Counted from the first letter of the stretch, positions 1-64,000 are shown. The stretch: 64,000 bases of DNA from Candidatus Saccharimonadota bacterium (GCA_027450165.1 DAIDKE010000001.1:134373-198372); one strand, 5' to 3'. Notes: a model not told the origin generated them from the letters alone. Numbers and translations are program-made.

Positions 1-400
1 CCGGTAAATCGATTTTGTTAAGCACCGGAATAATCGTCAGATCGGCCTGCATCGCCAAATAAACGTTGGCTAAGGTCTGGGCCTGAACGCCCTGTGAAGC
101 ATCAACCACTAAAATCGCTCCTTCACAAGCGGCCAGCGAACGCGAAACTTCATACGAGAAGTCTACGTGCCCCGGGGTGTCGATTAGGTTGAGGTCGTAA
201 TCCCCATATTTCATTCGCACTGGTGCAAGTTTGATCGTAATCCCCTTTTCGCGCTCCAAATCCATCGAATCCAGCAGCTGCGATTTCATCTCGCGCTTCT
301 CAACCGTGCCAGTCAACTCTAACATTCGGTCAGCCAACGTCGACTTACCGTGATCAATATGAGCAATAATACAAAAATTTCGAATCTGTTGCTGGTCCAT
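1..400 (-). CDS. lepA: Elongation factor 4 (LepA), N-terminal part, cut by window edge
   Basis: GTPase that back-translocates or remodels stalled ribosomes. Read on the minus strand from ATG at 400, the product begins [20 protein letters not shown], with the G1 motif AHIDHGKST, switch region [15 protein letters not shown] (G3) and the start of NKID (G4). This is the diagnostic order for LepA/EF-4. Only about 133 N-terminal residues are inside the window; domains II-V lie off the left end. The start codon directly abuts the murJ stop (401-403), so translation is probably coupled and the gene is probably the last of an ftsH-murJ-lepA run. Family assignment is firm. Confidence 0.93.
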
Positions 401-2032
401 TTACAAACTTCCCGGACGTTTGATGAAGAGAATTTTACCTATACGCGCCAAGACTGGCTTCACTTCTTCAAGTCTTAACAGATAGCTTAGCATACAATAA
501 AACGCAACGCTCAGAAAAGCAATTAGCACGAACTTCGGAAAGCTCGAGAAAAAGCTCTGGTCGGCTGCCCGAAACGGCATCAAAACAACTAATAGATAAG
601 TTGCGATTGACGTAAAACCGGCGGCGCTCAGCATGCGGCCAATGGCGTTCATAAACGGCGCGTCAAAGAAGCCTTTAATGCGGTGCGACATAATGTAAAA
701 CAAGATGCCCGCCTCGACAATTGAAACAATCGAGGCCGCCCAAGCCAAGCCATAAACGCCCCAGTCAAGGCCCATCGTAAACCAAATGGCCAGCGAAATG
801 TTCAAACCAATTGTGAAAAATGAAATATAAAGCGGTGTTTTGGTGTCCTGCTGCGCATAAAAACTCTTGGCCGATATGTAATAGATCGAACGGAACAAAA
901 TCGAAATCGCCAGCACTGCCACAATTCCCGCAACCTGGGCATCACCGCCATTAAACATAAAGCTCACCAGATAGCCGCGGGCGAAATAAGCCACAATTGT
1001 CACCGGCAACGCCAGCCAAATAATGACTCGCAAAATATTTTGCAGCTCTTTTTTAAACAAGTCCGGCCGATTCTGCCCTAGCCGTTCGGTCATCTTTGGA
1101 AAGGCCGCCGTGCTAATTGCCACGCCAATAAGATTGATTGGCACGTACGACAATGTTTGCGCCTGCTGATAAGCACGGACGCTACTTGAAATCATGCGCG
1201 ACGCCAAGTTGGTTTCGACAATTCCGTTAATGTAATCGATACTCTGGTCGAGCGAACGGGCCGGCAACAGTCGCAACACCTGGCGAAAGCCTTTGTTATG
1301 CCAATAAATCTTAAATCGATAGTCAAAGCCCATCCCGAACAAACCAAAACTACTGACGACTAATTGCAAGATTGCACCCAGCACCACACCAAGAGCCACG
1401 CCCATAATTCCGCCTTCGAAAACCTGCCAGCCAAAGATATTAATCCCGCCCGTAAAGAACATTGCGCCGATAATAATACCGATGTTATACAGCGATGGCG
1501 CCAGGGCAAAAAATGCAAATCGTCCCACCGCCTGCTGCATACTAGCGACGACTGTGGCCACCGCAAATAGCATCGGGTTGACCGCAATCACGCGCATCAT
1601 ACTAACGGCCAGCGCTCGGCTTGACTCATCTAGACCCGGACCAACAACATAACGCACCAACGGCTCGGCTAAAATAATAATCAAAATCGAGGCAATGAAC
1701 GTCACGATTGCCAGCAGGTTCATCATGCTGGTTGATAATTCCCAAGCCGAACGTTTATTGCCAGCCGCCAACCTTTGGTTAAAAACTGGAATAAAAGTGA
1801 CGCTTAAGGCACCAGATACCAAAATAAAGAACATGAAGTCCGGAATCGTAAACGCCACCGTATAAGCGTCGATTCCGGTTGGATATGTATAAAAATACAT
1901 ACTATTTAGCAGACGGTCACGAAACAAACCGAGCAAACTCGACATCAATGTCGAACCAGCCAGCAAAGCTGCCGCTATCTGCAGCGGCAGTTTACGATTG
2001 GCACGTGCGACCGTATTACTAAGGCGTCCCAT
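401..2032 (-). CDS. murJ: Lipid II flippase MurJ (MviN family)
   Basis: Moves lipid-linked peptidoglycan precursor across the cytoplasmic membrane. The 543-residue product is hydrophobic throughout with about 14 membrane helices, the usual MurJ size. It has the early Arg-containing FRD segment after the first helix (GLFRDRLLNS), matching the family's conserved N-terminus, and an AFTIPDFMFFILVSGA stretch in the second helix. It lies 15 nt downstream of ftsH and touches lepA. Its presence supports a cell that builds its own peptidoglycan, as do murC and the division protein elsewhere in the window. Confidence 0.9.
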   Translation of the reverse strand: MGRLSNTVARANRKLPLQIAAALLAGSTLMSSLLGLFRDRLLNSMYFYTYPTGIDAYTVAFTIPDFMFFILVSGALSVTFIPVFNQRLAAGNKRSAWELSTSMMNLLAIVTFIASILIIILAEPLVRYVVGPGLDESSRALAVSMMRVIAVNPMLFAVATVVASMQQAVGRFAFFALAPSLYNIGIIIGAMFFTGGINIFGWQVFEGGIMGVALGVVLGAILQLVVSSFGLFGMGFDYRFKIYWHNKGFRQVLRLLPARSLDQSIDYINGIVETNLASRMISSSVRAYQQAQTLSYVPINLIGVAISTAAFPKMTERLGQNRPDLFKKELQNILRVIIWLALPVTIVAYFARGYLVSFMFNGGDAQVAGIVAVLAISILFRSIYYISAKSFYAQQDTKTPLYISFFTIGLNISLAIWFTMGLDWGVYGLAWAASIVSIVEAGILFYIMSHRIKGFFDAPFMNAIGRMLSAAGFTSIATYLLVVLMPFRAADQSFFSSFPKFVLIAFLSVAFYCMLSYLLRLEEVKPVLARIGKILFIKRPGSL

Positions 2033-2047
2033 TACAGTGGTGCCATG

Positions 2048-3913
2048 CTACTCGTGGAGCTTGGCCTCCTTTGGTAGTTTGGCATCTTTTAGAACTTCAC
2101 GGACTTTATCTTCTTCCAAGGTTTCGGCTTCAAGCAGGTCTTTAGCTAACTTATCTAGACTCGTGCGGTTATGGCGCAGCACAACTTCGGCCCGTTCGGC
2201 GGCTTCGTTGATCAGACCGGCAACTTCACGGTCAATTTCTTCAGCCGTTTTATCACTGTACGGACGTTCGTGAGTCATGCGATCAAACATCATATTACCG
2301 TTATCCTCGTGGAACACTTGGTTGCGGAGCTTCGAGCCCATACCCTGTTCAATCACCATATCGCGGGCGATTTCGGTCGCCTTGCGCAGATCTGAACCGG
2401 CGCCAGTCGTCACACCATCTTCACCATAAATTAACTTCTCGGCAATTCGGCCACCCAAAGCGCGCGCCAAAACATCTTTAAATTCATACACACTGGTATA
2501 AACTTCGTCTTCAGGCGGCAGGAACCAAGTCACACCACCAGTACCACCGCGCGGAATAATCGTGACCTTGTGAACTGGGTCGCTATCTGGCAAAACATGA
2601 CCAACCAAAGCGTGACCAGCCTCGTGATAAGCAGTCATCTCTTTGTCTTTTTGACTCATGACCGAGCTCTTACGCTCTGGGCCAATCGCCACCTTTTCAA
2701 AGGCTTCGGTGACGTCGTCATTATTAATCACCCGTGAATCACGCCGCGCCGCAATGATTGCCGCTTCGTTGGCAATGTTCGCAAGATCGGCACCCGATGA
2801 ACCAGCGGTCTTGGCTGCTAGGGCATCAAGGTTAACCGAATCGTCGGTTGGCTTGTTTTTAAAGTGGACGCTAAGGATGGCTTCCCTATCTTTGCGCTCT
2901 GGCAAAGTAATGTTCGTACGGCGGTCAAAGCGACCCGGGCGAAGTAGGGCAGGGTCGAGCACATCGGCCCGGTTGGTTGCGGCCAGTACAATCACATTGG
3001 TACCGGTTTCAAAACCGTCCATTTCAACCAAAATCTGGTTAAGGGTCTGTTCCCGCTCGTCGTGTCCGCCGCCCATACCGCTACCGCGACGGCGACCAAC
3101 AGCATCAATCTCATCAATAAAGATAATCGAAGGCGCGTTCTTTTTGGCCTTGGCAAACAAGTCGCGCACGCGGCTGGCGCCAACACCAACGAACATCTCA
3201 ACAAATTCCGAACCACTAATACTAAAGAACGGCACATTCGCCTCGCCGGCTACGGCTCGCGCCAACATCGTCTTACCGGTACCAGGGTTACCAACCAGCA
3301 GCACACCCTTTGGAATCTTGGCGCCTAGCTGCTCGTATTTCTTCGGATGCTTCAAGAAGTCAACAACCTCTTCAAGGTCTTGTTTGGCCGAATCATTACC
3401 GGCGATGTCGCTAAACATCACCTTTTGCTTGTCTTCGCCGTACAATTTAGCCTTTGCCTTACCAAAGCCCAACGCCTGGTTGTTTTGGCCCTGCGCCTGA
3501 CGCATCATCATAAAGAAGAACGCGCCAATCAAAACTACCGGAACAACAATAATCGCCAAATTCCACAAAATAGTACTGGTATCAGACGGCGGCGTAATCA
3601 CCAAGTTCACGTTGGCATCCGACTTTAGGCCTTGTTGCTGCAAACTGGCGCTTGGGTCTTTAACCGAGCGCTCGGTTGGATGGTCACTGCCCTTTGGCGT
3701 AATCTTTAAGTCGTTGCCTTGGAGCTCGATTTTGCTAATTTCGCCAGCGTTGGCCTGCTGAATAACCTGGGTAATTGGAACTTGCTTCAGGTCGTTGCGT
3801 GGCGAGGTCAGTGCCACCGCAAAGAATATAACTATAAAGAAAACGACCCAAAATAATATTAAGCGCCAGGTGTTGCTTGGTCGTTTCATTGGAACAGGGG
3901 TTTTTATTGCCAT
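2048..3913 (-). CDS. ftsH: ATP-dependent zinc metalloprotease FtsH
   Basis: Membrane-anchored AAA+ protease that degrades damaged membrane proteins and regulators. Two N-terminal helices (about residues 15-36 and 117-137) flank an extracytoplasmic domain. Walker A GNPGTGKT is at 208-215, Walker B IIFIDEID near 264-270, the SRH arginines are in [10 protein letters not shown], and the zinc motif HEAGH is at 430-434. Length (621 residues) and order are canonical. A second in-frame ATG (residue 9) could be the start. The Shine-Dalgarno (AAAGGA) is about 15 nt from the first ATG, a little far. It follows tilS by 44 nt, the classic tilS-ftsH neighbourhood. Confidence 0.96.
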
Positions 3914-3957
3914 AGAAAAGTATTTGTCCTTTCAGCCATAACGGCAGATCTCTTAGT

Positions 3958-4803
3958 TTATTTTAACAGTTTGACCGCGAATTGACGAGATGTGAAACTA
4001 AGTTCAGCCCCAGCACCCGCCTGGTACACACTGCCCGGTTTGGCGGTTTTAATCGCAATCAGAGCTCGTTCAAGCTGCGGACGCGTCAAACGACCACTGG
4101 TAGCAGATCGCAAACACTCGAGCGCCACAAAACTAGGTATGTGAATGAAGAAGTAGCGATCATAGCTTGGACCGGCGCCAATCAACTCGCGAACCTCTGT
4201 TTCGATGCGCTCCTTTAGGGCAATTTGTTTGGCGCGCAGCTCACCGATTTCACTGCGGATGGGTCGCGGCAATTTTGATATTTTACGACGCATACGATTT
4301 CGAAGATACGCGTCAGACGCGTTGGTACTATCTTGGTGCCATTCCAATTCATGTTGTAAAGCATACAACAATAATTGCTGCTTGCTATAACCAGTTAGCG
4401 GCCTAAGTACATCGGAATGCATGGCCGCCAAACCGCGCCAGCCAGTACCGCGTGTCAGATTAATCGCCACCGTTTCGACCACATCGTCACCGTGATGTGC
4501 CGTCACCAACCAGCCCTGATGCCGCCTGGCTACATCGCGCAAAAACTCATAGCGACGACTGCGAGCCAAATCCTCGCTAGCATGGGCGCCCAGCTCTTCA
4601 CGCCGAGTTTCAAACTCGGCGCCATAACGCCTGGCTAGCGCCTCGACAAATCGCGCGTCATCGGCCGAATCGTCACGAATACCGTGGTCAAAATGCGCCA
4701 CCACCAATTTGGCATTCGACAGCCGACTCATCATATCCAACAAAACGACCGAATCGACGCCGCCGCTCACCGCCAGCACATATGTTCTAGGTTCGTTAAA
4801 CAT
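3958..4803 (-). CDS. tilS: tRNA(Ile)-lysidine synthetase, short form
   Basis: Modifies C34 of tRNA-Ile2(CAU) to lysidine so it reads AUA. The PP-loop SGGVDS is at residues 13-18, followed by the HFDHGIRDDS and TAHHGDDVVET segments typical of TilS. At 281 residues it keeps the catalytic core and part of the linker but lacks most of the C-terminal tRNA-binding domains of the roughly 430-residue enzymes. A -10 hexamer TATACT (4812-4817) ends 8 nt before the ATG, suggesting a nearly leaderless mRNA. Substrate candidates are the CAT-anticodon tRNAs at 7151 and 20130. Confidence 0.88.
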   Translation of the reverse strand: MFNEPRTYVLAVSGGVDSVVLLDMMSRLSNAKLVVAHFDHGIRDDSADDARFVEALARRYGAEFETRREELGAHASEDLARSRRYEFLRDVARRHQGWLVTAHHGDDVVETVAINLTRGTGWRGLAAMHSDVLRPLTGYSKQQLLLYALQHELEWHQDSTNASDAYLRNRMRRKISKLPRPIRSEIGELRAKQIALKERIETEVRELIGAGPSYDRYFFIHIPSFVALECLRSATSGRLTRPQLERALIAIKTAKPGSVYQAGAGAELSFTSRQFAVKLLK

Positions 4804-4811
4804 CTCTAACT

Positions 4812-4817
4812 AGTATA
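4812..4817 (-). promoter_or_regulatory. -10 hexamer abutting tilS start
   Basis: TATACT on the minus strand ends 8 nt before the tilS ATG, leaving at most one or two untranslated nucleotides if transcription starts at the usual distance. No Shine-Dalgarno is visible. Confidence 0.45.
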
Positions 4818-4818
4818 C

Positions 4819-6051
4819 CTACAGATACCGCGTGCTGCCAAACGGAATTTTCTGTTTGACGTAAAAACCGGTGCCTAAAGTATCGGCTGAATGAACCGTT
4901 CGCTCGCCGAAACGCTTGTTAATATCGTCGACCGCCCGCGTGACCGATTCTTCGCGCGCCAATTGATCGTAAAACAAACTGATTTGCTGGTTTTCGTTCG
5001 GCTCTAGTTCGTAACAATGCACACCAATCTCGCGAATATTGCCCGGTGCTTTTTCAAACAGTGCTCGCGCCAGTGTAAAAATCGTCTGATCGCTACTAAA
5101 CGGCACCGTCGCCAGATGCGAACTATGCCAATATTCGTGGTCGTGGGTCTTGGCGTAAACATACACCCCGCGCGCTAGTTTATTTTGACCGCGCAGCCGC
5201 GAACCAACCGACTCGCACAGATGATGCAGTCGCTGCACTATCTGCTCGTAACTTAAATCAAAACCCTCTAGCACATACTGCCGGCCAACGCGCTTAACGT
5301 CAAAATCGCGGTCATCAACCTCGAAGCCGCGCAGCCGTTTGTACCACCACTCGCCAACAACGCTCTTAAAAACCATCTGTTTCAAAGTTACAACATCGGC
5401 ATCTAAAAACTGTAGGGGAGTCATAATCCCAACCGTATTTAGGCGCGCGGCATTCCGCCCTGCTATGCCAGTCAAATCGGTCAACTTTAACTCACCCAGC
5501 GTCGCCCGCAGATTCTCACCCGTTATGATATCTAGCCCGTCTGGCTTATGCAGCCCGGCCGCCTGCTTGGCCAAAAACCGATTAGTACTAATGCCAACAT
5601 TGCAGCGCATGGCCACACCGATTTCATCTTTCAGCCGCTGCTTGATCTCCATACCAATGTCCTCGAGCGCGCGCCCACGAATACCAGGCGTCGTATCGTG
5701 AAAATCAATCACCCCTTCGTCGATGCTTTTCATCGTCACGTGCGCCGAATAGTCGCGCATGATCCTTAGTAGCTGGTGGTAAACGTAGCGATATTTCGGC
5801 GGGTCACTTTCGAGCGCTATAATGTCCGGCACCAAAATCAAAGCATCGCGTAGCTTCATGCCAACCTTAACGCCGTGCGCCTTGGCCTCGTAGCTAGCCG
5901 TAATAATTGCCGTATTCGCCGTCCGCCGGTTAACAATCGCCACCGGCCGGCCGCGCAACATCGGTCGCGCCTGTTGTTCGACCGTCGCAAAACAGCTGTT
6001 CAAATCAATGTGCATTAACAGGGGTCGCTCGGTGTTAAAATCAGGCTGCAT
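4819..6051 (-). CDS. Y-family (translesion) DNA polymerase, DinB/UmuC type
   Basis: Error-prone polymerase for lesion bypass. The palm begins with LLMHIDLNSCFATVEQ (catalytic Asp about residue 15), then the RPVAIV segment, and SIDEGVIDF near 108-116 carries the second Asp-Glu pair. The fingers (ITASYEAKAHGVKVGM), thumb helix-hairpin-helix (LTGIAGRNAARLNTVG) and little-finger regions follow. Its 410 residues fit Pol IV or UmuC-like enzymes; exact subfamily is unclear. SIDEG replaces the usual SIDEA. The start overlaps the preceding small gene by 11 nt, so the two are probably translated together. Confidence 0.87.
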   Translation of the reverse strand: MQPDFNTERPLLMHIDLNSCFATVEQQARPMLRGRPVAIVNRRTANTAIITASYEAKAHGVKVGMKLRDALILVPDIIALESDPPKYRYVYHQLLRIMRDYSAHVTMKSIDEGVIDFHDTTPGIRGRALEDIGMEIKQRLKDEIGVAMRCNVGISTNRFLAKQAAGLHKPDGLDIITGENLRATLGELKLTDLTGIAGRNAARLNTVGIMTPLQFLDADVVTLKQMVFKSVVGEWWYKRLRGFEVDDRDFDVKRVGRQYVLEGFDLSYEQIVQRLHHLCESVGSRLRGQNKLARGVYVYAKTHDHEYWHSSHLATVPFSSDQTIFTLARALFEKAPGNIREIGVHCYELEPNENQQISLFYDQLAREESVTRAVDDINKRFGERTVHSADTLGTGFYVKQKIPFGSTRYL

Positions 6052-6307
6052 GGTCGGCCTCCAGCGTCAAACGCCAGGTGAGTCGTTCGCTATCAAATTC
6101 CAGCCGGTAGTCAGCCCCGCCATCGGTGACGTCAAAAATATGCGTCGTTTTAATACCATCGGCGCGTGGGTGACGCAGGCCCAGTTCCGTCACCTCAACT
6201 TCCCTGCCGTTCCCCCGCCGAAACCGCACCGGCAAGCACGGCTGGTAGCCATGCTTAAAAATCGCCACCACCTCAATCGATTCATTCAAAAAAGTTTCAT
6301 CATTCAT
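6041..6307 (-). CDS. Small protein translationally coupled to the Y-family polymerase
   Basis: 88 residues with no recognised domain and a beta-rich pattern (VEVTELGLRHPRADG, THIFDVTDGGADYRLEF). Its TGA stop lies 8 nt inside the polymerase gene, an 11-nt overlap that argues for a real coupled gene. By position it could be an accessory or regulator of the polymerase; that role is inference only. A divergent gene starts at 6534, and the 226 nt between them holds promoters but no other ORF I would support. Confidence 0.6.
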   Translation of the reverse strand: MNDETFLNESIEVVAIFKHGYQPCLPVRFRRGNGREVEVTELGLRHPRADGIKTTHIFDVTDGGADYRLEFDSERLTWRLTLEADHAA

Positions 6308-6490
6308 ATTAAAAAGTCCTCGTTAAAATTTCGAGAAACGCTTTTTAGATTGTTCGCCCGTTTTCAATCACCCGTTTCTAGCGATGAACCCGAAGACGAT
6401 ATGAATGACCTCTGATGAGGGGCGCCTAGCTTCGTTAAACTTGGCCGGTGTGCATCATCTGGTAATAGTTTTATTATAGCACCGCATACC

Positions 6491-6499
6491 TGCTACAAT
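6491..6499 (+). promoter_or_regulatory. Extended -10 promoter for the HAD phosphatase gene
   Basis: TGcTACAAT (TG-N-hexamer) is followed by a 34-nt leader with a G-rich Shine-Dalgarno (CAGGGGGTG) before the ATG at 6534. This contrasts with the leaderless genes elsewhere in the window. Confidence 0.5.
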
Positions 6500-6533
6500 A
6501 ATAGGAAATTAGGCGGTGGGCAGGGGGTGAAAA

Positions 6534-7133
6534 ATGGCTGAACTACCAATTGTGTATGTCGACATGGACGGCGTTATGGCCGAATTCGACAAAGGCCTCG
6601 AAACCAAATTACTCCAAGCCGACCCCACCATCGACCTAAGCGACAAATCGTCTGACTTTTATTTACACAAACGCCTAAAAACACCCGAAGCTGTTCGCAT
6701 GGCGCAAGCTATCGCCAACAGCCGGGGATTTTTCTTAGACCTAGAGCCGGCCGACGGCCTGCAAGAAGGCTGGCAACGAATGATCGACGCCGGTTTTCAC
6801 CCAGTAGTTTTATCAAAACCGCTCAGCAGCAACCAGTGGTGCGCGGCTGAAAAACTTGAATGGCTAGACGGCATTATGGGACCAAAAGTCGCCGACGAAG
6901 CAATCCTAGCCGACAGCAAAGCCGATTTTGACGGCGTAGCTTTGGTCGACGACCGCCCAGAAACGCCAAATTTTGACCGCGCTACCTGGCAACAAGTGAT
7001 GTTCAGCCGCCACTACAACCTAAACGTAGTGACCGACTTTCGTATTGATAATTGGCGCGACCCAAACCTGGAGTCGGTCCTCGCCCGCTGCGCGGTGCGT
7101 TACGCTAGTCTTTTCCCCGAGCCTCTGATATAA
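6534..7133 (+). CDS. HAD-family 5'(3')-deoxyribonucleotidase-like phosphatase
   Basis: Begins with the HAD motif I YVDMDGVMAEF, with the nucleophile and acid/base aspartates at about residues 10 and 12. ALVDDRPETPNFD near the end supplies motif IV acidic residues, and VVLSKPLSS fits motif II. Length (199 residues) and the DMDGV start resemble the NT5C pyrimidine 5'-nucleotidase family, which dephosphorylates (deoxy)nucleoside monophosphates. Substrate is not provable from sequence. It is a single gene followed closely by a tRNA gene. Confidence 0.75.
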   Translation: MAELPIVYVDMDGVMAEFDKGLETKLLQADPTIDLSDKSSDFYLHKRLKTPEAVRMAQAIANSRGFFLDLEPADGLQEGWQRMIDAGFHPVVLSKPLSSNQWCAAEKLEWLDGIMGPKVADEAILADSKADFDGVALVDDRPETPNFDRATWQQVMFSRHYNLNVVTDFRIDNWRDPNLESVLARCAVRYASLFPEPLI

Positions 7134-7150
7134 TTGCTCGAGTAAATTAT

Positions 7151-7227
7151 GGCACTGTAGCTCAGTTGGTTAGAGCGTAGGACTCATAAGCCTAAGGTCA
7201 CTGGTTCGATCCCAGTCAGTGCTACCA
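7151..7227 (+). tRNA. tRNA with CAT anticodon (elongator Met or Ile2)
   Basis: 77 nt, CCA encoded. Acceptor GGCACTG pairs with CAGTGCT (G-U closing pair), D arm GCTC/GAGC, anticodon loop CTCATAA, T arm ACTGG/CCAGT. There is an A-G mismatch next to the anticodon loop. CAT can be elongator Met or, after lysidine modification by TilS, Ile reading AUA; the sequence alone does not settle which. Confidence 0.93.
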
Positions 7228-7240
7228 AAGAGATTATTTT

Positions 7241-7264
7241 TCGACGGAGTTTCCGTCGATTTTT
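7241..7264 (+). terminator. Intrinsic terminator after tRNA
   Basis: Perfect 7-bp stem TCGACGG/CCGTCGA with a 5-nt loop followed by five T residues, 13 nt after the tRNA CCA end. Confidence 0.85.
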
Positions 7265-7411
7265 CATTTACGGCTATAGGAAGGCTGGATTTACAGATAA
7301 AGGTGGTCATATAGGGTTAACTGATAATAGCTCGTCTTAAGAATGTACCCGCACGAAACCACCATACTGCCTATGCTTGACTAGTGATTATGCGAATGTA
7401 ATGTTGGGTAT

Positions 7412-7879
7412 ATGAAGGAAAATAGCTCAGACCAAACTCGCCTCCTAATAGCCACTTTTATAGTTGCCACTATGCTCACCGCAACAAATCTAAATCTTCC
7501 AAGTTCTTTTGCTAATAATCCCGTAGCAATCACCCTACTCGGAGCGCCCACACTAGGTCTAATGTTATCGTCGCTTGGCGCATTTGTTTATGCTTTGAGT
7601 GTTGGATATGGCTTAACGTACGGCAATCGTCAAACTACAATACGGAAAAAAATTAAGAAATGGTCATATAATTTTTCCGTGAAGGCATTTCTACCCACTG
7701 TTCTTACCGCATCTATAGTTTACCTATACGCTTGGGCTGGTCTACATACTTCATTAGCCCTTAAGTCATTTCTTAATATCGTTTTATACATAATTGTAAT
7801 TGGTACATTCCTATACCTAGAACGCAACCAGATAAGGGGAATCTATTCTTATTGGAAAAATGACAAGGCGCATAAATAG
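7412..7879 (+). CDS. Hypothetical membrane protein, four helices
   Basis: 155 residues, not recognised. Hydrophobic segments near residues 10-28, 36-66, 92-112 and 118-135 suggest a four-helix membrane protein with a short basic C-terminus. It is AT-richer than its neighbours and sits alone between the tRNA terminator and a convergent NTPase gene, which could indicate acquired DNA. The start ATG is preceded by GGGTAT and no clear Shine-Dalgarno. The 184 nt upstream holds the terminator and otherwise nothing I can name. Confidence 0.55.
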   Translation: MKENSSDQTRLLIATFIVATMLTATNLNLPSSFANNPVAITLLGAPTLGLMLSSLGAFVYALSVGYGLTYGNRQTTIRKKIKKWSYNFSVKAFLPTVLTASIVYLYAWAGLHTSLALKSFLNIVLYIIVIGTFLYLERNQIRGIYSYWKNDKAHK

Positions 7880-7889
7880 ATCGCTAGTC

Positions 7890-8402
7890 TCAATTATCTT
7901 TAAGATATCGTTGCGTTACTTCTCCAACCGCCGCCATCACAAAAACCCGCCTATTTGCAATATCTTCGCCAACCTTGCGCAGGTCATCGTCCATGTCGTC
8001 GCTTAAGAAACCTTCCGCAACCTCATGGCTCAAATATTCACCGGCGGCGATTAGGTCTTGGTGAAACTTTGGCATCAAAGCCCGCTGCGATTCGCCGGTC
8101 CACACTTTGCCGCTTTCATCCACAATCGACGCACAGCAAAATATTTCATACTCGCCGTTTGCGTCCGGATGATAACCAACCTCTATGCCAATCGCAAAAT
8201 CAGCCTTTAGCCCAGCTTTCAGAGCATTTCTAGCTCGGTTAATCGAACCTTGCTTGGTTTCGGTTTCGGTAATGGGCTGCTCCGAAACACCGCTTGGCAC
8301 ATCGACCGAAACAATCTCGGCATCTAATTTAAGTTCGCTCAAAACATCGCGTAAATGAGCCAGTTTTTGCTCGGATGTCGTGGCGGCTAAGATCTTTATC
8401 AT
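7890..8402 (-). CDS. Non-canonical purine NTP phosphatase, YjjX/DUF84 family
   Basis: 170 residues. The N-terminal ILAATTSEQKLAHLRDVLSE, SVDVPSGVSEQPITETET, INRARNAL and FAIGIEVGYH match the inosine/xanthosine triphosphatase (YjjX) fold, which cleans deaminated purine nucleotides from the pool. Catalytic acidic residues are expected in the ETET and IGIEVG segments. The gene is monocistronic and convergent with the membrane-protein gene at 7412. A -10 TATAAT (8411-8416) ends 8 nt before the ATG with no Shine-Dalgarno, so the mRNA is probably leaderless. Confidence 0.8.
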   Translation of the reverse strand: MIKILAATTSEQKLAHLRDVLSELKLDAEIVSVDVPSGVSEQPITETETKQGSINRARNALKAGLKADFAIGIEVGYHPDANGEYEIFCCASIVDESGKVWTGESQRALMPKFHQDLIAAGEYLSHEVAEGFLSDDMDDDLRKVGEDIANRRVFVMAAVGEVTQRYLKDN

Positions 8403-8440
8403 TTGCCAATATTATAGCTCACAATAGTCGGCCGCTCTTC

Positions 8441-10489
8441 CTATTTGGCGACTCGAAACCCAAACCTATCCGCGTAGCCGCTCGGCCCGTAAGACAGGGC
8501 CAAAGCAAGTACGCCAGAATAGCCACCGGTGTTCGTATAGCTGCCTCCGCGCAGGTAAGCCTGAGCGGAAGTATTCCAGCCATAATAACTGGATAGCATA
8601 CCTATGCCCTGGGCGCTGTTCCAACCGCCAACCTGCGAAGATATGGCGCCGGGTTGAGATGCAAACGGCAGGCCGTTCATTAGTACGGTTGGGTCGTTCC
8701 ACTCGAAGAGCTGCCAACCAGATCCACTAGCCGAACCCGGCAGCTGACCGGCCTGAATAGTTGCGTTTGTCCACTGCCACACATCGCCAGCAAGATCCCA
8801 AATCACCTGTCCGTTGGTCAGTGTTAGGGTTCGACGCTGGTCACCGCCGGTGTTTGTTTCGCCATAATAGCCCTGCGAGTCATCGGTCGAAGCGGCGAGC
8901 GCTATGGATGGACTGTTGTCGCTGTGCCCGCGATAGATATACCCTGACCCAACCGCACCGCCAGACCAGTTGCTTGGTACCGATAAGACATTGGCAGCAA
9001 GCGTCATCCACTCAGCATCGGTCATTAGGTGACAACCGCTGCAGACAGTTTGCGATTCCGCAATAGCTTGGGTCTGTGTGATATTCACCCATGCCGTACC
9101 ACTAGCTCGCGACTCAGGCACAAATGATGAGCTGTATGTTTGATTGCCGTTGTCGTTGCCCTGGATCTTCGCTTCGTACTTCATAACACAAAAACCAACC
9201 GTACCAAATCGAGCGTCGCCGGGTACAGGAATAAATCCGGTTGGGCAAGTCGCTGGCTGAGCTAGCTGCTCCGGTTGACTGTCGATACTTTTGGCGACAC
9301 GAAAACCCAGACTCGCAGTGCCGGTGCCCGGTGGGTAATTCAATGCCAAAGCCAATACACCAGAACCAGCGCCCCATCCATATCGCCCGCCGCGCATAAA
9401 CGTGTGATCAACGGTTTCGCCGTAGTAAGAAAATATCTGGCCCAATCCTTGATTACTATTCCACGAGGCAGCCTGCGACGAGATGGCGCCAGGTCGGCTT
9501 GTAGCCGGAAAACCATTCCACACAATCGTGCTGTCGGTATATTCCCTGGATACGTAACCTGAATCGGTACTAACTCCGGGTTGACCTCCGCTCGGTATCG
9601 TAGCGTTCGTGCGCTCCCATACATTGCCGGCTAAATCCCAAATCACCTCGCCATTTGTAAGTGTTAGCGTGCGCCGCTGAGACTTACCGACCATACCACC
9701 AGTTACAGACACGTCAGAAGCCGAGTTATTAGTTCCATAATAACCGTTACTGTCGTCGGTCGAAGCCGCCAAAGCATTACCTGGGTTGCCGTCATTATTG
9801 CCAGAGTATAAATACCCCGAACCAACCGCACCGCCGCTCCAGTTGCTCGCCACGCTCATCACGTTACCGGCAATCGTCATCCACTCTGGCTCGGTAATTA
9901 GGTGACAGGTGGGGCACGCCGCAGTAGAAGCTTTGATAGCATCATCCTCTGAGATATTTACCCAAGGTGTACCCGCCGCTTGACTGACGGCCTGGCCATT
10001 CAAATTTTTTGCATCATATTTCATAACACAAAAATTCGGCGTTCCTAAGCTAGAATTGCCCGGCACCAAAACCCACCCCTGGCCACAGACATCCTGCGAA
10101 TAACTCCAGGCGCTATAAGCAACCTGCTGTTGCGGGTTTTGATTACCGTATTTCAAAACAACATCGATTTTCGACAGTGTCGAGATCGCGTTCGATTTCG
10201 GGCAAGATACCGTTACCGTGATTGCGGCGTTCGCTAGCCCGCTTACCGTGACAGCTTGGTTATTTAACGGCTGACTGGCTACGCAGGGCGATGGCACCAA
10301 TGCTCGATAGCGATTAAGATAATCTTCGGCGGTGTTCTGGGCGACTACCTGAGCCTTGGTTTGGCCATCCACCCGGATAACCGTTACATATAGTTGGTAC
10401 CCAGCAATTAAAAAGATAGCCGCTACAAATAAAGTCACCAATAATTCAATGATCGTAAAACCCGGCTTGTAGCGATTTATTTTTGTCAT
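8441..10489 (-). CDS. Type IV pilin-like protein with two FGE/C-type-lectin-like domains
   Basis: 682 residues. The N-terminus is a class III-type prepilin signal: short basic leader, then GFTIIELLVTLFVAAIF with cleavage expected before Phe and Glu5 present, followed by a hydrophobic helix. Residues ~30-130 form a pseudopilin-like spacer. Two sulfatase-modifying-factor (FGE-sulfatase) like domains follow at about 133-398 and 410-682, each with a WMT segment, VIWDLAG[ND]VW, a [FL]RGG stretch, GVLALAL and a terminal GFRVAK. FGE-type domains outside true FGE enzymes usually act as binding domains, so a surface or pilus-borne adhesin is inferred. Paralogous to the gene at 10741. The Shine-Dalgarno (AGGAG, 5 nt from ATG) lies inside inverted repeats. 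Confidence 0.85.
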   Translation of the reverse strand: MTKINRYKPGFTIIELLVTLFVAAIFLIAGYQLYVTVIRVDGQTKAQVVAQNTAEDYLNRYRALVPSPCVASQPLNNQAVTVSGLANAAITVTVSCPKSNAISTLSKIDVVLKYGNQNPQQQVAYSAWSYSQDVCGQGWVLVPGNSSLGTPNFCVMKYDAKNLNGQAVSQAAGTPWVNISEDDAIKASTAACPTCHLITEPEWMTIAGNVMSVASNWSGGAVGSGYLYSGNNDGNPGNALAASTDDSNGYYGTNNSASDVSVTGGMVGKSQRRTLTLTNGEVIWDLAGNVWERTNATIPSGGQPGVSTDSGYVSREYTDSTIVWNGFPATSRPGAISSQAASWNSNQGLGQIFSYYGETVDHTFMRGGRYGWGAGSGVLALALNYPPGTGTASLGFRVAKSIDSQPEQLAQPATCPTGFIPVPGDARFGTVGFCVMKYEAKIQGNDNGNQTYSSSFVPESRASGTAWVNITQTQAIAESQTVCSGCHLMTDAEWMTLAANVLSVPSNWSGGAVGSGYIYRGHSDNSPSIALAASTDDSQGYYGETNTGGDQRRTLTLTNGQVIWDLAGDVWQWTNATIQAGQLPGSASGSGWQLFEWNDPTVLMNGLPFASQPGAISSQVGGWNSAQGIGMLSSYYGWNTSAQAYLRGGSYTNTGGYSGVLALALSYGPSGYADRFGFRVAK

Positions 10490-10640
10490 TCCGCTCCTAA
10501 TGGTTTAGGACGGCCGGGCAAAACAAAAAGCCCGCCGCCAGCGACAGCCGAAGCTGCCTGATACCGTTTCCAGTACCAACCATTAGGAACAGTGCTCTGA
10601 CGACGAGCTTTTAGTTCCTAATGGTTTTAATTGACCATGC
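10490..10640 (-). ncRNA. Inverted-repeat leader of the first pilin/FGE gene, possible cis-acting RNA switch
   Basis: Read on the minus strand, a 13-nt element AACCATTAGGAAC (10626-10614) pairs perfectly with GTTCCTAATGGTT (10590-10578). The same AACCATTAGGA core recurs at the Shine-Dalgarno, where it can pair with TCCTAA just upstream (10510-10495) or with the middle element over 11 bp. A CAGC-TTCG-GCTG hairpin (10556-10545) and a CGGGC/GCCCG stem enclosing a T-rich loop (10534-10515) lie between. The alternative pairings would expose or hide the ribosome site. Function is inferred; no known riboswitch class matched. The remaining ~100 nt to 10740 shows nothing I can name. Confidence 0.45.
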
Positions 10641-10740
10641 CTTTCGACGAATCTAATCAGTTTAGGTCTAGGCGGAGATTCCGCTTAAGCACAATATTAA
10701 CACACCTTGCGCGGCCAAAACCAGTCGAGCCGCGCCACAA

Positions 10741-13542
10741 CTACTGAACGGTAAATGTTCCGCTGCTAGTAAATTTATGAATGGTGTAGCCGCCAGAGGT
10801 TGTAATGGTGCCGCCCGTAGCCGTCATAGAACCGGTTGGATAGCGAATGATTACCACACCAGAGCCACCGCTTGCGCCGCCACCACTTGGGTTACCAGCT
10901 CCGCCACCGCCACCACCGCCGGTATTGGCCGTGCCAGCTGTACCACTCGTGGCCGCGCCAGCGCCACCGCCGCCGTTACCGCCAGCGCCCTGACCCAAAC
11001 ACCACGAAGCGCCGCCACCACCACCACCGTAATAAATACTCGTGCCAGTTATCGATATGGCAATGCCCGTTCCGCCATCACCAGCCTTCGAACCGGCCAC
11101 GCCAGCTCCACCGGCCGCCCCAGCACCACCGCCACCGCCGGATGGACTACACGACGCTGCCGTACCATAACCACCGGCATTACCCTGTCCAGGCGTGCCG
11201 CTACCGCCAGCCGCACCATCTGTTCCAGTTACACTCAAGCCACCGCCGCCGCCCGAACCACCGCTATTGCCTGGTGTTGCCGCGGTTGTATTGCCGTTTC
11301 CACCGCCACCGCCGCCGCCAATCGCCGTTAGACCGTTAAAGACCGAGTTACCACCATTAGAGCCAATATTCGTCGACGACCCAGCCCCACCAGCACCAAC
11401 AGTAACAGCATAACTTTCGCCAGGGTAAATAATCGACGTAGTGTAAATCAGACCGCCAGCACCACCACCGCCACCGCGACCACCACCGCCACCACCAGCT
11501 ACAACTAATACCTGAGCCGGCACCGAAACCGGACCAAATTCATCACTAGCGGCCCGAAAACCAAAATACACCGCCGCATATGACGACGATAAATCTAGAC
11601 GAAGGCTTAGCACTCCAGCGTTAACAGTATCGCCAAAATTTCCTCCAGCATTATATACATGCGAAGCTGTCTCGCCATAATCACTAAGAAGAGCGCCTAT
11701 ACCCTTATTGGTAGTCCAATATTGGGCGTTGCCGCTACCAATAGCAGTTACCGGACGATCAACCGTTGGCAAACCATTCATTAGTAAAGAGGTGTTATTC
11801 CACTCTTTCCAAGCATATGACGCTGACTCACCTGATAATCCCGGCTGTAGGCCGCCGGCGATAGTATCGTTAGTATACTCAGCTATATTGCCGGCGAGGT
11901 CCCAAATCACCTGGCCATTGTTAAGTGTTAGTGTGCGCCGCTGATTGCCGCCGGTGTTCGTTTCACCAGCATAACCGTTGGCGTCATTGGTATCGGCAGC
12001 TAGCGTATTAGCAGGTGCAGCATCATTATGACCGCTGTAAATGTAACCAGAACCGACAGCACCGCCACTCCAGTTACTAGCCACCGACATAACATTGGCC
12101 GCTATGGTCATCCACTCGGCCTCACTTATCAGGTGACATCCCGGGCAAGCCAACTGAGACTGCGTGATCGCCTGGGCTTGTGTAATGTTCGCCCACGGCG
12201 TGCCGGCTGCCTGGCTAGTCGCAACTCCGCTAACGTTCTTGGCCTCATATTTCATAACGCAAAAACCAATCGTACCAAACCTGGCATCACCAGGAACTGG
12301 AATAAAGCCAGTTGGACAACTTGCCGGCTGAGTCAGTTGTTCGGGTTGGCTATCGACGCTTTTGGCAACACGAAAGCCAACTACGCTACCATTAGTTGTG
12401 CCGTCGCTGGGCGATGTATTTAGAGCCATAGCCAAGACGCCCGCCATACCACCATTGTTAAAGCCACCTCCACGCAAAAAACCGCGATCAACAGTGTCGC
12501 CATAGTTGCTGGCCAGCCCGCCTATACCTTGGGTACTACTCCAGCCCGCAGCCTGAGAACTAATTGCCCTCGGTCTGCTGATTGCCGGTAAACTTCCCCA
12601 TAACAATGCGCTATTATTCCACTCTTTCCAGGCGACAGACGATTCACCGGCTAAGCCCGGCTGCTGGCCACCAGGAATAATGTTATTGGTCCATTCCCAC
12701 ACATTGCCAGCCAAATCCCAAATAATCTCTCCGTTACTTAACGTAAGCGTACGCTTTTGATTAGCACCTGGGCTGGTTTCGCCGTAGTAACCCTGGCTGT
12801 CGTCGGTTGTGGCAGCGAGCGCCACGTTAGATATATTGTCATTATGACCAGAATAAATATACCCCGAACCAACCGAACCGCCACTCCAGTTGCTACCAAC
12901 CCCTAACACATTGGCGGCAACCGCCATCCACTCGGCGTCAGATATTAGGTGACAGGTAGGACAGGCCGCTGCCGACACTGTCACGGCGTCATTCTGTGAA
13001 ATGTTCACCCACGGCGTACCAGCGGCTTGACTAACAGCCTGACCGTTTACATTCTTGGCTTCATACTTCATGACACAAAATGTCGGTGTATCAAAACGCG
13101 AATCGGCCGGCACGATGATATAGCCGGCGCCACAAGCATCTTGCGAATAGCTCCAGGCGCTATAGGCAATCTGCGCCTGCGGACTCTGGTTGCCATACTG
13201 CAGCAAAACGTCTATCTTTGACAGGGTTGATATCGCGCCGCTTTTCGGACAAGAAACGGTCACCGAAATCGTTACGTTCACCAAACCAGCTACCGTAATC
13301 GGCGAATTAGTCAGCGGCGTACTGGCCACGCATGGCGATGGCACCGATGTTCGGTAGCGCTCCAAATAATCCTGAGCGGTGTTTTGGGCAATCACCTGCG
13401 CCTTGGTCTGACCATCGGTTCGAATAACCGTCGTGTATATCTGGTAACCGGCAATTAAAAAGATTGCGGCCACAAACAAAGTCACCAACAACTCAATAAT
13501 CGTAAAACCAGAATCGGCGCTTTTTCTAGTAAATTTGCCCAT
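10741..13542 (-). CDS. Type IV pilin-like protein with two FGE-like domains and a glycine-rich C-terminus
   Basis: 933 residues. The prepilin motif GFTIIELLVTLFVAAIF is identical to that of its paralogue, then a pseudopilin spacer (to ~135), FGE-like domains at about 137-398 and 410-668, and a C-terminal domain from ~680 made of poly-Gly runs (GGGGGG, GGAGG) between short beta segments, ending SGGYTIHKFTSSGTFTV. That ending is typical of the glycine-rich domain found on bacterial and phage fibre or adhesin proteins. The second FGE domain is more divergent (YNAGGNF in place of RGG, GFRAAS in place of GFRVAK). Probably surface-exposed on pilus-like structures; ligand unknown. No Shine-Dalgarno is visible. 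Confidence 0.83.
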   Translation of the reverse strand: MGKFTRKSADSGFTIIELLVTLFVAAIFLIAGYQIYTTVIRTDGQTKAQVIAQNTAQDYLERYRTSVPSPCVASTPLTNSPITVAGLVNVTISVTVSCPKSGAISTLSKIDVLLQYGNQSPQAQIAYSAWSYSQDACGAGYIIVPADSRFDTPTFCVMKYEAKNVNGQAVSQAAGTPWVNISQNDAVTVSAAACPTCHLISDAEWMAVAANVLGVGSNWSGGSVGSGYIYSGHNDNISNVALAATTDDSQGYYGETSPGANQKRTLTLSNGEIIWDLAGNVWEWTNNIIPGGQQPGLAGESSVAWKEWNNSALLWGSLPAISRPRAISSQAAGWSSTQGIGGLASNYGDTVDRGFLRGGGFNNGGMAGVLAMALNTSPSDGTTNGSVVGFRVAKSVDSQPEQLTQPASCPTGFIPVPGDARFGTIGFCVMKYEAKNVSGVATSQAAGTPWANITQAQAITQSQLACPGCHLISEAEWMTIAANVMSVASNWSGGAVGSGYIYSGHNDAAPANTLAADTNDANGYAGETNTGGNQRRTLTLNNGQVIWDLAGNIAEYTNDTIAGGLQPGLSGESASYAWKEWNNTSLLMNGLPTVDRPVTAIGSGNAQYWTTNKGIGALLSDYGETASHVYNAGGNFGDTVNAGVLSLRLDLSSSYAAVYFGFRAASDEFGPVSVPAQVLVVAGGGGGGRGGGGGAGGLIYTTSIIYPGESYAVTVGAGGAGSSTNIGSNGGNSVFNGLTAIGGGGGGGNGNTTAATPGNSGGSGGGGGLSVTGTDGAAGGSGTPGQGNAGGYGTAASCSPSGGGGGAGAAGGAGVAGSKAGDGGTGIAISITGTSIYYGGGGGGASWCLGQGAGGNGGGGAGAATSGTAGTANTGGGGGGGAGNPSGGGASGGSGVVIIRYPTGSMTATGGTITTSGGYTIHKFTSSGTFTVQ

Positions 13543-13583
13543 CTATATCTAATAGTTTAAAGCATAAACAAGATAGCAACAAC

Positions 13584-14126
13584 TTAATCGTCACCTTGCG
13601 ATTCTTCACGCTCTTCGCGCAGGGCCAGCAGCCTTTTGCGCCGATGTTTATACTCGTACGCAATCATCCACAGTATAAAGATATCAAAAATCGTCAGCGC
13701 AATCATGAACAGCGACGCGTTCACAAAGAACACGTGATAAATCTGATACAGCGTCAGCAGCCCCAGCGTGATCAAGGCGAACGGATACGCCCACAGACGG
13801 TTGGTAATAATTCCCACCACCGAAATCAGCTTTACCGCCGCGTGAACCAGCAGATAGACAGCCAAGAAGTAGCGCACGCTATCTGTAAAATTGGCCGTCG
13901 ACTTAATCAAAAGGTTAGAAATTAAATCGTGCGGATCCTCGATCAGCTCGCGGTGAGTCATATGCATCACCAAATGCTGAATCTGCGGCTGACTGAAAAA
14001 GAACAGCATCAAGCCGCCAACTAACTCAACCAAGCCATCGATACCTTTTATGACCAGCGAGAATATAAAGACAACGTCAAGCGGCTGCGATACTTTAAAA
14101 AGTTCATTCTTTCTAATAAATTCCAT
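13584..14126 (-). CDS. DUF2127-like integral membrane protein
   Basis: 180 residues with an N-terminal segment that looks like FKVSQPLDVVFIFSLVIKGI and four hydrophobic helices, ending in a long charged tail (KHRRKRLLALREEREE). The pattern resembles DUF2127 proteins, of unknown function. The gene is divergent from 14182 and separated from it by 55 nt that must hold both promoters. Confidence 0.65.
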   Translation of the reverse strand: MEFIRKNELFKVSQPLDVVFIFSLVIKGIDGLVELVGGLMLFFFSQPQIQHLVMHMTHRELIEDPHDLISNLLIKSTANFTDSVRYFLAVYLLVHAAVKLISVVGIITNRLWAYPFALITLGLLTLYQIYHVFFVNASLFMIALTIFDIFILWMIAYEYKHRRKRLLALREEREESQGDD

Positions 14127-14166
14127 ACTCTACCTACTTTATATTGTACAAGCCAGCCGGTGAAAG

Positions 14167-14175
14167 TGCTATCAT
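14167..14175 (+). promoter_or_regulatory. Extended -10 promoter, leaderless start of the DUF1345 gene
   Basis: TGcTATCAT is followed by exactly 6 nt (GAAGCT) and the ATG at 14182. Transcription would begin at or next to the A of the start codon. Confidence 0.6.
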
Positions 14176-14181
14176 GAAGCT

Positions 14182-14838
14182 ATGTCAAATTTTCGTTCAA
14201 GGGTAAAAAATTCCACCGCTCGCCGCCTAATTATTTCGTTAATTATCGGGGCCATCGCCACGATGATCTCGCTTTACTACAACCTAGGTGCAATATCTTA
14301 TCTGATTGGCTGGGATGCCGCCGTAATCGTCTTTGTCACCTGGATTTGGCTGATTTGCTGGCCAATGGACCACCACCAAACCGCCAAATTTGCCCTGCGC
14401 GAAGACCCCTCAACCGTCGCCGCCGATGCGCTTTTAATCAGCGCCAGCATCGCCAGCTTGGTTGGAGTTGTTATGGCGGTGTTCGAATCACGCGCCACGG
14501 CCATCGAACCCCGCTCCATTTTTCTGGGCTGCATCAGCATCTTAAGTGTCGTTTTGGCCTGGACATTGATTCACACCATTTACACCTTACGCTACGCAAA
14601 ACTGTACTATCTGCCGCACAATAACGCCAAAATCGACTTCAGTAACGAGCACGAACCATCTTACGTCGAATTTGCCTATTTTGCCATCACCATCGGCATG
14701 ACATTCCAGGTCACCGACACCTTTTTACGCGGCACCTTAGTGCGTAAATCAGTCCTACATCACGCGCTGCTGTCGTATCTTTTCAACACCGTTATTATCG
14801 CCACCACCATTAACTTGATCTCTGGGCTAGGGCACTAA
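14182..14838 (+). CDS. DUF1345 family integral membrane protein
   Basis: 218 residues, about five to six helices. Features of DUF1345 are visible: a WDAAVIVFVTWIW helix, the LREDPSTVAADALLI loop and the YFAITIGMTFQVTD segment. Function of the family is unknown. It starts 6 nt after an extended -10 element without Shine-Dalgarno and ends at a strong terminator, so it is a single-gene leaderless unit. Confidence 0.78.
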   Translation: MSNFRSRVKNSTARRLIISLIIGAIATMISLYYNLGAISYLIGWDAAVIVFVTWIWLICWPMDHHQTAKFALREDPSTVAADALLISASIASLVGVVMAVFESRATAIEPRSIFLGCISILSVVLAWTLIHTIYTLRYAKLYYLPHNNAKIDFSNEHEPSYVEFAYFAITIGMTFQVTDTFLRGTLVRKSVLHHALLSYLFNTVIIATTINLISGLGH

Positions 14839-14866
14839 AAACTCGCCCCAGGTAGGGCGAGTTTTA
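14839..14866 (+). terminator. Intrinsic terminator after DUF1345 gene
   Basis: Stem AAACTCGCCC / GGGCGAGTTT, 10 bp, 6-nt loop. Symmetric A and T runs mean it can also serve the minus-strand gene ending at 14885. Confidence 0.88.
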
Positions 14867-14884
14867 AAGGCAAATTTGGTTAAA

Positions 14885-15085
14885 TTATTCTTGGCTGACT
14901 TGCGGTAACAATACACCGAAAACGCGGCGAGCCCGGGCTTCGTTACGTTCTAACTCACGTTCACGTTGGGTTAGAAAATTGTCAATTTCGCTGTCTTCGC
15001 GCTGGCGATCCCAGCTGGCTAGACGCATAATGTCCTCGAAATCAGTTGGTTCTACTAAGGTACTCGTTTGCTCGCTGCGTTCCAT
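14885..15085 (-). CDS. Small charged protein, hypothetical
   Basis: 66 residues, highly charged and predicted helical (DRQREDSEIDNFLTQRERELERNEARARR), not recognised. ATG is preceded by AAAAGGC about 8 nt upstream in an A-rich leader. Supported by position between a terminator and a divergent promoter and by ordinary codon use, but it remains a hypothetical gene. Confidence 0.5.
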   Translation of the reverse strand: MERSEQTSTLVEPTDFEDIMRLASWDRQREDSEIDNFLTQRERELERNEARARRVFGVLLPQVSQE

Positions 15086-15245
15086 TTTTTTTGCCTTTTT
15101 TGTTTTTTATTGTTTGATGCTCTTATTTAAGCATAAACGTTACAGAAAGTCAATACGTTTTTATAACTATGTTTTAACGACCTTATTTTGACCTTTTAAT
15201 CTCGGTTATGGTATAACTTAAGTACGAGGAATAAAAAATAAAAAA

Positions 15246-15953
15246 ATGGATACAATTAGCTCGCTCGCAGTCATCGCCCTCGCCGCTTTAGTACACGCCA
15301 GTTTCCAGCTGAGCGTCAGCGTATTGACGTTGCTGTCGGGTCATGCTTTAGGTGCCCAAAAAGCCCGCATGCGCGTCTGGCGTATGACCACCAGCTTTGT
15401 AATTGGTGCCGGTGTTATCACACTGCTGTTATTGTCGTTCATTGCCCTGCTATTTAATTCGCTTTACGGTAGCAGTGCACCATCTAGTGTCTGGGCAATC
15501 GCCTGCGGCCTGCTGGTGGGCGTTGGCATTGCCATTTGGCTGTTCTACTACCGTCACCAAAGCGGCACTTCGCTATGGATTCCCCGCAGTATGGCGCATT
15601 ACCTGAGTGACCGGACTAAAGCCACCAAAGACAGCGCCGAATCGTTTGGCCTGGGCTTGTCGAGCGTTTTTGGTGAAATCCTATTTGTCGGCGCACCGTT
15701 GATTGTCAGCGGTCTGGTTTTGGTTCAGCTATCACCTGGCTTGCAAATTGTCGGCCTGCTGCTTTACACGCTTATATCGATGCTTGGCTTGATTACGGTA
15801 TGGGTTTTGGTTGGTAGCGGCCACAGCCTGAGCACGATTCAAAAATGGCGCGAAACCAACAAGAGCTTCCTTCAGTTTGCTGGTGGCGGTGGCTTGATCA
15901 TCCTGAGTTTCTTCGTCTACGTCAGCCAAATCCTTGGGGGTCTGGGGTCATGA
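15246..15953 (+). CDS. Six-helix membrane protein, first gene of a flavoprotein set
   Basis: 235 residues, about six helices: an N-terminal helix with VHASFQLSVSVLTLLSGHALG, two long central helices, and a Gly-rich last helix (FAGGGGLIILSFFVYV). Family not recognised; the layout recalls small LysE or CcdA-like exporters/redox carriers, but no diagnostic motif is seen. Its TGA overlaps the ATG of the ATP-cone gene (ATGA), and the flavin oxidoreductase follows by 9 nt, so the three form an operon. A TATAAC -10-like element precedes a GAGGA Shine-Dalgarno. Confidence 0.7.
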   Translation: MDTISSLAVIALAALVHASFQLSVSVLTLLSGHALGAQKARMRVWRMTTSFVIGAGVITLLLLSFIALLFNSLYGSSAPSSVWAIACGLLVGVGIAIWLFYYRHQSGTSLWIPRSMAHYLSDRTKATKDSAESFGLGLSSVFGEILFVGAPLIVSGLVLVQLSPGLQIVGLLLYTLISMLGLITVWVLVGSGHSLSTIQKWRETNKSFLQFAGGGGLIILSFFVYVSQILGGLGS

Positions 15954-16237
15954 CCGAATTGGCCGTTGATATTATCAAACGCGGTGGGCGACGCCCCAGC
16001 GAACGCTACTCACACGACAAATTGCATGCCAGTATCGTAGCCGCCTGTCTAAGTGTTAATACGCCAGCGGGCCTAGCCGAAGAAATCGCTGACGCGGTTT
16101 GCGAATCGGTCGCCCAGTGGCTAACCGTCCGCCCCGAGGTCACCAGTGACGACCTGCGACGGGTGGCAGCCAGGCATTTAACCGCCCATCACCCAGACGC
16201 CGCTTATTTATACGAACAACATCGCATCATTATTTAA
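15950..16237 (+). CDS. Stand-alone ATP-cone domain protein
   Basis: 95 residues. The pattern DIIKRGGRRPSERYSHDKLHASIVAACLS is the nucleotide-binding ATP-cone known from NrdR and ribonucleotide reductases, here with nothing else attached. The start is the ATG at 15950 (GGGGG Shine-Dalgarno ~12 nt upstream) overlapping the previous stop by 4 nt; a longer reading frame upstream belongs to the shadow of the membrane gene. As a free domain it may sense ATP/dATP and act on its operon partners; that is inference. Confidence 0.75.
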   Translation: MTELAVDIIKRGGRRPSERYSHDKLHASIVAACLSVNTPAGLAEEIADAVCESVAQWLTVRPEVTSDDLRRVAARHLTAHHPDAAYLYEQHRIII

Positions 16238-16246
16238 GGAGAAAAC

Positions 16247-31448: not shown

Positions 31449-32762
31449 CTACGGCGTCAAACGGTTAATGTCGCGCGGGAAGAGTGAGGCTTCTTTGACG
31501 TTGTTGAGGCCGATCAGCTTCTGCGTCAGACGTTCCAAGCCCATGCCAAAACCGCCGTGTTGCGGCAAACCATATTTAAATGCCTGCAGATAGTAGCGAA
31601 AGCCTTCGGCCTCTGGGTCACCGCCGGCAAGCGTCTTGAGTTGGTCAACCAGGACATCGTAGCGGTTTTCGCGCATACTAACGGTGGCTACTTCGATGCC
31701 GCGGAAGATTAAATCGGCGCGCTCGGCCAGTTCTGGGTTAGCGGCAGACTTGCGATGGTAGAATTTCATTTCGCTGGCTGGCCAATCCACCACAAAGACA
31801 GCTTCGCTACCCAAGTTTTTCTTGGCATATTCGCAAACCCAACGCTCTTCATCTGGGCGCATGTCTTTTTCGCCGCGGCTGTTCTCGCCAGTTTCGTTGC
31901 TGTATAAGTCGTGAATCTTTTCAAGTGGCAGCTGCGGTATTTCATCGGCTAGAACCACCGGCTGAGCATCCCAGCTCTTTAGTTCGGCTTCGTTGGTCTG
32001 CCAAACACTACTAGTGACCGACTTTAGTAGACCACCAACTAATGAAAGTAGTCCCTGAAAATCGGTGAATCCCATCTCAACATCGATGTGCAAAAATTCG
32101 GTCATGTGGCGCGTGGTGGCGCTTGGCTCGGCGCGATAAGTCGGGTTGATTTCGTAAGCCCGCTCAAATACGCCAACCATCATTTGTTTGTAGAACTGGG
32201 CGCTTTGGGCCAGAGTAGCAACTTTGCCAAAGTAATCGAGCGTGAAGACCTCGGCACCACCTTCGGTTGGTGCACCAAGTAGCTTCGGTGAGTTAAATTC
32301 GGTAAAATCTTGCGCATGCAAATATTGACGCACCGCCTCTTTAACGGCTGCCTGAATCTTGAAAATGTTGGCTTCTTTAGGGTTGCGCAGGCCAATCACC
32401 CGGTTTTCGAACAGGGTGTCTAGGTTCTCTGATTTGTGGTCGAGCGGTTTATCAATTTCAATCGGTGATTCGTAAGTTACCGGAACCAAAACCTCAACCG
32501 TCACGTCGTGCAACTCAGCGCCGCCAGGTGCCCGGTCATCGGCCACAACCATGCCGGTAAAGGCCAACACGGTGCCGGTTTGCATGCCGCGCAGCTTCTC
32601 TAGCTCGTCTTTGTTATCGACTAAGCTCTGTGCCAAACCGCTGCGGTCGCGCAAAGTAATAAAGTTAAGTCCGCCCATCAAGCGTTTTTTGTGCAACCAG
32701 CCTTCGATGGTTACGGTTTCACCGACGTGCGCTGCCAGCTCTTTGTTTAAAGTTCGTGCCAT
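31449..32762 (-). CDS. aspS: Aspartyl-tRNA synthetase, archaeal-type (likely Asp/Asn non-discriminating)
   Basis: 437 residues: N-terminal OB fold (VTIEGWLHKKRLMGGLNF), then class II core with motif 2 (YRAEPSATTRHMTEFLHID) and motif 3 (GMGLERLTQKLIG). It lacks the GAD insertion of bacterial-type AspRS, so it is the shorter archaeal/eukaryal form, common in CPR bacteria. Such enzymes often also charge tRNA-Asn with Asp for GatCAB amidation; that would need gatCAB elsewhere. A roughly 130-nt leader with a hairpin precedes it. Confidence 0.9.
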   Translation of the reverse strand: MARTLNKELAAHVGETVTIEGWLHKKRLMGGLNFITLRDRSGLAQSLVDNKDELEKLRGMQTGTVLAFTGMVVADDRAPGGAELHDVTVEVLVPVTYESPIEIDKPLDHKSENLDTLFENRVIGLRNPKEANIFKIQAAVKEAVRQYLHAQDFTEFNSPKLLGAPTEGGAEVFTLDYFGKVATLAQSAQFYKQMMVGVFERAYEINPTYRAEPSATTRHMTEFLHIDVEMGFTDFQGLLSLVGGLLKSVTSSVWQTNEAELKSWDAQPVVLADEIPQLPLEKIHDLYSNETGENSRGEKDMRPDEERWVCEYAKKNLGSEAVFVVDWPASEMKFYHRKSAANPELAERADLIFRGIEVATVSMRENRYDVLVDQLKTLAGGDPEAEGFRYYLQAFKYGLPQHGGFGMGLERLTQKLIGLNNVKEASLFPRDINRLTP

Positions 32763-32911
32763 AATTTTTTCCTTATTTAGTGGTTATAGAGTGGCTGAGA
32801 TATGGGCCGTACACGTCTAAGCTCGCCGGCTTAGGCGTCGACCCGTTGATTATTATCACGCTGTGACCACATCATCTTAAAACACATTTTACCACCTCTG
32901 ACAAAAACTGG
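32763..32911 (-). promoter_or_regulatory. aspS leader region
   Basis: 149 nt holding TGgTAAAAT (extended -10, near the far end), a CTAAGC/GCTTAG hairpin at about 32818-32835 and an AAGGAAA ribosome site. No T-box consensus was seen. Long for this genome. Confidence 0.4.
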
Positions 32912-33925
32912 CTAGACGTCAGTATGTTTTGATGGAACGTTGTTGGCCGTTAAATTACGTTCGGCAACCGCCCGTAAATCATCATGGGCATCAAATTCAT
33001 CGATAATCTTGCGACCAAGTAGCGCCTCGACTACGTCTTCTAGGGCCAGCAGGCCAACCGTTTCACGATATTCGTTAATCACAACGAATAAGTGATGGTG
33101 GGTCTTTAAAAAGGCCGCCAAGGCATGCTGCAAGGTTTGATCTTCGCGAATGTAAAATACCTTTGGTTCCATGGCCTTTTCGGCCGTAACTGACTTTTTA
33201 TCATCGAGCGTCAGTAGGTCCTGAATATAAAGCATGCCAACAACATGGTCGATATCACCCTTGATCACCGGCAAGCGGCTATGGCCCAGTTTGTGGAGTT
33301 CCGACAGCACTAGCGGACCCAAAAACTCACCAGCCTTGACACTACTAATGACACTTTTTGGCGTCATAACGTCTTTTACCAACCTGGTGTCAAATTGGAG
33401 GCTGTGGGTAATTAGCTGTTTTTGAGCAACAGTTAAAATACCGTTTGACTTGTCGACCAAATGTTCCAGCTCTTCGCGCGATTCTAGTTGGTGAAAATCT
33501 TCATTTTCAAGTACGACACTGCGCAAACTGCCTATTATTACAGGGTGATGCGCAACAAGCTGCAGTAGCTTAGGCTCAATGGATACATAAAGACGCTTCG
33601 CTAGCCGCTCGGCAACCGACATACGCGCCAAGCGACCATAAAAAACCGCCACTACAATCGCCGCAATAATCCCCCATAGCCAGCCCAGGCTAACAACCGC
33701 CATCACCACCGTCAACACCAACAGAATCGCCTCAAGTGTGCGCTGCAACGAAATAATGTCACCCAGGCGCTGCTCGCGGTTCAGGTGCCAACTAGCATCC
33801 TCGTCGCCCATATCGGCCCGGCGTTTTAATTCAAAGTAACTAGTACTCACCTGCGACGGGCGCATAGCGGTGACTAGAATTAGTAAAATTAGCAGTAGAA
33901 AAGTTAAAATTATCAGCCAAATCAT
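32912..33925 (-). CDS. CBS-domain membrane protein (CorC/CNNM-like)
   Basis: 337 residues: about three N-terminal helices with a charged loop, then a CBS pair at about 190-300 (VMTPKSVISSVKAGEFLG, GMLYIQDLLTLDD, ATALAFLKTHH-like and VGLLALEDVVEALLG). The FVVINEYRETVGLLALEDVVE block is characteristic of hemolysin/CorC-type proteins linked to Mg or Co efflux and adenosine-nucleotide sensing. The C-terminal CorC domain is absent. TACAAT lies 10 nt before the ATG. Confidence 0.8.
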   Translation of the reverse strand: MIWLIILTFLLLILLILVTAMRPSQVSTSYFELKRRADMGDEDASWHLNREQRLGDIISLQRTLEAILLVLTVVMAVVSLGWLWGIIAAIVVAVFYGRLARMSVAERLAKRLYVSIEPKLLQLVAHHPVIIGSLRSVVLENEDFHQLESREELEHLVDKSNGILTVAQKQLITHSLQFDTRLVKDVMTPKSVISSVKAGEFLGPLVLSELHKLGHSRLPVIKGDIDHVVGMLYIQDLLTLDDKKSVTAEKAMEPKVFYIREDQTLQHALAAFLKTHHHLFVVINEYRETVGLLALEDVVEALLGRKIIDEFDAHDDLRAVAERNLTANNVPSKHTDV

Positions 33926-34002
33926 TTCATCAACTATTGTAACTTAGTTTTACGACAGTTGAATGATTTTGATACAATAGATAAAGCAAACAGGAGGTTT
34001 AC

Positions 34003-34731
34003 GTGAATAAAAAAACTTGGACAATCTTTGTCATTGCCGTAGTGGTGATCTTTGGCGGTTTGATCCTATTGGCTCGACTTGGCAATCCAGCAATCGATGT
34101 CTCGAAAATTAATCAGAACTCGGTATTAGCAGCTTCGAAGGCAAGTGGCAACATCGCCGACCACGTCTTCGGTAAAACAGACTCAAAAGTGGTCTTGATT
34201 GAGTACGGCGACTTTCAGTGCCCAGCTTGTGGCGCCGCTTACCCACAGGTCAAGGCCGTAACCAGCGAATATCAAAATCAGATTACTTACGTTTTTCGTA
34301 ATTTCCCACTAACAACCCTGCACCCTAACGCCCAGGCCGCCGCAGCTGCTGCCGAAGCCGCCGGTCTTCAGGGTAAATACTGGCAAATGCACGACAAGCT
34401 ATATGAAACCCAGAACGACTGGAGCAGCGATAGCCCAGCGCAGCGCGGCGACGCTTTCCAGAACTACGCCATTAGCTTGGGGCTGAATCCAACCAAATTC
34501 AGTGATGACCTGAATAACAGCAATTCTGGCATCCTACAAAAGATTCGCTTTGATCAAGCATTAGGTAACAAACAAGGTGTTGACGCCACGCCAACGCTAG
34601 TCCTAGACGGCAAGGTTCTCAACGACCAACTAGGTAGTGACTTAACGTCTGGTAATGGTGACAAACTGCGTCAGTTAATTAACGCTGAGCTTAAGAAAAA
34701 CGGCATTGCGCTGCCGGCCGGCGAAAAGTAA
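34003..34731 (+). CDS. Membrane-anchored DsbA-family thiol oxidoreductase
   Basis: 242 residues, GTG start with AGGAGG. An N-terminal helix (7-26) anchors a thioredoxin-fold domain facing outside. The active site DFQCPACGAAY has Cys73 and Cys76, and a cis-Pro loop follows (DATPTLVLDG). It should form disulfides in secreted proteins, such as the Cys-containing pilin and secreted proteins in this window. TGaTACAAT promoter about 30 nt upstream. Confidence 0.9.
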   Translation: MNKKTWTIFVIAVVVIFGGLILLARLGNPAIDVSKINQNSVLAASKASGNIADHVFGKTDSKVVLIEYGDFQCPACGAAYPQVKAVTSEYQNQITYVFRNFPLTTLHPNAQAAAAAAEAAGLQGKYWQMHDKLYETQNDWSSDSPAQRGDAFQNYAISLGLNPTKFSDDLNNSNSGILQKIRFDQALGNKQGVDATPTLVLDGKVLNDQLGSDLTSGNGDKLRQLINAELKKNGIALPAGEK

Positions 34732-34748
34732 AGTACAAAATCAAATTT

Positions 34749-34782
34749 AAAAGCACCCCGGTGCCTTGGGGTGCTTTCTTTT
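34749..34782. terminator. Bidirectional terminator
   Basis: AAAGCACCCC / GGGGTGCTTT, 8-nt loop, TCTTTT. Serves the DsbA-like gene and, on the other strand, the small unit starting at 34907. Confidence 0.88.
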
Positions 34783-34814
34783 GATAGACTATTTTTTAAA
34801 TATCGTCCTCTAGA

Positions 34815-34907
34815 TTAGTGGGCGATGAAGATTTGCCAGTCGGCAGGCACCACATCCACAGCTATCTTTTTGCGCCTGGAAGGCACAAATTCGATGGCAA
34901 TCGGCAT
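34815..34907 (-). CDS. Possible 30-residue protein in its own transcription unit
   Basis: ATG 34907 to TAA 34815; product begins MPIAIEFVPSRRKKIAVDVV. Supported by AAGGAG 12 nt upstream, by a promoter at 35019-34991 and by the terminator at 34749-34782. An alternative GTG 7 nt after the same AAGGAG would give a different 36-residue Cys-rich frame, so the coding assignment is uncertain and the unit could also be a non-coding RNA. The rest of the 380-nt gap (34732-35111) holds a GTACATAGTAC repeat and an AGCGTT-N4-AACGCT hairpin (35024-35039). Confidence 0.35.
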   Translation of the reverse strand: MPIAIEFVPSRRKKIAVDVVPADWQIFIAH

Positions 34908-34990
34908 GTGATTGATTCACTCCTTGTACTATGTACAGCCTCACGCGCTACGACCTTTAATTAATAGTTTTGGCGCAAGACACATCAACA

Positions 34991-35019
34991 ATAGTATCAA
35001 GCCCGGCCGGGCAAGTCAA
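34991..35019 (-). promoter_or_regulatory. Promoter with palindromic spacer for the small unit
   Basis: Minus strand TTGACT (35019-35014), 17-nt spacer containing GCCCGGCCGGGC, and TACTAT (34996-34991). The palindrome between the boxes is a plausible operator. Confidence 0.6.
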
Positions 35020-35111
35020 GTCTAGCGTTCGCTAACGCTTATACTTCAAGCATAACCGAGTGTTAAAGCTTATGCAAGATATTTTATTGCCAAATTGTAA
35101 ATATTACACTA

Positions 35112-36800
35112 TTAATCTTCGCCGGGCGTTTCGTCAGGCTTGGCACTACGCAGCGGTCGCTCTTTGAGCATAAAGACCGCGACGGTGGCAATTAACACTA
35201 GTACCGAGGCCACCCTAAAGATATGGCTTAGGCTGTCCGAAAAGGCGTTGGTAACCTTGTCGGCGAACTCATTCTGGTTTTTGGTGAACTGCTGCTTCTG
35301 CTCGGTGCGAATCGGCTCTGGCAGCTGGGCAAAGGCTTTGTTAGCCGAGTCGGTAATCTGCTTTTTAATGTCCGGCATGTTAAGGTTCAGCATGGTATTG
35401 GCGTCGCTAAAGTTACCAATCTTTTGGGCAGCCGGGTTTTGCTTCAGGGTCTGGACATAGGCCGTCTGTTGAATATTGTCGATGTGAGTCACGATTCCAG
35501 CCGTTAGCATGGCGCCAAAGACAGCCGTACCAATGGTTGAACCTAGGCTACGGAATAGCTGGTTTGAACTGGTGGCCGCACCAAGTTCGTGCATGGCGAA
35601 TTCGTTCTGAATTGCCAGGTTCAGCACTGGCATAGCCACACCCATACCTAGACCTAACAGCGCCATAATCCAAGCTTCTTGGCCGTAGCTACTGGCTGGT
35701 GTTAGGGTGGTTAGCATAAAGATCATAATTGTGGCGACTACGAAACCGACCTGCATAAAGATCTTGTATTTACCAATACGCGAGATAATCTGGCCGGAGC
35801 CAATACTACTGACCAAGATACCGCCTACCATTGGTAGAAGCATCAGGCCAGATTCGGTTGGCGACGCGCCAAAGACCTGCTGGTTAAACTGCGTTAGGTA
35901 AAGAATCGAGCCCATAAAGGCGGCGCCAAACAGACCGGCAATCGTAATTAACAGCACAAAGTTGTAGTTCTTAAAGAAATGCAGTGGAATAATTGGCTCT
36001 TGGGCGCGTCGTTCAAAGAAGACAAAGGCCGCCAAACCGATCGCCACCAGGCTAAACATAATCCAGCGTAGGCCAGCCAGCGTTAAGCCAGACCAAGTCA
36101 TAAAACCGGCAAAGATTGAAGCGGTGTTGTCGATCGCCAAGATAAACAGACCCAGGGTGACCGCCAAAATCGTCGCACCGGCGTAGTCAACTTTAGGCTT
36201 GTTGTCGTGGTGTAGCGGCGGACAAAAGACGGCCAACAAGATTAGGGCTACAATTCCTACTGGCACGTTGATAAAGAACGTCCAGCGCCAGTCGGTTACG
36301 GCACCAAAGATATGCTGACCATCGGTTAGCCAACCACCAAGCAGCGGCCCAATAACCGAGCTAAGCCCAAAGACGGCACCGATCATCCCCTGCCAGCGAC
36401 CGCGCTCACGGGCGGCAAACAGGTCACCAATAATCGTGAAGGCGTTGGCGGTAATGATACCGCCGCCGATACCCTGCAAAGCACGGAAGAAGATCAACTG
36501 CGTAACGTCACCACTGATACCATTAAGCATTGAGCCGACGGTGAAGATAGTTACACCAATTAGCAACATAATTCGGCGGCCAAACAGGTCGGACAGACGG
36601 CCGGCAATCGGCACAGTTAGGGTGGTTGTCACCAAGTAAGCCGTGACAATCCAGCTCAAAGAGTCGAAGGCGTTGAATTGTTCAACAATTTTTCCGAGCG
36701 CGGTAGCAATAATCGTTTGGTCGAGAGCAACCAAAAACATGCTGGCCATGACCGAAATCATGACAATAACTTTAGTGCGCATACTCAAATGATGGTGCAT
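35112..36800 (-). CDS. MFS multidrug exporter, DHA2 (EmrB/QacA) family
   Basis: 562 residues, 14 helices. Motif A (GRLSDLFGRRIMLL) follows helix 2; WRWTFFINVPVGIVAL and the LALDQTIIATALG start are typical of DHA2 drug/proton antiporters. A long extracytoplasmic loop near 440-510 sits before the last helix. Cotranscribed with an AbrB-type regulator 24 nt upstream, which probably controls it. Confidence 0.9.
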   Translation of the reverse strand: MHHHLSMRTKVIVMISVMASMFLVALDQTIIATALGKIVEQFNAFDSLSWIVTAYLVTTTLTVPIAGRLSDLFGRRIMLLIGVTIFTVGSMLNGISGDVTQLIFFRALQGIGGGIITANAFTIIGDLFAARERGRWQGMIGAVFGLSSVIGPLLGGWLTDGQHIFGAVTDWRWTFFINVPVGIVALILLAVFCPPLHHDNKPKVDYAGATILAVTLGLFILAIDNTASIFAGFMTWSGLTLAGLRWIMFSLVAIGLAAFVFFERRAQEPIIPLHFFKNYNFVLLITIAGLFGAAFMGSILYLTQFNQQVFGASPTESGLMLLPMVGGILVSSIGSGQIISRIGKYKIFMQVGFVVATIMIFMLTTLTPASSYGQEAWIMALLGLGMGVAMPVLNLAIQNEFAMHELGAATSSNQLFRSLGSTIGTAVFGAMLTAGIVTHIDNIQQTAYVQTLKQNPAAQKIGNFSDANTMLNLNMPDIKKQITDSANKAFAQLPEPIRTEQKQQFTKNQNEFADKVTNAFSDSLSHIFRVASVLVLIATVAVFMLKERPLRSAKPDETPGED

Positions 36801-36824
36801 TGATATTCCTTATTTAAAATTAAT

Positions 36825-37070
36825 TTACGATTTATTTTTCTTGGTTTTCGGGCTAACACTTTGTAATTGCTCAAGGTGAAGGTTAAGTTGTTGGATGTAT
36901 TGCTCAATACTTGATTCGGTCAAAAGAGCCAACATACTGCCGCCCGGCATACCGACCACATAAAGCTCGTCGCCAGCTTTTAGATTGAGCTCTTCGCGAG
37001 CTTTAGCTGGGATGACAATTTGTCCTTTGGTGCCGACCGTAGCCGTACCGTAGAGCTTCTTTTGGTGCAT
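36825..37070 (-). CDS. AbrB/SpoVT-type transcriptional regulator
   Basis: 81 residues. Swapped-hairpin domain: YGTATVGTKGQIVIPAKARE followed by LNLKAGDELYVVG, as in AbrB, then a short helical dimerisation tail. No toxin partner is adjacent; the downstream gene is an efflux pump. The ATG lies 7 nt after TATACT (leaderless), and three direct repeats lie in the promoter, so autoregulation of the two-gene operon is likely. Confidence 0.85.
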   Translation of the reverse strand: MHQKKLYGTATVGTKGQIVIPAKAREELNLKAGDELYVVGMPGGSMLALLTESSIEQYIQQLNLHLEQLQSVSPKTKKNKS

Positions 37071-37077
37071 ATGTTAT

Positions 37078-37112
37078 AGTATACGCCTAGTATGAAAAGT
37101 ATGTCAAGTATG
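37078..37112 (-). promoter_or_regulatory. Promoter with three direct repeats (operator) of the AbrB-MFS operon
   Basis: Minus strand TTGACA (37107-37102), 18-nt spacer, TATACT (37083-37078). CATACT occurs three times at exact 9-bp spacing (plus-strand AGTATG at 37089, 37098, 37107), covering the -35 box and spacer. Confidence 0.7.
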
Positions 37113-37712
37113 AATTATTGCTAATGAGTTTTCGACCCGAAAACTTTCGATTTGATGGTTCTTAAGCCAACCATCGACAGCCCTCGCCGCCCCTGGTAGA
37201 GCCTCGTTGGCATAGTCGTCAACCACTACAGTCGCTCCGGGCGCCAGGTTGTTCCAGATGAGCTTCAATGGGTCAAGAATGGAACGATAATAGTCACCGT
37301 CAAGATAGGCAAAACTGATTTCCGGCGGTACGTCAGACGGCGCTAGATCTGAAAACCAAGCTTTTTTAATGACCGGCATTTTAACACCCGCCGCACGCAG
37401 GTTTTTGATAAGCTGCGCCTTAGTGGCTAGCAGTTCGCCAGTTTTAAACTGTTCGCCCGCCGGACTAGCGTCTTCACCAGTTTTATCAGGCAGACCCTCA
37501 AATGAGTCGTATAAATATAGGGTTTTGCTGGTCGGCGCCAAATCGCGCGCTAGAAAAACACTGGTCGTACCAACGTAGCAGCCAAACTCGACTACATCGC
37601 CGGGAACATGGCCGTCAAGCACTCGCGCTAGCTCGCGGCGAATGATATTGATCTCACTTAGACTGACCTGGTCGGACAATAGCCGATTAGTATTGGTCGT
37701 TGCCACCCTCAT
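37104..37712 (-). CDS. SAM-dependent methyltransferase, TylF-like
   Basis: About 202 residues from ATG 37712 (a frame open to 37772 overlaps the previous gene further). SAM site VVEFGCYVGTTSVFLARDL, then YLYDSFEGLPDKTG and FAYLDGDYYRSILDPL with the metal-binding Asp pair VVVDDYANE, which match TylF/MycF sugar O-methyltransferases. In this context it may modify a surface glycan; substrate unknown. Start uncertain. It overlaps the acidic-protein gene by 26 nt. Confidence 0.78.
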   Translation of the reverse strand: MRVATTNTNRLLSDQVSLSEINIIRRELARVLDGHVPGDVVEFGCYVGTTSVFLARDLAPTSKTLYLYDSFEGLPDKTGEDASPAGEQFKTGELLATKAQLIKNLRAAGVKMPVIKKAWFSDLAPSDVPPEISFAYLDGDYYRSILDPLKLIWNNLAPGATVVVDDYANEALPGAARAVDGWLKNHQIESFRVENSLAIIHT

Positions 37713-37929
37713 CCTCGAGGTTGTCTTCGGCTTCTTCACGGGCATCATCGTCCTCTGGGTCGCCGTACTCAAAATCTTGCTTGTTTAGTTCGTCGCGAAA
37801 GGCGCGATCACTAACGCCCAGCTCTTCAGCTGGATTATCGGTTGCTTCTTCGGTGGCGCGGTCTTGCCAGCGCGAATCGGTGTCTATATCATCTTGATAA
37901 TTTTTTAAATCATCATCTTGTTTGGCCAT
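37687..37929 (-). CDS. Highly acidic 80-residue protein
   Basis: Composition is extreme: Asp/Glu exceed 40%, with few hydrophobics (EYGDPEDDDAREEAEDNLED). Probably disordered. GGGGT Shine-Dalgarno precedes the ATG, and the 3' end overlaps the methyltransferase gene. Could be a DNA mimic, charge buffer or chaperone-like tail; no family recognised. Confidence 0.6.
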   Translation of the reverse strand: MAKQDDDLKNYQDDIDTDSRWQDRATEEATDNPAEELGVSDRAFRDELNKQDFEYGDPEDDDAREEAEDNLEDEGGNDQY

Positions 37930-37959
37930 AATAATTACCCCTGATTTAATTATAGGTTT

Positions 37960-38592
37960 TTATTTGTTGCCGCGGAAGTGCTTGATCACTTGGCGACGAC
38001 GGCGATTGCGAACGAATAACCAAATACCAACACCTATGGCGACCAGCAGTAGGGCCACGACGATTAGCATAATGATAAACTCGGTCGGTACAATCCAGAA
38101 TGGCTTAGAGACATTGAAACTGGTGTTGTTTTTGCCGTAGGTCAAGGTTGCATAAACCGTATACTCGCCAAAACCCCATAAATCGGTAATGCCGGCTGGT
38201 TTTTTAAGTTTCAACGGAACATCCCAACGACGAGCGCTATCCGGCAAGATAACTTCGCGCGGATTGTTATTGTTGAAGTCGGTTTGAAAAACGACCTGAT
38301 TACCCTTTTTAACCGAAATTTTACCAAATGGACCGGACTGTACGCTTCCCTTGTTTTCGAAGCGAATCGTCGCCTGTAGGCCGTTCGTGCTAGTAAAGCT
38401 GTCGCCGGTCTTGCCGTCTTGCTGAACCGAGAAATCGGTTATATCAAGTTTTTCGACAAAATTACCAGGTACTGTCAGCAAGATCAATGAAGCTACGCTT
38501 GGGTTGAGGTTAACCTGACCACCACTATCTGGCGATGCAGGCGCAAAACGGACGGCGCCAAAGTATCCACCGGCCTGAGTGCCGGCCGGCAC
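37960..38592 (-). pseudogene. N-terminally truncated DUF916/WxL-associated-like surface protein
   Basis: 210 residues from GTG 38592. What remains is a C-terminal part: a VPAGTQAGGYFGAVRF strand pair as seen inside such proteins, an Ig-like external domain, one helix (FIIMLIVVALLLVAIGVGIW) and a basic tail. There is no signal peptide, and the coding pattern continues upstream (LPLKWPAIIVSVPAGT) until a TGA at 38652-38650 with no usable start. The 5' end has therefore been lost. The gene ends at a palindrome shared with the oppositely directed SDR gene. Confidence 0.6.
38579..38592. repeat. Perfect 14-bp palindrome at a gene junction
   Basis: GTGCCGGCCGGCAC reads the same on both strands and supplies overlapping GTG codons to two head-to-head reading frames, both beginning MPAGT. 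Confidence 0.85.
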
Positions 38593-39754
38593 ACTGACGA
38601 TAATCGCTGGCCACTTGAGCGGTAATTCTTCAATTGCCGAGTGGCTTAATCATCCGATTGGCGGCGAAATTTTTAGAGACGTACTAAAGGAATCTGGCAA
38701 CGATGTCAGCATATTAAACCCCGTTAAACGCATGCCTCTAAAGAAGCTCATCGAAATGAGCGGCGGTCAGTTCTCTGAAGAAATCATTGCTGAAATGGTG
38801 CGTAAAGTCGAGACACCAGTCGCCGAAACTATGGCTGCCAGCGTTCCAGTTGAAAAACCAGTTGCTGCCCCGGCCGAGCCCAAGAAATCAGCCGCTGCCA
38901 GCACAGCAAAAGCCGCGCCTGCTCCCGTTGAATCACCGGCTCCAGCTCCAGTTGCCGCTAAGTCACCGGCCGAGCCAGAATACGACATGCCCGACTGGCA
39001 AGAAAAAATCACCCCTCACCGTTTTCGCAACAAAACAATCATTGTCACCGGCGCCGGCTCTGGTATCGGCTGGGCAGTGGCTAGCCGTATCGCCCGCGAA
39101 GGCGGCCGGGTCATCGCTGTCGACGTCAACAAAGATCGCCTGTTCGAATTCAAGCACAGCGTGCCACGCACCGATGTTGAGGCCATTGTTGGTGACATCA
39201 CCAACGAAAAAGATGTCGCTAAAATCGTCAAGCGCGCTGGTCGTGTCATTGACGGCTTAGCCAATGTCGCCGGTATCATGGACAACTTCACCCCAGTTCA
39301 CGAAGTTACCGATGAAATCTGGAACAACGTCATGAACGTCAACGTTACTGGCATGATGCGCCTATCGCGCGCCGTTTTGCCAAACATGCTAGCCCACCAA
39401 GCTGGTAATATCGTTAACGTTGGCTCCGAAGCATCGCTTAAAGGTTCTCCGGCTGGCGCCGCCTATGTCGCCTCAAAACATGCCGTCGCCGGCTTAACTA
39501 AAAGCATGGCCTTTATGTATGGGGCCAGCGGTATCCGCGTTAACATGGTCGCACCAGGCGCCGTCGCCACCAACATCCAAGCTCACTTCGCTTCCAAACT
39601 TGGCCAACAGCGCGTCAGCCCAATTCTTAACACCATTCCGTCGCCGGTCGAAGCCGATCAATTAGCAGCCGTCATCACTTTCTTACTGAGCGATGATTCC
39701 GTTAACATCAACGGCGCCACAATCGCCAGCGACGGCGGCTGGTCAGTGCAATAG
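38579..39754 (+). CDS. SDR family oxidoreductase with N-terminal helical extension
   Basis: 391 residues as open. Residues ~135-391 are a classical short-chain dehydrogenase: IIVTGAGSGIGWAVAS (NAD(P) site), NVAGIMDNF, catalytic Ser in NVGSEAS and YVASK. An Ala/Pro-rich linker (~75-135) joins it to a helical N-terminal domain (AEWLNHPIGGEIF, MPLKKLIEMSGG). The start is uncertain: GTG 38579 has no Shine-Dalgarno and directly follows a TGA; TTG 38615 is an alternative; the true start may have been lost at the palindrome. Confidence 0.78.
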   Translation: MPAGTLTIIAGHLSGNSSIAEWLNHPIGGEIFRDVLKESGNDVSILNPVKRMPLKKLIEMSGGQFSEEIIAEMVRKVETPVAETMAASVPVEKPVAAPAEPKKSAAASTAKAAPAPVESPAPAPVAAKSPAEPEYDMPDWQEKITPHRFRNKTIIVTGAGSGIGWAVASRIAREGGRVIAVDVNKDRLFEFKHSVPRTDVEAIVGDITNEKDVAKIVKRAGRVIDGLANVAGIMDNFTPVHEVTDEIWNNVMNVNVTGMMRLSRAVLPNMLAHQAGNIVNVGSEASLKGSPAGAAYVASKHAVAGLTKSMAFMYGASGIRVNMVAPGAVATNIQAHFASKLGQQRVSPILNTIPSPVEADQLAAVITFLLSDDSVNINGATIASDGGWSVQ

Positions 39755-39772
39755 AAATCAAAACTTCAAAAT

Positions 39773-39804
39773 AAATACGGCTCGCTTATCCGGGCCGTAT
39801 TTTT
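39773..39804. terminator. Bidirectional terminator between SDR gene and hisS
   Basis: AAATACGGC / GCCGTATTT stem, 12-nt loop, T-run on the plus strand and A-run on the other. Confidence 0.85.
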
Positions 39805-39812
39805 ATATTCAA

Positions 39813-41126
39813 TTAACGCAATTTGGCGACGATGTCATCGACGGCAAGCGTCTGATCTTCGCGGGTCTGCAGGTTCTTGAGACTAACATTACCACCCTGG
39901 ACTTCATTCTGACCGATGACGACTGCATAATTAAAGCCCATCCGACTGGCATAGCGCAGCTTCTTACCCAGGTCGTTGACTTCGGTATAAAGAACCGTTG
40001 GGACATCGGCAGCGCGCAGCTTGGCCGCAACTTGCGTGGCATATTCGGTCTGCTCCTCGGCAATCGGCAGCACAATCACCCCGGCCGGACTTTGCTTGTC
40101 AGCCTTAATAACGCCCTCTTGTTTCAAAGCATAAAACAGCCGGGTCAAGCCAATCGAAATCCCGACACCCGGTAAATCGGTTTTTGTGTAGTAACTTGCC
40201 AAGTTGTCGTAGCGGCCGCCCGAGCAAACACTGCCCACCTGCGGATAATCGTTCAGGATTGTTTCGTAAACAGTGCCCGTGTAGTAGTCCAAACCGCGCG
40301 CAATCTTAAGATCAAGTTTAAAGCGCGACTCTGGCATACCCATGGTGCGCAGGCTTTTAATTACTGTTGTAATTTCAGCAACACCAGTTTTAAACGTCTC
40401 GTTTTCTACGCCCAACTCGTTCAGGCGCTTCAAGATATCGTCGTTCGAACCGTCGATCGAGGTAAAATCAAATACCCGATTGACTTGCTCGTCGTTCAAA
40501 CCAATTAATCTGAATTGTTCGGCAATGTCTTCGCGGCTCAGCTTCTCCATCTTATCGACGATTCGCAGCACGTCGCGAACCGATTCCGTGAGGCCCAGCT
40601 CTTCGAAAAAGCCACTCAAAATCCGGCGGTTATTCAGTCGAACCGTAAACTCACCAAAGTTAAAGTCGCTAAAAATCTCGTTAATAATCACCGGGAATTC
40701 GGCATCAACCAACGGACTATTCGAGCCAATGATGTCGATGTCGCACTGATAAAACTCGCGAAAACGCCCCGCCTGGGCCCGTTCAGCACGGTGCACCTTG
40801 CCAATGTGGTAACGACGGAACGGAAACACTAAATCACTCTCGTGTTCGGCTACATAACGGGCTAGTGGCACCGTTAGGTCATAGCGCAAAGTCAAATCAG
40901 TGTCCGAGCCCTCGCGCTTAAATCGGTAAACCTCTTGCTCGGTCTCGCCGCCACCCTTGGCCAAGAGAACTTCACTTAGTTCGATATCTGGTGTATCGAG
41001 CGGTGCAAAGCCGTATTTTTCGTAAACGCGTTTGATGATATCTAGCAAACGATTAAATTCGATCTGCTCACCCGGCAGATATTCATTAAAACCGCTTGGT
41101 TTTCGGGGGGTAACAATGTTTGACAT
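39813..41126 (-). CDS. hisS: Histidyl-tRNA synthetase
   Basis: Class II synthetase, 437 residues from MSNIVTPRKPSGFNEYLPGE (ATG 41126); the frame is open to 41174 but that part holds TGgTATGAT, a -10-like element, and cannot be translated. Motif 2 YHIGKVHRAERAQAGRFREF, HisA-type LKIARGLDYYTGTVYE and SVCSGGRYDNL are diagnostic; the C-terminal anticodon domain is complete. Charges tRNA-His. Confidence 0.95.
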   Translation of the reverse strand: MSNIVTPRKPSGFNEYLPGEQIEFNRLLDIIKRVYEKYGFAPLDTPDIELSEVLLAKGGGETEQEVYRFKREGSDTDLTLRYDLTVPLARYVAEHESDLVFPFRRYHIGKVHRAERAQAGRFREFYQCDIDIIGSNSPLVDAEFPVIINEIFSDFNFGEFTVRLNNRRILSGFFEELGLTESVRDVLRIVDKMEKLSREDIAEQFRLIGLNDEQVNRVFDFTSIDGSNDDILKRLNELGVENETFKTGVAEITTVIKSLRTMGMPESRFKLDLKIARGLDYYTGTVYETILNDYPQVGSVCSGGRYDNLASYYTKTDLPGVGISIGLTRLFYALKQEGVIKADKQSPAGVIVLPIAEEQTEYATQVAAKLRAADVPTVLYTEVNDLGKKLRYASRMGFNYAVVIGQNEVQGGNVSLKNLQTREDQTLAVDDIVAKLR

Positions 41127-41228
41127 AACTTCTGTTATCATACCATCTATCTTAAGGTGCGTAAATTCTACCAAAATTACGCATTGGTGCTAATATAAAC
41201 TTAAGCAATATAAACAAGGGGTTAAACC

Positions 41229-42215
41229 ATGTTTCAATTTAACTATGCCGATGGTGCCACATTTTGGGGTACGTGGGGCATGTGGTTTTTGGTGCTACTG
41301 GCACTTTATTTCGCCAACGAGGTGACAAGACGCTATAAATGGATCGGCTTTGTCGCCTTTTTTGTACTGCCGGTTGTTTTATCTTTCCTGTGGTTTACCG
41401 TTTTGCACGACAAAACCTACACCGACTGGTTCCACCTAGCGAAGGTCTATTCATCAACTGCCGGCTGTATTGGTTTTTGGCTAATTCGTCACGTGCATGG
41501 CGCGCGCAAGGTTAAGGGACGAGTCAAGCAGTGGCGCCTGGCCGACTTTAAGTGGGCGCTATGGTTCCCGCCAATTATTTTGGCTGCTAACATTCTCGAG
41601 GCCGTGATTCGCGACCTGCAAATCGGCCTTAGCTACCACGGCATGGGCATGTTAACCGACGAAGCCATGCGTGTCCTTGGCGGTCCATGGAACTTTATGA
41701 ACGCCGCCGCCGGCATCTTGAATATTATCACAATTACTGGTTGGGTCGGCATCGTTATCCGTCGCAAAACCCGCGATGATGGCAGCCGCGACATGCTATG
41801 GCCAGACATGCTATGGTTCTGGATTATAGCCTACGACATCTGGAACTTCGCCTACACCTATAACGCCATTCCTGGCCACTCGTGGTACGCCGGCTTTGCC
41901 CTGCTGCTCGCCCCAACCCTTGCCGCCTACACGCTTGGTCGCGGCGCCTGGCTACAGCACCGCGCTCAAACTTTGGCACTTTGGTGTATGTTCGCTCAAA
42001 GTCTGCCGTCCTTCCTCGATACCGGCAAGTATTCGGTTAGCTCAACCTATAATCCGGTTTGGTATTTCGCAGTTAGCTTTACGGCGTTAATCGCCAACGT
42101 CGCCGTGTTCGGTTATATGATTTACAAAGTCAAAAAGACGCACCGCAACCCATACCTTGGCGAGCTGTACACCGACAATTCACAGTACAAACAAATTAAA
42201 AAACTGGCCGCTTAA
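41229..42215 (+). CDS. DUF5692-like polytopic membrane protein
   Basis: 328 residues, about nine helices, rich in Trp and Tyr (FWGTWGMWFLVLLALYF). It resembles DUF5692 proteins, an uncharacterised membrane family; assignment is from memory of the pattern and moderately sure. Shine-Dalgarno AAGGGG present. Convergent with the sortase gene, 1 nt apart. Confidence 0.7.
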   Translation: MFQFNYADGATFWGTWGMWFLVLLALYFANEVTRRYKWIGFVAFFVLPVVLSFLWFTVLHDKTYTDWFHLAKVYSSTAGCIGFWLIRHVHGARKVKGRVKQWRLADFKWALWFPPIILAANILEAVIRDLQIGLSYHGMGMLTDEAMRVLGGPWNFMNAAAGILNIITITGWVGIVIRRKTRDDGSRDMLWPDMLWFWIIAYDIWNFAYTYNAIPGHSWYAGFALLLAPTLAAYTLGRGAWLQHRAQTLALWCMFAQSLPSFLDTGKYSVSSTYNPVWYFAVSFTALIANVAVFGYMIYKVKKTHRNPYLGELYTDNSQYKQIKKLAA

Positions 42216-42216
42216 A

Positions 42217-43221
42217 TTAAGCCGGCAAGGCATAGACGATTACCCGATGATCGAGTGTCTTGCCGTCTTTGGTCCAGTCACCGGCACAGGTTATTAAGTT
42301 TAGACCCTGCTGATGTGAGTCGTAGGGAACCAGAACCTGTGTCATGTCAACTTGGTTAAGGGGTACTATCTCAACTTTAGCAACGGCAAAGTTCAGCTTG
42401 GTGCCGTCTCCCTTCTCGATAGTAATAGTATCGCCATCAACTAATGTCTCTAGCCTCCCAAACAGACCATAATGCGTACCCGTTTGCGAAGCGTGGCCGT
42501 CAATCAACATCGCCCCAACTTGACCGGGTTTACTGCTGCCGTTATACCACCCTGCGTCATAAATATTATTCGGTGCCTGCAATGAATTATCCTTGTTGAT
42601 GCCCATCGGCAACAGGCGCGCAGCCACTTTTAACTTATTAATATAGATTGCACGAGGTAAATCAGCGGCAACCTTATAGTTCGCCAGGGTATTGGTCGGT
42701 AAAGGCGTAACATCCTTACCATCACCGACGGCTACAGTTACATCCTGAGTTGTAGTCTTTGACTGCGCTGAAGAGGTTAGCGACTGTTTTACTTCGTTAT
42801 TAGTGCGCCAAGTATCATAAACCATATAGGCGGCGGCCAGCAACAAAATCCCAATTATTAGGTCTAGAAACAGCCTATTTAATTTCAATTGATGGCCGTG
42901 CCGCCGCAAACGTTTTTCCTTTCGGCTCGAAGTCGGTTTTAGTTTCGGTTGATGATTGACGGACTGCCTCGGCTCAGCCGTTTTAGCTAAGGGGCTGGTC
43001 GGCATCGCCGGCTTCACCTGAGTAGCTGTCGGAATAGCCACAGGATTGATAACTGGCGCAACCACCAAAGGATCTGGTTGTCGCTTGGGTTGTGCGGGCG
43101 GTAGCTTTACAACATCAATCAGTGGCTGGCGTGGCTTTACGCGCGAAGGCACAACCAAAGGCCGGTTCGGATAGCTTGCCGAACGCTGGCGATTAACCGG
43201 CCTGTTGTGATGATTGTCCAT
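42217..43221 (-). CDS. Sortase with long proline-rich cytoplasmic head
   Basis: 334 residues. About 120 cytoplasmic residues rich in Pro, Arg and Lys, one helix (LFLDLIIGILLLAAAYMVY), then a sortase domain with catalytic His (LIDGHASQTGTHYG), Cys (LNLITCAG) and Arg (LDHRVIVYA). It joins proteins bearing a C-terminal sorting signal to cell-wall peptide or to each other. The class looks nearest E/F. TAAAAT ends 8 nt before the ATG. Candidate substrates are the surface proteins at 52-57 kb. Confidence 0.85.
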   Translation of the reverse strand: MDNHHNRPVNRQRSASYPNRPLVVPSRVKPRQPLIDVVKLPPAQPKRQPDPLVVAPVINPVAIPTATQVKPAMPTSPLAKTAEPRQSVNHQPKLKPTSSRKEKRLRRHGHQLKLNRLFLDLIIGILLLAAAYMVYDTWRTNNEVKQSLTSSAQSKTTTQDVTVAVGDGKDVTPLPTNTLANYKVAADLPRAIYINKLKVAARLLPMGINKDNSLQAPNNIYDAGWYNGSSKPGQVGAMLIDGHASQTGTHYGLFGRLETLVDGDTITIEKGDGTKLNFAVAKVEIVPLNQVDMTQVLVPYDSHQQGLNLITCAGDWTKDGKTLDHRVIVYALPA

Positions 43222-43262
43222 GCTATTTTATTTTAGCTTAAAACGCTTATGTATTTTAAAAG

Positions 43263-44003
43263 TTATGGTCGTTCTTGACGGCGAATTGTAATCGAGCCCA
43301 GCACCAGTGCGGCAATCGTAAAGCCCAGCACAACCAGCAGGTCGCCGGTGTGGACCGATGTCCAATCGGCCGCGGTAGTTACCTGCTTCATCAAATCGAC
43401 GCTATAAGTTAACGGCATAATATTGGCGATCCACTGCAGCAAATCGGCCATATGGTCGCGCGCCACAAATAACCCGCAGATTAGCAGCTGCGGAAAGATA
43501 AAGGCCGGCATAAATTGAATGGCCTGAAACTCGGTGCGCGCAAAAGCACTGGCAAACAATCCCAACGCCGTGCCTAGTAGTGCCGCTGCAACCGCGCCAA
43601 CAATCGTTGCCAAGGCGCCGCCAGCGACTGAAACGTTCAGCATATACAGCAAAACCCCCGACGTAATGATTGCCTGTAGCAAGGCCACGACCGAAAATGC
43701 CAGCGCATAACCAAGCACGTAGTCCAGCTTCGAAACTGGCATCGTCATAAGGCGCTCAAGCGTACCGCTGCGACGTTCGCGCAAAGTAGCGATCGAGGTG
43801 ATCAAAAACATCATTATCATCGGAAAAATGCCCAAAAGCATCGGCGCAATGTTATCGAAGACTTTTTCTTGGTCATGAAAAACATATTTAAATAACGTCA
43901 ACAAAACTGGCGGCAAAATAAATAGCAACACAACCGTGCGCGGGTCGTGCCTTAACTGGCCCAATACTCTTCCGGCGGTTGCAAAGGTTTTAGTAATACT
44001 CAT
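43263..44003 (-). CDS. ABC-2 type transporter permease
   Basis: 246 residues, six helices, with the RERRSGTLERLMTMPVSK cytoplasmic loop and FPQLLICGLFVARDHMADLL typical of ABC2_membrane permeases. Starts 1 nt after the ATPase stop: an obligate pair. Cargo unknown. Confidence 0.88.
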   Translation of the reverse strand: MSITKTFATAGRVLGQLRHDPRTVVLLFILPPVLLTLFKYVFHDQEKVFDNIAPMLLGIFPMIMMFLITSIATLRERRSGTLERLMTMPVSKLDYVLGYALAFSVVALLQAIITSGVLLYMLNVSVAGGALATIVGAVAAALLGTALGLFASAFARTEFQAIQFMPAFIFPQLLICGLFVARDHMADLLQWIANIMPLTYSVDLMKQVTTAADWTSVHTGDLLVVLGFTIAALVLGSITIRRQERP

Positions 44004-44004
44004 T

Positions 44005-44724
44005 TTATTGTCCTACCAATTCTAAGAACGCTTGCTCAACCGAGTGCGTTTTGGTTTTTTCCAGTAACTTGTCTGGCGCGCTATGAGCCAGCACTTCACC
44101 ACCCCTAATCAGAACTAGGTCGTCGCAGCGACTTGCCTCGTCCATGGAATGGCTCGAAATAATTAGGGTTGTTCCATTGTCGGCAAGCTGGTGGAATAAT
44201 TTCCACAGGTTACTGCGTAAAACTGGGTCAAGCTCAACCGTCGGCTCGTCTAGCACTAGCAGCTTTGGCTGGCCAATTAAAGCCACAGCTAGCGAAACGC
44301 GCTGCTGCTGGCCACCAGACAGGTCGCTCACCACCGAAGACGCCTTGTCGGCCATATCAGTCATTTTGAGCAATTCTTGAGCCGTGACGGCCGCCTGACG
44401 GTGCGACTGGCCTTTCATTCTGGCAAAATACATCAAATTTTCTTTGACCGTCAGGTCGGTATAAACTGATAGGTCCTGCGCCATATAGGCAACGGCGTTG
44501 CGCAAACCAGCCGAGCCGGCCGCCTGGCCAAAGACCCTTACCGCACCGCTCGGAGTTTTTAATAACCCGACAATACTGCGAATTAAGGTTGTCTTACCGG
44601 CCCCCGATGGTCCAATCAAACCGGTAATCTTACCGGCTTGAAACTCGAGTGTCACGTCTTTAAGCGCCTGAACGCGGCCGTCCAGCAGCATCGATAGTTT
44701 GTTAATTTTAATTGCTGATTCCAT
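44005..44724 (-). CDS. ABC transporter ATP-binding protein
   Basis: About 239 residues from MESAIKINKL (ATG 44724); the upstream open frame belongs to the shadow of the NUDIX gene. Walker A GPSGAGKTTLIRS, signature LSGGQQQRVSLAVAL, Walker B LLVLDEPTVELDP and SSHSMDEA are complete. TATCAT (44737-44732) ends 7 nt before the ATG: leaderless, and located just inside the end of the NUDIX gap. Confidence 0.92.
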   Translation of the reverse strand: MESAIKINKLSMLLDGRVQALKDVTLEFQAGKITGLIGPSGAGKTTLIRSIVGLLKTPSGAVRVFGQAAGSAGLRNAVAYMAQDLSVYTDLTVKENLMYFARMKGQSHRQAAVTAQELLKMTDMADKASSVVSDLSGGQQQRVSLAVALIGQPKLLVLDEPTVELDPVLRSNLWKLFHQLADNGTTLIISSHSMDEASRCDDLVLIRGGEVLAHSAPDKLLEKTKTHSVEQAFLELVGQ

Positions 44725-44740
44725 AGTACTTATGATACAC

Positions 44741-45643
44741 CTAGCGTAACTGGCGGGCACGCGCTTTGACCGATGCCCCGCCACGCTCAAGCGCAAAATC
44801 CAGCATTTGTTCAAATTTTTTACGCGCCGAAGGATAATTTTTAGCAATATCGTGGACTGCCTGCAGCGAAGCCACGCGCACCAATCGACTCGGCGAGTTA
44901 TAAAAATCGTTGTTCCAAATATCCAGCAGTGACTTTGCCTGTTCGTAGCTCAGTTTAAGCCGCGGCAACAGCTGAGCTAAATGCCAACGAACTTCTCTTT
45001 GCGTTTGGGTAATCGCAATTTTGACCAAATCTTCAACATAAGGCTGTAAACTTTCGACATGTCGACGACTAAATTTTTCAGCCGCATCCGCCGCCCTCAT
45101 GGCTAAACCGCGATGACTATTCAACATGCAGCCGATCACGACCGGGACAAAATCCGGTCTTTCGCCTAACCTTTTGACGGTTTGATCGACATATCGAACC
45201 GATCGTCGACCGTCATCGCCTAGCAGATTCATGATATCCACGGCCCGCTGCAAAATAATCCGGCTGTCATCATGCGTTAGGCGCAGATTAGCTTGCTTAA
45301 TACTTAGCCACAGATCAGTAAAATTCTCGCCGGGTTCGCGGTGCGGCAATGGAGTACGGTCGTTAGTCGCCGGTATATCCATCAAAAAATAATCAACCGT
45401 CTTAACAACCTGCTGGCCATGTTCATGATACTGATAAGTTATATTGCCAAGCGGCGCAATGACTCCGGCCAGATATCCGGTTTCCTCGGCAACCTCGCGC
45501 AGGGCGGCGGCTTCGGTCGATTCACCAGAATCAACGCCACCTTTCGGAAACTCGATCGACGCCTTGGTCTGCCAGTTAATCGTCAGTACCCGGCCGCCGC
45601 TAAAAACCACGCCGCCAGCCGAATGCTTGCGTATCTCCGTCAT
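44741..45643 (-). CDS. NUDIX hydrolase fused to a helical-repeat domain
   Basis: 300 residues. Residues ~1-140 are NUDIX with an intact box GGVDSGESTEAAALREVAEE. Residues ~145-300 are all-helical with HEAT-like periodicity (RLVRVASLQAVHDIAKNY, MRAADAAEKFSRRHVESL). The combination is unusual; the helical part may bind a partner protein or RNA end. Substrate could be a diphosphoinositol, Ap4A or mRNA-cap-like compound. AAGGG lies 14 nt upstream of the ATG. Confidence 0.78.
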   Translation of the reverse strand: MTEIRKHSAGGVVFSGGRVLTINWQTKASIEFPKGGVDSGESTEAAALREVAEETGYLAGVIAPLGNITYQYHEHGQQVVKTVDYFLMDIPATNDRTPLPHREPGENFTDLWLSIKQANLRLTHDDSRIILQRAVDIMNLLGDDGRRSVRYVDQTVKRLGERPDFVPVVIGCMLNSHRGLAMRAADAAEKFSRRHVESLQPYVEDLVKIAITQTQREVRWHLAQLLPRLKLSYEQAKSLLDIWNNDFYNSPSRLVRVASLQAVHDIAKNYPSARKKFEQMLDFALERGGASVKARARQLR

Positions 45644-45758
45644 TAAAGCCCATTTACCCTTAGTTCAACAACAAAAATATTCATAAGTACATTATGACCA
45701 TTTTTAAATAATAAGTTAAGCTTAGTTGTAAGTTTTATTTTGACGGCCAGGGAAGGGC

Positions 45759-45989
45759 TTATTTAATCGGATGCCACTTTTCATCGGCGCCTTTAGCATA
45801 TTTCTTTTTGACGGCCGCCCAAGCAACTTTACGAGCCACTTCTTCACGAGTGGCGTCATCGCGCCTTTCCTTCGGATCTTTATACTCATCGTAAGCGCTG
45901 TTATAAGCTTCCTTAAAAATCGCCTGCGCATGTGCCGGCAAAACCCTGCGCACATTTTCTGGCAAGAATTTTATATCTCCGTATGGCAT
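45759..45989 (-). CDS. ChaB family protein
   Basis: 76 residues with the ChaB pattern VRRVLPAHAQAIFKEAYNSA then ARKVAWAAVKKKY. ChaB proteins are small basic proteins once linked to cation transport; their role is unclear. First of a minus-strand series of stress-type genes in this region. Confidence 0.82.
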   Translation of the reverse strand: MPYGDIKFLPENVRRVLPAHAQAIFKEAYNSAYDEYKDPKERRDDATREEVARKVAWAAVKKKYAKGADEKWHPIK

Positions 45990-46006
45990 AAGCTACCTCC
46001 GTTGAT

Positions 46007-46381
46007 TTAGCGATTAGCGTGACGGATTTCGTTGGCCTCGGCGCGTTCTAGCACCAACTCCCGAATTCCCTCCGCCGGTATCTTTTGGTCAAATTTGATT
46101 TGGACAATCTTCTTGCCCGTTTTATAACCTTTTGCCTCAAAGTCGCGCCGCATTTCCGCCGAAAGTTGGTCAACTAAACCAAAACTAACATGGTCTTTAA
46201 AAACCGAAAAACCAGCTAATAAACCTTTGTATTTGTAAAAAGGCACGCCCCAACTGATACTTTCGTCGGCCGCCGGCATAACCTTTTTCATTAACGCCCG
46301 CAAATCATTCAAAGTCGGACGCGCTTCTGGTTCGGCGCTCTCAATATATTCATCAACTGTTTTGGCTACATAATTACGCAT
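46007..46381 (-). CDS. DUF1801 (YdhG-like) protein
   Basis: 124 residues: VDEYIESAEPEARPTLNDLR, ADESISWGVPFYKYKG and the terminal RELVLERAEANE match DUF1801, related to the iron chaperone frataxin-like YdhG group. Start shares a base with the stop of the VOC gene (TAATG), so they are coupled. Confidence 0.8.
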   Translation of the reverse strand: MRNYVAKTVDEYIESAEPEARPTLNDLRALMKKVMPAADESISWGVPFYKYKGLLAGFSVFKDHVSFGLVDQLSAEMRRDFEAKGYKTGKKIVQIKFDQKIPAEGIRELVLERAEANEIRHANR

Positions 46382-47283
46382 TAGAAATCCTCGATTACCA
46401 GTTTCTTCATCTGCATCATCTTAGCATAGGCGCCGGGCCGCTGCATTAAGTTGTCCATATTTTCGGGGACAATCTGCCAGCTCAAGCCGTATTGATCCTT
46501 ACACCAACCACATTGTTCGGCTTCGGGTACCCTAGATAATTTGCCCCAAAAATAATCAATTTCGGCCTGGTCGGCGCAGGTTACAGCAAACGATACCGCC
46601 TCGTTAAATTTATAATCATTCTCTACGCCCGAGTCCATTGCCGCAAACCACTGCCCGGAAATCATAAACTCACCGAAGGATAGTGAGCCCGCCTTGGCCG
46701 GTCCGGTCTGTTCACTATAAGGCGCCAGCATGCCGGTTTTCGAATCTTTGAAAACCGATGTATAAAACTTAATCGCCTCTTCGGCTTTATTCACATTAGC
46801 TCCGGTGAACATTATCGAAGGTATAATTAGCGGTCGCTGCTCACCGTTCGGGTTTGTCAAAATCAGTTGCCAGCTCAATCCATAACGGTCCTTCACCCAC
46901 CCGTAACGCTGACTAAATGGGTAGGTATCGAGCGGCATCAGGGCCTCTCCGCCATCCATCAACTTGTTCCATAGTTCATCGAGGTGCGTCATAGCCTGAT
47001 CGTCGCGGCTTGGATCAAAATTAACCATCAGCGAGATCGACTGATTAAATTTAAATTCATCGCCGGCATTAATCGCCGTAAAACCATAGTCACCGAGCTC
47101 AAAGTTAATCGCCAGCTCCTTGCCGGCTAGGTCTAACTGAAAGTCGGCTAGGCCATCTTCGACGCTGTCCGGATAATAAGTCGTATCTGTAACTTTACCT
47201 TCAGGAAATACTGATGTATAAAACTCAACAGCTTCTTTAGCGTTGCCATCAAACCATAAATTTGGCGTTATTTTCTGTTCCAT
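46381..47283 (-). CDS. Tandem VOC (PhnB-like) protein
   Basis: 300 residues, two copies of the glyoxalase/PhnB-like fold (WFDGNAKEAVEFYTSVFPEG and NKAEEAIKFYTSVFKDS, each ending in YGLSWQ...). PhnB-like VOC proteins bind small ligands or metals, sometimes for resistance. The tandem fusion replaces the usual dimer. GGAGGG Shine-Dalgarno. Confidence 0.83.
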   Translation of the reverse strand: MEQKITPNLWFDGNAKEAVEFYTSVFPEGKVTDTTYYPDSVEDGLADFQLDLAGKELAINFELGDYGFTAINAGDEFKFNQSISLMVNFDPSRDDQAMTHLDELWNKLMDGGEALMPLDTYPFSQRYGWVKDRYGLSWQLILTNPNGEQRPLIIPSIMFTGANVNKAEEAIKFYTSVFKDSKTGMLAPYSEQTGPAKAGSLSFGEFMISGQWFAAMDSGVENDYKFNEAVSFAVTCADQAEIDYFWGKLSRVPEAEQCGWCKDQYGLSWQIVPENMDNLMQRPGAYAKMMQMKKLVIEDF

Positions 47284-47399
47284 ACACCCTCCTTTGTTAC
47301 AGTTCCTATGTATCTATAATAACAGAGTGAGCCGAATCACATAAAATAGCCGGTTACTAATCCTGACCAGCTAAAGCCTATCGTCACTTTATGCAACCG

Positions 47400-47891
47400 T
47401 CAAAGTAGCGATTTGTCGGTTCGCACGAAATGACAAGTATAACCACCAGGATTCTTGCGTAAATAATCCTGGTGATAATCCTCGGCTTCATAAAAACCGT
47501 TAAACGGCTCAAGGGACGTAACAACTGGATCTTTATATAAGCCCGATTTATTGGTCACGTCTATCAAATGTTTAGCTTCGTTTAACTCATCGTCATTTTG
47601 GTAAAAAATGGCCGACCGATAACTTGACCCGACATCGTTGCCTTGGCGGTTTTTAGTTGTTGGGTCGTGAATCCGGAAAAAGAAATCGAGAATTGTTGGA
47701 TAGTCGGTTTTTGTATCGTCATACGAAACGCGGACCGTTTCGGCGTGACCGGGGTGATTTTCATAGGTTGGGTTATCATTCTCACCGCCAGTATAACCGA
47801 CCTCAGTATCGACAACACTGGGCTGGTCACGCAACAATTCTTCAAGTCCCCAAAAACAGCCACCGGCTAAATAAATATTCCGCACCGCCAT
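47400..47891 (-). CDS. msrA: Peptide methionine-S-sulfoxide reductase MsrA
   Basis: 163 residues. Catalytic AGGCFWGLEE (Cys12), GYTGG, HAETV and the YHQDYL substrate site are intact. Repairs S-epimers of oxidised methionine. Coupled to msrB through a one-base overlap (TAATG) with GGAG ahead. Part of the oxidative-stress block beside heliorhodopsin. Confidence 0.95.
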   Translation of the reverse strand: MAVRNIYLAGGCFWGLEELLRDQPSVVDTEVGYTGGENDNPTYENHPGHAETVRVSYDDTKTDYPTILDFFFRIHDPTTKNRQGNDVGSSYRSAIFYQNDDELNEAKHLIDVTNKSGLYKDPVVTSLEPFNGFYEAEDYHQDYLRKNPGGYTCHFVRTDKSLL

Positions 47892-48265
47892 TACTGCTCC
47901 TTTTGCTGGAACTTAAGGCTGATCGAATTAATGCAATAACGTTGACCGCCCGCTTCAGTTGGGCCGTCGTCAAAGACATGTCCCAAATGCGCGCCACAAT
48001 TGCCACATAGAACTTCAGTACGAACCATGCCGTGCGAATTATCGGTTTGCAGCTTAATATTCTTTAGATTTGCCGGCTCGGTGAAGCTTGGCCAACCACT
48101 GCCGCTGTCAAATTTAGTGTCGCTAGTAAATAAAAGCTGGCCACAGTTTTTACAGACAAAATCGCCATTTCGATTTTCGTGCAAAAGCTTACCTGTGAAC
48201 GGTGCTTCGGTACCACCCTCAAAAAGAATCGATTTTTCTTCGTCGGTTAGGTTATCGCTAATCAT
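47891..48265 (-). CDS. msrB: Peptide methionine-R-sulfoxide reductase MsrB
   Basis: 124 residues. Zinc cysteines C38/C41 (CKNC) and C87/C90 (CGNC), GSGWPSF and catalytic Cys111 in RYCINS are all present. Repairs R-epimers and thus complements MsrA. First gene of the msrBA pair; -10 TATAAT (48272-48277) ends 6 nt before the ATG: leaderless. Confidence 0.96.
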   Translation of the reverse strand: MISDNLTDEEKSILFEGGTEAPFTGKLLHENRNGDFVCKNCGQLLFTSDTKFDSGSGWPSFTEPANLKNIKLQTDNSHGMVRTEVLCGNCGAHLGHVFDDGPTEAGGQRYCINSISLKFQQKEQ

Positions 48266-48307
48266 ATACTTATTATAGTATAGTTTTGGCCGACTGTCAT
48301 TGGTACG

Positions 48308-49072
48308 CTATGGGCGCAAAGTACCGGCAAAAACCTGCCAGGCTAGCAATGATTTGGCAACCAGACTCAAGATTATGTAAATAAACTCGCCGTACAAGTA
48401 GTTCTTCCATGGACCAACTTTTTTGTATTGCAGCACCATATTGACCGCAAAACAGTTGAAGAATAGAAAGATCGATACAAAAATCCAATAAACAAAGGCT
48501 GGAGCCTTGCTGCCTTGATCGGCACCGAGCCACATGTAAAAAGCGATTACCACCCATGGAATTAAACCGGCAAAACAGCCAATCCAATAACTAAGCCAGT
48601 TAGTTCGCTTGGTTGTTTGATTGTGGACTTCCATAACCAGACCCATTAGGTTCATCACTGCCGCCAAGCTAAAGATCATAACCAAGCTCATAAAGTCATA
48701 AACGCCGACTAGCAGGCTACTCGCTACCATCATCACGCTGGCCGAAATGGCATATTCAACCCAACGCGCTTTGTTAATGCCTTCGGCTAAAAATTTGACG
48801 TATGATTTGTTATAAAAAGTCACGATACTAAAATGGGCGATTGCCGACAAGAAAAAGAACGCCGCCACCAAAAGTGGTAGTGATATATGGAACAAGGTCG
48901 TATTGGTCGGCTGCAGACTCTGGCTGGCTGCGTCAAACTTCAAATAACTACCGGTAACCGGTAGTAAAAATTGTTTGCTTAAAATTAGAACCGCGATACC
49001 CTGCACTAAATGCAACAGGCCCGCGAATAAGTTATAACTGCGCAATGATTTGAACGTAATAACTTTACTCAT
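48308..49072 (-). CDS. Heliorhodopsin
   Basis: 254 residues, seven helices, inverted topology expected (N-terminus inside). Lys240 in SLVAKSLLAWQ is the retinal Schiff-base site; Glu106 in KARWVEYAISAS is the counterion; His21 and His80 match the conserved histidines of the first described heliorhodopsin. YLYGEFIYI and AWQVFAGTL are family signatures. These proteins have slow photocycles and no pump activity; a light-sensing or enzyme-modulating role is proposed. Leaderless: TGtTATATT (49087-49079) then 6 nt. Located 42 nt upstream of msrB. No retinal synthesis gene is in the window. Confidence 0.95.
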   Translation of the reverse strand: MSKVITFKSLRSYNLFAGLLHLVQGIAVLILSKQFLLPVTGSYLKFDAASQSLQPTNTTLFHISLPLLVAAFFFLSAIAHFSIVTFYNKSYVKFLAEGINKARWVEYAISASVMMVASSLLVGVYDFMSLVMIFSLAAVMNLMGLVMEVHNQTTKRTNWLSYWIGCFAGLIPWVVIAFYMWLGADQGSKAPAFVYWIFVSIFLFFNCFAVNMVLQYKKVGPWKNYLYGEFIYIILSLVAKSLLAWQVFAGTLRP

Positions 49073-49078
49073 AGCTTA

Positions 49079-49087
49079 AATATAACA
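49079..49087 (-). promoter_or_regulatory. Extended -10 promoter, leaderless heliorhodopsin
   Basis: TGtTATATT with a 6-nt gap to ATG 49072. Confidence 0.6.
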
Positions 49088-49103
49088 TAAACCATAAGTG
49101 ATA

Positions 49104-50945
49104 TTAAGCTAGTTTAGGCACCCTAAATGTTCCATGAGCTCGCAGCGCATTAAAGATAACAATCACATCAACGACCTCTTGCAGCCCGGCGCCGACAACC
49201 GCCGGAATATAGCCATTGGCCGCCACAATCATCAACCCGACGCTGATAGCTATACCAACCCAAATACTTTGCAAAGCAATTTTAATGGTGTGCTTGGCAA
49301 TCATAATCGCCTGAGCGCTCTTCGAAATATCGTCGACCAGCACTACCACGTCGGCCGTTTCGCTAGCAGCAGTTGAGCCGCGCGCGCCCATCGCCATACC
49401 AACTTCAGCCACCGCCAAAACTGGCGCATCGTTCACGCCGTCGCCAACCATCATAACCGGGCGAGTCTTCAGATTACGAACCGCATTCACTTTATCAACC
49501 GGTAAACACTCGGCTCGCACCTCAGTAATACCAACTTCTTTGGCGATTCGCTCGGCCGTCGCCTGCATATCACCGGTCAGCATTAGCGTGTGCCTAATGC
49601 CCAACTTTTTTAGATCAATAATGACCTTTTTACTTTCCGGACGAACCTCGTCGCGGAATAAAATCTCGCCCGCAAACTTGTTATTCACGGCTACGTAAAC
49701 TGCCGTTTCGCCAGCCTTAATATCGTCGGCCAAAATTGTCACACCGGCTTGTTTTAGAAAATCAGACTTGCCCACTAAAACTTCAAACTCGTCGACGCTA
49801 GCCCTTATGCCCTGGCCGGTTACTTCTTCGACGTTCGTTGGCGCCGACAAACTCAGCTTGCGACGCTTGCTTTCGCTAACCAGCGAGTTCGACAAAATAT
49901 GCGCCGATAGCTGTTCAGCGCTAGCCGCCAAACGCAAAATATCGTCGCTGTCGAATCCGTCCCTTGGCTTAACGCTCGTCACCGAAGGTTCACCGCGGGT
50001 CAGGGTTCCGGTTTTGTCAAACGCTACGGCACGAACGGTAGCTAAGCGTTCCAACACACCGCCGCTTTTGACGATAATTCCGTGCTTTGCTGCCCGGCTC
50101 ATACCCGATATCAGGGCAATTGGCGCCGCCAGTAGCAGCGGGCAAGGTGTTGCCACAACTAATACTTCAGCAAATCGCACCGGATCGCCGGCCATCGCCC
50201 ACGCCACCCCGGCAATCGCAAACGAAACAATCGTGAACGGCACCGCATAACGATCCGCCAAACGCACAAACGGCGCCTCGGTGCTTGAAGCAGCTTTAAC
50301 CAGTTCAATAATTTGCTGGTACTGGCTTTCTTTGGCCGACCGACTAGCGCGGACTTTAATCGCCGTGCCGCCATTAATCGAACCGCTCAATAGTTCTTCG
50401 CCCCGTTTGCGCTCAACCGGCAAGCTTTCGCCCGTCAGCGACGACTCGTCAAACTCGGCCGCCGCGTCGAGCAGCTCGGCGTCAACCGGCACCACCTCAC
50501 CAGGCAAAACTAGTAGCACATCGCCAACCTTAACGGCCGCCAATTTCACCTGAACCGTATCCTCGCCAACAACCTTATGCGCAATTTGCGGCGCCCGCTT
50601 TAGCAGGGCGTTTAGCTCACGGCGGGCCCTAGCGGCCGCAAAATCTTCGAGCGCTTCGCCGCCAGTCAGCATCAAAACAATCACAATCGCCGCCCAATGT
50701 TCGCCCACTAAAACCGTACTAATAATCGCTGTCACCGCCAAAATATCGACGCCATAGTGACCCTCGCGCAGAGTCCGCACCATGCCAACGCCCAATTTGG
50801 CAGCCACCACCAGCGAAAAACCGCTTAGCAAATAATTTACCGCCAATTGCAGCCCGGTCAGCTTAAAGATAAAAGCAACAACTATTGTCACCGCCGTCCA
50901 AAAAACAAAAGGATACGACCGTGCGAATTTTTCTATTTTTTTCAT
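49104..50945 (-). CDS. Heavy-metal-type P1B ATPase without N-terminal metal-binding domain
   Basis: 613 residues. TGES (171-174), membrane motif TPCPL (266-270), phosphorylation site DKTGT (310-314) and GDGVNDAP are intact. About six core helices plus two C-terminal ones. The membrane motif is TPCPL rather than the Cu-type CPC, and no HMA domain is present, so the metal is uncertain. Leaderless-type promoter TGcTATAGT (50962-50954) with 8 nt to the ATG. Adjacent to the light/oxidative-stress genes. Confidence 0.88.
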   Translation of the reverse strand: MKKIEKFARSYPFVFWTAVTIVVAFIFKLTGLQLAVNYLLSGFSLVVAAKLGVGMVRTLREGHYGVDILAVTAIISTVLVGEHWAAIVIVLMLTGGEALEDFAAARARRELNALLKRAPQIAHKVVGEDTVQVKLAAVKVGDVLLVLPGEVVPVDAELLDAAAEFDESSLTGESLPVERKRGEELLSGSINGGTAIKVRASRSAKESQYQQIIELVKAASSTEAPFVRLADRYAVPFTIVSFAIAGVAWAMAGDPVRFAEVLVVATPCPLLLAAPIALISGMSRAAKHGIIVKSGGVLERLATVRAVAFDKTGTLTRGEPSVTSVKPRDGFDSDDILRLAASAEQLSAHILSNSLVSESKRRKLSLSAPTNVEEVTGQGIRASVDEFEVLVGKSDFLKQAGVTILADDIKAGETAVYVAVNNKFAGEILFRDEVRPESKKVIIDLKKLGIRHTLMLTGDMQATAERIAKEVGITEVRAECLPVDKVNAVRNLKTRPVMMVGDGVNDAPVLAVAEVGMAMGARGSTAASETADVVVLVDDISKSAQAIMIAKHTIKIALQSIWVGIAISVGLMIVAANGYIPAVVGAGLQEVVDVIVIFNALRAHGTFRVPKLA

Positions 50946-51006
50946 ATGTCTTAACTATAGCAAAAACAGATTGATTTAACCGTAGCCCGCCTCGTCACGT
51001 CATCAA

Positions 51007-51693
51007 TCATTCGTGCGCTTCGCGCCAACGTGCGCGCACCTCTTCCTGAATATCATCAATGGCTCGCATTTCACCGTTATCTTTAACACACGAAACGCCA
51101 ACAAATTTATCCGGATACAGACGGCAAAGCTCTTCGTAATTGGCTTTGGCTAACTCCAAGTGGTTGGCGTCAGCTTCGTGAATATCACGCTTTTTGTCGG
51201 TGTAACTGCGGGCGGCTTTTTTATCGACATTGGCCTGAGCCAAGTTGGTCGGCATCAGCAGTACGATACTCAAATCTGGTCGAGGAATGCCCAAAATATC
51301 ATATTCCAGATGTTGCATTTCGTCATAAAAACGCTGTCGTTTATCAAACTCTGCAATTTTTGCACCTTGGTGAGCCAAGTTAGATGGCACGTAACGATCC
51401 GTCAAAACATCGCCAACCAAAAGTTTTTCCCTGAGTAAGGGGCTGGCCGCATAACGATCAATCGCATAGGTTAGCGATGCAAGATCAGGGTGGACCTCAC
51501 GACTCTCTCCGTAAGCACCGTCTAAATAGCGGCCGGAATAAATCGACGAATCCTCACCGTAACGCGGAAAACTAAGGCTAAAAACTTTCCACCCTTGCTG
51601 CTCAATATACTGATGCAATAATTTTGTGTGCGTGCCCTTGCCTGAACCGTCGCCGCCCTCAATGGCCACTAACAAATGTTTTGCGCCTACCAT
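51007..51693 (-). CDS. tmk: Thymidylate kinase
   Basis: 228 residues: P-loop VAIEGGDGSGKGTHTKLL, LTDRYVPSN (DR(Y/F) motif) and a LID region. Phosphorylates dTMP to dTDP. Sequence looks nearer to eukaryal/archaeal-type than to E. coli Tmk, as often in CPR. TGcTACAAT promoter plus GGGGAG ribosome site, so not leaderless. Confidence 0.87.
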   Translation of the reverse strand: MVGAKHLLVAIEGGDGSGKGTHTKLLHQYIEQQGWKVFSLSFPRYGEDSSIYSGRYLDGAYGESREVHPDLASLTYAIDRYAASPLLREKLLVGDVLTDRYVPSNLAHQGAKIAEFDKRQRFYDEMQHLEYDILGIPRPDLSIVLLMPTNLAQANVDKKAARSYTDKKRDIHEADANHLELAKANYEELCRLYPDKFVGVSCVKDNGEMRAIDDIQEEVRARWREAHE

Positions 51694-51737
51694 AAACTCC
51701 CCTGGTTATTTGCCTGTATTGTAGCACTTTCTGAACC

Positions 51738-52337
51738 TTAGTGCTTTTCCAGGTGCTTGCGCAGACGCTCCGCATAAAGAACATAGGTGTTGCGCGAATA
51801 ATTAAGCAGTTTTTTCAGCTCTAGCTTTTTTAAGACAATGCCGGCCGTTTCGCGCGTTAAGCCCAGCGAGTTTGCAATTTCTTGTTGCGTAATCGACAAT
51901 CGTTTTATCTTCTTATTCGGAAACGCCGAGCCTAAAGTTTCAGCAAAATACAGCAACGTCAGCGCTACTTTATCGTGCGCCTTTGATTGTTCCAACGCCT
52001 CAATGTGCTTCAAATTAGTTAGTAAAATCTTTGTCAGTCGAATGTGCCGACGATACAAACGGTCGGTGTCTTCGTATAGGTACTTTAGATATTCAGCGCA
52101 CGGCACTACCCGAATATGGCACTTCGTAAAAGCTTCGTAAAAATATTGCGACCTATCAATAAGTCCAAGCGAAAGTCCTATCGGTATATCTTCGCCAGCC
52201 GCATCAATCGAAATAATACGCTCATTCCCATCAGGGGTAATGGCGTATGTTTTAACAATTCCAGACTCAATAACATAAGTACCTTCCGGCACCTCGTCCT
52301 TTAAAAGAATCGTTTGACCCTTTTCAAAAACCAGCAA
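51738..52337 (-). CDS. Crp/Fnr family transcriptional regulator
   Basis: N-terminal cyclic-nucleotide-type beta barrel (VPEGTYVIESGIVKTY), dimer helix, and winged helix (LSITQQEIANSLGLTRETA). No Fnr-type cysteine cluster. First canonical start is TTG 52337, but coding clearly continues upstream (PESFLSTYRLLVFEKG), where GGAGG sits at 52388-52384 and the only codons at proper distance are GTA (52376) or ATA (52370). The true start is therefore probably non-canonical and about 11 residues longer. A CCCTA-N4-TAGGG element at 52408-52421 may be its operator. Confidence 0.83.
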   Translation of the reverse strand: MLVFEKGQTILLKDEVPEGTYVIESGIVKTYAITPDGNERIISIDAAGEDIPIGLSLGLIDRSQYFYEAFTKCHIRVVPCAEYLKYLYEDTDRLYRRHIRLTKILLTNLKHIEALEQSKAHDKVALTLLYFAETLGSAFPNKKIKRLSITQQEIANSLGLTRETAGIVLKKLELKKLLNYSRNTYVLYAERLRKHLEKH

Positions 52338-52407
52338 CCGGTAGGTCGAAAGAAAGCTCTCAGGCGTTATCGTTACTGCAAGCCCTCCGATCAGGGATGT
52401 TACATAC

Positions 52408-52421
52408 CCCTATATCTAGGG
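52408..52421. promoter_or_regulatory. Inverted repeat upstream of the Crp/Fnr gene
   Basis: CCCTA-TATC-TAGGG, 20 nt before the GGAGG ribosome site. Size and position fit an autoregulatory operator. Confidence 0.4.
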
Positions 52422-52455
52422 TACGCCGATTAACAGCGGCGCGCAAATTAACACC

Positions 52456-54270
52456 TTAGCTTAGCAGACGGCGCACACCAACCAGGCCAAGCGCAACCAC
52501 GACTATCGAGCCAATGGCAATCAGCAGGCGTAAGTCATATGAATCGACTGGCTTTTTTATGGAATCACTTAGAACCATCGCCTGAGTTGACTGCGAGTTA
52601 TTTGACGATGGCGGATAGGTGGCGCTTGTTTCGGTGGCAATAAAGTCTCGACTATCAATCACTTGAATTGGTATCTTCACACTGCTGGTAACGGGCGCCG
52701 TACTCGGCCTAAACTCAACCGGCTGCGATGGCTGTTGCTGAACCGTAGGATTACCGGCCGGCGTATCAATACCGAAGCTGCCGTACCAATTCTGGAAGAC
52801 ATTTATAAACAAGATACCAAACCAGCCGGTTAAACTCAGCTGACTATTCGTGACATTGGCAACATTTACCATTGCCTTAGCGTCACCGCTAGTTGCATTG
52901 CCAGCGGTCGTATTATTTGACACCGTTGCTGCACCGGATTGAGCGTTAACAGCGATGGTGTTGGTAATGCCATATTTTGATTGCGTTTGAACGGTTAAAT
53001 CAGGTGAGTAAGATGCATCAGACGTTACACCGTTACCAATCAAAGCCGACGTTGCACCCTGCGGCGCGTCGACAATCACACCAACCCATTTACCTAGTAC
53101 ATTCACAAATACCAGCAGACTATTTTGAGCGATAATTTGGTGACCAGATAAGTTAAAAATCACGACATTTGTTTGAGCGTTGCCGGTTGTGGCATTGCCG
53201 GCGGTCGTATTACCGAACACACTGGCTGCGCCGCTATTGGCGACGGCCGATATATTATTAATAATCGATTGCGTGTCTTGGTTTGATACCTGCGTCGTTG
53301 ACGAAGAATTAGTCGTGCCACCATTATTGGCGATCATTTGCGGAATAAAATCTGGTGCAATTAAAATATCGCCGTTCAAGTTTCCATATATATTAATCGT
53401 CCCGACAAATGACTGCTGCGTGGCGATCATGGAGTTCAAGACATTAACAACGTTGGCTACAGCCGTTGCCGAACCACTGGTTGCGTCGCCGGCGGTTGTA
53501 TTACCCGAGACTGTCGCATTGCCAGACGTGGCGCCAATGTTAAGGTTATTATTAACATTCAGATTGTTATTAACGGTCGCGGTCGACTGCAAATTTGCCG
53601 GTGCTTTGGCTTCAAGCATTGCCTTCAAAATTAGCGGACTTAGAACGATGTCGCCATTAACATCACCCAGCACATTTTGCGTAAAACTGGCCACTTTTGA
53701 ATTGTTGTCGAGCCCCAGTGTCGAGTTGACCGTATTGAGAATTGTAGCCGTCGATGCGGCATCGCCCGAAGTTGCATCGCCGGCGGTCGTATTATCAGCA
53801 ACCGTCGCGTTACCAGACGTCGCACTGCTATTAATGTCATTACCAACGCTGGCATCTGTATTTGATGTGCTGTTGGTGCTGGCCGACGTATTATCGGTCG
53901 GCTGATTTGTTGTCGACACCGGCGGCGCAATTATGACCGGTGCCGGCGGCTTTTCGTACACACCCGTCACCGGGTTGTACACCCACTGCGAACTGTCCCA
54001 ATGTCCAGTTTGGGTATTGTAAGTATAGGTCGGCTCCGCAGGTGCCGTCGGAGTTGTTGTGTCGGTCGTTACCGGAGTATTCGTCGGTGTTGATGTATCG
54101 GCTGTCGATGGCGGCGTCGCGCTGGCGTCAGTTGTTGTGGTGTCAACCGGCGTCGTTGGGGCTACCGCTTCGGCGCCAACTATATCCGCGAACGGATAAG
54201 TCGCCACAAGAACCATCGTTGCTAAATAAATTCCAAATCTTCGTAAAAGCCCGGTCCTTCGTCTGTGCAT
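52456..54270 (-). CDS. Large repeat-containing surface protein
   Basis: 604 residues. Signal peptide (1-33, ...YPFADIVGAEA), Thr/Pro-rich linker (36-75), a YNTQTGHWDSSQWVYNP segment, then four copies of a repeat around NTTAGDATSGDA (near 155, 255, 350 and 455) separated by Asn-rich beta segments (NNNLNVNNNLNIG), suggesting a beta-solenoid. It ends in one helix (LLIAIGSIVVVALGLVG) and RRLLS. No LPxTG-like motif. Repeats are shared with the next two exported proteins of the locus. Ribosome site AAAGGAGG. Likely a cell-surface fibre or adhesin. Confidence 0.82.
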   Translation of the reverse strand: MHRRRTGLLRRFGIYLATMVLVATYPFADIVGAEAVAPTTPVDTTTTDASATPPSTADTSTPTNTPVTTDTTTPTAPAEPTYTYNTQTGHWDSSQWVYNPVTGVYEKPPAPVIIAPPVSTTNQPTDNTSASTNSTSNTDASVGNDINSSATSGNATVADNTTAGDATSGDAASTATILNTVNSTLGLDNNSKVASFTQNVLGDVNGDIVLSPLILKAMLEAKAPANLQSTATVNNNLNVNNNLNIGATSGNATVSGNTTAGDATSGSATAVANVVNVLNSMIATQQSFVGTINIYGNLNGDILIAPDFIPQMIANNGGTTNSSSTTQVSNQDTQSIINNISAVANSGAASVFGNTTAGNATTGNAQTNVVIFNLSGHQIIAQNSLLVFVNVLGKWVGVIVDAPQGATSALIGNGVTSDASYSPDLTVQTQSKYGITNTIAVNAQSGAATVSNNTTAGNATSGDAKAMVNVANVTNSQLSLTGWFGILFINVFQNWYGSFGIDTPAGNPTVQQQPSQPVEFRPSTAPVTSSVKIPIQVIDSRDFIATETSATYPPSSNNSQSTQAMVLSDSIKKPVDSYDLRLLIAIGSIVVVALGLVGVRRLLS

Positions 54271-54290
54271 AACACCTCCTTTACCTCGGG

Positions 54291-54328
54291 GGCGGAAAGT
54301 GGTGGCTCACACCCTGCCACTTTCCGCC
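54291..54328 (-). promoter_or_regulatory. Strong 12-bp hairpin between two surface-protein genes
   Basis: GGCGGAAAGTGG / CCACTTTCCGCC with a 14-nt loop and no T-run, in the leader of the 604-residue gene. Might protect the upstream mRNA 3' end or attenuate read-through. Confidence 0.6.
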
Positions 54329-54349
54329 AATAACTCACCCAGCTATCTA

Positions 54350-54946
54350 CTAATTAGATACACTAACAGTAAAGCTAGTTGTACTGTCGTTGGTTGCATC
54401 ACCAGTTACGGCACTGCCGCCGGTGGTGTTATCCTGTACAGTCGCGTCACCCGAGTTCGCGCACTGGCTAACCGAGTTGTGAACATCGAGATGGTTATCG
54501 TTGTTCAAGTTAACATAGGTGTGACTATCAAAAGTAACCTTGTTTGATGAGTCAGGACCAGTGTTGTCGATACTACCCGAGTTATTTGTAGGGTCGTTAG
54601 TAAGGTTGGCCGTCGTTAAGGCCGACTGCGTGTTACTAACAGCGACATTACCAGTGACACTACTAGTGTTTGCCGCATTACCAGTTTGCGCGCCACCGGC
54701 TGTCGTGTTGTGGACAGCTACAGCACTACCGGTGTAGGCGTGTTGCTGGGTCTGGGCTGCTAAGTTAACCCTGTTTTCGTTGTTGGCGCGAACCGTGGTA
54801 CTAGTCTGGTTGCGAACCTCATTATTAGAGTCCGGTCCAGTTGTGCCGATCGTACCAGAGCTTGCTCCCGCAAACCCGGCTACACCAACTACAAGCGCCA
54901 ACGAAGTGAGGCCGGCGCCAGCAATTTTTTTAAAATTTGCTTTCAT
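54350..54946 (-). CDS. Exported repeat protein sharing the TGPDS motif
   Basis: 198 residues. Signal peptide (1-28), then GTTGPDSNNEVRNQ and a second IDNTGPDSSNKV copy, with two repeats HNTTAGGAQTGNAAN and DNTTGGSAVTGDATN. No membrane anchor at the C-terminus, so it is either secreted or held by partners. GGAGGG ribosome site 3 nt before the ATG. Small, abundant-looking and first in order before the 604-residue protein. Confidence 0.78.
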   Translation of the reverse strand: MKANFKKIAGAGLTSLALVVGVAGFAGASSGTIGTTGPDSNNEVRNQTSTTVRANNENRVNLAAQTQQHAYTGSAVAVHNTTAGGAQTGNAANTSSVTGNVAVSNTQSALTTANLTNDPTNNSGSIDNTGPDSSNKVTFDSHTYVNLNNDNHLDVHNSVSQCANSGDATVQDNTTGGSAVTGDATNDSTTSFTVSVSN

Positions 54947-55141
54947 ACACCCTCCTTTACCGTGTCGCCATAAACCTCACCGCAACAGGCGCGTACCCAA
55001 GCCCCCGCAGGGGAACATTCAACTTGGTTTCCAGCGAAGCTCCACACTCCGCACGCGACCAGTCCGTGAATCATCCTCGCGACTCAATCTGAGGATAGCT
55101 TGTAATTGGCTTGAACGTATACGAGAATTCTCACATATACG
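54947..55141 (-). promoter_or_regulatory. Structured 195-nt leader/promoter region of the surface genes
   Basis: Contains the palindrome GAGAATTCTC (55123-55132) flanked by GTATAC/CATATAC, and downstream a CCAAG...CTTGG hairpin enclosing CCCC-TGC-GGGG near 54993-55024. No ORF supported. Probable promoter and operator for the two repeat-protein genes. Confidence 0.45.
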
Positions 55142-55987
55142 TCATTTTGTAAGTGTTGAGCGAGAGAATAGTCGCATTACCCCAACAACCGGAAAAAGAA
55201 AGGTTGATAGCGAAGCCGAAAAAACTAATACTAATTTGGTTTTTATATTTTGGTAACAACTAAGCCATATTACACCCAGACCATACGCCGTAACGAGTAG
55301 CCAGGCGCCAAAAATTAACCTTAGCTCACCTACGGCAAATGCAGCCAAGATAATAGTGGCGAACAACATCACAGCGATTGTATCCCGAAAATGTGAGTTA
55401 TAGCGCAGGGTTGATTTCGGCTTACCGTCGCCAGTTATAAAACCGTCGCTTGTAAAAACTTTTGTCGGGCGGACAAGCTGCCAATAATCTTTTTCTAACA
55501 TCCGAATCACATCCATAAGCTGCGGGCCACTGCCTGTCTCAATCTTTTCGTAGACCGCAACCCGCCAAGCCGCTTGCTTATTTTGCGATGCCACAGCACG
55601 CTTGATTAACGCCTCGTCGACTACCTCGCCAGCATCCAGCACAATAACTACTGTGCCGCGCCGACTTTTGCTATAACCAAGTTTCAAGGCTTGGGCAGAT
55701 TGCTTTTTCGTTAAACCGGCACCTTTGACCACTAAAATATCGTAATTGTAATAGTGAACCTTATTCAGCGACTTAAGCGTCAGCGCCGTCGCCACATCTG
55801 ATTTTCCGATTGCGTCAACCACGACGGTTACCCATGGCTGCTTCGGCCGGCGCAAACAACGCATTTTATGCCGTAGTTCGGCCTGGTGGCGCAGGTCGAT
55901 AATCTGTTTTATCGATAACGCGACTATTCCAATCGCAAAGCAAAGCACCGCTACAAAAAAGCTAAACAACAAAATATCATCCTTCAT
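55142..55987 (-). CDS. Membrane protein with glycosyltransferase-2-like domain
   Basis: 281 residues: N-terminal helix, a soluble domain (50-190) beginning PWVTVVVDAIGKSD and containing NYDILVVKGAG and VVIVLDAGEVVDEALI, which follow the GT-A pattern of family 2 glycosyltransferases, then two to three helices. The usual DxD is reduced to LDAGE, so activity is uncertain. It overlaps the sortase gene by 11 nt, suggesting a role in modifying or assembling the surface proteins. Confidence 0.6.
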   Translation of the reverse strand: MKDDILLFSFFVAVLCFAIGIVALSIKQIIDLRHQAELRHKMRCLRRPKQPWVTVVVDAIGKSDVATALTLKSLNKVHYYNYDILVVKGAGLTKKQSAQALKLGYSKSRRGTVVIVLDAGEVVDEALIKRAVASQNKQAAWRVAVYEKIETGSGPQLMDVIRMLEKDYWQLVRPTKVFTSDGFITGDGKPKSTLRYNSHFRDTIAVMLFATIILAAFAVGELRLIFGAWLLVTAYGLGVIWLSCYQNIKTKLVLVFSASLSTFLFPVVGVMRLFSRSTLTK

Positions 55988-56579
55988 AGCCTGTTACTCC
56001 CGTCAGCCGAAAAGTAACCAGTGTGCGGTAGGCGTCAAAAACGCCAGAACAGGTTTGCAACACCAATTCCGGCGGACCGTCACTTGTAATTACGCTTGTA
56101 TCGGTCGGCGTAACCTGCTGGCTCGACGCATATTCATAATTAAATACCAGGCCTTCCTGGGTATAAACTTTCGCCTCACCGCCCTGAATGTTCGAGATGC
56201 TTCCAAATACCACCGCCGTGCCATGGCCGTAAATTAGCGTCATACCATTGTTATCATTTGGCGGCGTCGATGTGTCAGCAAAAAAAGCCGAACGGTCATC
56301 AATCGTCCAAGTTTGATTTTCTGGTGAATAGGTACCGGTGCGCACGCCGATGTCGATACCCACACTCGGCACAACAATTCGCGTTGGCGTGCCGATGTGA
56401 ATCACCCGCTCCTGCGGATGAAATGCGATTGGCATAACAGATGCAACGCGCACATCCACGACCGGCGCCACAGGTGCAGGGTACAAAATAACCGCAAACA
56501 TCACCACCAAACAAAGGTTTAATAGAGTAAGCGCGGCGTACACCGGCCAACTAGACGCGGCAAGTCGGCGTTTCACCAT
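55977..56579 (-). CDS. Sortase
   Basis: 200 residues. N-terminal helix (VYAALTLLNLCLVVMFAVIL), then a sortase beta barrel with His (LIYGHGTAVVFG), Cys (ELVLQTCSG) and Arg (DAYRTLVTFRL). Starts 5 nt after the stop of the exported protein gene ahead of it, which carries a C-terminal LPFTS-helix-basic tail, its likely substrate. Second sortase of the window (other at 42217). Confidence 0.85.
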   Translation of the reverse strand: MVKRRLAASSWPVYAALTLLNLCLVVMFAVILYPAPVAPVVDVRVASVMPIAFHPQERVIHIGTPTRIVVPSVGIDIGVRTGTYSPENQTWTIDDRSAFFADTSTPPNDNNGMTLIYGHGTAVVFGSISNIQGGEAKVYTQEGLVFNYEYASSQQVTPTDTSVITSDGPPELVLQTCSGVFDAYRTLVTFRLTGVTGYEG

Positions 56580-56584
56580 AATAC

Positions 56585-57130
56585 CTATGGCAAAACTTTA
56601 AAGTGTCTATATAGCAGCACACCGGCAACACTTGCTCCAGCCACTAGCGCCGCAATTCCAGCTACCCACTCGGCCGTCTGCAATGTGTTGTCGCTGCTCG
56701 TAAACGGCAGAGCGGCTGGCTTAACTTGCTCACTCGGTGTCACTGGCGTTGTTGGCGGCTCGGTCGCCGGCGTCACAACCGTCGCCACACAAGTCGACAG
56801 CGGATCACCATCATTAATAGCATTGTTAATTGTTACCGAAAAAGTCGTACCACTAGAGTTCGTCACCGAACCCGAAGTCGTACTACCCCCGGAAGTATCG
56901 CCACTGGTTGTTACCGTACCAGACGCCACCACCTGATTGGTATCGTTGGTAATCGTTACTGTGTTGGTATTATTCACCGTACACTGATACGTCGTGGTTG
57001 ACGTACACATATTGTTTGAATCCGGTCCCGTAAAACCGACCCCACAAGTTGCTTGCGCCGCTACCGGCGCCCCTGCTAATAATGGCGCCACCACCAAGGC
57101 CACTACCGTTAGTATGACTCGCTTCTTCAT
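56585..57130 (-). CDS. Exported TGPDS protein with sortase-type C-terminal signal
   Basis: 181 residues. Signal peptide (1-26), then CGVGFTGPDSNNMCTSTTTY, sharing the TGPDSNN block with the protein at 54350, and a Ser/Thr/Gly repeat segment (SGDTSGGSTTSGSV). The C-terminus ALPFTSSDN, a hydrophobic helix (VAGIAALVAGASVAGVLLY) and RHFKVLP is laid out like a sorting signal with LPFTS in place of LPxTG. Directly upstream of a sortase gene. GGAGGG ribosome site. Confidence 0.8.
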   Translation of the reverse strand: MKKRVILTVVALVVAPLLAGAPVAAQATCGVGFTGPDSNNMCTSTTTYQCTVNNTNTVTITNDTNQVVASGTVTTSGDTSGGSTTSGSVTNSSGTTFSVTINNAINDGDPLSTCVATVVTPATEPPTTPVTPSEQVKPAALPFTSSDNTLQTAEWVAGIAALVAGASVAGVLLYRHFKVLP

Positions 57131-57232
57131 AACTCCCTCCTTATGATTTCAGCTACCGTATACTTTTGGCATGTGTATTTTAGTTCATAATATGCCCTAT
57201 TAGCGAGATTTGTAAAGAACTATAACAATAAC

Positions 57233-57493
57233 TTAGCGACCGTACCTAGCTTCAACCTGCTGTTTGTTAATACCGTTCGTCAAATTTGTGTAGCCCATGC
57301 TGCGCAAAATCTGAATCGAAACATTTGATCGACTTCCGGTTCGGCAATACAAAATCATTGGCGTGTCTTTGGGCACACCAACCAGTTTTTTGGCGCCCGC
57401 CATCAGCTCGCTTGGCGGAATATTTAGCGCATTTTTAACGTGGCCCATCTTAAACTCAAACGGTTCGCGTACATCAATGATGATTGGTTTCAT
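57233..57493 (-). CDS. Single-domain rhodanese
   Basis: 86 residues: IIDVREPFEFKMGHVKNALN and active-site loop YCRTGSRS with catalytic Cys. Sulfur transferase. Overlaps the end of the Fur-family gene by 20 nt, so it is cotranscribed and probably controlled by that regulator. The 102 nt after it to 57131 contain only promoter-type AT-rich sequence. Confidence 0.88.
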   Translation of the reverse strand: MKPIIIDVREPFEFKMGHVKNALNIPPSELMAGAKKLVGVPKDTPMILYCRTGSRSNVSIQILRSMGYTNLTNGINKQQVEARYGR

Positions 57494-57878
57494 TTTTTAA
57501 CTCCTTATTACACTTTTTACATAGCCCCGTCACCACCAAATTGCCCGATATCTCGCAGCCATCGCCGATTGAATCTTCAAGCAACGGCCGTATTTCACTG
57601 GCAATATCGGTGTCGCGCAACATATCACAATTACTGCACAAAAAATGGTCGTGCGGCTCAACATTAATATCAAACCGCATCGCGTTACCCTTGGCCGCCG
57701 GCGCCAAGGCCAGCTTGCCACGCTCAACCAAGCGCGACGTTATACGGTGGACCGTTGTCACACTAACGTCGGCATAGGTTTTTTGCATATGCTCAAGAAT
57801 CTCGATATTAGTGGCATGATGCACCCGTTCGAGAAAATCCTGAACATCTTTGGTATAACGCGTCGCGCGTTCGATCAT
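57474..57878 (-). CDS. Fur family regulator (Fur/PerR/Zur type)
   Basis: 134 residues: N-terminal winged helix (TYADVSVTTVHRITSRLVER), then metal sites HDHFLCSNC and a C-terminal CKKC, giving the two CxxC pairs of the structural zinc. Metal specificity is not decidable. The gene begins 6 nt after TACAAT, and a perfect 8-1-8 palindrome lies on that -10 box, so it most likely represses itself and the rhodanese. Confidence 0.88.
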   Translation of the reverse strand: MIERATRYTKDVQDFLERVHHATNIEILEHMQKTYADVSVTTVHRITSRLVERGKLALAPAAKGNAMRFDINVEPHDHFLCSNCDMLRDTDIASEIRPLLEDSIGDGCEISGNLVVTGLCKKCNKELKNETNHH

Positions 57879-57885
57879 GTTCTTA

Positions 57886-57902
57886 TTGTAAATGATTTAC
57901 AA
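57886..57902. promoter_or_regulatory. Fur-box-like palindrome overlapping the -10 box
   Basis: TTGTAAAT-G-ATTTACAA, a perfect 17-bp palindrome of the 7-1-7 type bound by Fur-family proteins, covering the TACAAT (57885-57890) used by the regulator's own gene. Confidence 0.75.
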
Positions 57903-58316
57903 TTAGCGTGCAACCTTCGGAAAGACCCAAAATTTCATCCAAACGTAATTCCAGCCGGTTAGGAACAGTGAAATTATTAGCTGCGACAGGTACGGCAAAA
58001 TACCTAGCCCGTTCAGCCAGTTCAGCACAAAAATATTCATCAGCAAGTTGGTCAACATCAACGCGCCAAATCTTAACAATTCGCCGCTAGTTTTGCGCTT
58101 GCCGTTGTCAGCAAACACCCACTGCTTGTCGAGGATGAAATAAATAACGTAGCTCGAGCCAATCGTAAAAGCCGTATCACTCAGCGTCAGGTTGGCCGCA
58201 CCCGGTCCCAAAATAAAGAAGAATAAATACTGCCAACCAAATTGAATTCCACCCGCCAAGTTGTAGCGGATAAATTCCCAGAGGTTTTGATGCTTATTTT
58301 TCTTTTTGGTTTTCAT
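57903..58316 (-). CDS. GtrA-like membrane protein
   Basis: About 137 residues from MKTKKKNKHQ (ATG 58316), four helices, with FIRYNLAGGIQFG, FILDKQWVFADNG and WNYVWMKFWVF matching GtrA-like proteins, which help translocate lipid-linked sugars or build teichoic-acid-like glycans. TATGCT ends 6 nt before the ATG (leaderless type). Its stop lies one base beyond the Fur palindrome. Confidence 0.8.
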   Translation of the reverse strand: MKTKKKNKHQNLWEFIRYNLAGGIQFGWQYLFFFILGPGAANLTLSDTAFTIGSSYVIYFILDKQWVFADNGKRKTSGELLRFGALMLTNLLMNIFVLNWLNGLGILPYLSQLIISLFLTGWNYVWMKFWVFPKVAR

Positions 58317-58363
58317 AAAATAAGCATACAGCAAAAAGCAAGCTGGGGAAATGGCGTCACACG

Positions 58364-59434
58364 TTACTCAAAACGTTCCAGCAGATATGCCTCGAGGCCA
58401 CCATCGTTCAGCACGCCTTGAATCTCTTCTTTTACACCCTGGCTAGACAGACCAGCTTTATAGACATGCTGCGATGCCGATCGGAGGCGTTTTTTACTAG
58501 CGGCAGACTTCGTCCTATTACCGCCGCCAGTACCCATTTTTTCACCACCTGCCCTAACAAGCCCCATTGACTGCAGTTGGCGACAGGCTTTCTTGAGCAT
58601 CGCGAGTTGCTCGTCGGGTATAGCGACGCTTTTATCGGTCGTAGCGTTAATCCGGCGCCAAAGCGCGCTCATTGTCAGGCGCTGCGCATAGTGAGTGCCT
58701 GGAGCACAAAGTACTTTTAGAATGTCGGCCGATGTTTCAATGTCTAACGACTCTTTTTCACGGATTTCTGACTCCTCAGTGTCAGTTTGAACCTCAATCG
58801 GTGTGAGTGATAAATAAGCAATCGCGCCGTGGCGAACTTTATATAAAACACCGTCTTCGACCAGCCGTTCAATATAAGGCTGCAAATCTTCAGGCTCACC
58901 ATCATAACCACCCGACACTACCGATCGCTTAAGCACCGATTGTCGCGCCAAGCCATTCTCAAAACCCTTCAGCGTTGTAATAATAACGCGATTGATGCGT
59001 AAAACAGGATCAATAAACTCCGATGCTTCTACTGGTCGACTAACCATATCCCTCAGGGCTATTCGTGCCTCACGTTCCGCCGCCAAAGATCGCCTCGCTT
59101 CAGCGCTGGCGCCAAAGTTCAACCTTTCGGCAAAGGCATATATCCCATTGGCATGCACAAACAAACCATCAATACCCAGTCTTTCGCGTGCATCGGTTTG
59201 CAGATCGGCCGCCCAATCAAGCAATGTCTCTTGAATTGTCTTAGGGTCCTCGGCCGTCATGTCATAGTTTTTCGATAAATAGTCAAAAATCTCGTCCATC
59301 GTCCATGGACGGCCAAGGTTATCACCAACTACAAACATTCGATAAACTGTCCAATAAGACTCTTCTTCACCAAAATGCTCTAAAGCATCGGGGCTCAGGT
59401 CAACAGCACGGTTCTGGTCATTTTCCATAAACAT
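58364..59434 (-). CDS. Unknown 356-residue protein, possibly multi-winged-helix
   Basis: Soluble, acidic, helical. Segments such as RPWTMDEIFDYLSKNYDMT, DLQPYIERLVEDGVLYKVRH and LKKACRQLQSMGLVR look like successive winged-helix units, so a nucleic-acid-binding or recombination-regulatory role is possible. The C-terminal third is basic (GNRTKSAASKKRLRSASQ). Leaderless: TGtTATAAT (59451-59443) with 8 nt to the ATG. No family recognised. Confidence 0.6.
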   Translation of the reverse strand: MFMENDQNRAVDLSPDALEHFGEEESYWTVYRMFVVGDNLGRPWTMDEIFDYLSKNYDMTAEDPKTIQETLLDWAADLQTDARERLGIDGLFVHANGIYAFAERLNFGASAEARRSLAAEREARIALRDMVSRPVEASEFIDPVLRINRVIITTLKGFENGLARQSVLKRSVVSGGYDGEPEDLQPYIERLVEDGVLYKVRHGAIAYLSLTPIEVQTDTEESEIREKESLDIETSADILKVLCAPGTHYAQRLTMSALWRRINATTDKSVAIPDEQLAMLKKACRQLQSMGLVRAGGEKMGTGGGNRTKSAASKKRLRSASQHVYKAGLSSQGVKEEIQGVLNDGGLEAYLLERFE

Positions 59435-59507
59435 AAAGTGTTATTATAACATAATAAGTATAAACGTACAATATAACAGCAATCGTTGATCACTGCTTCA
59501 CGAGTTT

Positions 59508-60113
59508 TTAGTCGTCACCGCCACCACCGCCGCTACTTGGCACCGTGATGTAAATTGGTGTAATAACTTTTTGAATTACTATTTGGGTTTGCGTCTCAGG
59601 CGCTACCGGCTTGGCTACAACCTGAAAATCGGCATAGGGTATGGCCGTGTAATTGCTCGCAAAACTTGCGATACGATAAATACCAGGCTTTTTAAAAAGG
59701 TTTGGCCAATCAGCGAAAGTTTGAGTATACGTACCGTTAGCAGCAATTGTTACTTGGCTGGGCTTGCCAGCACAAGTTGAGTTCGCCGCCTTGTCATGAA
59801 TACGCACCCAAGAACTATTGTTCCATGAATAAACATATAGCGGTTCTTGCGGGCAATTATTAGTTAAAACTATAGGTACACTCAGACCATTTTTCAGAGT
59901 ATAGCCTATCTCATCACCAACTGTGTATTTCGTTTTTGAGGTAGTCAAGCTTAATTTGCCGCTCGCGAAGTTTAAGGTGTTGACGGTCGAGGCTTGCCGG
60001 TAAACTACAAAAGCAAAACCTAGTACCAGCAAGATATAGATAGCTACCCAGCCAAAGAGGCGCTTGCGCCTGTTGCGCTCGCGGATAGTTGCTAGCGCTG
60101 GTACCTGATTCAT
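59508..60113 (-). CDS. Membrane-anchored Ig-like protein of the electron-transfer cluster
   Basis: 201 residues: one N-terminal helix (LFGWVAIYILLVLGFAFVVY) and an external beta domain (KTKYTVGDEIGYTLKNG ... GIYRIASFAS) of the BsuPI/Ig-like type with two Cys, ending in a Gly/Asp tail. Its start overlaps the ferric-reductase-like gene by 4 nt. Function unknown. Confidence 0.68.
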   Translation of the reverse strand: MNQVPALATIRERNRRKRLFGWVAIYILLVLGFAFVVYRQASTVNTLNFASGKLSLTTSKTKYTVGDEIGYTLKNGLSVPIVLTNNCPQEPLYVYSWNNSSWVRIHDKAANSTCAGKPSQVTIAANGTYTQTFADWPNLFKKPGIYRIASFASNYTAIPYADFQVVAKPVAPETQTQIVIQKVITPIYITVPSSGGGGGDD

Positions 60114-60838
60114 TGCGCCCTAGCCCTCCTGCGCAGCCTATAAACAATAGCTATCGCAACCACACAACCAAAAATAATCCATATGACACGCAGGGCGCCT
60201 TGCATTAAGTCGGTTCCCAAATACAGCGCGTGGAAGAAAACAAATATCATAGTTAGGTAGGCCAGGAAATGGAATAGCTTCCAGGTGTGTGGCTTTTTAT
60301 CGATCCATAAAATAGAGCTTAAGATGATAGCAAGCACAAAATACAGCGCAAGCACGCCCATAGCAACGTAGATTGACCCTAAGTGATAGCCACCGATGCT
60401 AACTTCTTTGTAGTGCGACAGAAACGGCAAAAGTATCTGCGCAACCGTGAACGGTACATACGAATCAAATAGCAGTGTGATAACGTGAATTAAAACTGAG
60501 ACACCAAATACAAAGGCGATTGCTTTATGAGTCGCCCAAGCCGTAAGCGGCTCAAGAAAACGGAAGGTAGCGCCGGTAATAAAACCGATTCCAGAGAGCA
60601 TCAACACCACTAACGAGATGGCCGCCACAAAGCCTGCAGCCCTAGTAACATACCACGGCCACGAAGATTTGGCTCGAGACTCTAGTTGCCGAGCGACGCT
60701 AGGCCCTTGGACGGGTTTGACTAATATGTTAGGCGAATCGTTGGTGCTACTGACCGCAAATACCGATGTCGGCATTAGGCAGCAGGCAGCCAACGATATT
60801 ACGCCGGCTATTTTAATAGCTAAAAAAACTTTATGCAT
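60110..60838 (-). CDS. Ferric-reductase-like heme membrane protein
   Basis: 242 residues: a signal-type first helix, an external loop of about 45 residues, then five to six helices carrying paired histidines (WATHKAIAFVFGVSVLIH and KLFHFLAYLTMIFVFFHAL) spaced as in ferric-reductase/MsrQ-like transmembrane domains that bind two b-type hemes. It would carry electrons across the membrane. Overlaps ApbE at its 5' end by 8 nt. Confidence 0.75.
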   Translation of the reverse strand: MHKVFLAIKIAGVISLAACCLMPTSVFAVSSTNDSPNILVKPVQGPSVARQLESRAKSSWPWYVTRAAGFVAAISLVVLMLSGIGFITGATFRFLEPLTAWATHKAIAFVFGVSVLIHVITLLFDSYVPFTVAQILLPFLSHYKEVSIGGYHLGSIYVAMGVLALYFVLAIILSSILWIDKKPHTWKLFHFLAYLTMIFVFFHALYLGTDLMQGALRVIWIIFGCVVAIAIVYRLRRRARAQ

Positions 60839-61775
60839 GAACAGCTCCTAAAGTAATATTACTACCCAACGACACAATGCGAGACCCCCCGTTTTTGGCT
60901 TGGCATTGCAGCACTGCAGCTTTGACTCCCTTATTTTTTAGAAATTCCATCCCCAGGCTGCAGCCTAGTATAATCGCACAACTTGCCAGTACGTCGGCCC
61001 GTAAGGATGAGTTGTCGTGTACGGTCGCTAGAAATACATCTGTCTTTGCTGGTTGCAATGTTCGTGGATCAATAATATGATGCCAAGATCTACCATTCTT
61101 CTTGCCTTTATGTACAGTTGTGCCAGATGTTGCCACACCAGACGGCGAGGTAATCGTAATACCACCAATGTCGCGCTTTTGATTGTCGGCGGCTTGGATA
61201 GTCACAAACCACGGCTGGCGATTGTCATTTTGGCCGCCGATCGCTATATCACCACCGAGTGATAGCCAGTAGCCGGTAACCAAATCTGGCAATTTAGCTC
61301 GCAGCGAGTCCGCTAAATAACCCTTACCACACCCCCCAAGATCTAGTGCCGATCCATAAGGAATTCGCGCCCAAGTATCACCAATCTCTAGCTGGTCAAT
61401 GCCTACGACTGTTTTACCAGAATAATCATCTACTTCGTCTTGTTCTCGCCCGGGCACCCGAGACCCAACATAGCCAGCAGCTTGAAGCGCTGGTAGGATA
61501 AATGGATTGTATAGACCTTCAGTATCTTGGGCAATTGCGCGGGCAGCTGTTAACAGTTCATGAAATTCAGGAGTAATCGATTTTTTGACGCCGGCACTTC
61601 TATTAAAAGTTGACAGTTCACTATCTGGCAAAAATCGACTAAAGCGTCGCTCAAACAAAAAAATCTCTCGCCACAACTTGTGGTACAGGGCCTCAATATC
61701 GCCAGCCGGCGCCTCGCTCACAAGTGACAGGCCGGTTTTACTACCAAGCGCGACAAACTCCTGGTAATACTGCAT
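60831..61775 (-). CDS. apbE: FAD:protein FMN transferase (ApbE)
   Basis: 314 residues from MQYYQEFVALG (ATG 61775, TGATG overlap with the reductase stop; an upstream in-frame codon is less likely). LDLGGCGKGYLADSL, YWLSLGGDIAIGG, SGTTVHKG and HHIIDPRTLQPAKT are the ApbE signature blocks. It attaches FMN covalently to Thr in target proteins; no typical FMN-binding-domain target is in the window. No obvious lipobox, so location is unclear. Confidence 0.88.
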   Translation of the reverse strand: MQYYQEFVALGSKTGLSLVSEAPAGDIEALYHKLWREIFLFERRFSRFLPDSELSTFNRSAGVKKSITPEFHELLTAARAIAQDTEGLYNPFILPALQAAGYVGSRVPGREQDEVDDYSGKTVVGIDQLEIGDTWARIPYGSALDLGGCGKGYLADSLRAKLPDLVTGYWLSLGGDIAIGGQNDNRQPWFVTIQAADNQKRDIGGITITSPSGVATSGTTVHKGKKNGRSWHHIIDPRTLQPAKTDVFLATVHDNSSLRADVLASCAIILGCSLGMEFLKNKGVKAAVLQCQAKNGGSRIVSLGSNITLGAVHA

Positions 61776-62869
61776 CAGATACACCTTCCTGACGGTGTCG
61801 TCTGACAAGTAGGCGCCGGCGCGGTTATGGGCGCCGTATAGATTGGGGCAGCAGTCTGAGGCGCCGGGTTGACGGTACTTGAACTAGACCCAGACGATTG
61901 ATTATCCGTCGGAGCCGTAATAACATCTGGCGATGGTGGAATACTATTGATGAGCTGATCAAGCTGCTCACCGCGAGCATTAGTGATAAGATAAGGCGCC
62001 GTCTTGGTTGGCCGCTGGGTTGTGTTTGGCGGTAATGATTTCAATAGATCACTGACAGTTATCGCAAAGGCGCCTAAAGTAAGGCCGATTACTCCAACAG
62101 CATAGATGTTTGCCGGCCAGCTGCGCAATACGCTTGTCTGTTTTGGCGAAGACTGAGTAAAGGCTTCGGTTAAAATACTCGACCTTGAGGCGCCGCGTTT
62201 CGTGAGCACCCCCACCATAGGTTTCATAAAAAACGGCGGTCCACATATAAAAAATCGACGGTCTTGGTAGCTATTGCCCGTAACCTTGTCGAGTAGCTCA
62301 GCTGTTATATAACCAGTTTCGGCCTGCTGCTGTGGCAGTTTATCGACTGGACCTTTACCAACTACGAATACAACCTTAAGGTTCGGGTGACTAGCCTGGA
62401 TCGCCAATAGCTCATCGCCAAACGGTATATCATCTTGGGTCGCACAACTATATAGCAATGTTACGTCATTAGTCGCATTCAAATCGCGCAGGTAGCGCAA
62501 TATGCTTATAAAAGGCGTAATGCCGATTCCGCCAGCTAAAAATACCGCTTTTTTATCGTTTGCCGTGTCAAAAACAAAGCCGCCGAATGGACCCGTAACG
62601 TTAACGACATCGCCAACTTGCAGCTTGCTTAATGCGGTAGTGAATTGTCCTCGTACTCGCATACTAAACTGCAGGCTGTGCTGATCGGTGGGCGAACTGA
62701 CGATTGAAAAACAGCGTGTCGTCGAAGCTTTCCGACGTTTTTCAAAGCTAATTGCCGCATATTGGCCTGGTTGAAACGCCATCGGCCGCTCGGACTCGTC
62801 GCGCTTTAAAGTCAAAAGCAACGTCGAGCCTGTAATTTTAGCGCTTTCTTGAACGACATAGGTATGCAT
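61775..62869 (-). CDS. FAD/NAD(P)H oxidoreductase (FNR-like) with C-terminal membrane anchor
   Basis: 364 residues. Residues 1-235 form a ferredoxin-reductase module: FQPGQYAAI, FAD motif RCFSIVSSP, NAD(P) site GGIGITPFISI and CGPPFFM. A helix follows (NIYAVGVIGLTLGAFAITV), then a Pro/Thr/Ser-rich outside tail ending in two Cys (PTCQTTPSGRCI). No 2Fe-2S cysteines. Likely donor of electrons from cytosolic NAD(P)H to the heme protein encoded downstream. TATAAT ends 10 nt before the ATG. Confidence 0.82.
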   Translation of the reverse strand: MHTYVVQESAKITGSTLLLTLKRDESERPMAFQPGQYAAISFEKRRKASTTRCFSIVSSPTDQHSLQFSMRVRGQFTTALSKLQVGDVVNVTGPFGGFVFDTANDKKAVFLAGGIGITPFISILRYLRDLNATNDVTLLYSCATQDDIPFGDELLAIQASHPNLKVVFVVGKGPVDKLPQQQAETGYITAELLDKVTGNSYQDRRFFICGPPFFMKPMVGVLTKRGASRSSILTEAFTQSSPKQTSVLRSWPANIYAVGVIGLTLGAFAITVSDLLKSLPPNTTQRPTKTAPYLITNARGEQLDQLINSIPPSPDVITAPTDNQSSGSSSSTVNPAPQTAAPIYTAPITAPAPTCQTTPSGRCI

Positions 62870-62995
62870 GCTTATGGTTATTATAACATCTATAGCAATC
62901 TTGATTGCTTATCATAAATCAAAGAACTAGAGCTCAAATCCAGGTAATCTGAAACAATAAAATAACCCCAGCTATAAAGGCTGAGGTGATTTTTT

Positions 62996-63070
62996 TGGCT
63001 CCGGAGGCCGGGCTCGAACCGGCGACCTCGAAGTTAACAGCTTCTTGCTCTACCACTGAGCTACTCCGGA
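62996..63070 (-). tRNA. tRNA-Asn (GTT)
   Basis: 75 nt with encoded CCA. Acceptor TCCGGAG/CTCCGGA, D arm GCTC/GAGC, anticodon loop CTGTTAA, T arm GCCGG/CCGGC. Anticodon GTT reads Asn codons; of interest because the window's AspRS may be non-discriminating. Confidence 0.95.
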
Positions 63071-63106
63071 ATACTCGCTGTATTATACCGCCCGCACCAG
63101 GGGTCG

Positions 63107-63559
63107 TCAAGGCTTATGCGACCGATTGGCGGCTTGCAGTCGCGAGCGATACGCGACGTAGGCTTCGTCGAGTCCTAAAATCTTTAGTGCGCCAACTAAC
63201 ACAAACAATTCATCGAGCACTTCACCACTGCCGGTTTGCTCGTATTCGTCAAATTTGCGGTTAACCACACCGGTGATCCATTTTTCTTGGGCCTGGGTCA
63301 CCACGTGATGTTCAGATTTCGTCAGCCGAGTCGTCACAACTTCCAGCGAGCGCGCCGAGTTGTCTCGTTTGCGTAGATATCCCTTGGTAATTAAGCCTTC
63401 GATATGCACCGCTACGGTCGAAACAGACTTGTAGCCTAGCGCCCGCATGATTTCGCGATAACTTGGGCCGTAGCCATGGCCCTGAATAAAAGCATCGACA
63501 AAGCTCAGCAATTCGCGCTGGCGTTTGGTCGATCGTTCGTTAGTTTGCGGTTCGTTCAT
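63107..63559 (-). CDS. LexA-like DNA-binding protein without the S24 protease domain
   Basis: 150 residues. Residues ~10-75 match the LexA N-terminal winged helix (KRQRELLSFVDAFIQGHGYG, PSYREIMRALGYKSVSTVAV). The rest is a helical domain with no AG cleavage site or Ser-Lys dyad, so it cannot self-cleave like LexA. It may be a constitutive or differently induced regulator. Overlaps the upstream gene by 4 nt (ATGA). Confidence 0.78.
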   Translation of the reverse strand: MNEPQTNERSTKRQRELLSFVDAFIQGHGYGPSYREIMRALGYKSVSTVAVHIEGLITKGYLRKRDNSARSLEVVTTRLTKSEHHVVTQAQEKWITGVVNRKFDEYEQTGSGEVLDELFVLVGALKILGLDEAYVAYRSRLQAANRSHKP

Positions 63560-64000
63560 AACAGTTCATGTTTACCCTTCGATAATACCACCGGCTGAGC
63601 CACGACTAACCCAGCCAGCCCCCACCAGACAATCGCCACGGTATCGTCGACGAATACTGGCAGCAGCACGCCAATCACCGCTAAACAAACACCGCCAGCT
63701 AGCACGCCGATCGCTAGCCAGTCGCGCCGCCGTTCATATAGCCGCCACAACACCAGGCCGAAAATCGCCAAGAATAGCGCCAAGCCCAGCCAGCCACTTT
63801 CATGCGCCACGAACAAATATTGATTCTCGATAATCGTCGGTGCGCCGGTGTACAGCGACGCCGAGCCGGTACTGCCCACGCCGGTGCCAAGCGGTTCATG
63901 TACCAAAGCCTTCATGCCGGCCGCCAGCGAACTAATGTGTCCACTGTCCGACTTGCTGGCGCTGCCGCCATCTGGGTTGCTGTGATAGATCACATTTTGG
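63556..64000 (-). CDS. O-antigen ligase-like membrane protein, C-terminal part (cut by window edge)
   Basis: The last ~147 residues are inside the window: a large outside loop (GMKALVHEPLGTGVGSTGSA ... ENQYLFVAHESGWLGLALF) followed by about four helices. The loop pattern HEPLGTGVGS...ENQYL is that of the Wzy/WaaL O-antigen polymerase-ligase superfamily, so it may polymerise or transfer surface glycan. The N-terminus lies beyond 64000. Confidence 0.78.
   Translation of the reverse strand, partial: QNVIYHSNPDGGSASKSDSGHISSLAAGMKALVHEPLGTGVGSTGSASLYTGAPTIIENQYLFVAHESGWLGLALFLAIFGLVLWRLYERRRDWLAIGVLAGGVCLAVIGVLLPVFVDDTVAIVWWGLAGLVVAQPVVLSKGKHELL

Follow-up and report, generated by a model that had tools for sequence, protein, structure and literature searches.

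Chaplins of streptomycetes are small secreted repeat proteins in which one domain occurs in both free and sortase-anchored forms. In curli (CsgA/CsgB), a secreted Asn/Gln/Ser/Gly-rich repeat protein is accompanied by a related surface-bound minor subunit, and in class C sortase pili the surface subunits are clustered with an adjoining dedicated sortase. Within the Saccharibacteria, type IV pili are surface filaments that have been implicated in host binding (PMC12206443), and a CPR-enriched sortase family, fam000526, is reported to be represented by a sortase in more than half of CPR genomes (PMC6744442).

We have analysed a 64000-nucleotide stretch of DNA (hereafter 'the window') from a Candidatus Saccharimonadota bacterium (GCA_027450165.1 DAIDKE010000001.1:134373-198372), a tiny organism of the parasitic type. 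An initial annotation had read five of its genes as a putative surface-fibre assembly locus with three exported repeat proteins, a sortase and a GT-2-like membrane protein, had offered curli, chaplins and sortase-built pili as possible parallels and had recognized no described system. On the last point we agree: neither a family nor a system already described came to light, and a word-based search of an incomplete literature set returned no description of the operon.

Organization of the locus

The five genes, P0005, P0004, P0003, P0002 and P0001, lie on the minus strand of the window at 52456-57130, and the coordinates first given for them were confirmed, as were the export signals of the three repeat proteins. 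P0005 (56585-57130, minus strand; 181 amino acids) has a signal peptide, a single TGPDS repeat domain, a Pro/Thr linker, an LPFTS sorting signal, a TM helix and a basic tail. The neighbouring gene, P0004 (55977-56579, minus strand; 200 amino acids), does encode a sortase, matching Pfam PF04203 at 5.9e-15, and overlaps by 11 bp, in keeping with the overlap originally noted, with P0003 (55142-55987, minus strand), which encodes a 281-amino-acid membrane protein that is a degenerate GT2 relative. P0002 (54350-54946, minus strand; 198 amino acids) consists of a signal peptide and two TGPDS domains, lacks an anchor and ends in a conserved C-terminal xVxN. It is separated from P0001 by a stem-loop on the same strand (54291-54328) with a perfect 12-bp stem, the arms of which are at 54291-54302 and 54317-54328. 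P0001 itself (52456-54270, minus strand; 604 amino acids) has a signal/TM helix, four beta-rich NTTAG repeats and a C-terminal TM helix at residues 580-603, and immediately downstream of it, also on the minus strand, is a gene for a Crp/Fnr-family regulator (51738-52337; Pfam HTH_Crp_2, 3.9e-9). Promoter and terminator scans gave results that were not clearly above those for shuffled sequence, and a PHROG search for a phage origin gave no match.

Comparison with described surface systems

The locus resembles curli in that a secreted Asn/Gln/Ser/Gly-rich repeat protein is found with a related surface-bound minor subunit, and in the alternation of small residues around a conserved Gln. However, equivalent Gln residues are ~93 residues apart, compared with the 23-residue curli repeat, and a sortase is present here where curli have an outer-membrane pore. 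The curlin motif X6QX10Q was found in one of 36 family members, there was no Pfam curlin match at E 0.1, and CsgG (PF03783) was absent from the window's genome in a search for which the E. coli control was positive; lacking the curlin repeat, a Pfam curlin match and CsgG, the locus was rejected as a member of the curli system. With class C sortase pili it shares a cluster of surface subunits and an adjoining dedicated sortase, but it has a single LPxT protein and no pilin domains by Pfam. When compared with the sortase class models, P0004 gave an E-value of 0.022 with class C and did better with classes D and F, all of these being below the cut-off, and the class C model matched only one of 13 members of the sortase family. 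The pilin motif YPK[NDHG] was absent from all three families (0/36, 0/38 and 0/13) and an E-box-like pattern was seen in a single member. With a sortase nearest to class D/F below every cut-off and no YPK motif, assignment as a class C sortase pilus was likewise rejected.

As in chaplins, small secreted repeat proteins carry one domain in free and, by prediction, sortase-anchored versions here, but the sequences are unrelated, P0001 is an extra putative scaffold, and with no Pfam chaplin match chaplin membership was also rejected; of the parallels initially offered, none is supported as membership, the sortase-built pili being judged as class C. The locus differs from type IV pili in that P0001-P0005 include no pilin or T4P assembly proteins. 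P0004 may belong to the fam000526 sortases, for which the accessible part of the paper describes neither substrates nor the P0001-P0005 operon (PMC6744442).

Shared repeats of P0001, P0002 and P0005

The motif TGPDS[NS]N is present in two copies in P0002 (TGPDSNN and TGPDSSN) and one in P0005 (TGPDSNN), and is absent from P0001. Of the NTTAG-type block, P0001 has four copies (residues 152-171, 249-268, 346-365 and 445-464), P0002 has two and P0005 has a single degenerate one. A P0002-family profile, from which this genome's row had been left out, scored P0001 at 82.7 bits and P0005 at 62.3 bits. With the same profile, the best score among 1000 shuffled versions of each of these two proteins was 7.4 bits. 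Because of this difference the similarity cannot be put down to chance, and the repeats that had been noticed as common to proteins of 604, 198 and 181 residues are truly homologous, beyond composition. In the genome from which the window comes (0.79 Mb), only P0001, P0002 and P0005 match the P0002 repeat profile. No family covering the repeat proteins was found in Pfam, NCBIfam, PHROG or PDB (NCBIfam having been searched with P0002 as a single sequence, not an alignment).

Mature proteins of the P0002 family are acidic, contain a median of 59% N/Q/S/T/G, are mostly Cys-free, conserve the xVxN end and have no sorting signal. P0001 has no consistent sorting signal either and may therefore lie outside the same covalent structure. 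An AlphaFold2 prediction for P0002 with 36 relatives gave an unusable model (pLDDT 49.7, pTM 0.31), and because this model is so poor a fibre-forming fold is unproven. In the AlphaFold2 model of P0001, the four repeats are beta structures with a local pLDDT of 85-96, the linkers are disordered and the whole-protein pTM is 0.49. A Foldseek search with this model found nothing significant in PDB or among viral models, which, at a pTM of 0.49, is weak evidence that P0001 might have a new fold. A sequence-profile search of PDB gave no credible relative for P0001 or P0002.

The sortase and its predicted substrate

The predicted catalytic residues of P0004, H119, C177 and R185, are invariant across 13 aligned sortases, and P0004 has relatives in PDB. 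A P0005-like protein and the sortase occur together in 13 loci, the window included, and in all 13 the neighbour of the sortase carries a sorting signal, L-[PA]-x-T-[SGA], with the L and T invariant, followed in the P0005-like proteins by a hydrophobic stretch and then a mostly basic tail. P0005 thus has the anatomy of a sortase substrate and is predicted to be a wall-anchored subunit. Six loci have S as the P1' residue, at position five of the signal, three have A and four have G. When S versus G or A was placed on the sortase tree, two changes were needed, which is the minimum and a number that none of 200 shuffles matched. The link between sortase and repeat proteins in the initial annotation is thereby borne out, both by the neighbouring signal and by the way in which the P1' residue tracks the sortase tree. 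LPxTS signals are not new per se, the term already being used in sortase papers on streptococci.

Across the order, a full-length LPxT substrate and a strong sortase are same-strand neighbours 17-69 bp apart in all 14 genomes that have both among the matches listed, and in the 13 of these pair genomes that have P0001 it always lies 0.7-2.6 kb from the pair, in either orientation. The substrate-sortase pair is on the opposite strand in six loci (L035, L037, L038, L044, L047 and L058). P0001 and the system-type sortase co-occur (both, P0001 only, sortase only and neither in 25, 17, 31 and 222 genomes; Fisher p 1.5e-10), as do P0001 and the substrate (16, 26, 2 and 251 genomes; Fisher p 2e-13), in both cases with genomes treated as independent despite their shared ancestry. 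The initial annotation had named, as a finding that would speak against it, relatives with repeat proteins scattered without sortase linkage; this is not so in the present genome but is partly so elsewhere, as 17 of the 42 P0001-positive genomes of the order have no system-type sortase, which shows that the anchor pair is not a required part. Conversely, 31 genomes have the system-type sortase subfamily without P0001, in some cases beside other small LPxTG partners.

Conservation of the gene set

To the window we added 39 loci from a genome-contig scan restricted to two conserved P0001 peptides. In 39 of these 40 Saccharimonadia-type loci the gene directly upstream of P0001 is P0002, the exception being L033 (complete genome CP011211.1), in which no P0002 was called. 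A strong RNA hairpin (z below -2 against mononucleotide shuffles) follows P0002 in 29 of 39 loci, compared with six of 38 for P0001. In fimbrial operons a hairpin after the major-subunit gene is common. Because the hairpin recurs after P0002, and given this parallel, it suggests that P0002 may be made in excess of P0001. Upstream of P0002, 31 of the 40 loci encode a small Ser/Thr-rich protein with an N-terminal anchor (alignment A5), which was not found in the window's genome in a search run without a positive control. One Crp/Fnr subfamily directly follows P0001 in ten of the 40 loci, the window among them.

The description of P0003 as GT-2-like holds only indirectly. Its same-position homologues in three loci (L023, L025 and L031) match GT2 Pfam, with best values of 6.8e-9 to 4.6e-14, but P0003 itself gave no GT2 Pfam match, has DAG in place of DxD and is truncated, and judged by these features it is probably catalytically inactive in the window. 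A gene of this type is present in only four of the 40 loci and is therefore optional, not core. With this distribution and the loss of DxD in P0003, a GT2 as a core glycosylation step, and with it the place of the GT2-like protein among the core parts, was rejected.

Distribution across the Patescibacteria

An initial P0002 search was positive in seven of 61 genomes, this one included. Of the order's 295 genomes, 49 were matched by P0001-family profiles at E<=0.001, and at this threshold the family spans 37 of the order's 137 genera; the match was strong in 42 of the 49. The titles of the P0001 loci are, with two exceptions, those of Saccharibacteria, Saccharimonadia, Patescibacteria or bacterial MAGs; the loci labelled Rhodoglobus and Chlamydiae (L039 and L046) consist of Saccharibacteria-type genes on short contigs and are probably mis-binned. 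The carriers found are mostly environmental metagenome-assembled genomes.

In relatives the gene set is syntenic, and a search for the repeat across the phylum, of the kind first suggested for CPR proteomes, extended its range: in a phylum-wide draw the P0002 profile matched 33 of 380 genomes, 22 of them outside the class. All 22 of these other-class genomes have P0002-like and P0001-like genes together, mostly adjacent and ~1 kb apart in L109; in L102 and L104 the P0002-like frame, dropped by gene calling, was taken from the profile-match coordinates. In about half of the 22 there is a third repeat protein, which ends in an LPxTG-type tail, and in four (L103, L108, L111 and L129) a recognizable sortase lies beside it. 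In L103, L111 and L129 the P0002-like gene, P0001-like gene, LPxTG substrate and sortase are collinear, in an order other than that of the window; the set of genes is thus conserved although their arrangement is not.

Proposed assembly and alternatives

We consider it likely, and hold with good confidence, that P0001, P0002, P0005 and the sortase form one conserved, exported, sortase-linked repeat-protein system. We propose that P0001, P0002 and P0005 would leave the cell by Sec and that P0004 would join P0005 to the cell wall through its LPFTS signal. P0002, secreted and anchor-free, would be the likely major subunit, packing onto P0005 and onto itself via the beta-rich Asn/Ser/Thr/Gly-rich repeats to give a thin fibre or mesh, and P0001, the four repeats of which are longer relatives of this one, would be retained in the membrane through its C-terminal helix and might act as base, scaffold or nucleator; the adjoining Crp/Fnr regulator probably controls the locus. 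Host attachment, wall attachment, polymerization and this division of roles are what we infer. That the whole is a conserved patescibacterial surface assembly, in which P0002 is the major subunit of a beta-rich fibre or coat anchored by the sortase, has about an even chance of being right. Polymerization of P0002 on a P0005 base, for which domain sharing and protein anatomy argue, is to our minds similarly in the balance. The fullest version, a phylum-wide sortase-anchored fibre of an undescribed repeat domain, with P0005 in the wall, P0002 free and P0001 in the membrane, unrelated to curli, chaplins and sortase or type IV pili and serving to attach to other cells, is put forward tentatively.

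A membrane-anchored P0001 might instead display bound P0002 as a non-polymeric coat or adhesin complex, with P0005 as a separate wall-anchored adhesin bearing a related domain and no fibre at all. That P0001 and P0002 are the sole near-invariant pair, that many P0001 genomes have no sortase-substrate pair and that P0001 is anchored in the membrane are all in accord with such a coat; yet a single locus having the domain in anchored, free and scaffold proteins is usual for co-polymerizing subunits, and the conserved hairpin after P0002 suggests an excess of P0002 over P0001, so we regard the coat as possible and rather unlikely. There might also be two independent modules linked by neighbourhood only, one of them P0001 and P0002 as an envelope pair, the other a general sortase and the small protein on which it acts. 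System-type sortases that lie elsewhere, next to small LPxTG proteins of unrelated sequence and with no P0001 nearby, and the six opposite-strand pairs fit this arrangement, but it is improbable given that the substrate and P0002 have the same repeat domain, that all 13 pairs are found no more than 2.6 kb from P0001, whichever way they are oriented, and that other classes hold all the genes in a single collinear operon.

Thr/Ser/Asn-rich repeats of this kind can make flat beta-solenoid faces, and such a face might bind a ligand (ice, glycan or peptidoglycan), the system then serving to protect against stress or to bind a substrate and having no part in assembly. The mainly environmental origin of the metagenome-assembled carriers would suit this role, but there is no match to a ligand-binding family, and a dedicated sortase and a family of three sizes would be left unexplained; we give this explanation very little credence.

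Significance

The means by which Patescibacteria recognize their hosts and keep hold of them are a long-standing question, and the main answer characterized to date is type IV pili (PMC12206443, PMC11665869). Concrete genes to study are offered by a second surface system, which has no known homologues and is conserved in Saccharimonadia and in other classes; the gene set, shared across the phylum, appears to be undescribed. Definition of the repeat families, for which the searches of Pfam, NCBIfam and PHROGs gave no entry, would allow many 'hypothetical' surface proteins to be annotated. The structure that these proteins build, probably a fibre or coat, could help to explain how the cells hold on to other microbes.

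Other genes in the window

Directly upstream of the locus lie two overlapping minus-strand genes (window 57233–57878), which from their sequences are predicted to encode rhodanese-like and Fur-like proteins. Further upstream on the same strand, the overlapping genes of a membrane protein, an ApbE-family protein (match at 7.6e-46) and an FAD/NAD oxidoreductase (60110–62869, minus strand) look like a flavin-linked membrane redox cluster. The window also holds a second sortase of 334 aa (42217–43221, minus strand; PF04203, 2.2e-18). Because weaker matches of approx. 400 aa to the sortase alignment A8 were found in most genomes of the order, a general-purpose sortase of this type may be common there.

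Related loci in other genomes

Very large P0001-like proteins of 2097 aa (L132, 9310–15603, plus strand) and 1183 aa (L109, 7873–11424, plus strand) occur in Patescibacteria of other classes. The Saccharibacteria-type operon is also present on short contigs labelled Rhodoglobus and Chlamydiae (L039 and L046), which are probably mis-binned.

Some system-type sortases, members of the P0004 subfamily, are located away from P0001 and adjoined by tiny ORFs of 57–84 aa (L117, 8379–8561, and L118, 5901–6155, both plus strand; L119, 6765–7016, and L121, 3948–4121, both minus strand); the L118 source genome carries P0001 at another place. All four ORFs lack a signal peptide; they comprise scarcely more than 'MYG..LG...LPxTG' and a transmembrane tail, and possibly represent sortase-anchored micropeptides.
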